From NCBI GenBank assembly GCA_947599905.1, contig CANQFR010000003.1:1-48097 (forward strand): DNA of 48,097 bases. Reading direction: 5' to 3'. Shown here in pieces: positions 1 to 48,097 of the stretch. The notes below the pieces were generated by a model. That model did not search any database. It saw only the letters and a list, made by a program, of their open reading frames with translations, and had not been told where the DNA came from. This DNA is from an uncultured Lachnospiraceae bacterium. Its GTDB lineage: Bacteria; Bacillota; Clostridia; Lachnospirales; Lachnospiraceae. Numbering within the stretch: position 1 is the stretch's first letter; every line of letters begins with the position of its first letter. Position numbers and translations under genes: made by a program.

Positions 1-1
1 T

Positions 2-130
2 TTATCCTTTCCGGAAAGTCATTTTGACTACCAAATCGTTGAACCGCAGCCAGAACAATTAACTACCGATTCGGGCAGGGAGTTGGATTTGCGGGAATAC
101 ATCATTAAGGCGAAAATGCACAGAATGTGA
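2..130 (+). CDS. C-terminal fragment of an unidentified protein, cut by the window start
   Basis: A frame open from base 2 runs 42 codons and stops at TGA 128-130, just before the ribosome site of the next gene. The tail is hydrophilic and ends in REYIIKAKMHRM. I do not recognise the family. The short spacing to the downstream flavodoxin-like gene suggests one transcript. The open frame and the tight junction are seen directly; that it is coding is inference from them. Confidence 0.4.
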   Translation, partial: LSFPESHFDYQIVEPQPEQLTTDSGRELDLREYIIKAKMHRM

Positions 131-144
131 GAGGAGGACAATTG

Positions 145-786
145 ATGAGCAAAAAAATCATAGCGGTAAACGCCGGACCAAGAAAAGGATGGAATACGGA
201 TACACTGATCACGGAAGCAGCCAGAGGAGCGGAAGACGCAGGCGCGGCGATAGAGAAGTTCGACCTGTTCCGTCTTGAAAAGTACACGGGCTGTATTTCG
301 TGCTTCGGATGCAAGAAAGAAATAAACAAGGGCCGCTGCGTATGCAGGGACGGCTTGACTCCGGTTCTGGATGCGATCCGCGAATCAGACGGCCTAATCA
401 TCGGTTCTCCGAATTATCTGGGCGAGATGACCGCGTCGTTCCGCGCCCTTTATGAGCGGCTCATCTTCCAGAACCTGACCTATAACATGGAACATCCCTG
501 CTGCAGCGCCCGCCAGATCCCTGTGCTGCTGATCATGACAAGCAACGCGCCGGACAATATGTATCAGGGACTGCTTCGGAATTATCAGCAGACTTTGAGC
601 CGGTTCGTCGGGCCGGCGGATGTCTTTGTCAGCGGAGATACCCTTCAGTTAAGGGATTATAGTAAGACGGACTGGCAGTGGACGATGTTTGATCCGGACG
701 CAAAATACAAAAGGCACGAGACGGTATTTCCGCAGGAGTGTAAGAAGATCTATGAGATCGGGGCCTCGATGGCGGGGAAGATGTGA
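145..786 (+). CDS. Flavodoxin-fold NAD(P)H-dependent oxidoreductase (iron-sulfur flavoprotein-like)
   Basis: A 213-residue protein with the flavodoxin-like fold of NADPH-dependent FMN reductases. The N-terminus has the phosphate-binding loop (AVNAGPRKGWNTDTL, residues 7-21) and the flavin-contacting stretch GSPNYLGEMTA follows. A cysteine group at residues 50-67 (CISCFGCK, then CVC) resembles the compact Cys motif of iron-sulfur flavoproteins, but the spacing to the fourth Cys is eight residues, so cluster binding is uncertain. ATG 145 is chosen over the track GTG at 127 because GAGGAGGA lies just before it. Substrate unknown; cytoplasmic redox role inferred from the family. Confidence 0.8.
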   Translation: MSKKIIAVNAGPRKGWNTDTLITEAARGAEDAGAAIEKFDLFRLEKYTGCISCFGCKKEINKGRCVCRDGLTPVLDAIRESDGLIIGSPNYLGEMTASFRALYERLIFQNLTYNMEHPCCSARQIPVLLIMTSNAPDNMYQGLLRNYQQTLSRFVGPADVFVSGDTLQLRDYSKTDWQWTMFDPDAKYKRHETVFPQECKKIYEIGASMAGKM

Positions 787-864
787 TTCCGTATGATTTA
801 CGAAAACCAAAAGATTTATTTTATCTCGTTCCGTTCGCAGCGTTAATTTATTCAGGAGATACTT

Positions 865-1473
865 ATGATTTCAACAACAATTAAAAATGTCGGTCTGAAA
901 TTCCAGACGGACGAAACCCTTTTCTCGCCCCGCGGGATCGATGCCGGTACGATGTCCATGTTGTCTGTCGTGGATTTTCTTCCCGGCGATAAGGTATTAG
1001 ACTTGGGCTGCGGATATGGAGTTGTAGGAATACTGGCCGCAAAGCTGATCGGAGAAGAGAACGTAATCATGTGTGATATTTCCGAACAGGCAGTTGATTT
1101 CGCAAAGAGAAATGCGGCGCTAAACGGCGTGCCGGATATCGATATAAGGCTAAGCAGCGATTACGATCATATAGAAGAAAACGATTTTACACTTATATTA
1201 TCCAACCCGCCGTATCACGCGGATTTTTCTGTACCAAAACGCTTTATCGAGATGGGATTCAAGAAACTCGTTCTGAGCGGGAAAATGATTATGGTTACCA
1301 AAAGACTCGATTGGTACAAAAACAAGCTGATCTCCGTATTTGGCGGCGTTAAGATTTACAGGATCAATGAGTATTTTGTTTTTGTTGCGGAAAAGCGAAG
1401 CCAGACAGTCAAAAAGAAGAAAAAGGTTAAAACGGGTTTATCAAGAAAACTGCAGCGCAAAAGCGGCGGATGA
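865..1473 (+). CDS. Class I SAM-dependent methyltransferase, RsmC/RlmG-like small domain
   Basis: A 202-residue single-domain methyltransferase. Motif I is VLDLGCGYG (residues 44-52), the acidic end of strand 2 is MCDIS (69-73), and NPPY sits at 114-117. NPPY is typical of enzymes that methylate exocyclic amino groups of bases, and RsmC-like proteins of this size are usually annotated as rRNA guanine-N2 methyltransferases. The C-terminus is very basic (QTVKKKKKVK), consistent with RNA binding. AGGAGA precedes the ATG. It may act on rRNA or tRNA; the precise target cannot be read from the sequence. Confidence 0.8.
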   Translation: MISTTIKNVGLKFQTDETLFSPRGIDAGTMSMLSVVDFLPGDKVLDLGCGYGVVGILAAKLIGEENVIMCDISEQAVDFAKRNAALNGVPDIDIRLSSDYDHIEENDFTLILSNPPYHADFSVPKRFIEMGFKKLVLSGKMIMVTKRLDWYKNKLISVFGGVKIYRINEYFVFVAEKRSQTVKKKKKVKTGLSRKLQRKSGG

Positions 1474-1586
1474 ATATGCGCACGGAGAGCAGGTACACTG
1501 TATCATTACGACGAAGGACTTTACGGCGAAATTATGATCGTGTAACAACAGTTAAATAAATTTCCTGTTCTTTAACTCCTGTTCAA

Positions 1587-1615
1587 TAGACGATCGTACC
1601 CGGATCCGCTATACT
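1587..1615 (+). promoter_or_regulatory. Candidate sigma-A promoter for the XRE regulator
   Basis: TAGACG (4/6 to TTGACA), 17 bases, then TATACT (5/6 to TATAAT). It lies about 45 bases before the start codon in the 185-base gap upstream of the regulator. A second TATACT overlaps immediately downstream. Confidence 0.45.
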
Positions 1616-1658
1616 ATACTCAGAATCTATTCAGAGATCGCAAAGGAGGCAGCGGATC

Positions 1659-2732
1659 ATGACGATCGGGGATGTTATCAAAAAATACAGGAAGAAGCTG
1701 GGTTTGACGCAGGAGGAGATGGCTGCGCGCCTCGGCGTGACTGCTCCCGCCGTCAATAAATGGGAGAAAGGCAACGCGCTTCCGGATGTCGCGCTGCTTG
1801 CTCCGATCGCGCGGCTGCTTGGCATTACGACGGATGAGCTTCTGGCCTTTCGGGACGAGCTGACCGACGAAGAGATCAACCGGTATCTGAAGCAGGTTCA
1901 AAAGGATCTGGAAAGCAAAAACTTCGATGACGTATTCCGTTCCGTCAGGGAAAAGATCGAGGAGTATCCGAATTGTGAAAGACTGATCTGGCAGGCGGCC
2001 GTCATTCTGGACGCAGGACGAATGACGGCAGGAATCCCGGACGAAGAAGACTATGATCGTGCGATATTCGGATGGTACGAAAGGTGCCTGCTCTCCGGGA
2101 ATGAACGGATCCGCAATCAGGCGGCGGATTCATTGTTCCACGCGTATTTCCGGAAAGAGAATTATGGGAAGGCCGCCCACTGTCTGGATTATTTCTCTCT
2201 GGAGAATCCGGAGCGGAAGCGCAAGGAAGCGCTTGTGAACAGCAGGACAGGAAAGCGGGCAGAGGCTTACCGCGCGTACGAGGAATTGATCTTCACCGGA
2301 TACCAGCACCTGCAGATGACGTTAAATGATCTGCGCGCTCTTTACATGGAGGACGGTGATCATGAAATGGCGAGAAAGCTGGTCGAGGTCTCGTCCTCTG
2401 CCGCATCTGTATTTGAAATGGGCGGTTATGATGAGGTCTGTTACGGGTTAGAGGTTGCGGTATGGGAGAAGGACGCCGCGTGGACGGCGCGGCTTATGCG
2501 GGAGATTCTTGACCGGATCGAAACGATCGGTGAATTCTCTAAATCCAGACTTTTTCAGCATATGACGTTCAAAGCAGTCGATCCTGATTTCGCGGACGGA
2601 CTCAGGCAGAAGCTTTTGGAGTCTCTCGGGGATGAAACATTTGATTATATGAAGGGGAATGAGGATTGGGATAAATTATTCCGGAAAAACGAAGGTGCCG
2701 TGCGAAGCGTAATAAGTAACAGAGACAGTTAA
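1659..2732 (+). CDS. XRE-family transcriptional regulator with a long helical C-terminal region
   Basis: A 357-residue protein. Residues 1-60 form a Cro/C1-type helix-turn-helix (LGLTQEEMAARLGVTAPAVNKWEKG, DELL after it). The remaining 300 residues are charged and helical with repeated aromatic and Ala positions, resembling a TPR-like sensor or oligomerisation module as in other large XRE regulators of Bacillota. AAAGGAGG precedes the ATG. It has its own candidate promoter and an intrinsic terminator, so it appears monocistronic. Its targets and ligand are not evident. Confidence 0.85.
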   Translation: MTIGDVIKKYRKKLGLTQEEMAARLGVTAPAVNKWEKGNALPDVALLAPIARLLGITTDELLAFRDELTDEEINRYLKQVQKDLESKNFDDVFRSVREKIEEYPNCERLIWQAAVILDAGRMTAGIPDEEDYDRAIFGWYERCLLSGNERIRNQAADSLFHAYFRKENYGKAAHCLDYFSLENPERKRKEALVNSRTGKRAEAYRAYEELIFTGYQHLQMTLNDLRALYMEDGDHEMARKLVEVSSSAASVFEMGGYDEVCYGLEVAVWEKDAAWTARLMREILDRIETIGEFSKSRLFQHMTFKAVDPDFADGLRQKLLESLGDETFDYMKGNEDWDKLFRKNEGAVRSVISNRDS

Positions 2733-2741
2733 ATGAAATCG

Positions 2742-2785
2742 GAGACAGTCCAAAGGCCAGGATTGTCTCTTATTTATTTTTAATC
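2742..2785 (+). terminator. Intrinsic terminator after the XRE regulator
   Basis: GAGACAGTCC and GGATTGTCTC form a 10-bp stem with one G-U pair and an 8-base loop, followed by TTATTTATTTTTAAT. Confidence 0.8.
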
Positions 2786-2795
2786 ATATGGGATT

Positions 2796-2818
2796 TTAGA
2801 ACGGGAATTCCCGTCTAA
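2796..2818 (+). promoter_or_regulatory. Perfect palindrome upstream of the ECF sigma gene; possible ECF promoter or operator
   Basis: ACGGGAATTCCCGT (2801-2814) is a perfect 14-bp palindrome. Apart from one unpaired A it extends to TTAG...CTAA. Its right arm contains CGTCTAA, which resembles the minus-10 element of several ECF sigma factors. No convincing ECF minus-35 was found at the expected distance, so operator and promoter readings both stay open. The rest of the 2786-2939 gap shows nothing clear. Confidence 0.4.
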
Positions 2819-2939
2819 TAGATGTATACGGTACAGTGAGCGTTCACGAAAACTGCAGCATAACAGAACACAGACAAAGCGGCAGGGATGTCAGATTTCG
2901 CCGCACTACAAAACAGACAGAAAGGCACAGGAAAAGCCT

Positions 2940-3479
2940 ATGGAGACAACAGAGATTCACCCGGAAACAGAGAGGAACGGTTTTGAACAACAGCTTGTCG
3001 CCCGTGCAAAAAGCCGGGATCCGGACGCGTTCGTCAGCCTGATGCAGCTTCACGCGAAGAGAATGTACCGCGTTGCGCTCGCGATTCTCTTAAATGACGA
3101 GGACACGGCCGATGCGATTCAGGACACGATCCTGACTTGCTGGGAGAAACTGCATTCGCTTCGGGATGACCGGTATTTCAGCACCTGGATGACGCGGATT
3201 CTGATCCGCAAATGTTACGATCTGCGGAATGCGAGGCGCCATGATGCGGATCTGGAGGAGATACCGGAACCGGCAGCTGAAGACCATTACAATCTGGAAC
3301 TCAAGGAAGCGCTGGCTTCCCTCGATGAGAAATACCGCGTTATTATGGTTCTCTTTTACGCGGAAGGCTATCGGACCGACGAGATCGCAGAGATCCTGCG
3401 AATCCCGAAAAGCACGGTTCAGACGCGGCTTCAGCGCGGACGGGAGAAGCTGGCGAGGTATTACCGGGACGGAGAGTAA
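2940..3479 (+). CDS. ECF-type RNA polymerase sigma factor
   Basis: A 179-residue sigma-70 family protein with region 2 at about residues 28-97 (DAIQDTILTCWEKL is the 2.2 core-binding helix) and region 4 at about 118-172 (helix-turn-helix TDEIAEILRIPKSTVQTRLQRGREKL). Regions 1.1 and 3 are missing, as expected for ECF sigmas. It is followed after 107 bases by a membrane protein of the DUF4179 family, the usual partner in Clostridia, so this is probably a sigma/anti-sigma pair sensing an envelope or environmental signal. The ribosome site before ATG 2940 is only AGGAAAA, so initiation may be modest. Confidence 0.9.
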   Translation: METTEIHPETERNGFEQQLVARAKSRDPDAFVSLMQLHAKRMYRVALAILLNDEDTADAIQDTILTCWEKLHSLRDDRYFSTWMTRILIRKCYDLRNARRHDADLEEIPEPAAEDHYNLELKEALASLDEKYRVIMVLFYAEGYRTDEIAEILRIPKSTVQTRLQRGREKLARYYRDGE

Positions 3480-3523
3480 CCGGAGAAGTATTAGCAGACC
3501 AGGGAGTAATTTAAGCCATAAGA

Positions 3524-3558
3524 CGGTCAGTTCTGTCTGAGCATTGGACATCTGACCG
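3524..3558 (+). repeat. Hairpin between the sigma and DUF4179 genes
   Basis: CGGTCAG and CTGACCG form a 7-bp stem around a 21-base loop. There is no U-tract, so it is not a simple terminator; it could tune processing or the ratio of the two gene products. Confidence 0.35.
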
Positions 3559-3586
3559 CTACAATCTTGCGAAGAGGAGATATACG

Positions 3587-4864
3587 ATGAAAAACAGAGA
3601 ATTCTACGTATTCAGAGAAGAACCGGAACTGCCGGATGTAGTAAATGAGAAAATGAACGCGGCGTTCCGTCAGATTCAGGAAACGTCGGGGAAAGAGGCA
3701 GGCAGTATTTACGGCTTGCGGACGCGGCGTTACAGGAAGCGTGCCGCTGGCACACTTTCTGCATGGAAATCCGAGGGCGTCACAGGCGCCCAGCTCGCAC
3801 GGAAATACCGGTGTACCGCGGCTGCCGCGGCCTGTGCTGTGCTTCTGGCGGCAGGCGTGATCACGGCGGCCGCTGCGGCCTACACCTATTGGGGCCGCGG
3901 AATGAGCGGCGCCCTGAAGGTATCGCGCGAACGCCAGAAGGAACTGACGGAGCAGGGAATGGCAGTTGTTCTTTCCGAAAGTACTGCGGCGGAAAGCGTT
4001 ACAACAGAAGAAACCGCGGCAGTCCGAACGATCGCGCCGGTCACGGTAAACGGCGTCACCATCGCGCCGCGCACAACCGTCGTTGCCGGCGACTGTCTGT
4101 GGATTTCCTTCACGGTGGATGGCTTCACACTTTCGGAAGGCGCCGAGCCTGGTTTTGATACCGTGGACTTTCACGGATTCGGCGACGATTTAAGCGGACG
4201 AACCAGTTGGTTCAACGCTTCTCACAGCTTCTACGACGGTATTGTCTCCGACGGAAGCGGACATCCGGTCTGCGAGGACGGGACGGTTCCGAACGGTTCA
4301 TTTGTACCGCGGTATACAGATGAAAACGGCACGATGGAATATGTGATCCAGATATCGGCGGACACGGACGACAGCTTTCTGGGACGGGAACTCCACCTCA
4401 CGTTCCATGATCTGGGGATCCTCGATCGGGGTACCTTCCATAAGCAGGTGGAGGGAAGCTGGGACTTTATCATCCCGCTCTCGGGCAGCGATGCTTATCG
4501 GACATTTACCGCATCGGCCCCGATCGGAGAAACCGGGATTACGGTAAAGAAACTGGAGATATCGCCGGTCTCTGTCCGCGCGGTTCTTTCCGTTCCGGCT
4601 GGAATCGATCCGGAATTCATCGAGAACCTTACCTATCCCTGCGGTCTCCGGTTCAAGGATGGAAGCATCCTGCCGGTTCTTTCGGACGGCGGGGGCGGCT
4701 CCTTTCAGGACGATACGAAGACGGAATACCGCATTCTGCATCCGTTTGAACAGCTCATCGATCCGGACGGGGTGGATGCGCTGGTTCTGCGAAACCCGGA
4801 TGAGAGCGGCAGGCCGCAAAGCGAGAAAAACTATTATATCATTCCGGTGAATCAGCAAAACTGA
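3587..4864 (+). CDS. DUF4179 membrane protein, probable anti-sigma factor
   Basis: A 425-residue protein with a short cytoplasmic N-terminus (about 75 residues, expected to bind the sigma factor), one Ala-rich membrane span at about 77-99 and a large outside domain. The segment after the span (YWGRGMSGALKVSRERQKEL) and the following beta-rich region (ITVNGVTI-like start) match the DUF4179 layout. GAGGAGA precedes the ATG. Anti-sigma function is inferred from family and position directly after the ECF sigma gene. Signal unknown. Confidence 0.8.
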   Translation: MKNREFYVFREEPELPDVVNEKMNAAFRQIQETSGKEAGSIYGLRTRRYRKRAAGTLSAWKSEGVTGAQLARKYRCTAAAAACAVLLAAGVITAAAAAYTYWGRGMSGALKVSRERQKELTEQGMAVVLSESTAAESVTTEETAAVRTIAPVTVNGVTIAPRTTVVAGDCLWISFTVDGFTLSEGAEPGFDTVDFHGFGDDLSGRTSWFNASHSFYDGIVSDGSGHPVCEDGTVPNGSFVPRYTDENGTMEYVIQISADTDDSFLGRELHLTFHDLGILDRGTFHKQVEGSWDFIIPLSGSDAYRTFTASAPIGETGITVKKLEISPVSVRAVLSVPAGIDPEFIENLTYPCGLRFKDGSILPVLSDGGGGSFQDDTKTEYRILHPFEQLIDPDGVDALVLRNPDESGRPQSEKNYYIIPVNQQN

Positions 4865-4879
4865 CCGGCAGCTTCCGAA

Positions 4880-4914
4880 AGGCGGCGGATTTCCCGTAGG
4901 GGGATCCGCCGCCT
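4880..4914 (+). terminator. Strong GC hairpin after the DUF4179 gene
   Basis: AGGCGGCGGAT and ATCCGCCGCCT form a perfect 11-bp stem with a 13-base loop, 15 bases after the stop. The following GAAATTTGTC is a poor U-tract, so termination may be partial. Confidence 0.55.
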
Positions 4915-4943
4915 GAAATTTGTCCGGGAATATCAATTTCCCC

Positions 4944-4973
4944 TTTTCAATTAGCCTGCAATTGATGTAAAAT
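4944..4973 (+). promoter_or_regulatory. Candidate promoter of the GH35 gene
   Basis: TTTTCA (4/6), 18 bases, TAAAAT (5/6), 45 bases before the start codon. The spacer contains an inverted repeat, listed separately. Confidence 0.55.
4947..4965 (+). promoter_or_regulatory. Operator-like inverted repeat in the GH35 promoter spacer
   Basis: TCAATT-N7-AATTGA lies between the minus-35 and minus-10 elements, and a third TCAATT half-site lies at 4933-4938. The position fits a repressor site, for example a LacI- or AraC-like sugar regulator; no such regulator is adjacent. Confidence 0.45.
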
Positions 4974-5018
4974 ATAGCCGTAGGATTGTATTTTCAGGAA
5001 AGAGCGAGGACAGTAGGG

Positions 5019-7409
5019 ATGAAGCATGCATTATCGATCAAGGGCATTACCCCGAAAGAAATCCGCGAATTGGGAGACGATTTCCGGGGAGAGAACGGCC
5101 GGGGCGAGTCGATTTCCTTTACCAATTACTATATGCAGAAGAACGGGAGGCCGTTTCTCGGTGTCAGCGGGGAATTCCATTTCAGCCGGATGTCGGATGA
5201 GAGATGGGAGGACGAGCTGATCAAGATGAAGCTGGGCGGAATCAACGTGGTGACCACCTATGTCTTCTGGATCCACCATGAGGAGGAAGAAGGCCGTTTT
5301 GACTTCAGCCGGCGAAGGGATATCCGCCGTTTTGTGCAGCTGTGTGCGAAACACGGTCTCTATGTCATCCTGCGGGTCGGCCCCTTCGCCCACGGCGAGG
5401 TTCGCAACGGCGGTCTGCCTGACTGGCTGTACGGCAAGCCGTTCGAGGTACGGAAGCTGAGCGAGGGTTTTCTGTATTATACAGGACGGTTCTATTATCA
5501 TATCGGCAAGCAGGTGGAAGGACTCTTCTATCGGGACGGCGGGCCGGTTATCGGGGTTCAGATCGATAACGAGTATATGCATTCCTCCGCAGCCTGGGAG
5601 ATGACGACTGGGATTTCGGATGAATGGATATTCAGCGGGGACGAGGGGGACGCCTATATGCTCCGCTTAAAGGAACTGGCGGCCGAATGCGGTCTGACGC
5701 CGGTATTCTATACCTGTACCGCCTGGGGCGGGGCCATCGCCCCGGATTCGATGATGCCCCTGTGGGGCGGATATTCCTACCGGCCGTGGATTTTCTATAC
5801 TCACAAAGGGGATCATCCGGCCACGGAGGAGTACATATATCAGGATTTCCATCATAACGGCGTCATGTGTACCAATGATTTCAAACCGCGGTATCAGCCG
5901 GAGGACAGACCCTACGCCTGCTGCGAGATGGGCGGCGGGATGATGTGCAGCTATTATTACCGGTTCCGTTTTAACTGCAGAAGCGTGGATGCGATGGCGA
6001 ATATCAAACTCGCGTCCGGCTGCAATTTCCTGGGGTATTACATGTTCCATGGCGGCAGCAATCCCATCGGGCGGGGCGGCGTGTATCTGAACGAGGCGCA
6101 GGTTCCCAAGATTTCCTATGATTATCAGGCGGCTCTGGGCGAGTTCGGGCAGGTGCGGGAATCCTATCGGAGGCTGAAGAGTATCCATTATTTCGCTGCC
6201 GCGTTCGGGGAGAGACTCTGCCCGCTTCGGACGGTGCTTCCGGCGGGGGCGTCACAGATCGATCCGCGGGATATGGAGACGCTGCGTTACGCGGTGCGCA
6301 CGGACGGAAAGAGCGGCTTTCTCTTTATCAATAATTTCCAGGACCATATGCAGATGCCCATCCGAAAGGATGAAGAGATCCTGCTGGAGCTGGATGGGGA
6401 AGAGATAAGCTTCCGTATTGATATCGCGGCAGATGAAAATGCGATCCTGCCGTTCCATTTCGATATGGACGGCATTGATCTGATATCGGCGACGGCCCAG
6501 CCGGTTACGGTGGTGGAAGCGGCCGGAGAACGGACGTATGTCTTTATGATACCTGAAGGAATGGAGGCGGCGTTCCGCTTTGAGGACGGGGCGGAGCTCA
6601 TCGAAAGGGCGGATACCGATGGGCCTGCGGAGACAGATGGAAATGCAGCCGGCCCGGAAGCGTTTGCGGGAAGTTTATTTACATGCCGAAAGGGCGCAGA
6701 TGTTGCCTGCTTCCGTGTAAGAAAGGGTGGAAAAGCAGTCAGCGTGCTGGTGCTCAGCCGGGAGATGGCGAATCAGATGTATCCGGCAGAAGCGCGTATG
6801 GGTGCTTCCGTAGAAGGCGCTTCTGTCGTAAGCGGACTCATTTTCACGCAGGAGGCCCTGCTTGCTGACGAAAACGGACTGCGCCTTGAGACCTGCAGCG
6901 CAGCAAATGTCGTATACACTTATCCGGCCGAAGGCGTGCTTCATGGCGCGGCAGGGGGCGTGAGATCGCACAGATACGCTCCGATTCTCGGTTGTTTCCG
7001 GTTTGATACGGAAGCGGTTTCGATCAGCCCGAAGGTGACGGAAACCGCCGTACGGAGGTATACGGTTGCGCTGCCGGCGCATTTCATGGACGGACTCAAA
7101 GATGCCCGCCTGCAAATCAACTACAGCGGCGATATTGGGCATGTTTTTATCGGCGGAAGGATGATCAGCGATAATTTTGCTAACGGAGCTGTCTGGGAGA
7201 TCGGACTTAAGGATTTTGTGAAGGAACTGGAGGAAGAACGCATAACCATTTACATCACACCGCTAAAAGAGGGCGCCAGCGTCAACGTCGAATCCGCGAT
7301 GGCGGCGCGGCGGGAGGAAGTTGACGCCTGCGTCGGCGGTCTGGAAGCTGTGCGGGTCGAGCCGGTATATGAAATCCGCCTTGACGGCAGCGCGGATGGA
7401 AGCTGTTGA
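5019..7409 (+). CDS. Beta-galactosidase, glycoside hydrolase family 35
   Basis: A 796-residue enzyme. The N-terminal TIM barrel has the GH35 signatures GEFHFSR, LGGINVVTTYVFW, RVGPFAHGE and GGLPDWL. The acid/base is Glu185 in QIDNEY and the likely nucleophile is Glu303 in CCEMGGG. Two or more beta domains follow. No signal peptide is visible, so it probably acts inside the cell on imported beta-galactosides. ATG 5019 (GCGAGGA upstream) is chosen over the track TTG at 4986. It stands alone with its own promoter, suggesting sugar-responsive control. The exact substrate is not determinable. Confidence 0.92.
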   Translation: MKHALSIKGITPKEIRELGDDFRGENGRGESISFTNYYMQKNGRPFLGVSGEFHFSRMSDERWEDELIKMKLGGINVVTTYVFWIHHEEEEGRFDFSRRRDIRRFVQLCAKHGLYVILRVGPFAHGEVRNGGLPDWLYGKPFEVRKLSEGFLYYTGRFYYHIGKQVEGLFYRDGGPVIGVQIDNEYMHSSAAWEMTTGISDEWIFSGDEGDAYMLRLKELAAECGLTPVFYTCTAWGGAIAPDSMMPLWGGYSYRPWIFYTHKGDHPATEEYIYQDFHHNGVMCTNDFKPRYQPEDRPYACCEMGGGMMCSYYYRFRFNCRSVDAMANIKLASGCNFLGYYMFHGGSNPIGRGGVYLNEAQVPKISYDYQAALGEFGQVRESYRRLKSIHYFAAAFGERLCPLRTVLPAGASQIDPRDMETLRYAVRTDGKSGFLFINNFQDHMQMPIRKDEEILLELDGEEISFRIDIAADENAILPFHFDMDGIDLISATAQPVTVVEAAGERTYVFMIPEGMEAAFRFEDGAELIERADTDGPAETDGNAAGPEAFAGSLFTCRKGADVACFRVRKGGKAVSVLVLSREMANQMYPAEARMGASVEGASVVSGLIFTQEALLADENGLRLETCSAANVVYTYPAEGVLHGAAGGVRSHRYAPILGCFRFDTEAVSISPKVTETAVRRYTVALPAHFMDGLKDARLQINYSGDIGHVFIGGRMISDNFANGAVWEIGLKDFVKELEEERITIYITPLKEGASVNVESAMAARREEVDACVGGLEAVRVEPVYEIRLDGSADGSC

Positions 7410-7434
7410 CAGCGTTGTATCAGCATGGTACATT
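7406..7434 (+). promoter_or_regulatory. Sigma-A promoter for the yhfC-like/miaA unit
   Basis: TTGACA (6/6), 17 bases, TACATT (4/6). The minus-35 overlaps the stop codon of the GH35 gene. The start codon of the next gene is 49 bases after the minus-10. Confidence 0.7.
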
Positions 7435-7482
7435 CTAACTGATAATCTAACCAAATTTGAGTAAAAAGGAGAGCGGACAATC

Positions 7483-8271
7483 ATGGAGTGGGGAACGGTT
7501 TCAGCGGCCAGTATGGCCGGTATGGTATTTTCATTCGTTGTATCGGTAGGCACGCCGCTTGCGCTGGCTGTTATGATCCGGCGGAAATGCAGGGCGCAGA
7601 TGACGTCGCTGTTTGTCGGTGCGGCAGCATTTATCTTCTTTGCGATGATACTGGAGCAGCTTCTGCATGCGCTGGTTTTGCAGGCCGCCGGGGCGGTCAT
7701 AACCTCCCATTTGCTTCTGTATGCCCTGTACGGCGGAGTTGCCGCAGCGCTGTTTGAGGAAACCGGCAGGTATCTTGCGATGCGACGTTATATGAAGAAT
7801 AACCTGAACCGCGAAAATGCGCTGATGTATGGTGCAGGTCACGGCGGCGCAGAGGCGATCATGCTGATGGGCATGACTTCCGTCAATAATCTGATTACCT
7901 CGGCGATGATCAACAGCGGGGCCCTTCCGGCGGTTATGTCACAGATGGATGCCGAAACGGCCCAGACGACGTTCAATCAGCTGGCGGCACTCTGGCAGAC
8001 GCCTGCCTGGCTGTTTTTCATGGGCGGCGTGGAGCGGGTATCGGCCCTTGCGCTGCAGGTTGGACTCTCGCTTCTGATGTTCCGTGCGGTGAAGGACGGG
8101 CGCAGAAACTGCCTGGTACTTGCTTTCGCGATTCATTTTCTGGTGGATTTTATGTCGGTGATCGCAGCCGGAACCCTTCCCGTGACCGTGGTTGAGCTGG
8201 CGCTTTTGGCTGCTTCGGCGGCGCTTCTGTGGTATGTGTTCCGGTACTGCTGGAAGGAGAATCAGCCGTGA
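7483..8271 (+). CDS. YhfC-family glutamic-type intramembrane protease (DUF2324)
   Basis: A 262-residue polytopic membrane protein with about seven hydrophobic segments. Conserved polar motifs inside membrane helices are FEETGRY (91-97) and GHGGAEA (119-125), the hallmarks of the YhfC/DUF2324 family related to the CPBP/PrsW-type proteases. AAAAAGGAGAG precedes the ATG. The stop overlaps the GTG of miaA by 4 bases, so the two are translationally coupled, an unusual pairing of a membrane protease with a tRNA-modification enzyme. Substrates unknown. Confidence 0.85.
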   Translation: MEWGTVSAASMAGMVFSFVVSVGTPLALAVMIRRKCRAQMTSLFVGAAAFIFFAMILEQLLHALVLQAAGAVITSHLLLYALYGGVAAALFEETGRYLAMRRYMKNNLNRENALMYGAGHGGAEAIMLMGMTSVNNLITSAMINSGALPAVMSQMDAETAQTTFNQLAALWQTPAWLFFMGGVERVSALALQVGLSLLMFRAVKDGRRNCLVLAFAIHFLVDFMSVIAAGTLPVTVVELALLAASAALLWYVFRYCWKENQP

Positions 8272-9227
8272 AAACGCCTGTGAGCAGACCGCCGCTTATC
8301 ATCCTTACCGGCCCCACGGCAGTCGGGAAAACCGAGCTGTCGATCCGGCTGGCGAAGGCCGTGGGCGGGGAGATCATCAGCGCAGATTCCATGCAGGTCT
8401 ATCGCCATATGGATATCGGTTCCGCCAAAGTGACGCCGGAAGAGATGGACGGCGTCCCCCATCACCTCATTGATATTCTGGAGCCGACGGAAGATTTCAA
8501 TGTGGTTACATTCCAGACGATGGCGAAGGAAGCCCTGCGCGGGATCTATGGCCGCGGCCATATTCCGGTTGTGGCAGGAGGCACAGGCTTTTATATTCAG
8601 GCGCTTTTGTATGATATTGATTTTACGGAAAATGATACTGACACGGCGCTCAGGCAGGAATTGGAGCAGCTGGCGGCCGTACGCGGCGCCGAATATCTCC
8701 ATGATATGCTGAAAGCAATCGATCCGGTATCCGCTCAGGCCATCCATGCCAACAATATCAAACGGACGATCCGCGCGATTGAGTTCTACCGTCAGACCGG
8801 CGAGCCCATTTCCGCCCACAATGAGTTGCAGCGGCAGAAAGAGTCACCGTACCATTTTCTGTATTATGTCTTAAATACCGATCGCGAAACGCTTTATGAG
8901 CGCATCGACCGCCGGGTGGACCGGATGATGGAAGAAGGGCTGGAAGCGGAGGTGAGGCGGCTGGCGGTCATGGGCTGCAGCCGGCAGATGGTCTCCATGC
9001 AGGGGCTGGGATACAAAGAGATTCTCGCTTGCCTGGAAGGAGAATACCCGCTTAAGGAGGCAGTCCGTATCATCAAGCGGGACACCCGCCATTTTGCGAA
9101 GAGACAGATTACATGGTTTAAGCGTGAGCGGGACGTGAGGTGGCTGAACCTGCCGGATTTCGGGAATGACAGGCAGCGGGTTCTTGCGCATATCCTGGAT
9201 GAGATGAAAGAACAGCAGATGATATAG
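8268..9227 (+). CDS. miaA: tRNA dimethylallyltransferase
   Basis: A 319-residue enzyme that adds a dimethylallyl group to N6 of A37 in tRNAs reading UNN codons. The P-loop GPTAVGKT is at residues 15-22, followed by DSMQVYRHMDIGSAK, GGTGFY and the C-terminal GLGYKE and KRQITWF motifs. GTG 8268 is chosen because AAGGAGA stands before it and it overlaps the previous stop. It is directly followed by a YnbB-like gene, a pairing common in Clostridia. Length normal. Confidence 0.96.
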   Translation: MKTPVSRPPLIILTGPTAVGKTELSIRLAKAVGGEIISADSMQVYRHMDIGSAKVTPEEMDGVPHHLIDILEPTEDFNVVTFQTMAKEALRGIYGRGHIPVVAGGTGFYIQALLYDIDFTENDTDTALRQELEQLAAVRGAEYLHDMLKAIDPVSAQAIHANNIKRTIRAIEFYRQTGEPISAHNELQRQKESPYHFLYYVLNTDRETLYERIDRRVDRMMEEGLEAEVRRLAVMGCSRQMVSMQGLGYKEILACLEGEYPLKEAVRIIKRDTRHFAKRQITWFKRERDVRWLNLPDFGNDRQRVLAHILDEMKEQQMI

Positions 9228-9302
9228 ACGATTGTACGATGCGCCGGACCGGATCGCCGGTGCAGGCGGAATCGACAGACAAACAATAAGGAGTATACGA
9301 TC

Positions 9303-10589
9303 ATGCAATCAGAATTTAAACAGATGTATGAATCTCTTGGCATCAGTGAAAATGTGCTTTGCTTCGCCTCAGCGGCAGAGGCTTCCTTAAAGCAGCGCTT
9401 TGAAGCAATTGACGCCCGGGCCGAGTATAACCAGATGAAGGTTCTTAAGGCCATGCAGGACAACCGGGTCAGCGACATCCATTTCGCTGCCACGACGGGC
9501 TACGGATATAACGATCTCGGCCGCGATACCCTGGAGCAGGTCTATGCTTCCTGCTTCCATACGGAGGCGGCGCTCGTGCGTCCTCAGCTCATGAGCGGCA
9601 CCCACGCCCTTCATATCGCGCTGTCTGGGAATCTCAGACCGGGAGACGAGCTTCTGTCCCCGGCCGGCGGCCCTTACGATACGCTGGAGGAAGTGATCGG
9701 GATCCGCCCATCGGTCGGCTCCCTCGCCGAATACGGCGTTTCCTACCGTCAGGTGGAACTGCTGCCGGATGGAACCTTCGACTACGATAATATCGCGAAA
9801 GCGATCAACGATAAGACGAAGCTGGTCACAATCCAGAGATCCAAAGGCTACGCCACACGGCCTACATTTTCCGTCGGACAGGTCGGGCAGCTGATCGCGT
9901 TTGTGAAAAAGATCAAGCCGGACGTGATCTGCATGGTGGACAACTGCTACGGGGAATTTGTCGAGACGATCGAGCCCACCGACGCAGGAGCGGATATGAT
10001 CGTCGGCTCGCTGATCAAGAACCCTGGCGGCGGTCTGGCCCCCATCGGCGGCTATATTGCAGGCCGGCAGGACTGCATCGACCGCGCTTCTTTCCGCCTG
10101 AGCGCACCGGGGCTGGGCAGAGAGGTGGGCGCAAGCCTCGGACTGAACCAGTCGCTGTATCAGGGTTTTTTCCTCGCTCCCACGGTGGTGGCAGGCGCCT
10201 TAAAGGGTGCCGTTTTTGCCGCGAATGTCTACGAAAAGCTGGGTTTTTCCGTCCATCCGAACGGAACGGAGGAGCGGCATGACATTATCCAGGCGGTCAC
10301 TTTCGGAAAGCCGGAAGCGGTTATCGCATTCTGTGAGGGAATCCAGGCCGCGGCGCCTGTCGACAGTTACGTGAAGCCGGAACCCTGGGATATGCCGGGA
10401 TATGATTCGCCGGTCATTATGGCTGCAGGGGCGTTTGTTCAGGGGTCGTCCATCGAACTGAGCGCGGACGCGCCAATCCGGCCGCCGTATACGGTCTTTT
10501 TCCAGGGCGGGCTGACCTGGTATCACGCGAAGCTGGGAATCTTAAAGTCCCTGCAGGCCTTATGTGACGCGGGTATTGTGAAAATGTAA
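9303..10589 (+). CDS. YnbB-like PLP-dependent protein (methionine gamma-lyase / aluminium resistance family)
   Basis: A 428-residue fold-type I PLP protein. The likely Schiff-base lysine is Lys239 in GSLIKNPGGG, and Asp213 in MVDNCYGEF would contact the pyridine ring. FAATTGYGYNDLGRD near the N-terminus is typical of the family labelled aluminium resistance protein or methionine gamma-lyase family. The true reaction of most members is not established. AAGGAG precedes the ATG. A short GC hairpin (9241-9263) lies in the gap after miaA but lacks a U-tract. Confidence 0.88.
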   Translation: MQSEFKQMYESLGISENVLCFASAAEASLKQRFEAIDARAEYNQMKVLKAMQDNRVSDIHFAATTGYGYNDLGRDTLEQVYASCFHTEAALVRPQLMSGTHALHIALSGNLRPGDELLSPAGGPYDTLEEVIGIRPSVGSLAEYGVSYRQVELLPDGTFDYDNIAKAINDKTKLVTIQRSKGYATRPTFSVGQVGQLIAFVKKIKPDVICMVDNCYGEFVETIEPTDAGADMIVGSLIKNPGGGLAPIGGYIAGRQDCIDRASFRLSAPGLGREVGASLGLNQSLYQGFFLAPTVVAGALKGAVFAANVYEKLGFSVHPNGTEERHDIIQAVTFGKPEAVIAFCEGIQAAAPVDSYVKPEPWDMPGYDSPVIMAAGAFVQGSSIELSADAPIRPPYTVFFQGGLTWYHAKLGILKSLQALCDAGIVKM

Positions 10590-10669
10590 ACCGGTTCGCA
10601 TAGCTTTCGTTTCTTTACGGCAGCCGGCAACATTACGTTTTCATTACATTTTTGCAATCGCTGTATACA

Positions 10670-10697
10670 TTGATACCATTTTATGGTAAACTATATC
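10670..10697 (+). promoter_or_regulatory. Candidate promoter of radC-mreC with an operator-like inverted repeat
   Basis: TTGATA (5/6), 16 bases, TATATC (4/6). Inside the spacer TACCAT-TTT-ATGGTA (10674-10688) is a perfect 6-bp inverted repeat, well placed to bind a repressor. The remainder of the 155-base gap shows no clear terminator. Confidence 0.45.
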
Positions 10698-10744
10698 TGT
10701 CTGTTTCCGCCGTCGTACCTGGAGGGGAGAGAGCGGAGGAAGCG

Positions 10745-11449
10745 ATGGATAACACAGATAACAGAAGAATGAAAGAACTCCCGGCTGACAGTCGCCCTTA
10801 TGAGCGCTGTATGCGGCTGGGACCGGAAGCGTTAAGTGATGAAGAGCTGCTGTCGATCATCATCCGCACCGGAAGCCGCGGACTGAATTCCCTGGAGACC
10901 GCGAGACGCGTACTGGCGCTGAGCTATCCGAACGACGGCATTCTGGGACTTTCGCATTTGTCCCTGCAGGATCTGACCGGCGTGGAGGGAATCGGCACGG
11001 TCAAGGGGATCCAGCTGCTATGCATCGGCGAATTATCCCGGCGGATCAGCAAACGGTATGCGATCTCGCGGATTCGGACCATTGATCTGCCGGAAGAAGT
11101 CGTGAATTATTATATGGAGGACATGCGGCTCATGGAACAGGAGCAGCTGTTCGCCATGTTTCTGGATATGAAGCACCGGCTGATCAAGGATATGCAGATC
11201 TCCAAGGGAACCGTCAGTATGGCGGTTATTTCCCCGCGGGAGGTATTTATCGAGGCGCTGAGATGCCGGGCTACGGGCGTGATTCTTGTGCACAACCATC
11301 CGAGCGGCGATCCGACGCCGAGCCGGCAGGACTGCCTGATGACGGAACGGATGCGGGAAGCCGGGAGCCTTTTGGGGATCCAGCTTCTGGATCATGTGGT
11401 CATCGGCGACCACGCCTACTGCAGCTTTAAAAGAGAAGGTAGATTATAA
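10745..11449 (+). CDS. radC: RadC-family JAMM-domain protein
   Basis: A 234-residue RadC/YsxA protein. The N-terminal helix-hairpin-helix-like region includes GVEGIGTVKG. The C-terminal JAB1/MPN domain carries the metal-binding motif HNHPSGDPTPSRQD with His183, His185 and Asp196. The molecular function is unsettled despite the DNA-repair name. ATG 10745 follows GCGGAGGA; the track start at 10652 lies in the promoter region. It overlaps mreC by one base (TAATG). In many Bacillota mreB sits between radC and mreC; it is missing here. Confidence 0.93.
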   Translation: MDNTDNRRMKELPADSRPYERCMRLGPEALSDEELLSIIIRTGSRGLNSLETARRVLALSYPNDGILGLSHLSLQDLTGVEGIGTVKGIQLLCIGELSRRISKRYAISRIRTIDLPEEVVNYYMEDMRLMEQEQLFAMFLDMKHRLIKDMQISKGTVSMAVISPREVFIEALRCRATGVILVHNHPSGDPTPSRQDCLMTERMREAGSLLGIQLLDHVVIGDHAYCSFKREGRL

Positions 11450-12294
11450 TGGAATCCAAATACAACCGCTATATTCTGATCGCCATTACCGTCTGTTGCC
11501 TGGCGCTGATCGCTGTTACTAATTTTACCGATCAGTGGCTGGCTCCTTTGCGTACCGCGGTCGGCTACCTTGTCACCCCGATCCAGGCCGGAGTCAACAG
11601 CGTCGGCGTCAGAATCTACGACGGCGTCGCCGATTACACGAAACTGAGGAACGCGCTCGAAGAGAACAAACAGCTTAAGGAGCAGATCGCGGCCCTGACG
11701 GAGGAGAATAACCGTCTGACCTCAGAAGTTTTCGAGCTTGCGCGGCTTCGCGAACTTTATGAGCTCGATCAGGACTACCTTCAGTATGAGAAGACCGCCG
11801 CCCGCGTGATTGCCAATGATTCCGGCGACTGGTTTCAGGTTTTTCGCGTCGACAAGGGATCTGCGGACGGAATCCGGGAAGGGAATAATGTCCTGGCCGG
11901 CGGCGGACTCGTGGGGATTGTGACCGACGTCGGCGCTCATTATGCGACGGTTCGTTCCATCATCGACGACGCGAGCCGTGTCAGCGCGATGGCGGTGCAG
12001 TCCGGCGATACCTGCATCGTGGGCGGAGACCTGACGCTTTACCGCGAGGGGCGGCTGACAATCTCGAATATCCAGAAGGACGGCGATGTGAAAGACGGCG
12101 ACCGGATCGTGACTTCGAATATCAGTTCCAGCTACCTGCCAGGCATCCTGATCGGCTACGCCAAGGATATCACGCTTGACAACAACCACCTGACCAGTTC
12201 CGGCTATCTGGTGCCGGCAGCGGAGTTCCATAATCTGCGGGAGGTCCTGATCATCACCGATGTGAAGGAGACCGCGGATCCGGAGGTGGAGTGA
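11449..12294 (+). CDS. mreC: Rod shape-determining protein MreC
   Basis: A 281-residue bitopic protein of the elongasome. A membrane anchor lies at about residues 8-25, a coiled coil at about 66-109 (LEENKQLKEQIAALTEENNR), then the beta-domain with DKGSADGIREGNNVLAGGGLVGIV. It scaffolds PBP2 and RodA outside the membrane. The start overlaps the radC stop by one base, and mreD overlaps its own stop, so radC-mreC-mreD are coupled. Confidence 0.95.
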   Translation: MESKYNRYILIAITVCCLALIAVTNFTDQWLAPLRTAVGYLVTPIQAGVNSVGVRIYDGVADYTKLRNALEENKQLKEQIAALTEENNRLTSEVFELARLRELYELDQDYLQYEKTAARVIANDSGDWFQVFRVDKGSADGIREGNNVLAGGGLVGIVTDVGAHYATVRSIIDDASRVSAMAVQSGDTCIVGGDLTLYREGRLTISNIQKDGDVKDGDRIVTSNISSSYLPGILIGYAKDITLDNNHLTSSGYLVPAAEFHNLREVLIITDVKETADPEVE

Positions 12295-12812
12295 TGCGGC
12301 GCGCCATTGTCAATATCCTGCTGATTCTTGCGGCGTTTACGGTCCAGAACTGTATTTTTCCGCTGATTCCCGTTCTGGTCTCCACGCCGAATCTGCTGCT
12401 GATTCTGACCTTTTCCTTCGCCTTTATGGACGGAAGGCGGATGGGGATGGTTTACGGCCTTCTGGCCGGGATTCTGCTCGATTTGTTTTACAGCGGGCCG
12501 TTCGGCTTCTATACGCTGTTATATGTGTATGTCGGGTACTGCAACGGAAGCCTGACCAGGTATTTTTATGAGGATTATGTCACGATTCCCCTGGTGCTTG
12601 CACTTGTCAATGAACTGGCCTACAACCTTTATGTGTATGTGTTCCGGTTCCTGATCCGGGGACGTCTGGATTTTTTGTATTATTTCCGGGAACTGATGGT
12701 GCCCGAGACGATTTTTACGGTCGTTACGACGCTGTTTATGTACCGGCTGCTTCTGTATATCAACCGGAAGCTCAGGGATTTTGAAAGCGGGAGGGATACC
12801 ACCCTTGTTTAA
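12294..12812 (+). CDS. mreD: Rod shape-determining protein MreD
   Basis: A 172-residue integral membrane protein with about five to six spans and typical motifs (ILLILAAFTVQN near the start, GLLAGILLDLFYSGPFGFYTL). It is part of the MreBCD elongasome. ATG 12294 is preferred over the GTG one codon earlier because GGAGG is better spaced. It overlaps mreC and the following PBP2 gene. Confidence 0.92.
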   Translation: MRRAIVNILLILAAFTVQNCIFPLIPVLVSTPNLLLILTFSFAFMDGRRMGMVYGLLAGILLDLFYSGPFGFYTLLYVYVGYCNGSLTRYFYEDYVTIPLVLALVNELAYNLYVYVFRFLIRGRLDFLYYFRELMVPETIFTVVTTLFMYRLLLYINRKLRDFESGRDTTLV

Positions 12813-15690
12813 GGAGATTCTGGAAATTATCACAGAACTTTTGAAACGCCTGGTCGCGTCCAGGCTTTTTCTGCTGTTCCTGATTTTCACCGGAATGTTT
12901 CTGACCCTTATCGGAAGGCTGTTCCATCTGCAGATCATTGACGGTGAACAGTACCTGAATGACTATGTGACGACGACGTACCGCTCGATGACCACGCCCG
13001 GCACGCGGGGCAATATTTACGATGCCGACGGGAATCTTCTGGCATACAACGAACTGTCCTATTCGGTCACGCTGCGGGATACCGGCACTTATAAAACCAA
13101 CCAGGCGATGAACCTGATGCTCTATGAGCTGGTACGGATTCTGGAGAAGCATAACGAGGATGTCGCCGCAAGGCTTGAAATCGGCTTCGACGCCGACGGC
13201 AACCTGATCTATACCTCTTCCTCGGAAGCGGCGAGGAAGCGCTTCCTGCGCGATTATTACGGCCTGACTTCTGTTGAGAAGCTGGACGATGCCGCCGGGA
13301 AATACCCGTCCAATATTACCCCGGCGGAGATACTTGCGCAGCTGCGCTCCAAAGAACGCTATGATCTGGACAGCTTAAAGGACAAGAATGGCAACGCCAT
13401 CGTCCTGACAGACCGCGAGGCGCTGCAGATCGCTCATCTGCGCTATGCGCTTTCGCTGATCGCCTACCGTAAGTACGTGACGGTCAATGTTTCCGACGAT
13501 ATTTCCCAGGAGACGCTGGCTGATATCATGGAGCACACGGCGGATATGGACGGCGTGGAAATCGCGCAGTCTACTGTGCGCGTCTATAACGATGCGGTCT
13601 ATTTCGCGCCTGTGATCGGCTATACCGGCAAGGTTCAGACTGATCAGCTGGAGGAACTGCAGGAGCAGGATCCCAGCTACGACGCCAACGACATCGTCGG
13701 ACGTACCGGCGTGGAGGCGTCGATGGAAGCCGTTCTTCACGGCCAAAAAGGCGTCACCAATATGTATGTGGACAGCTACGGACAGATTCTCAAGGTGGAA
13801 GAGAATTCCACCGAGCCGCAGGCAGGAGACGATATTTATCTGACGATCAGAAGCGACCTGCAGAAGGGTATTTATCATCTGCTCGAACAGCAGCTGGCCG
13901 GCGTCCTGGTGTCCCACCTCGTGAACCGGGAGGTAACGGAAGAGGAGAACCGTGACTCCAGTAAGATCAAGATCTCCGTTAAGGACGCCTATTTCCAGCT
14001 GATTAACAATAATGTCCTTTCCTTAAGCCATATGGCCGGGGAAGAGGCAGATGAGGTTGAACGGGAGATTTACGGCAAATATGTCGCCTCCCGCGAACAG
14101 ATCCTTTCTGAGATCGAGGCACAGTTAAGCGATCCGAACGCGCCGCCGCTTGCTGAGCTGCCGGAGGATATGCGCGCCTACATGAATTTCATTTTCTCGT
14201 ATCTGTCGGGCGACACGGTCGGGATTGTCAAACGTGACCTGATTGACCCGGAGAGCAAAGAAGCCATCGCGTGGAACGAGGGGACGATCAGCCTGAGGGA
14301 CTATCTCTATTCCGGTATCTCGGGCAGCTGGGTTGATACGACGAAACTGGAGACAGAGCACAAGTACTCAAGCGCGGACAACAGCTTCCAGACCCTTAAG
14401 GAATATGTGATCGGCGCCATCCGCGATGACACCGCCTTTACCAAACGGATTTACCGGTATCTGGTTGACCAGGACATTATCACCGGGAAGGAACTTTGCC
14501 TGGCGCTGTATTCGCAGGGCGTTCTCGCATACGATGAAGAGCAGATCCGGCTTCTGAAGGCTTATGGGACGGACTATGCGTTTGATTTTCTGGTTGACAA
14601 GCTTACCAAACTGGAAATCACGCCGGCTCAGCTTGCGCTCGACCCGTGTACCGCCGGGTGTACAGTCGTGGATATTGAGACCGGTAAGGTTCTGGCGTTG
14701 GTCACCTATCCCAGCTACGACAACAACCGGATGAGCGGCAGTGTGGATCCGGTCTATTTTAATCAGCTGAATAACGATTTGTCGCGGCCCTTTTATAACA
14801 ATGCGACGCAGGCGCTTAAGGCTCCCGGCTCGACCTTTAAGCCGATCACGGCGATTGCGGCCCTGGAGGAAGGGGCGGTCACCATAGACGAAGAGATCGA
14901 GTGCACAGGCCGCTACACGGATATTACGAACCCGATCCGCTGCTGGATTTATCCGGGCAGACACGGCAAGCTTACGATAAGCGAGGGCATTCAGGAGTCC
15001 TGCAACTATTTCTTCGCGGAGCTGGCCCACCGTCTGTCGACCGATGAAAACGGCGTTTACTCCACCGACACTGGTCTGAAGCTGATCCAGAAATACGCCA
15101 CGATGTTCGGTCTGGACCACACTTCCGGTATTGAGATCGAGGAGAACGCACCAAGCATTTCGGACATGGATCCGGAGCGTTCCGCCATGGGACAGGGCAA
15201 CCACGCCTATACGAATGTGCAGCTTTCCCGCTATGTGACGGCGCTGGCCAACCGCGGCACCGTCTTTGAACTGAGTCTGATCGACCGCATCACAGAGGCG
15301 GACGGGAGTCCGGTTCAGGAGTATGTGCCGGAGATCTCGAACCAGATTCAGGTGGCGGATTCCACCTGGAATACGGTCCAGCAGGGCATGCGGAATGTGG
15401 TCGCCCTCGGTTCCGTGCGGACGATTTTCCGCGATCTCGAGATCGATATCGCCGGCAAGACCGGTACCGCGCAGGAGAATGCGCGCGGCAACCATGCGTT
15501 CTTCATTTCCTATGGTCCCTATGAACACCCGGAAATTTCCGTGACCGTCAACATTCCCTACGGTTACAGTTCCGCGGAGGCGGCGGCTGTGGCGAAGAAC
15601 GTATACCGTTTGTATTACGGATATACAGATCTGGATTATATTATGAACACCGGCGCACTGGATGCGACCGACATCGTCGTCGGCGACTGA
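12805..15690 (+). CDS. mrdA: Penicillin-binding protein 2 (elongasome transpeptidase), extra-long form
   Basis: A class B PBP of about 961 residues that crosslinks sidewall peptidoglycan with RodA. It has an N-terminal membrane anchor (about 14-35), a dimerisation domain beginning TPGTRGNIYDADG and a C-terminal transpeptidase with Ser676 (STFK), Ser732 (SCN) and Lys885 (KTGTAQ). About 240 residues (roughly 367-612) lie between the usual LTI..DLQ element and VVDIETGKVLALVTYPSYD, where most PBP2 proteins have only a few tens. The start is probably TTG 12805 behind GGGAGGG; TTG 12781 is an alternative. It overlaps mreD, so translation is coupled. Confidence 0.93.
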   Translation: MFKEILEIITELLKRLVASRLFLLFLIFTGMFLTLIGRLFHLQIIDGEQYLNDYVTTTYRSMTTPGTRGNIYDADGNLLAYNELSYSVTLRDTGTYKTNQAMNLMLYELVRILEKHNEDVAARLEIGFDADGNLIYTSSSEAARKRFLRDYYGLTSVEKLDDAAGKYPSNITPAEILAQLRSKERYDLDSLKDKNGNAIVLTDREALQIAHLRYALSLIAYRKYVTVNVSDDISQETLADIMEHTADMDGVEIAQSTVRVYNDAVYFAPVIGYTGKVQTDQLEELQEQDPSYDANDIVGRTGVEASMEAVLHGQKGVTNMYVDSYGQILKVEENSTEPQAGDDIYLTIRSDLQKGIYHLLEQQLAGVLVSHLVNREVTEEENRDSSKIKISVKDAYFQLINNNVLSLSHMAGEEADEVEREIYGKYVASREQILSEIEAQLSDPNAPPLAELPEDMRAYMNFIFSYLSGDTVGIVKRDLIDPESKEAIAWNEGTISLRDYLYSGISGSWVDTTKLETEHKYSSADNSFQTLKEYVIGAIRDDTAFTKRIYRYLVDQDIITGKELCLALYSQGVLAYDEEQIRLLKAYGTDYAFDFLVDKLTKLEITPAQLALDPCTAGCTVVDIETGKVLALVTYPSYDNNRMSGSVDPVYFNQLNNDLSRPFYNNATQALKAPGSTFKPITAIAALEEGAVTIDEEIECTGRYTDITNPIRCWIYPGRHGKLTISEGIQESCNYFFAELAHRLSTDENGVYSTDTGLKLIQKYATMFGLDHTSGIEIEENAPSISDMDPERSAMGQGNHAYTNVQLSRYVTALANRGTVFELSLIDRITEADGSPVQEYVPEISNQIQVADSTWNTVQQGMRNVVALGSVRTIFRDLEIDIAGKTGTAQENARGNHAFFISYGPYEHPEISVTVNIPYGYSSAEAAAVAKNVYRLYYGYTDLDYIMNTGALDATDIVVGD

Positions 15691-15724
15691 TAGAAAGGCC
15701 GCAGAACAAATAAGGAGGAATCGT

Positions 15725-16375
15725 ATGAAAAGTTCTGTAGTGATCAAGAGCAACCGGTCCGGCATGACCGTGATCCTGGACCCCGATCTGCCGTTTGACC
15801 AGCTCCTTGCGGATGTAGCCGCCAAGTTCAGCGAAAGCGCGAAATTCTGGGGTTCCGTGCAGATGGCCTTAACGCTTGCGGGCCGGGAACTGTCGCCGGA
15901 GGAAGAATACGCGCTGGTGAATGAGATCACCGGCAATTCGGATATTGAGATCCTCTGCCTGCTGGATGAGGATCTGGAGCGCACGCGTAAGTGCGAGAAA
16001 GCGCTGAATGAGAAGCTGATGGAGATTGCAGCTGCCGGCGGTCAATTTTGCCGGGGCACGCTTCACTCAGGCGAAAGCCTGGACGCCGAGACCAGCGTGG
16101 TCGTGATCGGCGATGTCGAGAAAGGCGCCAGAATCGTTTCCAAGGGACATGTGGTCGTAATCGGCGATCTCCGCGGTTCCGTCGCCGCCGGAATCTCAGG
16201 CAACGCCGACGCGATTGTAGCGGCCATGGAAATGGCGCCGTCGGCGCTTCGGATCGCCGATTACGAGGCACGCTGTTCCGAGAAGGGCAAACGCCTTGCG
16301 AAAGGCCCTGTGATCGTCAGCGTAGAGGACGGCCAGATCAGCATCCGCAGTATGCGAAAAGGCCTGTTTGGCTGA
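15725..16375 (+). CDS. minC: Septum site-determining protein MinC
   Basis: A 216-residue FtsZ antagonist. The N-terminal domain (about 1-100) is followed by the right-handed beta-helix C-terminal domain starting at FCRGTLHSGESL and containing VVVIGDVEKGARI and VVVIGDLRGSVAAG, which binds MinD. AAGGAGG precedes ATG 15725; the track start at 15662 is inside the PBP2 gene. It lies directly after the PBP2 gene and before minD. Confidence 0.95.
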   Translation: MKSSVVIKSNRSGMTVILDPDLPFDQLLADVAAKFSESAKFWGSVQMALTLAGRELSPEEEYALVNEITGNSDIEILCLLDEDLERTRKCEKALNEKLMEIAAAGGQFCRGTLHSGESLDAETSVVVIGDVEKGARIVSKGHVVVIGDLRGSVAAGISGNADAIVAAMEMAPSALRIADYEARCSEKGKRLAKGPVIVSVEDGQISIRSMRKGLFG

Positions 16376-16475
16376 AAAGCGGGGCAGGGCGGCATGGCAT
16401 TGGTTCATGTCCGTCTTTGCGCTGCACTCCGTCGTCTTAGACAAAAATTCTTCACAAAATTATATAAAATGATAC

Positions 16476-16504
16476 TGGAAATATCCATAAAGATAGGGTA
16501 GAAT
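16476..16504 (+). promoter_or_regulatory. Candidate promoter of minD-minE-rodA
   Basis: TGGAAA (4/6), 17 bases, TAGAAT (5/6), 34 bases before the minD ATG in an AT-rich 163-base gap. A second weaker pair (TAGACA-17-TATATA, 16438-16466) lies upstream. Nothing else was seen in the gap. Confidence 0.5.
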
Positions 16505-16538
16505 ATCTGTGACAGCTTATTTTTTGGAGGAGACGTTC

Positions 16539-17329
16539 ATGAGTGAAGTCATCGTTGTTACCTCCGGAAAGGCGGGGTCGGGAAAACCACAACTTCTGCC
16601 AATATCGGGACAGGCCTGGCGATTCTTGGCAAGCGCACCGTGATGATCGATACCGACATCGGACTGCGCAACCTGGACGTTGTCATGGGGCTTGAGAACC
16701 GGATCGTTTACAATCTGGTCGATGTGGTGGAAGGGAACTGCCGTATGAAGCAGGCCCTGATAAGAGACAAGAGATATCCGAACCTGTATCTGCTCCCGTC
16801 AGCGCAGACCCGGGACAAGTCAGCGGTGAACCCGGAACAGATGAGAAAGCTGGTAGAAGACTTACAGGATGATTTCGATTATATACTGCTCGACTGTCCT
16901 GCCGGGATCGAGCAGGGATACCGCAACGCCGTAGCCGGCGCAGACCGGGCCCTGGTTGTGACGACGCCGGAGGTATCCGCGATCCGCGACGCGGACCGTA
17001 TCATCGGCCTTCTGGATGCCGGACAGATGAAGAGCATCCACCTGATTGTGAACCGTGTCCGTCAGGATATGGTCCGCCGCGGGGATATGATGTCTGTGGA
17101 CGATGTCATGGACATCCTCGCAGTGCCGCTTCTGGGTGCGGTTCCGGATGATGAGGCGATTGTGATCTCCACGAACCAGGGAGAACCGCTTGCCGGTACC
17201 GATACGCCCGCCGGACAGGCCTTTTTAGACATCTGCAGGCGGCTGCTGGGCGAGGACGTGCCGCTGACCCTGCCGAATGTATCATACGGGCTTTTCGGCC
17301 GCCTGACAAACCTCCTGCGGAGAGCATAG
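16539..17329 (+). pseudogene. minD: minD, septum site-determining ATPase, broken by a one-base frameshift in the P-loop
   Basis: The frame from ATG 16539 (GGAGGAG upstream) starts as MSEVIVVTSGK and then leaves the MinD frame: AAGGCGGGG is read where AAGGGCGGGG would encode the deviant Walker A GKGGVGKT. The initial frame stops at about codon 35. Restoring one G near 16571-16572 gives a continuous MinD through DTDIGLRNLDVVMGLENR, LLDCPAGIE and the C-terminal membrane-targeting helix (YGLFGRLTNLLRRA). Everything else is intact and minC/minE look functional, so a sequencing or assembly error in a G run is as likely as a true mutation. MinD is the ATPase that carries MinC and MinE on the membrane. 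Confidence 0.88.
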
Positions 17330-17343
17330 AAGGAGGGCGCGCG

Positions 17344-17643
17344 ATGAGACAGATTCGATCGGCGCCGCTCTGGCGGCAACGCTCGGGCGCGGTTGCGGCC
17401 CAAAGACTCCGTCTGCTTCTGGCGGCTGATGAAAGCGGTTTTCCACCCGAGACGCTTGCGATGCTTCGGGACGATATCTGCCGTGTGGTTCTGCGGTATC
17501 TCGATGCGGACGCATCGCAGATGGAGGTATGTATCCGCAGACCGGAGAGCAGGTGCGCCGGAGCGGAGAATTCCGCGGGAGACCTGCCGGTACTCTGTAC
17601 GGTGATACCGGTCAGAAGCTTTCGACTGAAGGGAATATGTTAA
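17344..17643 (+). CDS. minE: Cell division topological specificity factor MinE
   Basis: A 99-residue protein. The MinD-binding region AAQRLRLLLAADE and the topological domain (LAMLRDDICRVVLRYLDAD, then VCTVIPV-like LCTVIPVRSF) match MinE. The N-terminus is Arg-rich. AGGAGGGCGCGCG precedes the ATG; it lies 14 bases after minD and one base before rodA, so minD-minE-rodA are one unit. MinE drives MinCD release from the membrane at midcell. Confidence 0.88.
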   Translation: MRQIRSAPLWRQRSGAVAAQRLRLLLAADESGFPPETLAMLRDDICRVVLRYLDADASQMEVCIRRPESRCAGAENSAGDLPVLCTVIPVRSFRLKGIC

Positions 17644-17644
17644 G

Positions 17645-18766
17645 ATGCTTTTTGATTATCATTTCCGAAGGTACAATTTCCGACTGCTGATATATATGGC
17701 GGTGCTTTGCATGATCGGCCTGATGGCGATCTACAGCGCGACGAATCAGAACCTGGCTACGGTCAACAAGCAGCTAATGGGGATCGGCGTGGGGCTGTTT
17801 CTCGCGCTTGTGTTATCGCTGATCGATTACCACTGGATTCTCTCGTTCCACTATGTGATCTATCTGGTATGCGTGGCCTTCCTGGCGGCCGTGATCCTCT
17901 TCGGGCGCAGCCGCGGCATCGCGACACGCTGGCTGCAGCTGCCGGTCATCGGTCAGATCCAGCCGTCGGAGTTTGTCAAGATCGGAATGATTCTGTTCTT
18001 TGCGTGGTACTTCGAACGGTATCAGGAGCGGATCAACCGCGTGACAGTCGTATTCGCGGCCGCGCTTCTGTTTGCGGTACCCGCCGGCCTGATCTACGCG
18101 CAGCCGAACCTGTCCACACTGATCGTGCTGACAATCGTGGTAGCGGCGATCGTTTTTTCGGCGGGCATCAGCTACAAGTGGGTTCTCGGCGTTCTTGCGG
18201 TTGTGATTCCCGCGATTTTCCTGCTGTTTTATCTGCTCCAGAACGGCATGATTCCGTTCCTGAAGCAATATATGGCGAACCGGATCCTGTCCTGGCAGAA
18301 TCCGGAGCTTTATTCGGAGACCTATTATCAGCAGGAGAATTCCATTATGGCCATCGGCTCGGGACAGCTCTGGGGCAAGGGATGGAACAATACCGGTATC
18401 CTTTCCGTCAAAGCCGGGAATTTTCTGGTAGAGGAACAGAATGACTTTATATTCGCGATTATCGGGGAAGAATTCGGATTCGTCGGCTCTGTCTTTGTTA
18501 TCGGCCTGTATCTGATTCTTGTCTGTGAATGTCTGATCATGGCTGTGAGAGCTTCTGATCTGTCAGGCCGGATGATCTGTACCGGGATGGCTGCTTTGCT
18601 GGGGTTTCAGAGCTTTGCCAATATCGCCGTTGCCACGGCGATCTTCCCGAACACAGGACTTCCGCTGCCGTTTATCAGTTCCGGCGTCAGCTCTCTGCTG
18701 AGCCTGTTCATAGGTATGGGTGTCGTACTGAATGTAGGTTTGCAGCGCAGGTTTCACAACGAATGA
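17645..18766 (+). CDS. rodA: SEDS peptidoglycan glycosyltransferase RodA (FtsW/RodA/SpoVE family)
   Basis: A 373-residue polytopic protein with about ten membrane spans. SEDS hallmarks are IYSATNQN near the N-terminus, RWLQLPVIGQIQPSEFVKIG, AQPNLSTLIVL and the C-terminal PNTGLPLPFISSGVSSL. The position beside PBP2, minCDE and mreCD supports RodA rather than FtsW. It polymerises glycan strands of sidewall peptidoglycan with PBP2. The next gene starts 13 bases after its stop. Confidence 0.94.
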   Translation: MLFDYHFRRYNFRLLIYMAVLCMIGLMAIYSATNQNLATVNKQLMGIGVGLFLALVLSLIDYHWILSFHYVIYLVCVAFLAAVILFGRSRGIATRWLQLPVIGQIQPSEFVKIGMILFFAWYFERYQERINRVTVVFAAALLFAVPAGLIYAQPNLSTLIVLTIVVAAIVFSAGISYKWVLGVLAVVIPAIFLLFYLLQNGMIPFLKQYMANRILSWQNPELYSETYYQQENSIMAIGSGQLWGKGWNNTGILSVKAGNFLVEEQNDFIFAIIGEEFGFVGSVFVIGLYLILVCECLIMAVRASDLSGRMICTGMAALLGFQSFANIAVATAIFPNTGLPLPFISSGVSSLLSLFIGMGVVLNVGLQRRFHNE

Positions 18767-18779
18767 AGGAGGAGTGTAC

Positions 18780-19175
18780 ATGAATGTAGGTCTGATTGCC
18801 CATGATTCCAAGAAAAAACTGATGCAGAATTTCTGCATCGCCTACCGCGGGATTTTAAGCAGGAATTCCCTCTATGCCACCGGCACAACCGGACGGCTGA
18901 TCGAGGAAGTGACGAATCTGAATGTACACAAATATCTGGCCGGCCATCTGGGCGGCGCAGAGCAGATGTGTACGGATATTGAGCAGGATCAGCTGGATCT
19001 GGTGATCTTCTTCCGCGAGCCGGTTTCGCCGAAGCGGACCGATCCGGACGGAAGCAGCATCATCCGAATGTGCGACCTGCATAATATTCCCGTTGCGACC
19101 AATCTGGCCACGGGCGAGTTATTGGTGAAGGCGCTGGAACATGGCGATCTGGAATGGCGGGAGATGTACAAATAA
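18780..19175 (+). CDS. mgsA: Methylglyoxal synthase
   Basis: A 131-residue enzyme converting dihydroxyacetone phosphate to methylglyoxal and phosphate, an overflow route when phosphate is low. Motifs are IAHDSKK (catalytic region), ATGTTG, the phosphate-binding GGAEQM region and FFREPVSPK. ATG 18780 follows AAGGAGGAG; the track GTG is two codons earlier. rodA-mgsA adjacency is common in Clostridia and the gene is probably co-transcribed with rodA. Confidence 0.96.
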   Translation: MNVGLIAHDSKKKLMQNFCIAYRGILSRNSLYATGTTGRLIEEVTNLNVHKYLAGHLGGAEQMCTDIEQDQLDLVIFFREPVSPKRTDPDGSSIIRMCDLHNIPVATNLATGELLVKALEHGDLEWREMYK

Positions 19176-19190
19176 TTATCCGGAGGAGTT

Positions 19191-20210
19191 ATGATGAGAA
19201 CACTCCGTGGAGGCATCCGAGCTGCCGGACGTACGTTGTTTTTCGTTGCCGCCATGACGGCGCTTATGTCATTGACCGGCTGCATGGAGCGGGAACTGGA
19301 GGATCCGTATATACTTGAAGAGCGCGGGCTGGAAGTAAGCGATATTCTGGCAGCGCATACCGGGAAAGCGGAGGATTCTGCATATGCCGGTCTCTTTGCC
19401 GCAGATCTCTGCGTCGTGGCCGACGAATCCGTCTATGACGCGCAGGAGATTACAGCCGAAGCGGGCGCAGTCTTCGATCTGACGGGGCATAGGACCATTT
19501 ACAGCAAGAATGCGTTTGAGCGCCTGTATCCGGCCAGTATCACGAAGATTATGACCGCGATTCTGGCGATCCGCTACGGTAATCTGTCCGACACAGTGAC
19601 CGTGACGCAGGACGCCGTGATCACGGAATCCGGCGCCTCCCTCTGCGGGATTAAACCGGGAGACAGGCTGACGCTTGAGCAGCTTCTCTACGGTCTGATG
19701 CTGCCGTCCGGCAATGACGCCGGCGCGGCCATCGCGGTACATATTGCGGGAAGTATCGAGGCGTTTGCCGATATGATGAACGAAGAGGCCAGACGGCTCG
19801 GCGCAGTCGATACGCATTTTGTGAATCCGCACGGGCTGACGGACGAGAATCATTATACGACGGCATACGATCTGTATCTGATCTATCAGGAGGCGCTGAC
19901 GCTGCCGGAGTTTCGTGAGGTGACCGGCTGCTTATCCTACGATGCGGCATATACAGACGCGGCAGGCGCGCTTGTCACGCAGACCTGGCAGAACACGAAT
20001 CAGTATCTGATCGGAAAACGTGACGCCCCGGACGGTCTTACTGTTTTCTCCGGCAAGACCGGCACGACACAGGCAGCCGGAAGCTGTCTGATCATGGCGA
20101 CAAGAAGCGACGACGACGGCGCGGAATATATTTCTGTCGTCCTGAAATCGCCCGACCGGAACAGTCTCTACGACAATATGACAAAGTTAATCTCCCGGAT
20201 TGACAATTAG
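19191..20210 (+). CDS. D-alanyl-D-alanine carboxypeptidase, S11 family, lipoprotein
   Basis: A 339-residue DacA-type enzyme that trims the terminal D-Ala of peptidoglycan stem peptides. Active-site motifs are Ser116 (SITK), Ser173 (SGN) and Lys289 (KTGTT). The N-terminus ends in LSLTGC-like LMSLTGC, a lipobox, so it should be lipid-anchored outside rather than held by the C-terminal amphipathic helix of classical DacA, which is not seen. GGAGGAG precedes two adjacent ATGs. It ends the min-rodA-mgsA block. Confidence 0.92.
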   Translation: MMRTLRGGIRAAGRTLFFVAAMTALMSLTGCMERELEDPYILEERGLEVSDILAAHTGKAEDSAYAGLFAADLCVVADESVYDAQEITAEAGAVFDLTGHRTIYSKNAFERLYPASITKIMTAILAIRYGNLSDTVTVTQDAVITESGASLCGIKPGDRLTLEQLLYGLMLPSGNDAGAAIAVHIAGSIEAFADMMNEEARRLGAVDTHFVNPHGLTDENHYTTAYDLYLIYQEALTLPEFREVTGCLSYDAAYTDAAGALVTQTWQNTNQYLIGKRDAPDGLTVFSGKTGTTQAAGSCLIMATRSDDDGAEYISVVLKSPDRNSLYDNMTKLISRIDN

Positions 20211-20213
20211 TGA

Positions 20214-20242
20214 TTGCCTTTTCGGACGGGATATATTATAAT
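20214..20242 (+). promoter_or_regulatory. Sigma-A promoter of the small P-loop gene
   Basis: TTGCCT (4/6), 17 bases, TATAAT (6/6), immediately after the stop of the carboxypeptidase gene and 57 bases before the next ATG. Confidence 0.75.
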
Positions 20243-20298
20243 CGAATCAGAAAATACGAACTTTTCTATACAACCTATCATGCAAGGAGGACAAAATT

Positions 20299-20718
20299 AT
20301 GGTGCAGATCATCGCAGGCGACAAGGGAAAGGGCAAGACAAAGTATCTGTTGGACAAGGCCAATGCAGCAATCAAGGAAGCGAAAGGTTCCATTGTATAT
20401 CTGGATAAAAGTTCCAAGCATATGTACGAGCTGAATAACCGCATCCGTCTGATCAATGTCAAGGGCTTCGATATCAACGATTCTTCAGGTTTCCTTGGTT
20501 TTGTCAGCGGGATCATTTCCCAGGATCATGACCTGGAGATCATGTATCTTGACAGCTTTCTGAAGCTCGCCTGCCTCGAGGGACAGGATATCACCGAGAC
20601 AGTTAATGCGCTCGAGAAGATCGGTGAGAAGTTCCACGTCACCTTTGTCTTAAGCGTATCCAGAGACGCCGACGCGCTTCCGGATTCCATGAAGGAGAAG
20701 GTAACGATCTCTCTGTAA
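20299..20718 (+). CDS. Small P-loop NTPase-like protein of unknown function
   Basis: A 139-residue protein with a Walker A-like GDKGKGKTK at residues 7-15 and a hydrophobic Walker B-like strand LEIMYLDSF. Proteins of this size in Clostridia are sometimes labelled PilT-like, but no PilT domain is recognisable. No membrane segment. AAGGAGG precedes the ATG. It has its own promoter and terminator, so it is a single-gene unit between envelope genes. Function not assigned. Confidence 0.75.
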   Translation: MVQIIAGDKGKGKTKYLLDKANAAIKEAKGSIVYLDKSSKHMYELNNRIRLINVKGFDINDSSGFLGFVSGIISQDHDLEIMYLDSFLKLACLEGQDITETVNALEKIGEKFHVTFVLSVSRDADALPDSMKEKVTISL

Positions 20719-20780
20719 GTAAGAATACATGAAGCAAATACGGACAGCGTCACCGGCGCTTTGGCCGTATGGAAATAGCG

Positions 20781-20808
20781 AAAGAGCCTGTCGTGACAGG
20801 CTCTTTTT
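20781..20808 (+). terminator. Intrinsic terminator, 15 bases before the next start codon
   Basis: AAAGAGCCTGTC-GT-GACAGGCTCTTT is a perfect 12-bp stem followed by further T residues. It ends almost at the ribosome site of the HlyD-like gene, so that gene must be read through it or have a promoter not recognised here. Confidence 0.9.
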
Positions 20809-20823
20809 GAGGAGAAACGGTCT

Positions 20824-22224
20824 ATGGCTAAGAAGAACAAGAAAATTATCAAGTACCGTCGCCCGATGCGCGTCAACATCGGGATGATCGTATTCTTTGT
20901 TATTTTTCTGTATCTGGCCTTTTATGTCTACCAGTACGCTACCAGGGTCAAAGTGCAGCCTTACGAGGTGACGGAGGGTGCGATTGCCGGAGACCGCAAT
21001 TTTACGGGAATTATCCTGCGGGATGAGTTGACGCAGTTCGCGGCGCAGAGCGGCTATGTGAATTATTATGTCCGCGAAGGGAAACGGGCCGCCGCGGGAA
21101 CCAGCATTTATTCGATGGCCGAAACCGGCGAGGTATCACAGCTGCTTGAGGAGAACGTCGAGAACGCGGAACTGCTGTCCGAACAGGATGTCATCAACAT
21201 AAGGAAAGCCCTTTCTACCTACAGTCTGTCGTATTCGGATATGGATTTTGACCAGATATACGATACCAGATATTCGCTGGAAGCAATGGTCATGGAATAC
21301 ACGAATTTTAACGCGCTGAACAATGAAGAACTCCTGTCTGACAAACTTTCCGGCGGTTTTTCGCAGATCAGTACGCCGCAGAGCGGGGTTATTTCTTATT
21401 CGATCGACGGATTCGAAGATCTGACGGATACGCAGATCTCTGAGAGCATCTTTGACCGCAGCGGTTACAGCCGCGCGATTACGCATGCGGGAGACCTTGT
21501 CGAGCAGGGGACGCCGATATATAAGGTGATTACCGACGACAACTGGTCGCTGATTTTCCCGCTCTCGGAAGCAGATGAGGCGGATCTCAGGGAATTTGAG
21601 ACGCTGACGGTACGCTTCCCGGGATATGACCTGACATGCGAAGGCGCATTCAGCATCATTGCGGGAACAGACGGCAAGAGCTTTGGGAAGCTCGCATTTG
21701 ACCGCTACATGGTCCAGTTTGTTTCGGAACGCTATCTGGATTTTCAGGTTGTTCTGGAGGTGGAAAAGGGACTGAAGATTCCGGTCAGCGCCGTGACTTC
21801 GAAGAATTTCTATCTGGTGCCCGTCACATATCTGACGACCGGCGGAGATACGGATCAGGAAGGCTTTAATAAAGAGATCTACACGGAAAACGGAACGCTG
21901 GTGCAGTTTGTGCCTGCGACGATATATTACTCGACAGAGGAATACTGCTATATCAATACCGACGAAGACGAGGAGATTCACGCGGGGGATTATCTGGTGA
22001 AGCCGGATTCCGCGGACCGCTTCCAGGTTGGTCAGACGGCGTCGCTTCAGGGCGTTTATAATATCAACCGCGGCTATTCCGTATTCCGGCAGATTGAGAT
22101 TATCGCGCAGAATGATGAGTTTTACACCGTAAAGAAAGGAACGCGTTACGGACTGAGCGTTTACGATCATATCGTGCTTGACGCGCAGTCGGTAGCCGGA
22201 GAGGATCAGTTAATCTACCAGTAA
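20824..22224 (+). CDS. HlyD-like membrane-anchored protein (periplasmic-adaptor type)
   Basis: A 466-residue protein with a basic N-terminus, one membrane span at about 19-37 and a large outside region beginning with a barrel-sandwich-like stretch (GIILRDELTQFAAQSGYVNYYVREGKRAAAGTSIY). This is the layout of HlyD/RND adaptors, but no transporter is adjacent. It sits 13 bases before yggS, and yggS is followed by sepF, so it may serve division or envelope assembly in this firmicute. GAGGAGA precedes the ATG. Confidence 0.75.
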   Translation: MAKKNKKIIKYRRPMRVNIGMIVFFVIFLYLAFYVYQYATRVKVQPYEVTEGAIAGDRNFTGIILRDELTQFAAQSGYVNYYVREGKRAAAGTSIYSMAETGEVSQLLEENVENAELLSEQDVINIRKALSTYSLSYSDMDFDQIYDTRYSLEAMVMEYTNFNALNNEELLSDKLSGGFSQISTPQSGVISYSIDGFEDLTDTQISESIFDRSGYSRAITHAGDLVEQGTPIYKVITDDNWSLIFPLSEADEADLREFETLTVRFPGYDLTCEGAFSIIAGTDGKSFGKLAFDRYMVQFVSERYLDFQVVLEVEKGLKIPVSAVTSKNFYLVPVTYLTTGGDTDQEGFNKEIYTENGTLVQFVPATIYYSTEEYCYINTDEDEEIHAGDYLVKPDSADRFQVGQTASLQGVYNINRGYSVFRQIEIIAQNDEFYTVKKGTRYGLSVYDHIVLDAQSVAGEDQLIYQ

Positions 22225-22237
22225 GGAGATGGTATCC

Positions 22238-22933
22238 ATGATTGCTGAAAAATATCATAAAATCAGGGCGCGGATCGACGCGGCATGCGCACGGGCCGGC
22301 AGAGACCCGTCGGAAGTCACGCTGATCTCTGTCAGCAAGACCAAGCCTGCGGAGATGGTGAAGGAAGTCTATGATGCGGGCGGCCGCGATTTCGGTGAGA
22401 ATAAGGTTCAGGAAATCATTGCGAAATCCCCGCAGCTTCCCGAGGATATCCGATGGCATATGATCGGTCATCTGCAGACGAATAAAGTACGTCAGGCAGT
22501 CGGGAAGGCGTGTCTCATCCATTCCGTCGATTCGGTGAAACTCGCCCGCGAGATTGAGAAGGAGGCAGTCAGGCACGGCCTGATCATGCCGATTCTTCTC
22601 GAGGTCAACGTGGCAGGAGAGGAGAGCAAATTCGGCTTCTCCTGCGAAGAAGTTGAGGCAGCTGTCCGCGATATTTCCGCGTTCCCGCACGTCGGCATCC
22701 AGGGGCTAATGACAATTGCTCCTTTTGTCACGGAAGCGGAAGAGAACCGGGAAATTTTTCGGAAATTGTATCAACTTTTTATTGACATAAAAAGCAAAAA
22801 CATTGATAATGTAACTATGAATGTTCTTTCCATGGGGATGACGGGCGATTTTGAGGTTGCGGTAGAAGAGGGCGCCACCATGGTAAGAGTAGGCACCGGC
22901 ATCTTCGGTGAACGACAAGTAAGGGAGAACTGA
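22238..22933 (+). CDS. YggS/YlmE-type PLP homeostasis protein
   Basis: A 231-residue single-domain PLP-binding protein (PLPBP/YggS family). The cofactor lysine is Lys34 in SVSKTKP; other motifs are FGENKVQE, WHMIGHLQTNK and the C-terminal SMGMTGDFEVAVEEGATMVRVGTGIFG. It balances vitamin B6 and amino-acid pools. ATG 22238 has AAGGAG at the right distance; the track ATG at 22229 is too close. yggS next to sepF is a common arrangement in Gram-positive division clusters. Confidence 0.95.
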   Translation: MIAEKYHKIRARIDAACARAGRDPSEVTLISVSKTKPAEMVKEVYDAGGRDFGENKVQEIIAKSPQLPEDIRWHMIGHLQTNKVRQAVGKACLIHSVDSVKLAREIEKEAVRHGLIMPILLEVNVAGEESKFGFSCEEVEAAVRDISAFPHVGIQGLMTIAPFVTEAEENREIFRKLYQLFIDIKSKNIDNVTMNVLSMGMTGDFEVAVEEGATMVRVGTGIFGERQVREN

Positions 22934-22938
22934 TAGCG

Positions 22939-23481
22939 ATGAGTATGATTGGAAAATTCATGGACAGCATCCGCCTGCGCGATAATGAAGACGACGATTA
23001 CTTCCTCGATGATGATTATGAGGATGAGAAGCCTGCCAAGAAGGGCTTCTTCGGCGGCAACAGCCGGCAGGATGATGACTATTATGACGATATTGAGGAA
23101 GAGGAACCGGCGCCGCGGCCCCGTTTCTTAAGCACCAGCCGTTCCTCCTCCAAGGTTGTCCCGATGAAGCAGCGCGGCATGGAGGTTTCGATGGTTAAGC
23201 CGACCTCCATTGAGGATGCCAAGGAGATCTGCGATTATCTTCTCGCAGGAAAGGCGGTTGTGCTGAATATGGAAGGGCTCCAGACAGAGGTGGCGCAGCG
23301 GATCATTGATTTTACGTCGGGAGCAACCTATTCGATGAACGGAAACCTGCAGAAGATTTCCAACTACATCTTCATCGCCACACCGGAGTCCGTAGAACTG
23401 TCTGGTGATTTCCAGGATCTGCTGAGCAGCGGAAGCAGTGGAAGCAGCCTGGATATTCCGGGGTTGAATTTCCACATCTGA
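22939..23481 (+). CDS. sepF: Cell division protein SepF
   Basis: A 180-residue FtsZ-binding membrane anchor. It has a short N-terminal amphipathic helix (MSMIGKFMDSIRL), a very acidic linker at about 17-60 (runs of D and E) and the SepF domain at about 80-165 (VVLNMEGLQTEVAQRIIDFTSGATYSMNG). The C-terminal GSSGSSLDIPGLNF is flexible. It follows yggS by 5 bases. Confidence 0.95.
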   Translation: MSMIGKFMDSIRLRDNEDDDYFLDDDYEDEKPAKKGFFGGNSRQDDDYYDDIEEEEPAPRPRFLSTSRSSSKVVPMKQRGMEVSMVKPTSIEDAKEICDYLLAGKAVVLNMEGLQTEVAQRIIDFTSGATYSMNGNLQKISNYIFIATPESVELSGDFQDLLSSGSSGSSLDIPGLNFHI

Positions 23482-23495
23482 TCAGTGCTGAATGG

Positions 23496-23551
23496 GCAGA
23501 CATTCCCCAGACTGTGACTCTGCCGCAGGCAGGCCCGGTGAGGAGAAGTGT
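23496..23551 (+). terminator. Compound intrinsic terminator after sepF
   Basis: GCAGACATT pairs with AAGTGTCTGC, with an inner CTGCC-GCA-GGCAG stem, followed by TTTTTT. It lies 15 bases after sepF and about 90 bases before aroB, so it could also act as a leader attenuator for aroB. Confidence 0.65.
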
Positions 23552-23638
23552 CTGCTTTTTTCTGACCGGAATCGCCGCTTGATTCCCATCGGATGGCAGA
23601 ATCAAACGATAACAACCCGATATTGTGAGGGACGGCAT

Positions 23639-24727
23639 ATGGAACATCGACTGACTGTACACAGGGACCAGATCCCGATTTATGATATTGTATTAACTGC
23701 CTCTTTTGACAGCCTTGCGGAGGAAATTGAAAAGCTTGACGTGCAGGGGCGCAGGCTCTGCATTGTGACGGATTCAACGGTTGCGCAGCTGTATCTGGAA
23801 GAGATCTCCCGGATCCTTTCCGGCTGCTGCCGTACGCTGACGTCATTCGTCTTCCCGGCCGGAGAGGAGCATAAGAACCTGGACACCGTACGCGATCTCT
23901 ACCGGCATCTGATTCTCCATCAGTTTGATCGGAAGGATCTGCTGGTTGCGCTCGGCGGCGGCGTCGTCGGCGATCTGTGCGGCTACGCGGCCGCGACCTA
24001 TCTGCGCGGTATTTCCTTTATCCAGATCCCGACGACATTACTTGCGCAGGTGGACAGCTCAATCGGCGGGAAAACAGGTGTTGATTTTGACGCTTACAAG
24101 AATATGGTCGGCGCCTTCCATATGCCGCGGCTGGTCTATACGAATGTGACGACGCTTCAAACGCTTCCCGAGGAGCAGTACAGCTCCGGCATGGGGGAGA
24201 TCATCAAGCACGGTCTGATCCGTGACCGTGACTATTATGAATGGCTGCAGACAAACCGCTCGCTGATCTTCGCACGCGACGAGAGGACCTGTCTGGATAT
24301 GATCAGGCGCAGTGACGAAATCAAACGCCAGGTGGTGGAGAATGATCCGACCGAACAGGGAGAGCGCGCACTGCTGAATTTCGGCCATACGCTTGGACAT
24401 GCGATCGAGAAATGCATGAGTTTTCAGCTGCTTCACGGGCACTGTGTCGGTCTCGGTATGCTGGCGGCCGCTGCCATATCGGAGTCGCGCGGTATGCTTA
24501 CGAAAGAGGAGACCGCCCGTCTTGCCGGCCTGCTGGCTGCAGACGGCCTGCCGGTGGCTGTGCATGGCTTAAATGCAGACGATGTCCTGACTGCGGCAGG
24601 AAACGATAAAAAAATGGACGGCGGGCAGATTCGCTTTATCCTTCTGCGTGCGGTCGGCGACGCCTATATCGACAGGACCGTTACCGCAGACGAAATGCGT
24701 CACGGCTTGCGTGCAGTACTTTCTTAG
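23639..24727 (+). CDS. aroB: 3-dehydroquinate synthase
   Basis: A 362-residue NAD-dependent enzyme of the shikimate pathway converting DAHP to 3-dehydroquinate. Motifs are VALGGGVVGDLCGYAAATYLRG, PTTLLAQVDSSIGGKTGVD, GMGEIIKHG and the metal-binding FGHTLGHAIE. ATG 23639 follows GAGGGA; the track start at 23492 runs through the terminator. The other shikimate genes are not nearby; lspA and an RluA-type gene follow. Confidence 0.96.
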   Translation: MEHRLTVHRDQIPIYDIVLTASFDSLAEEIEKLDVQGRRLCIVTDSTVAQLYLEEISRILSGCCRTLTSFVFPAGEEHKNLDTVRDLYRHLILHQFDRKDLLVALGGGVVGDLCGYAAATYLRGISFIQIPTTLLAQVDSSIGGKTGVDFDAYKNMVGAFHMPRLVYTNVTTLQTLPEEQYSSGMGEIIKHGLIRDRDYYEWLQTNRSLIFARDERTCLDMIRRSDEIKRQVVENDPTEQGERALLNFGHTLGHAIEKCMSFQLLHGHCVGLGMLAAAAISESRGMLTKEETARLAGLLAADGLPVAVHGLNADDVLTAAGNDKKMDGGQIRFILLRAVGDAYIDRTVTADEMRHGLRAVLS

Positions 24728-24785
24728 CGGAATCTTGAATAGCGGAATATCAGTAAGCAGAATCTCGGACAGAATCGTAATTCGG
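24723..24785 (+). repeat. Degenerate short direct repeats between aroB and lspA
   Basis: Four to five imperfect units around AGCGGAAT / AGCAGAATC / ACAGAATCG, spaced 13 to 16 bases, fill the gap just before the lspA ribosome site. Seen by eye only. Purpose unknown. Confidence 0.4.
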
Positions 24786-24801
24786 AGGTAGTTACTATAT
24801 T

Positions 24802-25323
24802 ATGAACAAGCGTATCATCCGTCTGGCGCTCAGTTTTCTCCTGTTTTGGTTTCTGGTTGCATTCGACCAGTTTACGAAGCATGCCGCTGCCGTATCGCTT
24901 AAGGGCCAGCAGCCGTTCGTCCTGTGGGAGGGTGTCTTTGAACTGAATTATTCCGAAAATACAGGCGCGGCTTTCGGGCTTTTGGAGGGCCAGCAGATTC
25001 TGTTTTTTGCGGTAGCCTGCCTCGTGTTCGCAGCTGTTCTCTATTTGCTGTGGACGCTTCCGGAAGAAGGCCGCTACTGGCCCCTCATTCTTTCTCTGAC
25101 TGTTATCGCCGCGGGCGCCGCGGGGAATCTGATCGATCGTGTCAGTCAGGGATACGTGGTTGATTTTCTCTATTTTAAATTGATTGATTTCCCGATCTTC
25201 AATGTTGCCGACTGCTATGTGACCTGTTCTACGGCAGTCCTGTTCCTCCTTCTGTTCTTTGGGTATTACAGCGAGGAGGAGATTTCCTCGATGCTGCCTG
25301 GCAGAAGAAAGGAGCGGACGTGA
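24802..25323 (+). CDS. lspA: Lipoprotein signal peptidase (signal peptidase II)
   Basis: A 173-residue aspartyl protease with four membrane spans that cleaves prolipoproteins before the lipidated Cys. Conserved motifs are FDQFTK, NTGAAFG, Asp112 in NLIDR and Asp137 in FNVAD. Several lipoprotein substrates are encoded in this window. The stop overlaps the GTG of the next gene by 4 bases (lspA-rluD coupling, common in Bacteria). Confidence 0.97.
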   Translation: MNKRIIRLALSFLLFWFLVAFDQFTKHAAAVSLKGQQPFVLWEGVFELNYSENTGAAFGLLEGQQILFFAVACLVFAAVLYLLWTLPEEGRYWPLILSLTVIAAGAAGNLIDRVSQGYVVDFLYFKLIDFPIFNVADCYVTCSTAVLFLLLFFGYYSEEEISSMLPGRRKERT

Positions 25324-26237
25324 CACGGCAGTATGTAGTGGAAGAGGACGGCAGCGGCGTCCGGATCGACCGCTATCTGGCGCAGGCGGATCAGAGCCTT
25401 TCGCGCTCTTATCTTCAAAAGCTTCTGAAAAACGGAGAAGTCCTTGCGGATGGTCTGCCTGTCAAACCAAATTATAAATTAGCAGCCGGTGTCACGATTG
25501 AATTCGAACTTCCCGAAGCGGCTGAGCCGGAGATTACCGCCAGAGAAATGCCACTTGATATCATTTACGAGGATGAGGATGTACTTCTCGTGAATAAGCC
25601 CAAGGGCATGGTCGTTCATCCCGCGGCCGGGCACACAGACGATACCCTGGTCAACGGACTGATGGCGCACTGCGCGGGTCAGCTCTCCGGCATCAACGGC
25701 GTGATGCGCCCCGGAATTGTCCACCGTATCGACAGGGATACGACAGGACTTTTGATTGTCTGTAAAAATGATCTTGCGCACAACAGTATCGCCGGACAGC
25801 TGAAGGAGCACACGATTACCCGGCGCTACCAAACCATCGTCTGCGGCGTGATGCGCGACGACGAAGGGCTGATCGACGCACCGATCGGCCGTCATCCAAC
25901 TGAGCGTAAGAAGATGGCCGTCAACGTAAAGAACGGGCGGCGGGCTGTGACGCATTACCGTGTTCTGGAGCGCTTTCGGGACTATACATACCTGGAATGC
26001 CGTCTGGAAACCGGAAGAACCCATCAGATCCGCGTGCATATGAGTTCCATCCACCATCCGGTTCTCGGAGACAGTGTATACGGTCCGGCGAAATGTCCGT
26101 TCTCGCTGGAGGGACAGACGCTACATGCCGGCGTTTTGGGCTTTATTCATCCGCGAACGGGAGAATATATGGAGTTTCAGGCGCCGCTTCCGGATTATTT
26201 TGTGAATCTCCTTGAAAAACTCAGAAAAATGACATAA
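25320..26237 (+). CDS. RluA-family pseudouridine synthase (RluD-like)
   Basis: A 305-residue enzyme isomerising uridines in rRNA or tRNA. The S4 RNA-binding domain occupies about 1-62, the catalytic domain follows with Asp138 in HRIDRDTTG, and RRYQTIVCGV and GRTHQIRVHM are present. The start is GTG 25320 behind AAGGAG, overlapping lspA. Its place directly after lspA supports the RluD-like group, but the target uridine cannot be read from sequence. Confidence 0.94.
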   Translation: MTRQYVVEEDGSGVRIDRYLAQADQSLSRSYLQKLLKNGEVLADGLPVKPNYKLAAGVTIEFELPEAAEPEITAREMPLDIIYEDEDVLLVNKPKGMVVHPAAGHTDDTLVNGLMAHCAGQLSGINGVMRPGIVHRIDRDTTGLLIVCKNDLAHNSIAGQLKEHTITRRYQTIVCGVMRDDEGLIDAPIGRHPTERKKMAVNVKNGRRAVTHYRVLERFRDYTYLECRLETGRTHQIRVHMSSIHHPVLGDSVYGPAKCPFSLEGQTLHAGVLGFIHPRTGEYMEFQAPLPDYFVNLLEKLRKMT

Positions 26238-26242
26238 TTTTA

Positions 26243-26274
26243 TGCTATACTTTCCGCAATAATTGATGTATAAT
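26243..26274 (+). promoter_or_regulatory. Candidate promoter region of the cytidylate kinase-like gene
   Basis: Two minus-10 candidates: an extended TGCTATACT (26243-26251) and TATAAT (26269-26274), the latter with only a poor minus-35. Both follow the stop of the pseudouridine synthase gene. Confidence 0.45.
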
Positions 26275-26325
26275 TTTCTTATCACTTCACAAGATATGAT
26301 TGATTATGAGGGAAGGAGAGGGAAT

Positions 26326-26955
26326 ATGGAAGGAAAGCTTATTTTCACGATTGGACGGGAGTGCGGCAGCAAAGGACGTATCATCGGCCAGAAGCTTGCA
26401 GAATCTCTGGGAATCAAGTGCTATGATAAGGAACTTCTGACTGAAGCGGCCAAGAACAGCGGTCTGTGCAAGGAAGTATTTGAAACGCACGATGAGAAGG
26501 CTGCCGGAAGCTTCCTTTATTCTTTTGTCATGGATACCTATTCGATGGGCTACAATACTTCTTCCTATATGAATATGCCGATTAACCACAAGGTATTTCT
26601 CGCGCAGTTTGATACGATCAAAAAGCTGGCTGCCGAGGAATCCTGCGTGTTTGTCGGCCGCTGCGCGGATTACGCGCTGACAGACTATCCGAATAAGGTC
26701 ACTGTTTTCATCACAGGGGATGAGCAGGACAAGATTGCCCATCTGATGGAGCTCCATCAAGTGAATGCGTCCAAGGCAAAAGACATCATGGTGAAGACAG
26801 ACAAGAATCGCTCCAGCTACTACAATTACTATTCCGGCAGAAAATGGGGCGACGCCAGGAATTACGATCTCTGTATCAACAGCAGCCACATCGGCATTGA
26901 CAACGCTGTCGCGCTGATCAGCGAATTCGCGCGTATGAAGGCTGAGAATATGTAA
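26326..26955 (+). CDS. Cytidylate kinase-like family protein
   Basis: A 209-residue P-loop kinase-like protein. The N-terminal IFTIGRECGSKGRIIGQKLAE is the variant P-loop of the cytidylate_kin2 family, and VFVGRCADYAL and the NRSSYYNYYSG lid region are typical. The substrate of this family is not established; these proteins are distinct from the essential Cmk. ATG 26326 with AAGGAGAG is chosen over the track start at 26263. It has its own promoter region. Confidence 0.85.
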   Translation: MEGKLIFTIGRECGSKGRIIGQKLAESLGIKCYDKELLTEAAKNSGLCKEVFETHDEKAAGSFLYSFVMDTYSMGYNTSSYMNMPINHKVFLAQFDTIKKLAAEESCVFVGRCADYALTDYPNKVTVFITGDEQDKIAHLMELHQVNASKAKDIMVKTDKNRSSYYNYYSGRKWGDARNYDLCINSSHIGIDNAVALISEFARMKAENM

Positions 26956-26967
26956 TCATTTGATAGA

Positions 26968-26996
26968 TTGACAAATTCTTCGTTTATTGATAGAAT
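26968..26996 (+). promoter_or_regulatory. Strong sigma-A promoter before the TtcA-like gene
   Basis: TTGACA (6/6), 17 bases, TAGAAT (5/6), 72 bases before the next ATG. Confidence 0.85.
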
Positions 26997-27012
26997 AGGG
27001 ATATCGAAACAA

Positions 27013-27042
27013 CTATTCGCGAAAGACAAGTTTAACGAATAG
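27013..27042 (+). repeat. Hairpin in the 5' leader of the TtcA-like gene
   Basis: CTATTCG and CGAATAG form a perfect 7-bp stem around a 16-base loop in the transcribed leader. It lies more than 20 bases before the start codon and could affect RNA stability or translation. Confidence 0.4.
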
Positions 27043-27067
27043 ATGGCGGTATAACGAGGGGATATCC

Positions 27068-27811
27068 ATGAAATTACAGAGGCTATACAGTTTAACGCGT
27101 CAGGCTATTGACGAATACCGGCTGATACAGGACGGCGACCGCATCGCTGTCGGTATTTCGGGCGGCAAAGACAGCCTGACGCTTCTTTATGCGCTGAACG
27201 GCCTCAGGCAGTTTTATCCGCAATCATTCACGTTGCAGGCGATCACCGTGGATCTCGGCTATGAGGGCTTCGACCTCACGCCTGTGAAAACGCTCTGTGA
27301 GCGATTTCTGATTCCGTATACGATCATTCATACGGATATCGGAAAAATATTGTTTCAGGAACGCAAAGAAACCAATCCCTGTTCGCTTTGTGCGAAGCTT
27401 CGTAAAGGAGCCCTGAATCAGGCGGCGCTTCAGTTGGGCTGTAATAAGGTTGCATATGCGCATCATCGTGACGATGTCATAGAAACGGCCTTGTTATCGC
27501 TTATGTATGAAGGCAGGTTTTATTCGTTTGCGCCTTTGACGTATCTGGACCGAACCGGGCTTTCGGTCATACGGCCGATGATCTATGTCAGCGAGGCTGA
27601 TGTGATCGGCTTTATGAACCGGTATGAATTGCCCGTATGTAAAAATCCGTGTCCGGCCGACGGTTATACCAAACGCGAATATGTTAAAAATTTAACAAAA
27701 AGACTGGTGACAGAAAATACGCAGTTCAAAGATAATCTGTTCCACGCAATCACTGACAGTTCGATTCCCGGCTGGGCCCGAACGAATGCGGCTGTCAGCC
27801 AGAAGGCGTGA
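27068..27811 (+). CDS. TtcA/TilS-type PP-loop ATPase, tRNA thiolation family
   Basis: A 247-residue adenine-nucleotide alpha-hydrolase. The PP-loop SGGKDS is at 31-36. Cys105 and Cys108 (PCSLC) and Cys191/Cys195 (CKNPC) resemble the iron-sulfur cysteines of TtcA, though the second pair is CxxxC rather than CxxC. HHRDDVIET matches the family. A role in 2-thiocytidine formation in tRNA is the best guess; the exact target is not proven. It is transcribed from a strong promoter through a leader hairpin. Confidence 0.82.
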   Translation: MKLQRLYSLTRQAIDEYRLIQDGDRIAVGISGGKDSLTLLYALNGLRQFYPQSFTLQAITVDLGYEGFDLTPVKTLCERFLIPYTIIHTDIGKILFQERKETNPCSLCAKLRKGALNQAALQLGCNKVAYAHHRDDVIETALLSLMYEGRFYSFAPLTYLDRTGLSVIRPMIYVSEADVIGFMNRYELPVCKNPCPADGYTKREYVKNLTKRLVTENTQFKDNLFHAITDSSIPGWARTNAAVSQKA

Positions 27812-27843
27812 ATTGACGGTGAATAGACGGTAAATTGCCGGTA
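27811..27843 (+). repeat. Three tandem 11-bp repeats between the TtcA-like and xer-like genes
   Basis: AATTGACGGTG, AATAGACGGTA and AATTGCCGGTA stand head to tail, starting at the stop codon and ending at the next ribosome site. Confidence 0.6.
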
Positions 27844-27860
27844 AAAGGAGGTATCATCTG

Positions 27861-28988
27861 ATGGCTAATCTTCCATATTATGAGCAAAAGGATCGCGAAA
27901 ACACACTTCATCTGCGCGAAATGATGAAGGAACTGCCGTCCTTCTGCACCGATTTCTTTCGAGGGATTGAACCGCAAACCTCATCAAGAACCAGAATCGC
28001 CTACGCCTATGACCTGAAGGTGTTTTTTGAGTTTCTGCAGAAGGAAAATCCTGTCTTCGGCGCCCGGGATATCCGTGACATCAGCCTCGACGAACTTGAT
28101 CAGCTCCGGGCCGGCGACCTGGAGGAATACATGGAGTACCTGAAATACCGGTACAATGACAAAAACTTCGAGGTCGTCAACAAGGAACGCGGCATCATGC
28201 GGAAAGTATCGTCGCTAAAAAGCTTTTATAATTACTTTTACCGTCTGGAACGGCTGAAAAACAATCCGGCTGCCCTGATCAAGCTGCCCAAGCTTCATGA
28301 AAAAGAGATCATCCGCCTGGATATCGACGAAGTCGCCATGTTATTGGATACCGTGGAAAACGGTGATTCTCTGACAAAGAAACAGCGTGAATTCCACGAA
28401 AAAACGCAGGTACGCGATCTGGCTCTCCTGACGCTTCTTCTCGGTACGGGACTCCGCGTGTCCGAATGCGTCGGTCTGGATATCCAGGATGTCGACTTCA
28501 AGAACAGCGGGATCCGGATTCACCGCAAAGGCGGCAAAGAAGTGACCGTCTATTTCGGTGAGGAGGTGGAGGAAGCGCTGCTTGACTATCTCGAACAGCG
28601 CAGGCACATGATTCCGGCCGAGGGTCATGAAAACGCCCTCTTCCTCTCTCTTCAGATGAAACGAATCTCTGTGCGCAGCGTAGAGAATCTGGTTAAAAAA
28701 TACGCGAGAATCGTCACGCCGCTAAAAAAGATCACGCCGCACAAGCTTCGCAGCACCTACGGCACCACACTCTATCAGGAAACCGGTGATATCTACCTGG
28801 TCGCAGATGTCCTGGGACACTCGGATATCAATACGACCAAGAAACACTATGCAGCGCTTGACGAAGCCCGCAGACGCAGCGCCCGTGACAAAGTCCGTCT
28901 TCGTGAAGATTCGACACACGCGCAACAACAGCCATTACCGTACGAACCGTACGGGGCCGGGGCATCTGTCGAATCCGAGGGGCAGTGA
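27861..28988 (+). CDS. Xer-like tyrosine recombinase
   Basis: A 375-residue integrase-family protein. The N-terminal SAM-like DNA-binding domain covers about 25-140 and the catalytic domain about 150-345. The active-site set is complete: Arg199 (GLRVSE), a Lys near 223-226 in the beta-hairpin, His294 and Arg297 (HKLRS), His320 (GHSD) and Tyr330 (KKHY). It sits next to lexA, is not flanked by other mobile-element genes, and is probably a resident Xer paralogue rather than a phage integrase. AAAAGGAGG precedes the ATG. The C-terminal 35 residues are disordered. Confidence 0.9.
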   Translation: MANLPYYEQKDRENTLHLREMMKELPSFCTDFFRGIEPQTSSRTRIAYAYDLKVFFEFLQKENPVFGARDIRDISLDELDQLRAGDLEEYMEYLKYRYNDKNFEVVNKERGIMRKVSSLKSFYNYFYRLERLKNNPAALIKLPKLHEKEIIRLDIDEVAMLLDTVENGDSLTKKQREFHEKTQVRDLALLTLLLGTGLRVSECVGLDIQDVDFKNSGIRIHRKGGKEVTVYFGEEVEEALLDYLEQRRHMIPAEGHENALFLSLQMKRISVRSVENLVKKYARIVTPLKKITPHKLRSTYGTTLYQETGDIYLVADVLGHSDINTTKKHYAALDEARRRSARDKVRLREDSTHAQQQPLPYEPYGAGASVESEGQ

Positions 28989-29045
28989 TAATAAACGCCC
29001 TGCTCATTCCTGCCATGCGCTTCTGACTCCTCTCCTGCTCCGTGC

Positions 29046-29345
29046 TTATGACTCATCGGCACGATACATCACAGTCAGATAATGTCCGGCATGGATTGTA
29101 TCGTCTTCCAGACGGTTCATCTCCTTCAGATTCGCAATATACTCATCTGTGGAGAGGCCGAGTCCCGAAGCATAAGTATTCGCAACGCTCCAGAGGGAAT
29201 CGCCTTCCCGGATCTCAATGCTTGTATAATAAACGTCTCCGCCTGAGGCCCCGTTTTCCTTCGCTATCGTGCTCATCCATGAATGACTGCAGAAACCGAA
29301 AACCAGCGCGGCGGCTGTCACCGTGATCAAAATTCGCTTCTTCAT
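29046..29345 (-). CDS. Small LysM protein, YneA-like SOS cell-division inhibitor
   Basis: A 99-residue protein with an N-terminal hydrophobic segment (about 4-22) and a C-terminal LysM domain (IEIREGDSLWSVANTYA, about 48-95). Size, layout and divergent position beside lexA match YneA, which blocks division during the SOS response. The start ATG at 29345 follows GGAGGTG. The track ORF is far longer only because it runs through the antisense of lexA. Its promoter has a perfect consensus with LexA boxes in the spacer and leader. Confidence 0.85.
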   Translation of the reverse strand: MKKRILITVTAAALVFGFCSHSWMSTIAKENGASGGDVYYTSIEIREGDSLWSVANTYASGLGLSTDEYIANLKEMNRLEDDTIHAGHYLTVMYRADES

Positions 29346-29363
29346 AATCTGTGCACCTCCGAT

Positions 29364-29377
29364 CGAACACATGTTGC
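29364..29377. promoter_or_regulatory. LexA box 1
   Basis: CGAACACATGTTGC, one or two mismatches to CGAAC-N4-GTTCG. It lies in the 5' leader of the yneA-like gene, one period (13 bp) from box 2. Confidence 0.75.
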
Positions 29378-29390
29378 GAACAGATGTTCT
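29377..29390. promoter_or_regulatory. LexA box 2
   Basis: CGAACAGATGTTCT contains a perfect GAAC-N4-GTTC core, just downstream of the predicted transcription start of the yneA-like gene. Confidence 0.88.
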
Positions 29391-29400
29391 GCTTATTTTC

Positions 29401-29429
29401 ATTATAGCAATCGAACAGATGTTTGTCAA
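29401..29429 (-). promoter_or_regulatory. Consensus sigma-A promoter of the yneA-like gene
   Basis: On the minus strand TTGACA (29429-29424), 17 bases, TATAAT (29406-29401), both perfect. LexA box 3 fills much of the spacer. Confidence 0.92.
29412..29425. promoter_or_regulatory. LexA box 3
   Basis: CGAACAGATGTTTG, one mismatch to the CGAAC-N4-GTTCG consensus, inside the promoter of the yneA-like gene. Confidence 0.85.
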
Positions 29430-29449
29430 CATCTTTTTTCGCTTTTTTT

Positions 29450-29463
29450 CGAACAAAGGTTTG
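29450..29463. promoter_or_regulatory. LexA box 4
   Basis: CGAACAAAGGTTTG, one mismatch to CGAAC-N4-GTTCG. It overlaps the minus-35 of the lexA promoter, as expected for autoregulation. Confidence 0.8.
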
Positions 29464-29489
29464 CATTTTCTGCGGATATATGTTAAGAT
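29461..29489 (+). promoter_or_regulatory. lexA promoter with extended minus-10
   Basis: TTGCAT (4/6), 17 bases, TAAGAT (4/6) preceded by the extended TG element (TGtTAAGAT). The start codon is 43 bases downstream. Confidence 0.7.
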
Positions 29490-29502
29490 ATAGACAGAAA
29501 GA

Positions 29503-29514
29503 GAATGTATGTTC
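29503..29514. promoter_or_regulatory. Weak LexA half-box near the lexA ribosome site
   Basis: GAATGTATGTTC deviates from GAAC-N4-GTTC by one base in the left half. It lies in the predicted leader, 17 bases before the lexA start codon. Confidence 0.4.
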
Positions 29515-29531
29515 CGGACAGGAGGGCAATT

Positions 29532-30146
29532 ATGGCACAGGGGAAGATCAGCGCGAAGCAGATGGAGATACTGGAATATATTAAGGATACCATATTGAAG
29601 AAGGGCTATCCGCCCGCGGTGCGCGAGATTTGCGAGGCGGTGCATCTGAAGTCCACCTCTTCGGTCCATTCCCATCTGGAGACGCTGGAGAAGAACGGCT
29701 ATATCCGCAGAGACCCGACGAAGCCGCGGACGATTGAGATTATCGACGACTGTTTTAATCTGACCCGCCGTGAGGTTGTCAACGTGCCGCTTGTCGGCAC
29801 GATCGCAGCCGGACAGCCGATTCTGGCCGAGCAGAATATCGAGAACTATTTTCCGATCCCGGTGGAGCTGCTTCCGAACCAGGAGACCTTCATGCTCCGT
29901 GTGAAAGGCGACAGTATGATCGAGGCGGGCATCTTCGACGGCGATCAGATTATTGTCAAGAGCCAGTCTACCGCCCGCAACGGAGAGATTGTCGCCGCAC
30001 TGGTCGATGATTCCGCGACGGTTAAGCGTTTCTATAAGGAGAACGGTCACTACCGCCTCCAGCCCGAGAACAGCGCGATGGACCCGATCATCGTCGATCA
30101 TGTTGACGTTCTGGGCGTTGTGATCGGTCTGATCCGGATGATGTAA
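29532..30146 (+). CDS. lexA: LexA repressor
   Basis: A 204-residue SOS repressor. The winged helix-turn-helix occupies about 1-70 (REICEAVHLKSTSSVHSHLETLEKNGYI). The autoproteolytic S24 domain follows with the Ala93-Gly94 cleavage site (IAAGQP) and the Ser128 (GDSM) / Lys165 (ATVKRF) dyad. ATG 29532 follows GGAGGG. It faces the yneA-like gene across a region with at least four LexA boxes and should repress both. It converges on rsfS at a shared terminator. Confidence 0.97.
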   Translation: MAQGKISAKQMEILEYIKDTILKKGYPPAVREICEAVHLKSTSSVHSHLETLEKNGYIRRDPTKPRTIEIIDDCFNLTRREVVNVPLVGTIAAGQPILAEQNIENYFPIPVELLPNQETFMLRVKGDSMIEAGIFDGDQIIVKSQSTARNGEIVAALVDDSATVKRFYKENGHYRLQPENSAMDPIIVDHVDVLGVVIGLIRMM

Positions 30147-30179
30147 TGATCCGGCTAAGCCGAATCATACAGATTAAAT

Positions 30180-30218
30180 AATCCGCCTGCGGCAGCTTAC
30201 CCCGCAGACGGATTTTCT
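30180..30218. terminator. Bidirectional terminator between lexA and rsfS
   Basis: AATCCG(C)CTGCGG and CCGCAG(A)CGGATT form a 12-bp stem with one C-A mismatch. On the + strand TTTTCTTTC follows; on the minus strand TATTTAAT follows. It serves the convergent lexA and rsfS transcripts. Confidence 0.85.
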
Positions 30219-30230
30219 TTCAAAATATTG

Positions 30231-30623
30231 TTATTCCCCGGCATCTTCCGCTGTTTCCACGAGTTTCCCGTCCCTCCAGATCCGTTCCAGATCGTAGAAG
30301 AGCCTGTCCTCACGGCAGAATGCGTGAACGATCAGGTCGCCGTAATCCATCAAAATCCAGTTTGCCGTGCCGTAGCCCTCAATCTGGCGGCAGGGATAAC
30401 CGGCCTTTCCGAGTACTTCTTCCACATTATCGACCATCGCCTGGACCTGGTTCGGATTCGAGCCATCGGCGATGATGAAATAATCGGCCAGCACGGACAC
30501 ATTGCTGATATCAATAATCTTGATGTTCTGCCCCTTTTTGTCTTCCAGCGCTTCTTTCGCCAGTCTGACCATCTCCGGCGCTTCTGCGAGACTTTCCGTT
30601 TCCCTGCGTTTTACTTCTCCCAT
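30231..30623 (-). CDS. rsfS: Ribosome silencing factor
   Basis: A 130-residue RsfS/YbeB/Iojap protein that binds uL14 and blocks subunit joining when nutrients are scarce. Signature stretches are DYFIIADGSNPNQVQAMVDNVEE and WILMDYGDLIVHAFCREDRLFYDLERIW. ATG 30623 has GGAGGGTGT upstream; the track start at 30668 is too long. It is the last gene of the obgE-yhbY-nadD-yqeK-rsfS operon. Confidence 0.95.
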   Translation of the reverse strand: MGEVKRRETESLAEAPEMVRLAKEALEDKKGQNIKIIDISNVSVLADYFIIADGSNPNQVQAMVDNVEEVLGKAGYPCRQIEGYGTANWILMDYGDLIVHAFCREDRLFYDLERIWRDGKLVETAEDAGE

Positions 30624-30679
30624 GTACACCCTCCTGTTATCTGTAAAATCAGCGGCCGCTATCCGCATCCTTTTATGTA

Positions 30680-31294
30680 TCAGCGGCCGTTGTCTCCTGC
30701 TGTATCTGCAATCACCTGCTGTTTTCTCTGGCTTACCAGATACTCATAGGTTTCCTGTGTCGTCGGATCAATATGCATTCCGCGCTTCTGAAGGTAGGTC
30801 AGCGTTCCTTTCACAATCTGAAACAGCGCTTCGTCGATGTCCTCGAAGGCCAGTCGGCGCATCGCCGGGAGGTTTTCCGCCTTATCCCTGCGTATTTCAA
30901 TATAATCCGCAATATAGAGGATTTTATCCAGCAGTCCCATGCCTGGCTTTCCCGTCGTATGGCAGGCGATCGCATTTAAGATCTCCTCGTCCTGAATCCC
31001 GTAACGGTGCTGCGCCATCCATGCGCCGAGACGGGCGTGTAAAACCGCCGGTGCCGCCTTTTCATCCGCGGTCAGCGGGATTTTGTGCTTTTCGCAGCGG
31101 GCGACATAACTGTCTTCCGGATAGCATTTCGCACAGTCATGAAGAAGTCCGGCGATTTCCGCCTTTTCAAGCGGGTATCCGTAACGCATCGCGAGACAGA
31201 CGCAGGTGTAGGACACGCTTAACGTATGTTCATACCTGGATTCGCTTAGTTTCTTTTTCAGTTTCTTACGTGCATAGACGATGAAATCATTCAC
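30680..31294 (-). CDS. yqeK: HD-domain Ap4A hydrolase YqeK
   Basis: A 204-residue HD-domain phosphohydrolase that splits diadenosine tetraphosphate symmetrically in its characterised homologues. Metal ligands include His23 (YEHTLSV), His52-Asp53 (LLHDCAK) and the later IADYIE. The start is GTG 31294 with AGGAGAAA upstream, overlapping nadD by 8 bases; the long track ORF extends through nadD antisense frames. nadD-yqeK-rsfS is a standard Bacillota order. Confidence 0.93.
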   Translation of the reverse strand: MNDFIVYARKKLKKKLSESRYEHTLSVSYTCVCLAMRYGYPLEKAEIAGLLHDCAKCYPEDSYVARCEKHKIPLTADEKAAPAVLHARLGAWMAQHRYGIQDEEILNAIACHTTGKPGMGLLDKILYIADYIEIRRDKAENLPAMRRLAFEDIDEALFQIVKGTLTYLQKRGMHIDPTTQETYEYLVSQRKQQVIADTAGDNGR

Positions 31295-31907
31295 GGTATT
31301 TCTCCTGATACAGATGATGTGTTTCGATGTACGCGGCCACCGCATCCGGCACCCACCGGCGGATATCGCGGCCCGCCGCCACAGCCTCGCGGATCTCGTG
31401 CGAGGAAATGTCCTCCATCCCGCAGTGCAGCTTCTGAATACTGGCGCCGAACCGTTCGCCCAGATATGCAATCTGCCCGTCAAGCGTGCGGTGTAAATGC
31501 GCGTATTCCCGCGCGGCTGCCAGTATCTTCGCCCGAACAAAGATTTTCTCCGGATGGTACCAGTTCTCAATCTCATATAACGAGTCGGCCCCGATGATGA
31601 AATAGAATTCATCTTTCGGCTGCTCCTGAGTAAGCAGTCCGAGCGTCTCGGCCGTGTAGGTCGTTCCCTCGCGTCTGGTCTCGAATTCCGAAAGCGACAA
31701 TCCCTCTTCACCGTTCACCGCCAGCGCGACCATCGCGCAGCGGTCCTGTGCCGGTGAAATCTCCTGCCCTTTCTTATGCGGCGGCGTCCCCGATGGCATA
31801 TACCAGACTGCGTCAAGCCCGTATTCCCGGTAGGCTTGTCTGCCCAGCATAAGATGTCCGTTGTGGATAGGGTCGAATGTACCGCCCATGATTCCGATTC
31901 TGGCCAT
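31287..31907 (-). CDS. nadD: Nicotinate-nucleotide adenylyltransferase
   Basis: A 206-residue enzyme making deamido-NAD from nicotinate mononucleotide and ATP. The nucleotidyltransferase motif GGTFDPIHNGH is at 8-18, the GTPPHK loop follows, and ISSHEIRE replaces the more usual ISST.IR. Its start lies 33 bases downstream of the yhbY stop and its end overlaps yqeK. Confidence 0.96.
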   Translation of the reverse strand: MARIGIMGGTFDPIHNGHLMLGRQAYREYGLDAVWYMPSGTPPHKKGQEISPAQDRCAMVALAVNGEEGLSLSEFETRREGTTYTAETLGLLTQEQPKDEFYFIIGADSLYEIENWYHPEKIFVRAKILAAAREYAHLHRTLDGQIAYLGERFGASIQKLHCGMEDISSHEIREAVAAGRDIRRWVPDAVAAYIETHHLYQEKYRE

Positions 31908-31940
31908 AATACCGGTTTCTCCCTGTTATAAGCGCCAGTG

Positions 31941-32237
31941 TCAGTTGGGCAGTACGATTTTCCGTTTCTGCTCGTCCTTCGCCGGCTTATAGAGTATGAT
32001 TTTGCTGCCGATTACCTGCACAACAGCGGAATGTGTCCGTCCTGCGATCGTATCGGCAATCTCACTGCCATCTTCGAGGCAGCTTTTGAGTATGGAAAGT
32101 TTTACAAGTTCCCTCGCCTGAAGCGCCTCGGCCACAGCCGTAGTCAGCTCCGGCGTCACGCCGGCTTTCCCTATCTGGAATATCGGTTCCAGGTTCATCG
32201 CCAGCCCTTTCAGATAAGCCCTTTGCTTCGATGTCAT
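31941..32237 (-). CDS. yhbY: Ribosome assembly RNA-binding protein YhbY
   Basis: A 98-residue CRM-domain protein that associates with pre-50S particles. QRAYLKGLAMNLEPIFQIGKAGVTPELTTAVAEALQARELVK is characteristic (only short parts needed for recognition, such as the GKAG loop). It follows obgE by 23 bases in the minus-strand operon. Confidence 0.92.
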   Translation of the reverse strand: MTSKQRAYLKGLAMNLEPIFQIGKAGVTPELTTAVAEALQARELVKLSILKSCLEDGSEIADTIAGRTHSAVVQVIGSKIILYKPAKDEQKRKIVLPN

Positions 32238-32260
32238 ACCATCACCTGTGCCCTTAGAAA

Positions 32261-33565
32261 TTACTTATAATAATCAAATGCAAACCCGTACATCCGCACC
32301 GTATCGCCGTCCTGAATTCCGGCCCTCTCTAGATCTTCGAGAATACCGGTGTCCTTCAGAAAATTCTGGAAAAACAGAAACCCCTTTTCGGATTCCAGAT
32401 TTGTATAGCCCAGCATCTTCTCGATCCGCGGGCCCTCGACGACATATGCGCCTTCCTCGTCCCGCTCAATCGTATACGGGAGGTTAGAACCGGCCCGCAG
32501 CGCATTCACATCAAATTCCTTCGCAAAGACTGTCGGCGTCTGCTCGACTGTCTGAAGGAGCTGATAAACCGCATACAGAAGGTCTCTTACGCCCGCTCCG
32601 GTGGCGGCCGAGATCGGATAGACGGAAATCCCTTCCGGCTCGAACGCGGCCCTGAGACGCCCCAGCGGGTCCGTATCATTGCCCTGCGCGTCCAGCGTGC
32701 CGTACATCGCGTCGGTCTTATTGGCCGCTATGATCTGCGGACGTTTCAGAAGCCCGGGATTGTATTTCTCCAGTTCGGCGTTGATCACGCGCACATCCTC
32801 CACCGGGTCGCGTCCCTCGGTCGATGCAGCGTCCACGACATGCACGAGCACTTTCGTCCGTTCGATATGCTGCAGAAAATCATGCCCCAGGCCGACGCCT
32901 TCCGATGCGCCCTCAATCAGTCCCGGTATATCCGCCATGACGAAACCCGCGCCCTCTCCCAGATCGACGACGCCCAGATGCGGATCCAGCGTTGTAAAAT
33001 GGTAATTCGCGATCTTCGGTCTCGCGTTGCTTACTCTGGAAATCAGTGTGGATTTGCCCACATTCGGGAATCCGACAAGCCCGACATCGGCAATCACCTT
33101 CAATTCCAGCTGTACCCACAGCTCCTGTCCCGGCTGACCCGGCTGTGCGTACTGGGGCGCCTGCATCGTGGCCGTGGCGTAATTCATGTTCCCCAAACCG
33201 CCTCTCCCGCCCTTTAAGACCACTTCGCAGCGGTTTTCGCCGGACATATCGGTAATAACCTTGCCGGACTCGAAATCTTTGACTACCGTGCCCTCAGGAA
33301 CTTTGATGACCAGATCCTCTCCGTTCTTGCCGCTGCAGCGGCGCTTGCTGCCCGGTTCTCCGTTCCGGGCGACAAATTTGCGGTGGTAGCGGAAATCAGT
33401 CAGCGTATTTAAGCCGTCGTCGATCTCGAAAATGATATCGCCTCCGCGGCCGCCGTTGCCGCCGTCTGGGCCGCCCGCCGGCACATAAAGTTCGCGGCGG
33501 AAGCTGACATGGCCGTCGCCGCCATTGCCGGATCTGATCAGTATTTTCGCACGGTCTGCAAACAT
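32261..33565 (-). CDS. obgE: GTPase ObgE/CgtA
   Basis: A 434-residue ribosome-assembly and stress GTPase. The Gly-rich Obg domain covers about 1-158 (GGNGGRGGD), the G domain has GFPNVGKS at 165-172, DIPGLIEGAS and NKTD, and a C-terminal OCT domain (about 350-430) follows as is usual in Gram-positives. AGAGAGG precedes the ATG. A 203-base gap separates it from rpmA. Confidence 0.97.
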   Translation of the reverse strand: MFADRAKILIRSGNGGDGHVSFRRELYVPAGGPDGGNGGRGGDIIFEIDDGLNTLTDFRYHRKFVARNGEPGSKRRCSGKNGEDLVIKVPEGTVVKDFESGKVITDMSGENRCEVVLKGGRGGLGNMNYATATMQAPQYAQPGQPGQELWVQLELKVIADVGLVGFPNVGKSTLISRVSNARPKIANYHFTTLDPHLGVVDLGEGAGFVMADIPGLIEGASEGVGLGHDFLQHIERTKVLVHVVDAASTEGRDPVEDVRVINAELEKYNPGLLKRPQIIAANKTDAMYGTLDAQGNDTDPLGRLRAAFEPEGISVYPISAATGAGVRDLLYAVYQLLQTVEQTPTVFAKEFDVNALRAGSNLPYTIERDEEGAYVVEGPRIEKMLGYTNLESEKGFLFFQNFLKDTGILEDLERAGIQDGDTVRMYGFAFDYYK

Positions 33566-33768
33566 GGATACCTCTCTTTGATGAATAATCCCCGGAATGA
33601 AAAATCCCGGTCAGTTCACGCAACATCCGGCATAAATCCCGCCGGCCGGTTTCCGGAGCTGTGTATGATGGAAGCACGAGCGCTTCCGCCAAGCACAACC
33701 ATAAGATACCGACCGGAAAGATATGCTGCGAATGTACATACCGACCGAGATTAATTGAATACCATCAC
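33566..33768 (-). other. Gap between rpmA and obgE
   Basis: No coding frame is convincing here. A GGAAGC-N6-GCTTCC hairpin lies at 33669-33686 without a U-tract, and a weak minus-strand promoter guess (CTGACC, 18 bases, GATTAT) precedes obgE. Either processing of a longer rplU transcript or a separate obgE promoter is possible. Confidence 0.3.
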
Positions 33769-34062
33769 TTACTCTGCCGCTTCCACCCGCGGATACACAG
33801 AAACCTGCTTCTTGTCCCTGCCCTTCCGCTCGAAACGCACAATACCGTCCACCTTTGCGAACAGCGTATCATCGCCGCCGCGGCCGACGTTATTGCCAGG
33901 ATGGATCTTGGTTCCGCGCTGCCGGTAAAGAATATTGCCGGCCAGAACGAACTGTCCGTCGGCACGCTTCGCGCCGAGACGCTTGGACTCGGAATCGCGG
34001 CCGTTCTTCGTGGAACCGACGCCCTTCTTATGGGCAAATAACTGAAGGTTCATCTGAAACAT
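33769..34062 (-). CDS. rpmA: 50S ribosomal protein L27 with cleavable N-terminal extension
   Basis: A 97-residue bL27. The mature part starts at [14 protein letters not shown]; before it lies [10 protein letters not shown], the firmicute extension that the protease Prp removes after the FA pair. The cleaved tail reaches the peptidyl-transferase centre. The protease gene stands 3 bases upstream. GAGGAGGTG precedes ATG 34062. Confidence 0.97.
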
Positions 34063-34065
34063 GAT

Positions 34066-34404
34066 TCACACCTCCTCAAATCGAACATTGATATATGGCT
34101 CTCCGTATGCCTCCTCGATGTTCAGCAGGCCGAACACCAGGGAATTCATCAGGAGTCTTGATTCGGAACTGATGCCGTCCATAAAACGGAAATCAAACAT
34201 TCCTTCGCTTTCATCTTCATCCGCGGCAAACCTGTCACCGGTGAAATGCTCCACTGAATTCGCCATATTCAGCGTCAGTGCCGATACCGCCGCACACACA
34301 GCCTCCTGCCCTTCCTGCGGGTTGTCCGCAAGTCCGGCGTGACCGCTTAAATGGATGCCTCTGTAACTATGTTCCGAATCAACCTCTACCGTCACACAAA
34401 TCAT
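34066..34404 (-). CDS. prp: Ribosomal-processing cysteine protease Prp
   Basis: A 112-residue protease (YsxB/DUF464) that trims the N-terminus of L27. The catalytic dyad is His22 (GHAG) and Cys37 (EAVCAAVSAL). It sits between rplU and rpmA, as in most Bacillota, and its L27 substrate carries the expected cleavage motif. Confidence 0.95.
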   Translation of the reverse strand: MICVTVEVDSEHSYRGIHLSGHAGLADNPQEGQEAVCAAVSALTLNMANSVEHFTGDRFAADEDESEGMFDFRFMDGISSESRLLMNSLVFGLLNIEEAYGEPYINVRFEEV

Positions 34405-34460
34405 ACTGTCATCACGCGCCCGAAGCGCGCAGGCCTCGGCTGAAATAACGCCGGGCTTAC

Positions 34461-34769
34461 TTACGCATTGATCTTATCGATCTTCACCTGGGTGTACAGC
34501 TGTCTGTGACCGTTCTTCTTGTGATAACCGGTCTTCCGCTTATACTTGTAGACGATCACTTTCTTCGCTTTTCCCTGCTGCTCTACAGTTGCGGAAACAC
34601 TGGCTCCCTCAACCGTCGGACATCCGACTTTGAGTTCTCCGTCGCTGACCGCAAGCACCTGGTCAAAGGTCACGGTCTCGCCTGCTTCCACGTCAAGCTT
34701 TTCAATCCTAATGACATCGCCTTCGGATACCTTATACTGCTTACCGCCGGTAGCAATAATTGCGTACAT
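34461..34769 (-). CDS. rplU: 50S ribosomal protein L21
   Basis: A 102-residue bL21. [18 protein letters not shown] at the N-terminus and [15 protein letters not shown] near the C-terminus are diagnostic. ATG 34769 is chosen with GAGGAGGTG upstream; the track start at 34802 lies in the leader. First gene of the rplU-prp-rpmA unit, with a structured leader and a strong promoter. Confidence 0.97.
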
Positions 34770-34886
34770 ATATGGCACCTCCTCTTTATCATTACTCGCC
34801 AACTACGGTGTCCCCGCGGCGCGTGACCGTCCGCCATGCGGCGGATTGCACCCGGAATCTTTCGGAACCTCATTGTGCGGCACACT
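34770..34886 (-). promoter_or_regulatory. Structured 5' leader of rplU, L21-leader type
   Basis: About 115 bases between the promoter and rplU hold several GC hairpins, including TCCGCC-GCAT-GGCGGA and a GGT...ACC-closed stem around GCGCCGCGG. The place and base composition match the Firmicutes L21 leader, thought to mediate autoregulation by the ribosomal protein. Family match is by eye, not by covariance search. Confidence 0.6.
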
Positions 34887-34891
34887 AAGAA

Positions 34892-34920
34892 ATCATAACA
34901 TTCAACCGGGAAATTGTCAA
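34892..34920 (-). promoter_or_regulatory. Strong promoter of rplU-prp-rpmA
   Basis: On the minus strand TTGACA (34920-34915), 17 bases, TATGAT (34897-34892), 11 of 12 consensus bases. Confidence 0.9.
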
Positions 34921-34989
34921 CCGGAAATTACAATCTTTCCGAAGTATTTCCGAATAATTTCTGGAGATAACGGGGCATATCCGCAAGAA

Positions 34990-35916
34990 TCAATATCCGG
35001 CGCCCCGGCAGTCAAAATGCATGTAATCCGGCGTGTAATGCCAGTCTCCTCCCCAGGTGAAGCCCGCTTCCTTAAAGAGTCTGACACAGAGATCATCCGG
35101 ACTGATCTTGTATGGATAATCCTGTGTGCGGTCCAGATAATTAACGCCTGCGACCGGGGTACATACCTTTTCCTCATCCGTATTGTATCCGGAAATAATA
35201 TAAGGATTATAAAGCGGATTGATATTAACGGCAAGTCCCCTCGCGTGATAAGAGAGACTGTCCGTGTTGGCTACGGTTCGGAAGTTAAAACACGATGTGT
35301 TATTATCCGAGCTGGATGCCTCGTCGTCTGCGTCATATTCGTCTACCAGAACCATTTTCTCAATCGGGTAGCGCGCCTCATAAAGCTGGCGGAAAATGGA
35401 AAGGAGAACGTCGGTAATACGATAGTTACTGATCATCTCGCCCACGTGAATATTACCATCCAGGTCATAATGAAGCATCTGCATATACCGCAGATCTTCC
35501 CGTGAAACCGGGCAGCCCTCCCGGTAAGACTTTCCATTGATTCTCGCAAATGTCGTATCATCCAGAGGCGTCTGCCAGAAGAGCGCATCTGCTCCAATCG
35601 AGGCGACCTGCTCTTCTGTAAGGATTTGGCCTGGAGTGATATCAATCAGTGCATTTCCCGTGTTTTGGGACCCCGACGGGTCCAGCGACGCGACCATAGT
35701 CTCTTTCTCTACCGGCAGCGGTCCTTCCTGCCCATTTGTTCCGTCAGAAGTAATAATATCAATCTTGATCATGGGCGCTGACGGATCAAACGTTTGTCTC
35801 GGGTCGATGAATCTCAGTACATCTCCATCCGAGCATCCGGTCAGGCTCAATCCCAGCAGCAAAATCGCTGCCGTTCTGATAAAACTACGATCTCTGGCTT
35901 TTTTCAGCTTGAGCAT
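34990..35916 (-). CDS. M15-type D,D-carboxypeptidase-like lipoprotein with an altered zinc ligand
   Basis: A 308-residue lipoprotein: LSLTGC at 23-28 is a lipobox. The C-terminal half (about 140-305) is an M15 peptidase-like domain with SYHARGLAVNIN and GGDWHYTPDYMHFD. In the SxHxxGxAxD motif of M15 enzymes the last residue is a zinc-binding Asp; here it is Asn231 (codon AAT). His224, the DW pair and the final His are kept. It may be a weak or non-catalytic peptidoglycan binder, or Asn may still serve. The start lies 32 bases inside the adenylation gene, so it is the last gene of the Dlt-like operon. Confidence 0.85.
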   Translation of the reverse strand: MLKLKKARDRSFIRTAAILLLGLSLTGCSDGDVLRFIDPRQTFDPSAPMIKIDIITSDGTNGQEGPLPVEKETMVASLDPSGSQNTGNALIDITPGQILTEEQVASIGADALFWQTPLDDTTFARINGKSYREGCPVSREDLRYMQMLHYDLDGNIHVGEMISNYRITDVLLSIFRQLYEARYPIEKMVLVDEYDADDEASSSDNNTSCFNFRTVANTDSLSYHARGLAVNINPLYNPYIISGYNTDEEKVCTPVAGVNYLDRTQDYPYKISPDDLCVRLFKEAGFTWGGDWHYTPDYMHFDCRGAGY

Positions 35917-37423
35917 ATATTTCTTTTAACCCCCTGCGGTCTGTTTTGCCGTTCGCATTTTTCGGCATTTGTTCAAGACGGATATACCTGTTCGGCATCA
36001 TATAACGCGGAACCCTGGCCGCGATACCGTTTGAAAGCAGTTTCGAATCGAGTTTTTCAGCGGCCGTATAAAGGAGCAGAATCATCTGCTTCTCCTCGTT
36101 ATAGACGCAGACACACTCATTGATTTCCGGAATCAGCGCGGCAGCTGCCTCGATTTCGCCCAGTTCGATTCGATAACCCATTCGCTTGACCTGAAAATCT
36201 TTTCGGCCATGATAGACGATATTTCCATCCGCATCATAGGACGCGATATCACCTGTACGGTAGAAACGCTCCGTTGCATCAGATGAAATCTTCAGGGAAA
36301 TAAAGCGTTCTTCTGTCTTTTCCTGATCCTTATAATATCCAAGCGACAAAGCCGCGCCGCCGATACAAAGCTCTCCTGCGGTATCTTCCCCGGGATGGAC
36401 AGGGCGTCCGTTGTCATCCAGAATCAAAGCTTTGACATTCCCGCAGGCATGTCCGATCGGAAGACGCTCATCATCCTCAAAGTCCCTGATCAGCTCAAAA
36501 AAGAGACTGACATGGGTTTCTGTTGAACCATACATATTCACATACCGCGCATCCGGCAGATACCGTCTCCAGTAGTTTAAGTATTTGACCGGCATGACCT
36601 CTCCGATAAAGAAAATATAACGGAGGAACCGGGGCTGCTGCGTATCAAAGCCGTTCAGCCGGGCAACAACCGTCAGTGCGGACGGAACCCAGAAAACAGA
36701 GGTTACATGGTTATCGTTCAGGCAGTTAATCAGCCGGGCCGGCGAAGAGAAATATTCCTGCGGAATGATATATGTACTGCAGCCAAAACGAAGCGGAACA
36801 AAAATATCATGAAGCGATATCACAAAATGGAACGGCACCTGGCTGCCCAGAACATCTTCCGGCACATAAGGAAATACCTTCTCAAGCCAGCAGAGGTTAT
36901 TAATGATCATACGGTGACAGCCCATTACCCCTTTTGGAACTCCTGTCGAGCCGCTGGTGAACAAAATATAAAGCGAATCAGTTTCCTTACAGCTGCTTCG
37001 GATCCGGGCCAGGAGTTTTGGATCCTCCGGCGTTTCGCTTATTTCCTCATAATCCCAGACCGGACATGTAAGCCTAATCAGTTCAGTCAGATGGCGGCTG
37101 CCCGGTTCCGTGACCACAGCAGCCGGATCGAGTACAGAAAGAATCGTCCGGATACGCTGCTCCGGCATCGAAGTATCAATCGGACAATAACAGCACCCGC
37201 CGTACAGTATGCCAAGAATGGCGACAGCCATAGACGCGCTCTTTTCCATAAAGACAGCCACCGGCCGACCAAAAGCTTGCAGGCTTCCGATCCGGCTGCC
37301 GATGGCCCTCGCTGTGCGTATGGCTTCTGAAAAAGTATACGTACGTTCTGGGTCGCTGTAAACACACCGGTCAGGATAAGAGACCGCTGTCTCTTCCAGA
37401 AATTCCAGAACACTATTTTTCAT
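35885..37423 (-). CDS. Amino-acid adenylation enzyme, DltA-like
   Basis: A 512-residue stand-alone adenylation enzyme of the ANL superfamily. Motifs are A3 FTSGSTGVPKGV (155-166), A5 NMYGSTE (296-302), A7 YRTGD, A8 GRKDFQVKRMGYRIELGE (407-424) and the A10 lysine Lys493 in NANGKTDR. There is no condensation or carrier domain, as in DltA, which activates D-alanine and loads it on DltC. A carrier and an MBOAT protein are in the same operon, so it probably charges that carrier. The amino acid used is not provable here; D-alanine is the simplest guess. It overlaps the M15 gene. Confidence 0.88.
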   Translation of the reverse strand: MKNSVLEFLEETAVSYPDRCVYSDPERTYTFSEAIRTARAIGSRIGSLQAFGRPVAVFMEKSASMAVAILGILYGGCCYCPIDTSMPEQRIRTILSVLDPAAVVTEPGSRHLTELIRLTCPVWDYEEISETPEDPKLLARIRSSCKETDSLYILFTSGSTGVPKGVMGCHRMIINNLCWLEKVFPYVPEDVLGSQVPFHFVISLHDIFVPLRFGCSTYIIPQEYFSSPARLINCLNDNHVTSVFWVPSALTVVARLNGFDTQQPRFLRYIFFIGEVMPVKYLNYWRRYLPDARYVNMYGSTETHVSLFFELIRDFEDDERLPIGHACGNVKALILDDNGRPVHPGEDTAGELCIGGAALSLGYYKDQEKTEERFISLKISSDATERFYRTGDIASYDADGNIVYHGRKDFQVKRMGYRIELGEIEAAAALIPEINECVCVYNEEKQMILLLYTAAEKLDSKLLSNGIAARVPRYMMPNRYIRLEQMPKNANGKTDRRGLKEIYAQAEKSQRS

Positions 37424-37444
37424 CCGTTAAAACCCCCGTTATTC

Positions 37445-38326
37445 CTAAGGAATTACAACATACTCGATAGCGTCGACCACGTCCTGGGTGGTATAGACTT
37501 TTAACTGCGTATTTCCTGCCGTATAGGTATATGTACCGAACTGTGCCTCATCTGTATTATATGCGTCACCGTAAACAGAAAGAACATCCGTCTTTGTGGA
37601 ACCGATCCTGATGCCTTCCGGTGTCGAGATGGATGCATCGAAGATATATACCGATTCAACGCAGTCTATGTTGTTTACAGGAGAGGTGCTGATTTCAAAT
37701 CCCGGATAGGTGTAGACCCGGGCCATACCCTGATAAGCGCAGCTTTCCTGCTCAAAAACATCCGTCGGATCCCCGAGCGCCGCGAGGATCGGCGCGACTT
37801 CCGCGCCCATGGTCACAGTTACGCCTCCGCCTACAAACTGATAATTGGACGGGGCTGCCGCAGGAACCGCCGCTGTTTCCGGGACTTCTGCAGGTACCGT
37901 ATCTGCCGCCGTCGTCTCTGTTTCCGCCGCCGTCGTCTCGGCTTCAGCCGTTGTCTCTTCAGGCGTCGTCTCTGCTTCAGTTGCAGTTGCCGCGCCTGTG
38001 GTTTCCTCAGCCGCAGTTGTTTCCTCAGCCGCAGTTGTTTCCTCCGACGAAGTCTCCGCCGCGGTTGCCTTGCTTTCCGCACTCTCCGGCTTCTTGGCGG
38101 CGGTCGTTTCCGCGGTTTTTGATGCTTTCTCTGCCGCCGTGGTTTCTTCCGCGGCAGTCGTCTCTGCTTCTGGGGCCGCCGTCGCAGCGGCAGCGGCTTC
38201 TGTAGCCGCCTTTGCGCTGTTTCCTGCTTCCGCGCCCGTATTCGACGAAGCGCAGGAAGTTGCCAGAAGTGCAGCCGTAACCATCGCACAGGTGCATGTT
38301 GCCAGATATTTTACCGATTTTTTCAT
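37445..38326 (-). CDS. Lipoprotein with Thr/Glu/Ala-rich linker and a duplicated C-terminal domain
   Basis: A 293-residue protein. The signal ends in LLATSC (lipobox), then about 110 residues of low complexity (repeats of ETTAAE) form a wall-spanning linker. The C-terminal 140 residues contain two similar halves, beginning MGAEVAPILAALGDP and IRIGSTKTDVLSVYGDA, each followed by a Tyr-rich strand. No enzyme motif is seen. Position between the SGNH-like and adenylation genes suggests a surface-exposed accessory of the polymer-modification system. ATG 38326 follows GGGGAGA. Confidence 0.82.
   Translation of the reverse strand: MKKSVKYLATCTCAMVTAALLATSCASSNTGAEAGNSAKAATEAAAAATAAPEAETTAAEETTAAEKASKTAETTAAKKPESAESKATAAETSSEETTAAEETTAAEETTGAATATEAETTPEETTAEAETTAAETETTAADTVPAEVPETAAVPAAAPSNYQFVGGGVTVTMGAEVAPILAALGDPTDVFEQESCAYQGMARVYTYPGFEISTSPVNNIDCVESVYIFDASISTPEGIRIGSTKTDVLSVYGDAYNTDEAQFGTYTYTAGNTQLKVYTTQDVVDAIEYVVIP
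38001..38045 (-). repeat. 18-bp tandem repeat inside the lipoprotein linker
   Basis: On the + strand GTTTCCTCAGCCGCAGTT occurs twice perfectly head to tail (38001-38036) and starts a third copy. It encodes the ETTAAE units and could vary in number between strains. Confidence 0.75.
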
Positions 38327-38340
38327 AATAAATCTCCCCG

Positions 38341-39405
38341 TCATTCTTCTGTTGTGAATTGTTTCAGATAGCCGAACTGCGCAAACTCCTCTTCCTGCTG
38401 TGCTTTCATGCTGTCATAAAACAATCCTTTCTCAGCCCAGACAGCGGCAAGTTCCGCGTCGTCACGATGGTCATCCGCCCCGGCCCCAAGCAGGAACGGC
38501 CCCAGATACCGGGACAGCTTCTCCGCGCCGTAGACGTTCATATGCAGTCCGCCGTCGTAAGTATCCTGCGAAAAGTCAATGCCGATTTCATCAGCTGCCT
38601 CAAGGCAGTTGATATACTGAAGATTGTGCTCCGATGCATATTCCTCGATCTGTACCTCCCACTGGTCATACCATGCTGGATAAAGGGACGGCGCTTTCAT
38701 CAGGATCAGCTGAATTCCGTTATTTTCGCAGAGAGCACGTATTCTCTCCAGATACTCCCACGAGCGGGGATCAAAGGAATAATCGGACCTGCGGCGCTCT
38801 ACCGGCAGATCTCCCGCCGGTCTTATGTCCGCCCGGAGGTAATACCCGTTATGGGCTACCTTTCCGCTCTTCATAAAATAAGTCAGATCGTCCGCTTCAA
38901 GTTCTGCAAAACGGGAATGGAACCGCAGGATCGGGAAAATGTATTCCATCATATGTTCATCTTCCATCATGGTTGCGCGGATTGCATTCCATTTGGAAGC
39001 GGACCAGCGCATGCCATCCAGCGTCATGCGGTTGTAGCTTTCATTATTCTGGTCGAACTGCTGCATAGCTGAGACATTAAAGACAACGACGCCGGGCGTC
39101 TCGTACTTCAGCGTGTCCTCCAGAATATAATAAGACTGGGCGATCAGCTGCTGCGCGTTGCCTCGGATATAACTGGTAATGCCGAATTCCCGCCAGAGCA
39201 CAATCGGCGAAATGTTTTCGTAAACTTCGCAGTTCCCGAGAAACACTACATCATGAGGCGTCGTCTCTTCATAGTATTCGGAGGTAAGATTCCCTTCAAC
39301 GACCTGGCCCATATATTTGGGCATCAGCAGTCTCTGAAGTCCGGCGATCACAGTTACGCCAACCGCCGCCAGAAGCAGAACACAGACCGGTTTTTTCCAT
39401 CTCAT
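38341..39405 (-). CDS. SGNH/DltD-like membrane-anchored protein
   Basis: A 354-residue protein with one N-terminal span (about 8-27) and an outside domain. FLGNCEVYENISP (55-67) stands where SGNH hydrolases have GDS, and Asp284...His288 in DGGLHMNVYG corresponds to the C-terminal Asp-His pair. The nucleophile position is therefore Cys59 rather than Ser, with Asn before it. Next to an MBOAT protein, a carrier and an adenylation enzyme, it takes the place of DltD in a Dlt pathway. Whether it is catalytic is open. Confidence 0.8.
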   Translation of the reverse strand: MRWKKPVCVLLLAAVGVTVIAGLQRLLMPKYMGQVVEGNLTSEYYEETTPHDVVFLGNCEVYENISPIVLWREFGITSYIRGNAQQLIAQSYYILEDTLKYETPGVVVFNVSAMQQFDQNNESYNRMTLDGMRWSASKWNAIRATMMEDEHMMEYIFPILRFHSRFAELEADDLTYFMKSGKVAHNGYYLRADIRPAGDLPVERRRSDYSFDPRSWEYLERIRALCENNGIQLILMKAPSLYPAWYDQWEVQIEEYASEHNLQYINCLEAADEIGIDFSQDTYDGGLHMNVYGAEKLSRYLGPFLLGAGADDHRDDAELAAVWAEKGLFYDSMKAQQEEEFAQFGYLKQFTTEE

Positions 39406-39417
39406 GGATTCCGCCTC

Positions 39418-40995
39418 CTAAAACTGATTGTAAATGAACTGGCTGGCATCGTACCCGTGTCCGTAGCATCCGGCCACAAGTACCATGACAAACAGCAGGA
39501 ATACCGCCGTGAAACGTACAACAAGCGGTCTGGCGGCGAGCTTCTGCCGGACGCTGCCGGTCTCCTGCAAAACACCAATCAGAAGCATAAGAACAAGTCC
39601 GATCGCTATCACAATGAAATCTGCGGCTGCAAGTCCCAGTTCCGCAAACCGTCCGTCAAACAACTGCGACAGGCGGCCCCTCGCAAGCAGATTGCCCAGC
39701 ATCGCAAATACGGTTCCGAACGGATAGTACTGAAACATCAGCAGGCCTGAAAACAGAAGGCCGGTACGTACTTTCTGTAACGCACCGTATACGCTTCCGT
39801 CCGTTTTCGGGAAACGCCTGTGAAAAGCGCGGTACAATTCCGTAAACTCCTGCGAAACCATCATGACAATGCCATTGGCGAGTCCCCAGAGGATAAAGCC
39901 CCAGGCCGCGCCGTGCCAGATACCGGTTACAAACCATACGATCAGATTGGCAATATATACCGGAAGCTTTTTCGTGACCTTATGAAGCCCCAGCTTTCCC
40001 GCAAAACGCGAGACGGTTCTGCAGAAACGGCTCGTCGATACCGGAAAGAAAATATACTCCCTGAACCATCCGGTCAGCGTCATATGCCATCTGCGCCATA
40101 ATTCCGAGAGATTCTTTGCCCCGAACGGTCTCTGGAAATTCTCCGGGAGCCGGATACCAAAACACTGCGACACACCGATCACAATATCCATGCAGCCCGA
40201 GAAATCAGTGTATAACTGAAGCGTATAGCCCAACATACCGACCAGGACATAGATTCCATCGTAGACATCCGGCGCTGCCGTGATCATCGCGACGGCCGGC
40301 GCAATACGGTCGGCAATGACCAGTTTCTTGAAAAAACCCCAAAGGATACGCCAGAGTCCGAAGGTAAACTGCGTTCCGTCAAAAGAATGTTCTTCGAAAA
40401 GCTCTTTCTTCAGCTGATCGAAGCGGCTGATCGGACCGCTGACCATCTGCGGGAAATAGGTGACGAAAAGCATAAACCGAAACAGATTCTTCTCCGGCCG
40501 GCACCGCCCGCGGAAGACATCGATCAGATAGCCCATCGTCTGAAAGGTATAGTAAGATATACCCAACGGAAGCACCCAGCTGATCTGCGGAATGGCTCCT
40601 TCTTCCAGATGAAAAAGCACATTCAGATTCCCGAGGAGAAAATCCGTGTACTTTAACACCGCCAATATTCCGAAATTCAGCAGGATTCCTGCTGTCATAA
40701 GACGTTTCTTATGTTTTTTAATCCGTGCCTGATACGCCTTTTTCTGTTCTTTGTCCGGCTTCTGTTCCTGAATATACGTTTGTGCCGCGCTGTCCGCCCT
40801 GCCGATCCGAAGTGCAAGAAACCACGTGCTTACCGCAGTGATCATCGGATACAGCAGATAAACAGCCCCGCCGGCCGCATAAAACAGAAAGCTGACAGCC
40901 AGAAGCAGGATCCACTGAACCCTTTTTGGAACCACATAATACAAGATGGCTGCGGCGGCGAAAAAGGCTAAAAACTCATAAGAGACCAGAGACAT
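39418..40995 (-). CDS. MBOAT O-acyltransferase, DltB/AlgI-like
   Basis: A 525-residue polytopic membrane protein with about ten spans. MBOAT signatures are TYFPQMVSGPI, WRRWHMTLTGWFREYIFFP (His304) and the catalytic-type His361 in VTGIWHGAAWG. In Dlt systems DltB takes the acyl or aminoacyl group from the carrier and passes it across the membrane. The start at 40995 (MSLVSYEFL) is favoured by the distance from GAGG; the track start at 41001 overlaps the carrier stop. It lies directly after the carrier gene and 12 bases before the SGNH-like gene. Confidence 0.92.
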   Translation of the reverse strand: MSLVSYEFLAFFAAAAILYYVVPKRVQWILLLAVSFLFYAAGGAVYLLYPMITAVSTWFLALRIGRADSAAQTYIQEQKPDKEQKKAYQARIKKHKKRLMTAGILLNFGILAVLKYTDFLLGNLNVLFHLEEGAIPQISWVLPLGISYYTFQTMGYLIDVFRGRCRPEKNLFRFMLFVTYFPQMVSGPISRFDQLKKELFEEHSFDGTQFTFGLWRILWGFFKKLVIADRIAPAVAMITAAPDVYDGIYVLVGMLGYTLQLYTDFSGCMDIVIGVSQCFGIRLPENFQRPFGAKNLSELWRRWHMTLTGWFREYIFFPVSTSRFCRTVSRFAGKLGLHKVTKKLPVYIANLIVWFVTGIWHGAAWGFILWGLANGIVMMVSQEFTELYRAFHRRFPKTDGSVYGALQKVRTGLLFSGLLMFQYYPFGTVFAMLGNLLARGRLSQLFDGRFAELGLAAADFIVIAIGLVLMLLIGVLQETGSVRQKLAARPLVVRFTAVFLLFVMVLVAGCYGHGYDASQFIYNQF

Positions 40996-40997
40996 GA

Positions 40998-41228
40998 TCA
41001 TTCATCCTCTTTCAGCCGGCCGATCAGACTCATCATCGCTTCCACGGAATTAAAATTCTCGGGAATGATGTCCTCAGACGGGATGGATACATCAAATACA
41101 TCGCGGATCTGCGTGACAAGCATCACCAACTCAAAGGAAGTCAGGATCTCGTCATCAACCAGATGATCATTCGTTTCATAGTCTGCATCCGGATTGATAT
41201 CGTTCAGAATCTCAAGCAGTTCATCCAT
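40998..41228 (-). CDS. Acyl/aminoacyl carrier protein, DltC-like
   Basis: A 76-residue acidic four-helix carrier. The phosphopantetheine serine is probably Ser31 in ILTSFELVML, where most carriers have DSL; the Asp is replaced by Thr. The acidic helix 2 and the C-terminal EDIIPENFNSVEAMMSLI match carrier proteins. It overlaps or abuts the MBOAT gene, as dltC and dltB are often coupled. No phosphopantetheinyl transferase gene is in the window. Confidence 0.9.
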   Translation of the reverse strand: MDELLEILNDINPDADYETNDHLVDDEILTSFELVMLVTQIRDVFDVSIPSEDIIPENFNSVEAMMSLIGRLKEDE

Positions 41229-41246
41229 GTCATCAAACTCCTTTCA

Positions 41247-42326
41247 TCAGGGTGTGCGCGGATAGAGGGAGCGGTCAAACGCAAAACAATTCCCGTGTTT
41301 TGCTGAATAGTCCTGCATCTGTGCATCCGTCCACAGGCAGAAATACCCGCCCGCCCGTCTCGGCGTCGCGTCGAAATGATACCAGTTGCCGTCGCTTAGC
41401 TGGACAAGATTCCAATAATGGCCGTTATCCGTATAACGGAGCATCTCGATGCACGGAATACCGCACCGCATCAGAAGCGCAGCCGATACGGAATAATAGA
41501 TGAAGCAGTCCCCATGACGTCTGCGGAATCCGTTATAGGCTTCCTGAACCCAGTCCCTTGTCGCCGCATGTCCGCTGTATGTAAAGTTCCCGCGGACCCA
41601 TGCATATATCGCCTCTGCTTTCTGCCGGTCCGTCATCGAGTCATTCACGATTCCAGCCAGAATGGTATCCGCCATTGCGGAAACGGTCTGCCACATCTCC
41701 TCTTGTTCCGGCGCTACCTGCGTAATCGGCTTATAGGGCCAGGCGGCCGCACCGGAACTGTCAAACGTGTAAGTGACGCCGCCGACCGTACGCTGCACAT
41801 CATGCGCCATCGCTCCGCTGACCTCATCCAGATAATAGACTTTTCCGTCAACCTCAAGCAGACCGGTCTTCATATATCCGGTCTCATCAAAATAATATGT
41901 CTCTCCGTTAATCTGTTTCCAGCCGTTCGTTACATAGCTGCCGTCGGCAAGACGGTAATACCAGCCCACACGATCCAGCAGCCAGCCGGTATAACTGTCC
42001 GAAAGCCTGTGCGCGGCGCCCGTTGAATCAAACTGCCAGACTCCACCGGCGATGGATGTGGTGCAGGCTGCGACCATGGTTCCGTCTTCCGGACGAAGAT
42101 AATAAATCGAGCCGTTATCCACCAGCCACTCGCGGTGCGCGTATCCGTCCGCATCAAAATAAAACCAGGGGCCGTTCGCCTCGTCCCAGTACCATCCGAT
42201 TACATCGTTTCCATTATCATCACGGCATCTGAGGCCGTTCTCATCGCTGTACAGGGTGTCCGCAAAAGATGAAATTCCAAATAAACATGAAAAAACAAAT
42301 AAAAGAAATGATAACCGTATTTTCAT
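41247..42326 (-). CDS. Secreted transglutaminase-like protein with cell-wall-binding repeats
   Basis: A 359-residue exported protein. A signal peptide (about 1-22, ending SSFA) is followed by glucan/choline-binding-type repeats at about 40-195 (GWYWDEANGPWFYFDADG, GWKQINGETYYFDETGYMKTG). The C-terminal transglutaminase-like domain has the triad Cys274 (HGDCF), His303 (GHYWNLV) and Asp319 (HFDATP). It may remodel or crosslink the wall, or act as a peptidase. It is the first gene of the seven-gene operon, 66 bases after the promoter minus-10. Confidence 0.88.
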   Translation of the reverse strand: MKIRLSFLLFVFSCLFGISSFADTLYSDENGLRCRDDNGNDVIGWYWDEANGPWFYFDADGYAHREWLVDNGSIYYLRPEDGTMVAACTTSIAGGVWQFDSTGAAHRLSDSYTGWLLDRVGWYYRLADGSYVTNGWKQINGETYYFDETGYMKTGLLEVDGKVYYLDEVSGAMAHDVQRTVGGVTYTFDSSGAAAWPYKPITQVAPEQEEMWQTVSAMADTILAGIVNDSMTDRQKAEAIYAWVRGNFTYSGHAATRDWVQEAYNGFRRRHGDCFIYYSVSAALLMRCGIPCIEMLRYTDNGHYWNLVQLSDGNWYHFDATPRRAGGYFCLWTDAQMQDYSAKHGNCFAFDRSLYPRTP

Positions 42327-42391
42327 AAACTCTTATCCGTCCTGTTCGTATTGGCCTTCGTAACAGCCTGATTAAATTGTACACAAGCATA

Positions 42392-42420
42392 AATATAGCA
42401 TTATTAAGAATAGATGTCAA
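42392..42420 (-). promoter_or_regulatory. Near-consensus promoter of the seven-gene surface-modification operon
   Basis: On the minus strand TTGACA (42420-42415), 17 bases, TATATT (42397-42392), 11 of 12 consensus bases. It begins 4 bases after the rng stop codon; no terminator for rng is visible, so read-through from rng is also possible. Confidence 0.9.
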
Positions 42421-42423
42421 TAT

Positions 42424-43680
42424 TTATTTGGCCTTCCCGAAGTCCATACGCACCTGTTCCAGCAACGGTTTCCTTGTCTTCTTCCTCGTAATCTCAACCA
42501 GTCCGAGTCTGGTCATATCGACGACGTTTGTCTTGACCGGATCTTCCAGACAGTGCTGCGTCAGGCACTGCATGACTTCTTCGCGGTCGGCCGCGGCTTC
42601 CATATTAATGAAATCCACGACAATGATCCCGGAGAGGTTCCTGAGGCGGAGCTGCCGCGCAGTCTCCTTTGCGGCTTCCAGGTTGATCATCCGCACGGTG
42701 TCGCGCATGGTCTTCCGGCCCGTGAATTTGCCGGTATTTACGTCGATGACTGTCATGGCCTCGGTCTGTTCGATGACAAGATAAGCCCCGGAAGCAAGCC
42801 AGACACGCTTCTGGAGGGCGTCATGCAGGTTTTTCTCAATGGAGTACAGCTTATCAAGGGAAACCAGCGGATCGCTGTAAAGCCTGAGTCTCCCGGCATG
42901 CTCCGGCTGTTCGCGCGTCAGATACCCGTTCAGCCTCTGAAAAATGTCTTCGTTGTCGGTCAGGATCTCATCGGCTGTCTGCGCGTCGCGGTCACGCAGC
43001 CTCGCCACATACGAAGGTTCCTCCTCATACAGAAGGCTGAAACAGGTCCGATGCGGCGCAGCCGCAAGGATCTGCTCCATGCGGTCTGTCAGCCGCCTGA
43101 CCTCATCGAGAATCTGATCCGGCTGCGCCTCATAGGCGCCGGTCCGAACGATCAGACCAAAGCGCTCCTTTTTCGCGGGCAGAAGGAATTGTGTCATCTG
43201 CTTCTTCCATGCGTTATCGCCGATCTTTCCGGAAAAACGGATGTAATTCTTATCGCCGGCCGGTGCGGCCGACAGGACGCAGAAACGGCCGGTCAGGGTA
43301 AGTTCCGCGGTAAGCACCGGATCCTTTGTTTTCACCGCGTCCTTCAGCACCTGAACGACGATCTCATCGCCGGGACGTAAGGGGCGCTGCGTTCTTTCGG
43401 CCGAAGGCTGCGATTCTCTGTCTCCGGAAAACTGCGCCGGCATCTGAGACGCAAGCCACGGCACCGGATTGGTGTCCAGACTGTAATAGCCGGTGACACC
43501 GCCGCCCAGATCCACAAAGGCGGCGTTGATGTTTTTCACCACATCTTTGACTTTCCCGATGTAAATATTTCCAAGACCGGACGGCTGCGGATCTTCGAAA
43601 TCTAGCTGAAGCGCTTTTCTGTCATCCATAAACGCGGTCAGGATCCGGCCGTCATACCGGGTAATGATCAGTTTATTCAA
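42424..43680 (-). CDS. rng: Ribonuclease E/G family endoribonuclease
   Basis: A 418-residue RNase G-type enzyme that cuts single-stranded RNA in rRNA maturation and mRNA decay. An S1-like domain begins at GNIYIGKVKDVVKNINAAFVDLG. The two metal-binding Asp residues are Asp313 (VIDVNTGK) and Asp356 (IVVDFINME), 43 apart as in RNase E. There is no C-terminal scaffold. The start is TTG 43680 behind GGGGGAGGAAA, giving MNKLIITRYD; it overlaps the previous gene by 8 bases. Confidence 0.94.
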   Translation of the reverse strand: MNKLIITRYDGRILTAFMDDRKALQLDFEDPQPSGLGNIYIGKVKDVVKNINAAFVDLGGGVTGYYSLDTNPVPWLASQMPAQFSGDRESQPSAERTQRPLRPGDEIVVQVLKDAVKTKDPVLTAELTLTGRFCVLSAAPAGDKNYIRFSGKIGDNAWKKQMTQFLLPAKKERFGLIVRTGAYEAQPDQILDEVRRLTDRMEQILAAAPHRTCFSLLYEEEPSYVARLRDRDAQTADEILTDNEDIFQRLNGYLTREQPEHAGRLRLYSDPLVSLDKLYSIEKNLHDALQKRVWLASGAYLVIEQTEAMTVIDVNTGKFTGRKTMRDTVRMINLEAAKETARQLRLRNLSGIIVVDFINMEAAADREEVMQCLTQHCLEDPVKTNVVDMTRLGLVEITRKKTRKPLLEQVRMDFGKAK

Positions 43681-44548
43681 TTTCCTCCCCCAGTTCATCA
43701 AGCGGCGCGAGCTTCCGGCCGGCGTCTTCTCCGGCCGTCACGTCCGCATAAACTTCTTCTCGTTCGGTCTGGAAGGCAAACGGCGGCAGTTCCCGAGCCA
43801 GATACGCATAGAATGCTTCCATGACAAGTTCCGGCTTGACGTTATCGGTACTGCCGGTGCAAACCTGCATGAAAACAGCGTCCGAAGGCTGATTCACCGC
43901 ACCAGAGACGATCACCGGAAGACTTCTTCCATCCGAGGCCGCTGCAGCGGAAAACCTCCGGTCTGCCCCGAAAACCGATGCCAGCTGCCGCCCGGAAACG
44001 CAGTTCGTTGTCGCCGTCTGACATTCCCCTGCAGGCTCGGCGCATACCCGCTCCAGCCGGTAAATGAGCGGCTTGAGATCCATTTCTTTCTCGCCGCTCT
44101 TGGTCTTCTTCGTAACCGGAATCTCCGGCTGAGCGTAGAATTCCGCGAGCGCCTGAAAGAATGCTTCCATATCTTCCGGCTCTTTCCCCGGGCGGAACGC
44201 CAGCAGGTAATCGGCCGCCGCCACAAGCGACATGGCGCTTCTGGCATCATCGGAGAGTTTTCGCCAGGAAAGAACCTCCGTGCCTTCCGACATCACCGCG
44301 TTCAGCCGGCGGACCATTTCCGCCGAACTGTCCGTCGAATTCACTTCAATGTCGAGATATTCGCCGTTGCTTAAAAGGCCGACGCCGAGGGGCGCGGCAA
44401 AGGACATGATCTGATGGGGGCTGAAACCGCCACTGTAGCAGATGTCAACCTCCGCCCTGCGCATGACCTTCTGGAAATACCGCATGATATCCAGATGTCC
44501 GATGAATTTCATGGCGCCCTGCTTGCGGAATTTAATTCTTATCTTCAA
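43673..44548 (-). CDS. TIGR03936-family radical SAM-associated protein (DUF2344)
   Basis: A 291-residue protein always found with the TIGR03960 radical SAM protein and RNase G in Clostridia. The N-terminus KIRIKFRKQGAMKFIGHLD and GGFSPHQIMSFAAPLG are typical. The biochemical role is not established; a link to rRNA or tRNA modification has been suggested by context. The start is TTG 44548 behind GGAGGAGG, overlapping the upstream gene by 17 bases. The track start at 44791 is antisense extension. Confidence 0.9.
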   Translation of the reverse strand: MKIRIKFRKQGAMKFIGHLDIMRYFQKVMRRAEVDICYSGGFSPHQIMSFAAPLGVGLLSNGEYLDIEVNSTDSSAEMVRRLNAVMSEGTEVLSWRKLSDDARSAMSLVAAADYLLAFRPGKEPEDMEAFFQALAEFYAQPEIPVTKKTKSGEKEMDLKPLIYRLERVCAEPAGECQTATTNCVSGRQLASVFGADRRFSAAAASDGRSLPVIVSGAVNQPSDAVFMQVCTGSTDNVKPELVMEAFYAYLARELPPFAFQTEREEVYADVTAGEDAGRKLAPLDELGEEIE

Positions 44549-46400
44549 AGCAGACACCTCCTCCGAATACCCGCGCGCCGCAGCCGGCGCAGCCCTGACG
44601 GCAGTTGGGCGTGACGGTCTCTTCCGTCGCCCTCTTCCATTCCCGTTGCAGGAATTCCTTCGTAACGCCGGCGTCAATGAAATCCCATGGCAGTTTCTCA
44701 TCCAGACTGCGGTCGCGGAACGTATAGAAATCCGGATCCACGCCGCAGGCGTCAAACGCCGCCATCCAGAGTTCATTGTCGAAATTCTCACCCCAGGAAT
44801 CGAACATGGCCCCGCGGCGGTAAGCTTCCTCGATTACCGGTGCGACACGGCGGTCGCCGCGCGCCAGCACGCCTTCCAGCACGCTCAAATCCGCCTCGTG
44901 GTAGTTGTATTTCAGGCTTTTCGCGTTCTTCATCTCCTTAAATGTGTCGCGCACCAGCCAGGCGCGGCGCAGGAATTCTTCCTTCGTACACTGCTTCGCC
45001 CACTGGAACGGCGTAAACGGCTTCGGAACGAAAAAGGAGGAGCTGGCGACGATCTGTACCCTGCCGGGCGCGCGGCTCTCCTTCGGCAGGTCATAGAACA
45101 GCTCCGCAATCTTCTCGGAAAGATACGGGATCCCCCGCATATCCTCTTCCGTCTCCGTCGGCAGTCCCAGCATGAAATACAGCTTCACGCGGTTCCAGCC
45201 GCCCAGGAACGCGTCGCGGGCGCCGCATAAGATATCCTCTTCGGTCAGTCCCTTATTAATCACGTCGCGCAGGCGCTGCGAACCGGCCTCCGGCGCGAAA
45301 GTCAGGCTGCTTTTTTTGACGTCCTGAACCCGGCTCATCACATCCAGCGAAAAGGCGTCGATGCGCAGGGACGGCAGGGAAATGTTGATGCCCTTGCCCT
45401 GCACCTCGTCAAGAAGAAAATGAATGAGTTCCGGCAGCTGCGAATAGTCGCTGGAGCTCAGCGAACTCAGCGAAATCTCCTCATGGCCGGTGCTCTTTAG
45501 CATCTTTGACGCGTAATGCTTCAGATATTCCAGGCTGTGCTCCCTGAGCGGCCGGTATATGGTTCCTGCCTGACAGAAGCGGCAGCCGCGGATACAGCCC
45601 CTCTGAATCTCCAGGACAACCCTGTCCTGCGTCACCTTGATAAACGGCACCAGCGGCTTTTCTATATACCAGGCGTCGTCCATATTCTTCACAAGTTCTT
45701 TCGTGACCTTATCCGGCGCACAGGGGTTATTGGGACGAAAATCAGCGATTGTTCCGTCCTCATGATAAGTCACGTCATAGAAAGCCGGCACATAGAGGCC
45801 GGGAATCTGCGCCGCCGTTTCCAGAAACTCTCTCCGGCTTCCTCCCCGGTTTTTATTGGCCTTATACGCGTCGAAAAGCTGCCCGTAGACCGTTTCCCCT
45901 TCCCCGATGTAGAAAATGTCAAAGAAAGGCGCCAGCGGCTCCGGATTATAGGCGCAGGGGCCGCCGCCGATGACGATCGGGTCGTCTTCGGTACGATCTG
46001 CGGCATGCATCGGAATGCGGCTCAGATCCAGAATCTGCAGCACATTGGTATAGCACATCTCATACTGGAGCGTGATGCCCAGGAAATCGAAATCCTTTAC
46101 CGGATCCTGTGACTCCAGCGCGAACAGCGGGATATTCTTCTCTCTCAGCAGCTTGTCCATATCGGTCCACGGCGAATAGACCCGCTCGCAGTAGACGTCG
46201 TCCCTTCCGTTGAACATATCGTAGAGGATCTGGATGCCCAGATGGGACATACCGATCTCGTAGACGTCCGGGAAACACATACAGAAACGGATGTCCATTT
46301 TCGTAGGGTCCTTAATTGCCATGTTTACCTCACCGCCGATATATCTGGCAGGCTGCTGGACAGACAACAAAATTTCGTCACTTAGTGCCAATCTTCTCAT
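44532..46400 (-). CDS. TIGR03960-family B12-binding radical SAM protein
   Basis: A 622-residue protein. The N-terminal B12-binding-like domain (about 35-200, with MSHLGIQILY and IVIGGGPCAYNPEP) is followed by a radical SAM domain whose iron-sulfur cysteines are Cys269, Cys273 and Cys276 (CIRGCRFC). The C-terminal CRQGCAGCGARVFGGGVC is a second Cys-rich element. The substrate is unknown. It heads the TIGR03960-TIGR03936-rng operon. The ATG at 46400 follows AGGAG. Confidence 0.93.
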   Translation of the reverse strand: MRRLALSDEILLSVQQPARYIGGEVNMAIKDPTKMDIRFCMCFPDVYEIGMSHLGIQILYDMFNGRDDVYCERVYSPWTDMDKLLREKNIPLFALESQDPVKDFDFLGITLQYEMCYTNVLQILDLSRIPMHAADRTEDDPIVIGGGPCAYNPEPLAPFFDIFYIGEGETVYGQLFDAYKANKNRGGSRREFLETAAQIPGLYVPAFYDVTYHEDGTIADFRPNNPCAPDKVTKELVKNMDDAWYIEKPLVPFIKVTQDRVVLEIQRGCIRGCRFCQAGTIYRPLREHSLEYLKHYASKMLKSTGHEEISLSSLSSSDYSQLPELIHFLLDEVQGKGINISLPSLRIDAFSLDVMSRVQDVKKSSLTFAPEAGSQRLRDVINKGLTEEDILCGARDAFLGGWNRVKLYFMLGLPTETEEDMRGIPYLSEKIAELFYDLPKESRAPGRVQIVASSSFFVPKPFTPFQWAKQCTKEEFLRRAWLVRDTFKEMKNAKSLKYNYHEADLSVLEGVLARGDRRVAPVIEEAYRRGAMFDSWGENFDNELWMAAFDACGVDPDFYTFRDRSLDEKLPWDFIDAGVTKEFLQREWKRATEETVTPNCRQGCAGCGARVFGGGVCFEDKN

Positions 46401-46619
46401 GTGAAACTCCTAATATTTTGTAAATCATTCATAATTTTTTGATCCCATCCGCAACTCGCATGAACAGTCCTATTTTCATATAAAAGTGTCCTTATTTGCA
46501 AATATCATCGTCCATTTTGACCGCTTTTTTTGACCATTTTTAAACAAAAACAACAAATTTCTTTTTTCTGACTATTCATAACATTTTAGCATTGTACAAC
46601 ACCAACCATACATATAGGA
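46401..46619. other. AT-rich gap between the TIGR03960 gene and the integrase; possible attachment region
   Basis: This 219-base stretch is clearly more AT-rich than its surroundings. It holds two TTTTGACC direct repeats 13 bases apart (46515-46522, 46528-46535) and an 8-bp inverted pair AGTCCTAT (46466-46473) / ATAGGACT (46614-46621), the latter reaching the integrase stop codon. It must also contain the minus-strand promoter of the TIGR03960 gene, but no strong one was recognised. An att site is plausible; the other junction is outside the window. Confidence 0.35.
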
Positions 46620-47972
46620 CTATTTAGTGCCTGTTCGCAGGGCGTTCATGAACGGACCGCAGACATCCTCGATCAGCCAATCCAGATTGAGATCAGACAC
46701 AATTTCTGTCTTCGGTACGATGTCATCGAGGAACCTGTAATATGCCTGAAACCCGTTGTTAATTATCTGGTTGCTGTCGACGTATACATTCTGCGTAAAG
46801 TCGCTTTCGTAATGACCCATTGCCTGCGAGAGCTCCTTGGGATTGATGTTGTTTTCGGTCATGACTGTTGCAAAGGAGTGACGAAGGTCATGCCAGTGAA
46901 GGTTAGGATCGAGTCCTAGTTTTGTTTTTAGGCGAGCAAACGGTTTCTTATAATCGCCGCGTCCGTGCGGGTCCCCGTTTTCCTGTGCCCAGATATAACC
47001 GTCGTCACAGGTACGGAGATCTCCACGCACTTTAGTTTTTCTGCGTTTCTTTGCCAGTATGATCTCGTCAAGCACGAACTGCGGCAGCAGGATCTTGCGG
47101 ATGGAGTGGTACGTTTTTGGCTTCAATACTTGTTTATATGCCTGATTCTCCGCAATACCGTCCGTTATCAGCGGCCTTCCGAGTTGCTCTGTGATCGAGA
47201 GTGTTCCGGTCCGAAAGTCGACGGAAGAAAATTTTAATGCCCTTAACTCGCTTACCCGACAGCCTGTACTGAGTGTGATGGAGAGCGGCAGAAAAAAATC
47301 CGGCTCCGACATCTTGCATTCGATCAGCAGCTTCTGAATCTGAAATGAATCAATGACCGGGCGTTTACAGTCGATCGGCGGTGTCCCTGCGGCCCGTTGT
47401 GCCAGGATCTTCCGGCTCTGTCTGATTGCCTTCTCCCCCACATTTACGTGTACGAGGTTCATCTGCTTGGCGCATTTGTACGAACTGCCGATCACGGATG
47501 CCGCCAGTTTATACAGTGATGGAGACGGCATATTAACGAGCAGTTCGGTCAGCGTTTCGCGCCGAAGCGACATAAGCTTTTTATTTCCGTACGCGGGTAT
47601 GATATACTTGTCAATAATATTCCGGTAGCTGAAGAAAGTGTTGTAACTGATCTGTTTCTGGTCGATCATATAATAATACAGCCAATAGTCGTAAAACTCC
47701 CGGACTTTTACCTCAAAGAACACGAACTGATGGTTGCTCATTTGACTGATCGCCACTTCTTTGGCGTCCAGGCATTCCTTTTTGGTGCAGAAACCGCCTT
47801 TTTCTTTCTGGACAATGCTCCCGTCTTCAAATTCCACCCGAAAACGGAACAAGTATTTACCGCGGACATAAGTCGCTGTTCCCAGGAACTGCCACCGCTG
47901 GATTTCTCCCTTGAAGAAACAGGGATTGACCGGCGGTTTGACGATGTCTTTCCTTTGCCTCATGTGGTTCAC
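46620..47972 (-). CDS. Tyrosine recombinase (integrase) of a probable mobile element
   Basis: A 450-residue phage/ICE-type integrase. The N-terminus has an AP2-like arm-binding segment (YVRGKYLFRFRVEFEDG), then a SAM-like core-binding domain (about 88-175) and the catalytic domain with Arg239 (GCRVSELR), His361-x2-Arg364 (HDLRHSFAT), His387 (GHYES) and Tyr397 (QNVYVD). The start is GTG 47972, sharing 4 bases with the stop of another recombinase gene; ATG 47963 is an alternative. Codon and base use look more AT-rich than in neighbouring housekeeping genes (impression only). Confidence 0.9.
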   Translation of the reverse strand: MNHMRQRKDIVKPPVNPCFFKGEIQRWQFLGTATYVRGKYLFRFRVEFEDGSIVQKEKGGFCTKKECLDAKEVAISQMSNHQFVFFEVKVREFYDYWLYYYMIDQKQISYNTFFSYRNIIDKYIIPAYGNKKLMSLRRETLTELLVNMPSPSLYKLAASVIGSSYKCAKQMNLVHVNVGEKAIRQSRKILAQRAAGTPPIDCKRPVIDSFQIQKLLIECKMSEPDFFLPLSITLSTGCRVSELRALKFSSVDFRTGTLSITEQLGRPLITDGIAENQAYKQVLKPKTYHSIRKILLPQFVLDEIILAKKRRKTKVRGDLRTCDDGYIWAQENGDPHGRGDYKKPFARLKTKLGLDPNLHWHDLRHSFATVMTENNINPKELSQAMGHYESDFTQNVYVDSNQIINNGFQAYYRFLDDIVPKTEIVSDLNLDWLIEDVCGPFMNALRTGTK

Positions 47973-48097
47973 CCGGCCTTTTCGCGTACGTATGTATCCG
48001 GTAGCGGGTCGATACGGCGTTCGCTCGTACGGCGGATATTATCACCGGATTCCAACGCATGTACATAGATATCGTAGGTTGTGCTGATGTTCTCGTG
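47969..48097 (-). CDS. C-terminal end of a second tyrosine recombinase, cut by the window edge
   Basis: The minus-strand frame entering at 48097 reads HENISTTYDIYVHALESGD and stops at TGA 47971-47969. HENISTT.DIYVH is the C-terminal signature of tyrosine integrases, with the likely nucleophile Tyr in DIYVH. Too short for the ORF track. The downstream recombinase starts in the same four bases, so the two genes are translationally coupled. Confidence 0.8.
   Translation of the reverse strand, partial: HENISTTYDIYVHALESGDNIRRTSERRIDPLPDTYVREKAG

Follow-up and report, generated by a model that had tools for sequence, protein, structure and literature searches.

A conserved radical SAM gene of a Lachnospiraceae bacterium with a start apparently supplied by an integrative element encoding two tyrosine recombinases

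Insertion into the 5' end of a conserved gene has been described for islands and prophages that integrate in dusA, where the start of the gene is replaced by element-borne sequence, the native start is stranded at the far end, and the direct repeats are imperfect (PMC4482086). SXT/R391 ICEs, which also form tandem arrays, have their insertion site at the 5' end of prfC (PMC2791158). A second point of comparison is provided by elements with more than one adjacent tyrosine recombinase gene. In the accessible portions of the sources, Tn554 and the SE elements are described as combining one ordinary and one large recombinase with TnpC/Srap (PMC10214605), and RIT elements as having three recombinases with short gene overlaps (PMC3414803, PMC10214605); a rebuilt target gene is not described there for any of them.

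We analyzed a window of 48,097 nucleotides, the whole stretch of DNA under study, which is the entire contig C3 of an uncultured Lachnospiraceae genome available as a fragmented, metagenome-type assembly (276 contigs, 88.7% complete). The segment from position 46264 to the contig end is very probably the right end of a 5'-end-replacing element, for which we propose joint action of the recombinases Int1 and Int2 and an excisionase of the HTH_17 type. The features of this region are as follows.

44532..46263, minus strand: host-derived remainder of the TIGR03960 B12-binding radical SAM gene (TIGR03960, 1034 bits; 86% DNA identity to the other carrier genome)
46264..46271, minus strand: crossover core CCGGACGT, right junction, attR (divergence directly after the core in contig C135 of the same genome, in contig C55 of the second carrier and at two Blautia junctions)
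46264..46400, minus strand: element-borne replacement 5' end of the TIGR03960 gene, codons 1 to ~45 (132/135 bases identical to the other carrier)
46401..46619, minus strand: AT-rich leader inside the element, with an AGGAG ribosome-binding site (composition; 98.8% identical in the second carrier, gene start included)
46620..47972, minus strand: int2, second recombinase, complete (PF00589/PF14659/PF14657; alignment; 99% identical copy at the same site in locus L037 of the second carrier)
47969..48097, minus strand: int1, first recombinase, last 42 codons and stop, remainder past the contig end (frame, GTGA overlap, L037 copy)

The initial annotation placed the edge of an integrated element at the AT-rich gap upstream of the TIGR03960 gene. 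A DNA search of the same genome revealed a second, partial match to the TIGR03960 start at the end of contig C135, where pepT is followed by the native TIGR03960 start, the core CCGGACGT and then foreign DNA reading GTATGAGATAAGGGCAAAATT and a stop codon. The window has this core at 46264-46271, followed there by the remainder of an intact TIGR03960 gene (full frame 44532-46400, 622 aa). The second carrier, a 'Lapin' metagenome assembly of Lachnospiraceae, has the left junction in its contig C55, as on C135, and the right junction in its contig C20. It follows that the TIGR03960 gene of the window begins with the start carried by the element, and that the native start of the host has been left at the element's opposite end. 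The edge was thus confirmed by the other end on C135, by an empty site in relatives and by a second carrier genome, but its position was shifted: the crossover falls within the TIGR03960 gene, ~130 bp from its start, and the gap is element DNA. The leader is 70% A+T compared to 47% in the window; a consensus promoter scan identified no promoter around it, and Rfam identified no RNA in the end region. The replacement start is identical to the native start on C135 at only 105/135 positions, and the 30 differing bases change 26 codons, 21 of them silently, a bias that fits a sequence selected as protein.

The core is also present in the empty sites L051, L052 and L057. The last of these belongs to a near-identical strain (G262), which matches the left flank at 99.6% over 1,646 bp and the right flank at 97.3% over 2,942 bp, the change from one flank to the other falling at the core. 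The refuting outcome named in the initial annotation, the same two genes in all relatives with no boundary, was not observed: relatives in which pepT adjoins TIGR03960 lack the recombinases. The two carriers are 98.6% identical over the 1,834 bp up to the core, 86% identical in the rest of the TIGR03960 gene and 77-81% identical in the host DNA beyond; therefore, the element and its gene start have moved between hosts. The left ends of the element match at 200/206 bases. In the second carrier, contigs C55 and C20 share an exact 77-bp overlap at their ends, giving 32,144 bp from core to core; this size of ~32 kb was obtained by joining contigs at their overlap and not from a single continuous molecule.

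The arrangement could in principle be an artefact of assembly or binning, with C135 and C3 derived from different strains and a chimeric junction between them. The assembly is of a fragmented type with contig breaks inside the element, and the second carrier genome also contains a further complete TIGR03960 copy. However, the same left and right junctions are found in that independent genome, with the matching left ends noted above, and cultured isolates of Coprococcus comes and Blautia caecimuris show the arrangement as well, which makes an artefact extremely improbable. We also regard as unlikely, with somewhat more hesitation, that an element of this kind persists in the genome studied here as a dead or immobile relic. 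The interior of the element is missing from its bin, where a search with L037:1-10060 identified no further long stretch of it; decayed relatives are present in the genus (L068, L071); and element-like leaders without recombinases occur at L055, L058 and L059. The latter may mark past occupancy or the lineage that gave the element its sequence. In contrast, Int2 is intact, and the element end is 98.6% identical between carriers whose host DNA differs by 14-23%, which points to recent transfer. A join of the end of C3 to contigs C55 or C240 of its own genome was rejected, both being halves of an unrelated integrase (C240 with tpiA and pgk), and the integrase fragment on C195 of that genome showed no link to the element.

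A further trace was observed at the empty site of G114 (L052), where pepT adjoins a mosaic gene start: its first 50 bases are of native type (48/50 to C135) and the next 85 of element type (81/85 to the window), a pattern of the kind that homologous recombination between these two starts leaves behind.

The reading frames and Pfam matches upheld the initial description of a complete integrase gene overlapping a second tyrosine recombinase gene by 4 bp. The int2 frame (450 aa, GTG start) matches Phage_integrase PF00589 (70 bits) as well as SAM-like and arm-binding domains (PF14659/PF14657), and the alignment revealed its R-HxxR-H-Y catalytic residues. The int1 frame, cut by the contig end, terminates in HENISTTYDIYVHALESGDNIRRTSERRIDPLPDTYVREKAG*, with GTGA common to the int1 end and the int2 start. 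In L037, int1 is complete (L037:8739-10004, 421 aa, PF00589), its C-terminus is identical to that in the window, and it overlaps by the same 4 bp an Int2 of 450 aa that is 99% identical to ours and lies at the same place. Directly upstream of int1, modules of both target groups described below carry a gene for a small HTH_17 protein, which scored above the Pfam cut-off in three modules; a Xis-like small HTH gene beside the integrase, one of the features by which ICEs and IMEs are recognized, is therefore present. The nearest solved structures of both recombinases are those of the Tn1549-type Int (6emy/6emz/6en0), although Tn1549 uses one Int, unlike the pair in the window. Elsewhere in the window, a separate 375-aa tyrosine recombinase (27861-28988, plus strand), followed by a LexA-like gene, is probably a chromosomal Xer-type enzyme.

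The initial annotation proposed that the pair marks the edge of a Tn554-like or RIT element that had inserted in the intergenic gap. In favour of this are the adjacency of the two recombinase genes and their overlap, since RIT genes overlap as well, by 4-8 bp (PMC3414803). However, the gene make-up did not bear this proposal out. Both recombinases are of ordinary size (421 and 450 aa), the third gene encodes a small HTH_17 protein in place of TnpC/Srap, and no third recombinase is found beside the complete L037 pair, which is flanked by the HTH_17 gene and the target gene. Moreover, the boundary lies inside a gene and not in the gap. We consequently give this reading almost no credence. Apart from adjacent recombinase genes and their short overlap, the window element differs from Tn554 and SE elements, with their oversized recombinase and TnpC/Srap, and from RITs with their three recombinases.

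Like the dusA islands, the window element inserts in the 5' coding end of a conserved gene (core ~45 codons in), supplies the new start and leaves the native one at its other end, as observed in C135/C55 versus the window and C20. Unlike them, it targets TIGR03960 and its sister clade uvrB; the dusA islands use dusA, one integrase and 21-bp semiconserved repeats in Proteobacteria. With SXT/R391 it shares site-specific 5'-end insertion in a conserved gene and tandem arrays (see below), but those ICEs rely on a single Int with Xis, carry conjugation genes and have another target and other hosts.

Relatives of the HTH_17/Int1/Int2 module upstream of TIGR03960 span several Lachnospiraceae genera, cultured isolates included; the closer Int2 relatives at this position are from G111, two Lachnospiraceae MAGs, Coprococcus comes, G257, G057 and G228. 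Since the same pair recurs at the TIGR03960 site in other genera, the association is not due to chance. Among 250 family genomes (almost one per genus), 18 Int2 matches were obtained in 17 genomes, the source genome aside: 3 at TIGR03960, 14 upstream of uvrB (two of these with another gene between) and 1 cut by a contig end. Within this uvrB clade, the sequences of two genera are identical over an 801-base stretch that extends from int2 into uvrB, after which identity falls to ~75%; at a third junction uvrB is truncated at the same point. By these junctions, the sister clade targets uvrB as the TIGR03960 clade does its own gene. In the tree, the Int1s form one fully supported clade that is split by target, and the Int2s fall into a TIGR03960 group with weaker support and a well-supported uvrB clade. 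A search of 391 genomes drawn from the class yielded only one match past the strict cut-off, from another family and with a different neighbour. At locus L119 (G438), from another family of the class, a recombinase pair was observed with neither TIGR03960 nor uvrB recognized downstream and with an AAA-ATPase/PD-(D/E)XK protein ~2 kb away.

Blautia caecimuris presents a more complex arrangement. Its element end carries codons 1-49 only and runs straight into other DNA, a second contig has the native start followed by foreign DNA, and a third has a complete gene; both breaks fall directly after CCGGACGT. The most plausible reading of these junctions is a tandem arrangement of two or more elements. 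Similarly, G159 has two recombinase pairs at uvrB (L036 and L027), one of them followed by a truncated uvrB start, an arrangement that by its junctions would be a tandem array like that of Blautia. The tandem junctions show the expected attP form. The int1 copy of B. caecimuris at L038:9430-10639 is split in two frames (136 and 275 aa) and may be inactive.

Pfam matches among 30 element ORFs included an NAD-dependent DNA ligase, a separate BRCT protein, RecJ, a DNA-methylase-like protein, an R2K ATP-grasp protein, a choline-binding protein and IscB. No relaxase, conjugation or virion structural genes were detected by Pfam among these 30 ORFs, and two large proteins match no family. These are proteins of 676 aa (L079:6361-8388, minus strand) and 871 aa (L079:3752-6364, minus strand) in the second carrier, without matches in Pfam, PHROGs or NCBIfam, and are candidates for replication or transfer functions. 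The element is not a recognizable temperate phage: structural genes are lacking among its ORFs, and the phage records matched only a distant integrase (top ~25%). Searches of phage, plasmid and IMG/VR collections likewise retrieved distant integrases only, with weak IMG/VR relatives. The RNA-guided IscB nuclease is encoded in the second carrier's element at L079:8644-10092 (minus strand; NCBIfam guided_IscB, 293 bits, cut-off 175), and the contig segment bearing it contains no guide-RNA family at the Rfam threshold. The choline-binding-repeat protein lies at L080:9676-10797 (plus strand), and a protein with cell-wall-binding-type repeats is encoded in the window at 41247-42326 (minus strand).

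XerCD is the model of two recombinases acting on one core; it resolves chromosome dimers, and the analogy drawn here is mechanistic. In the reading favoured here, the element recombined at CCGGACGT, ~45 codons into the host TIGR03960 gene. The junction sequences show that it supplies a leader and alternative first ~45 codons, which give a full-length frame, and that the native 5' end lies displaced on the element's far side. In the proposed mechanism, Int1 and Int2 would act together, probably each on one half of an asymmetric core in the manner of XerC and XerD. The HTH_17 protein, whose gene lies directly upstream of int1, may act as the excisionase, excision would produce a circle with an attP containing the spare gene start, and the leader may provide expression signals for the gene. 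Since the spare start copies that of the target with its coding content conserved, integration would spare the conserved gene and elements could stack in tandem.

An appreciable but smaller chance remains that the element is as described and only one recombinase performs strand exchange, the other being an accessory DNA-binding or directionality factor. Most integrative elements have a single Int and a small Xis (PMC10214605). However, catalytic R, R, H and Y are kept in both recombinases (HxxR included; one His is replaced in some Int2s), and the pair stayed together through the target switch, which leads us to treat this alternative as doubtful.

Replacement of a gene 5' end is already known, whereas the paired-recombinase module with its two targets was not found described: the open-access literature yielded neither TIGR03960 nor uvrB as a tyrosine-recombinase target nor, judged by title, such a module, nor any Lachnospiraceae integrative mobilizable elements. 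Whether HTH_17-Int1-Int2 represents an undescribed integration class, defined by two recombinases at one site, a matched spare start and a target switch with the pair kept, is in our judgment an evenly balanced question. In the Lachnospiraceae of the gut, a recurrent family of elements swaps the starts of conserved genes and leaves the gene unbroken, so that a core gene comes to be partly of horizontal origin. Recombinase pairs with switched site specificity offer a natural set in which to study target choice by a two-recombinase system, and integration tools for bacteria that are hard to engineer might be developed from them.
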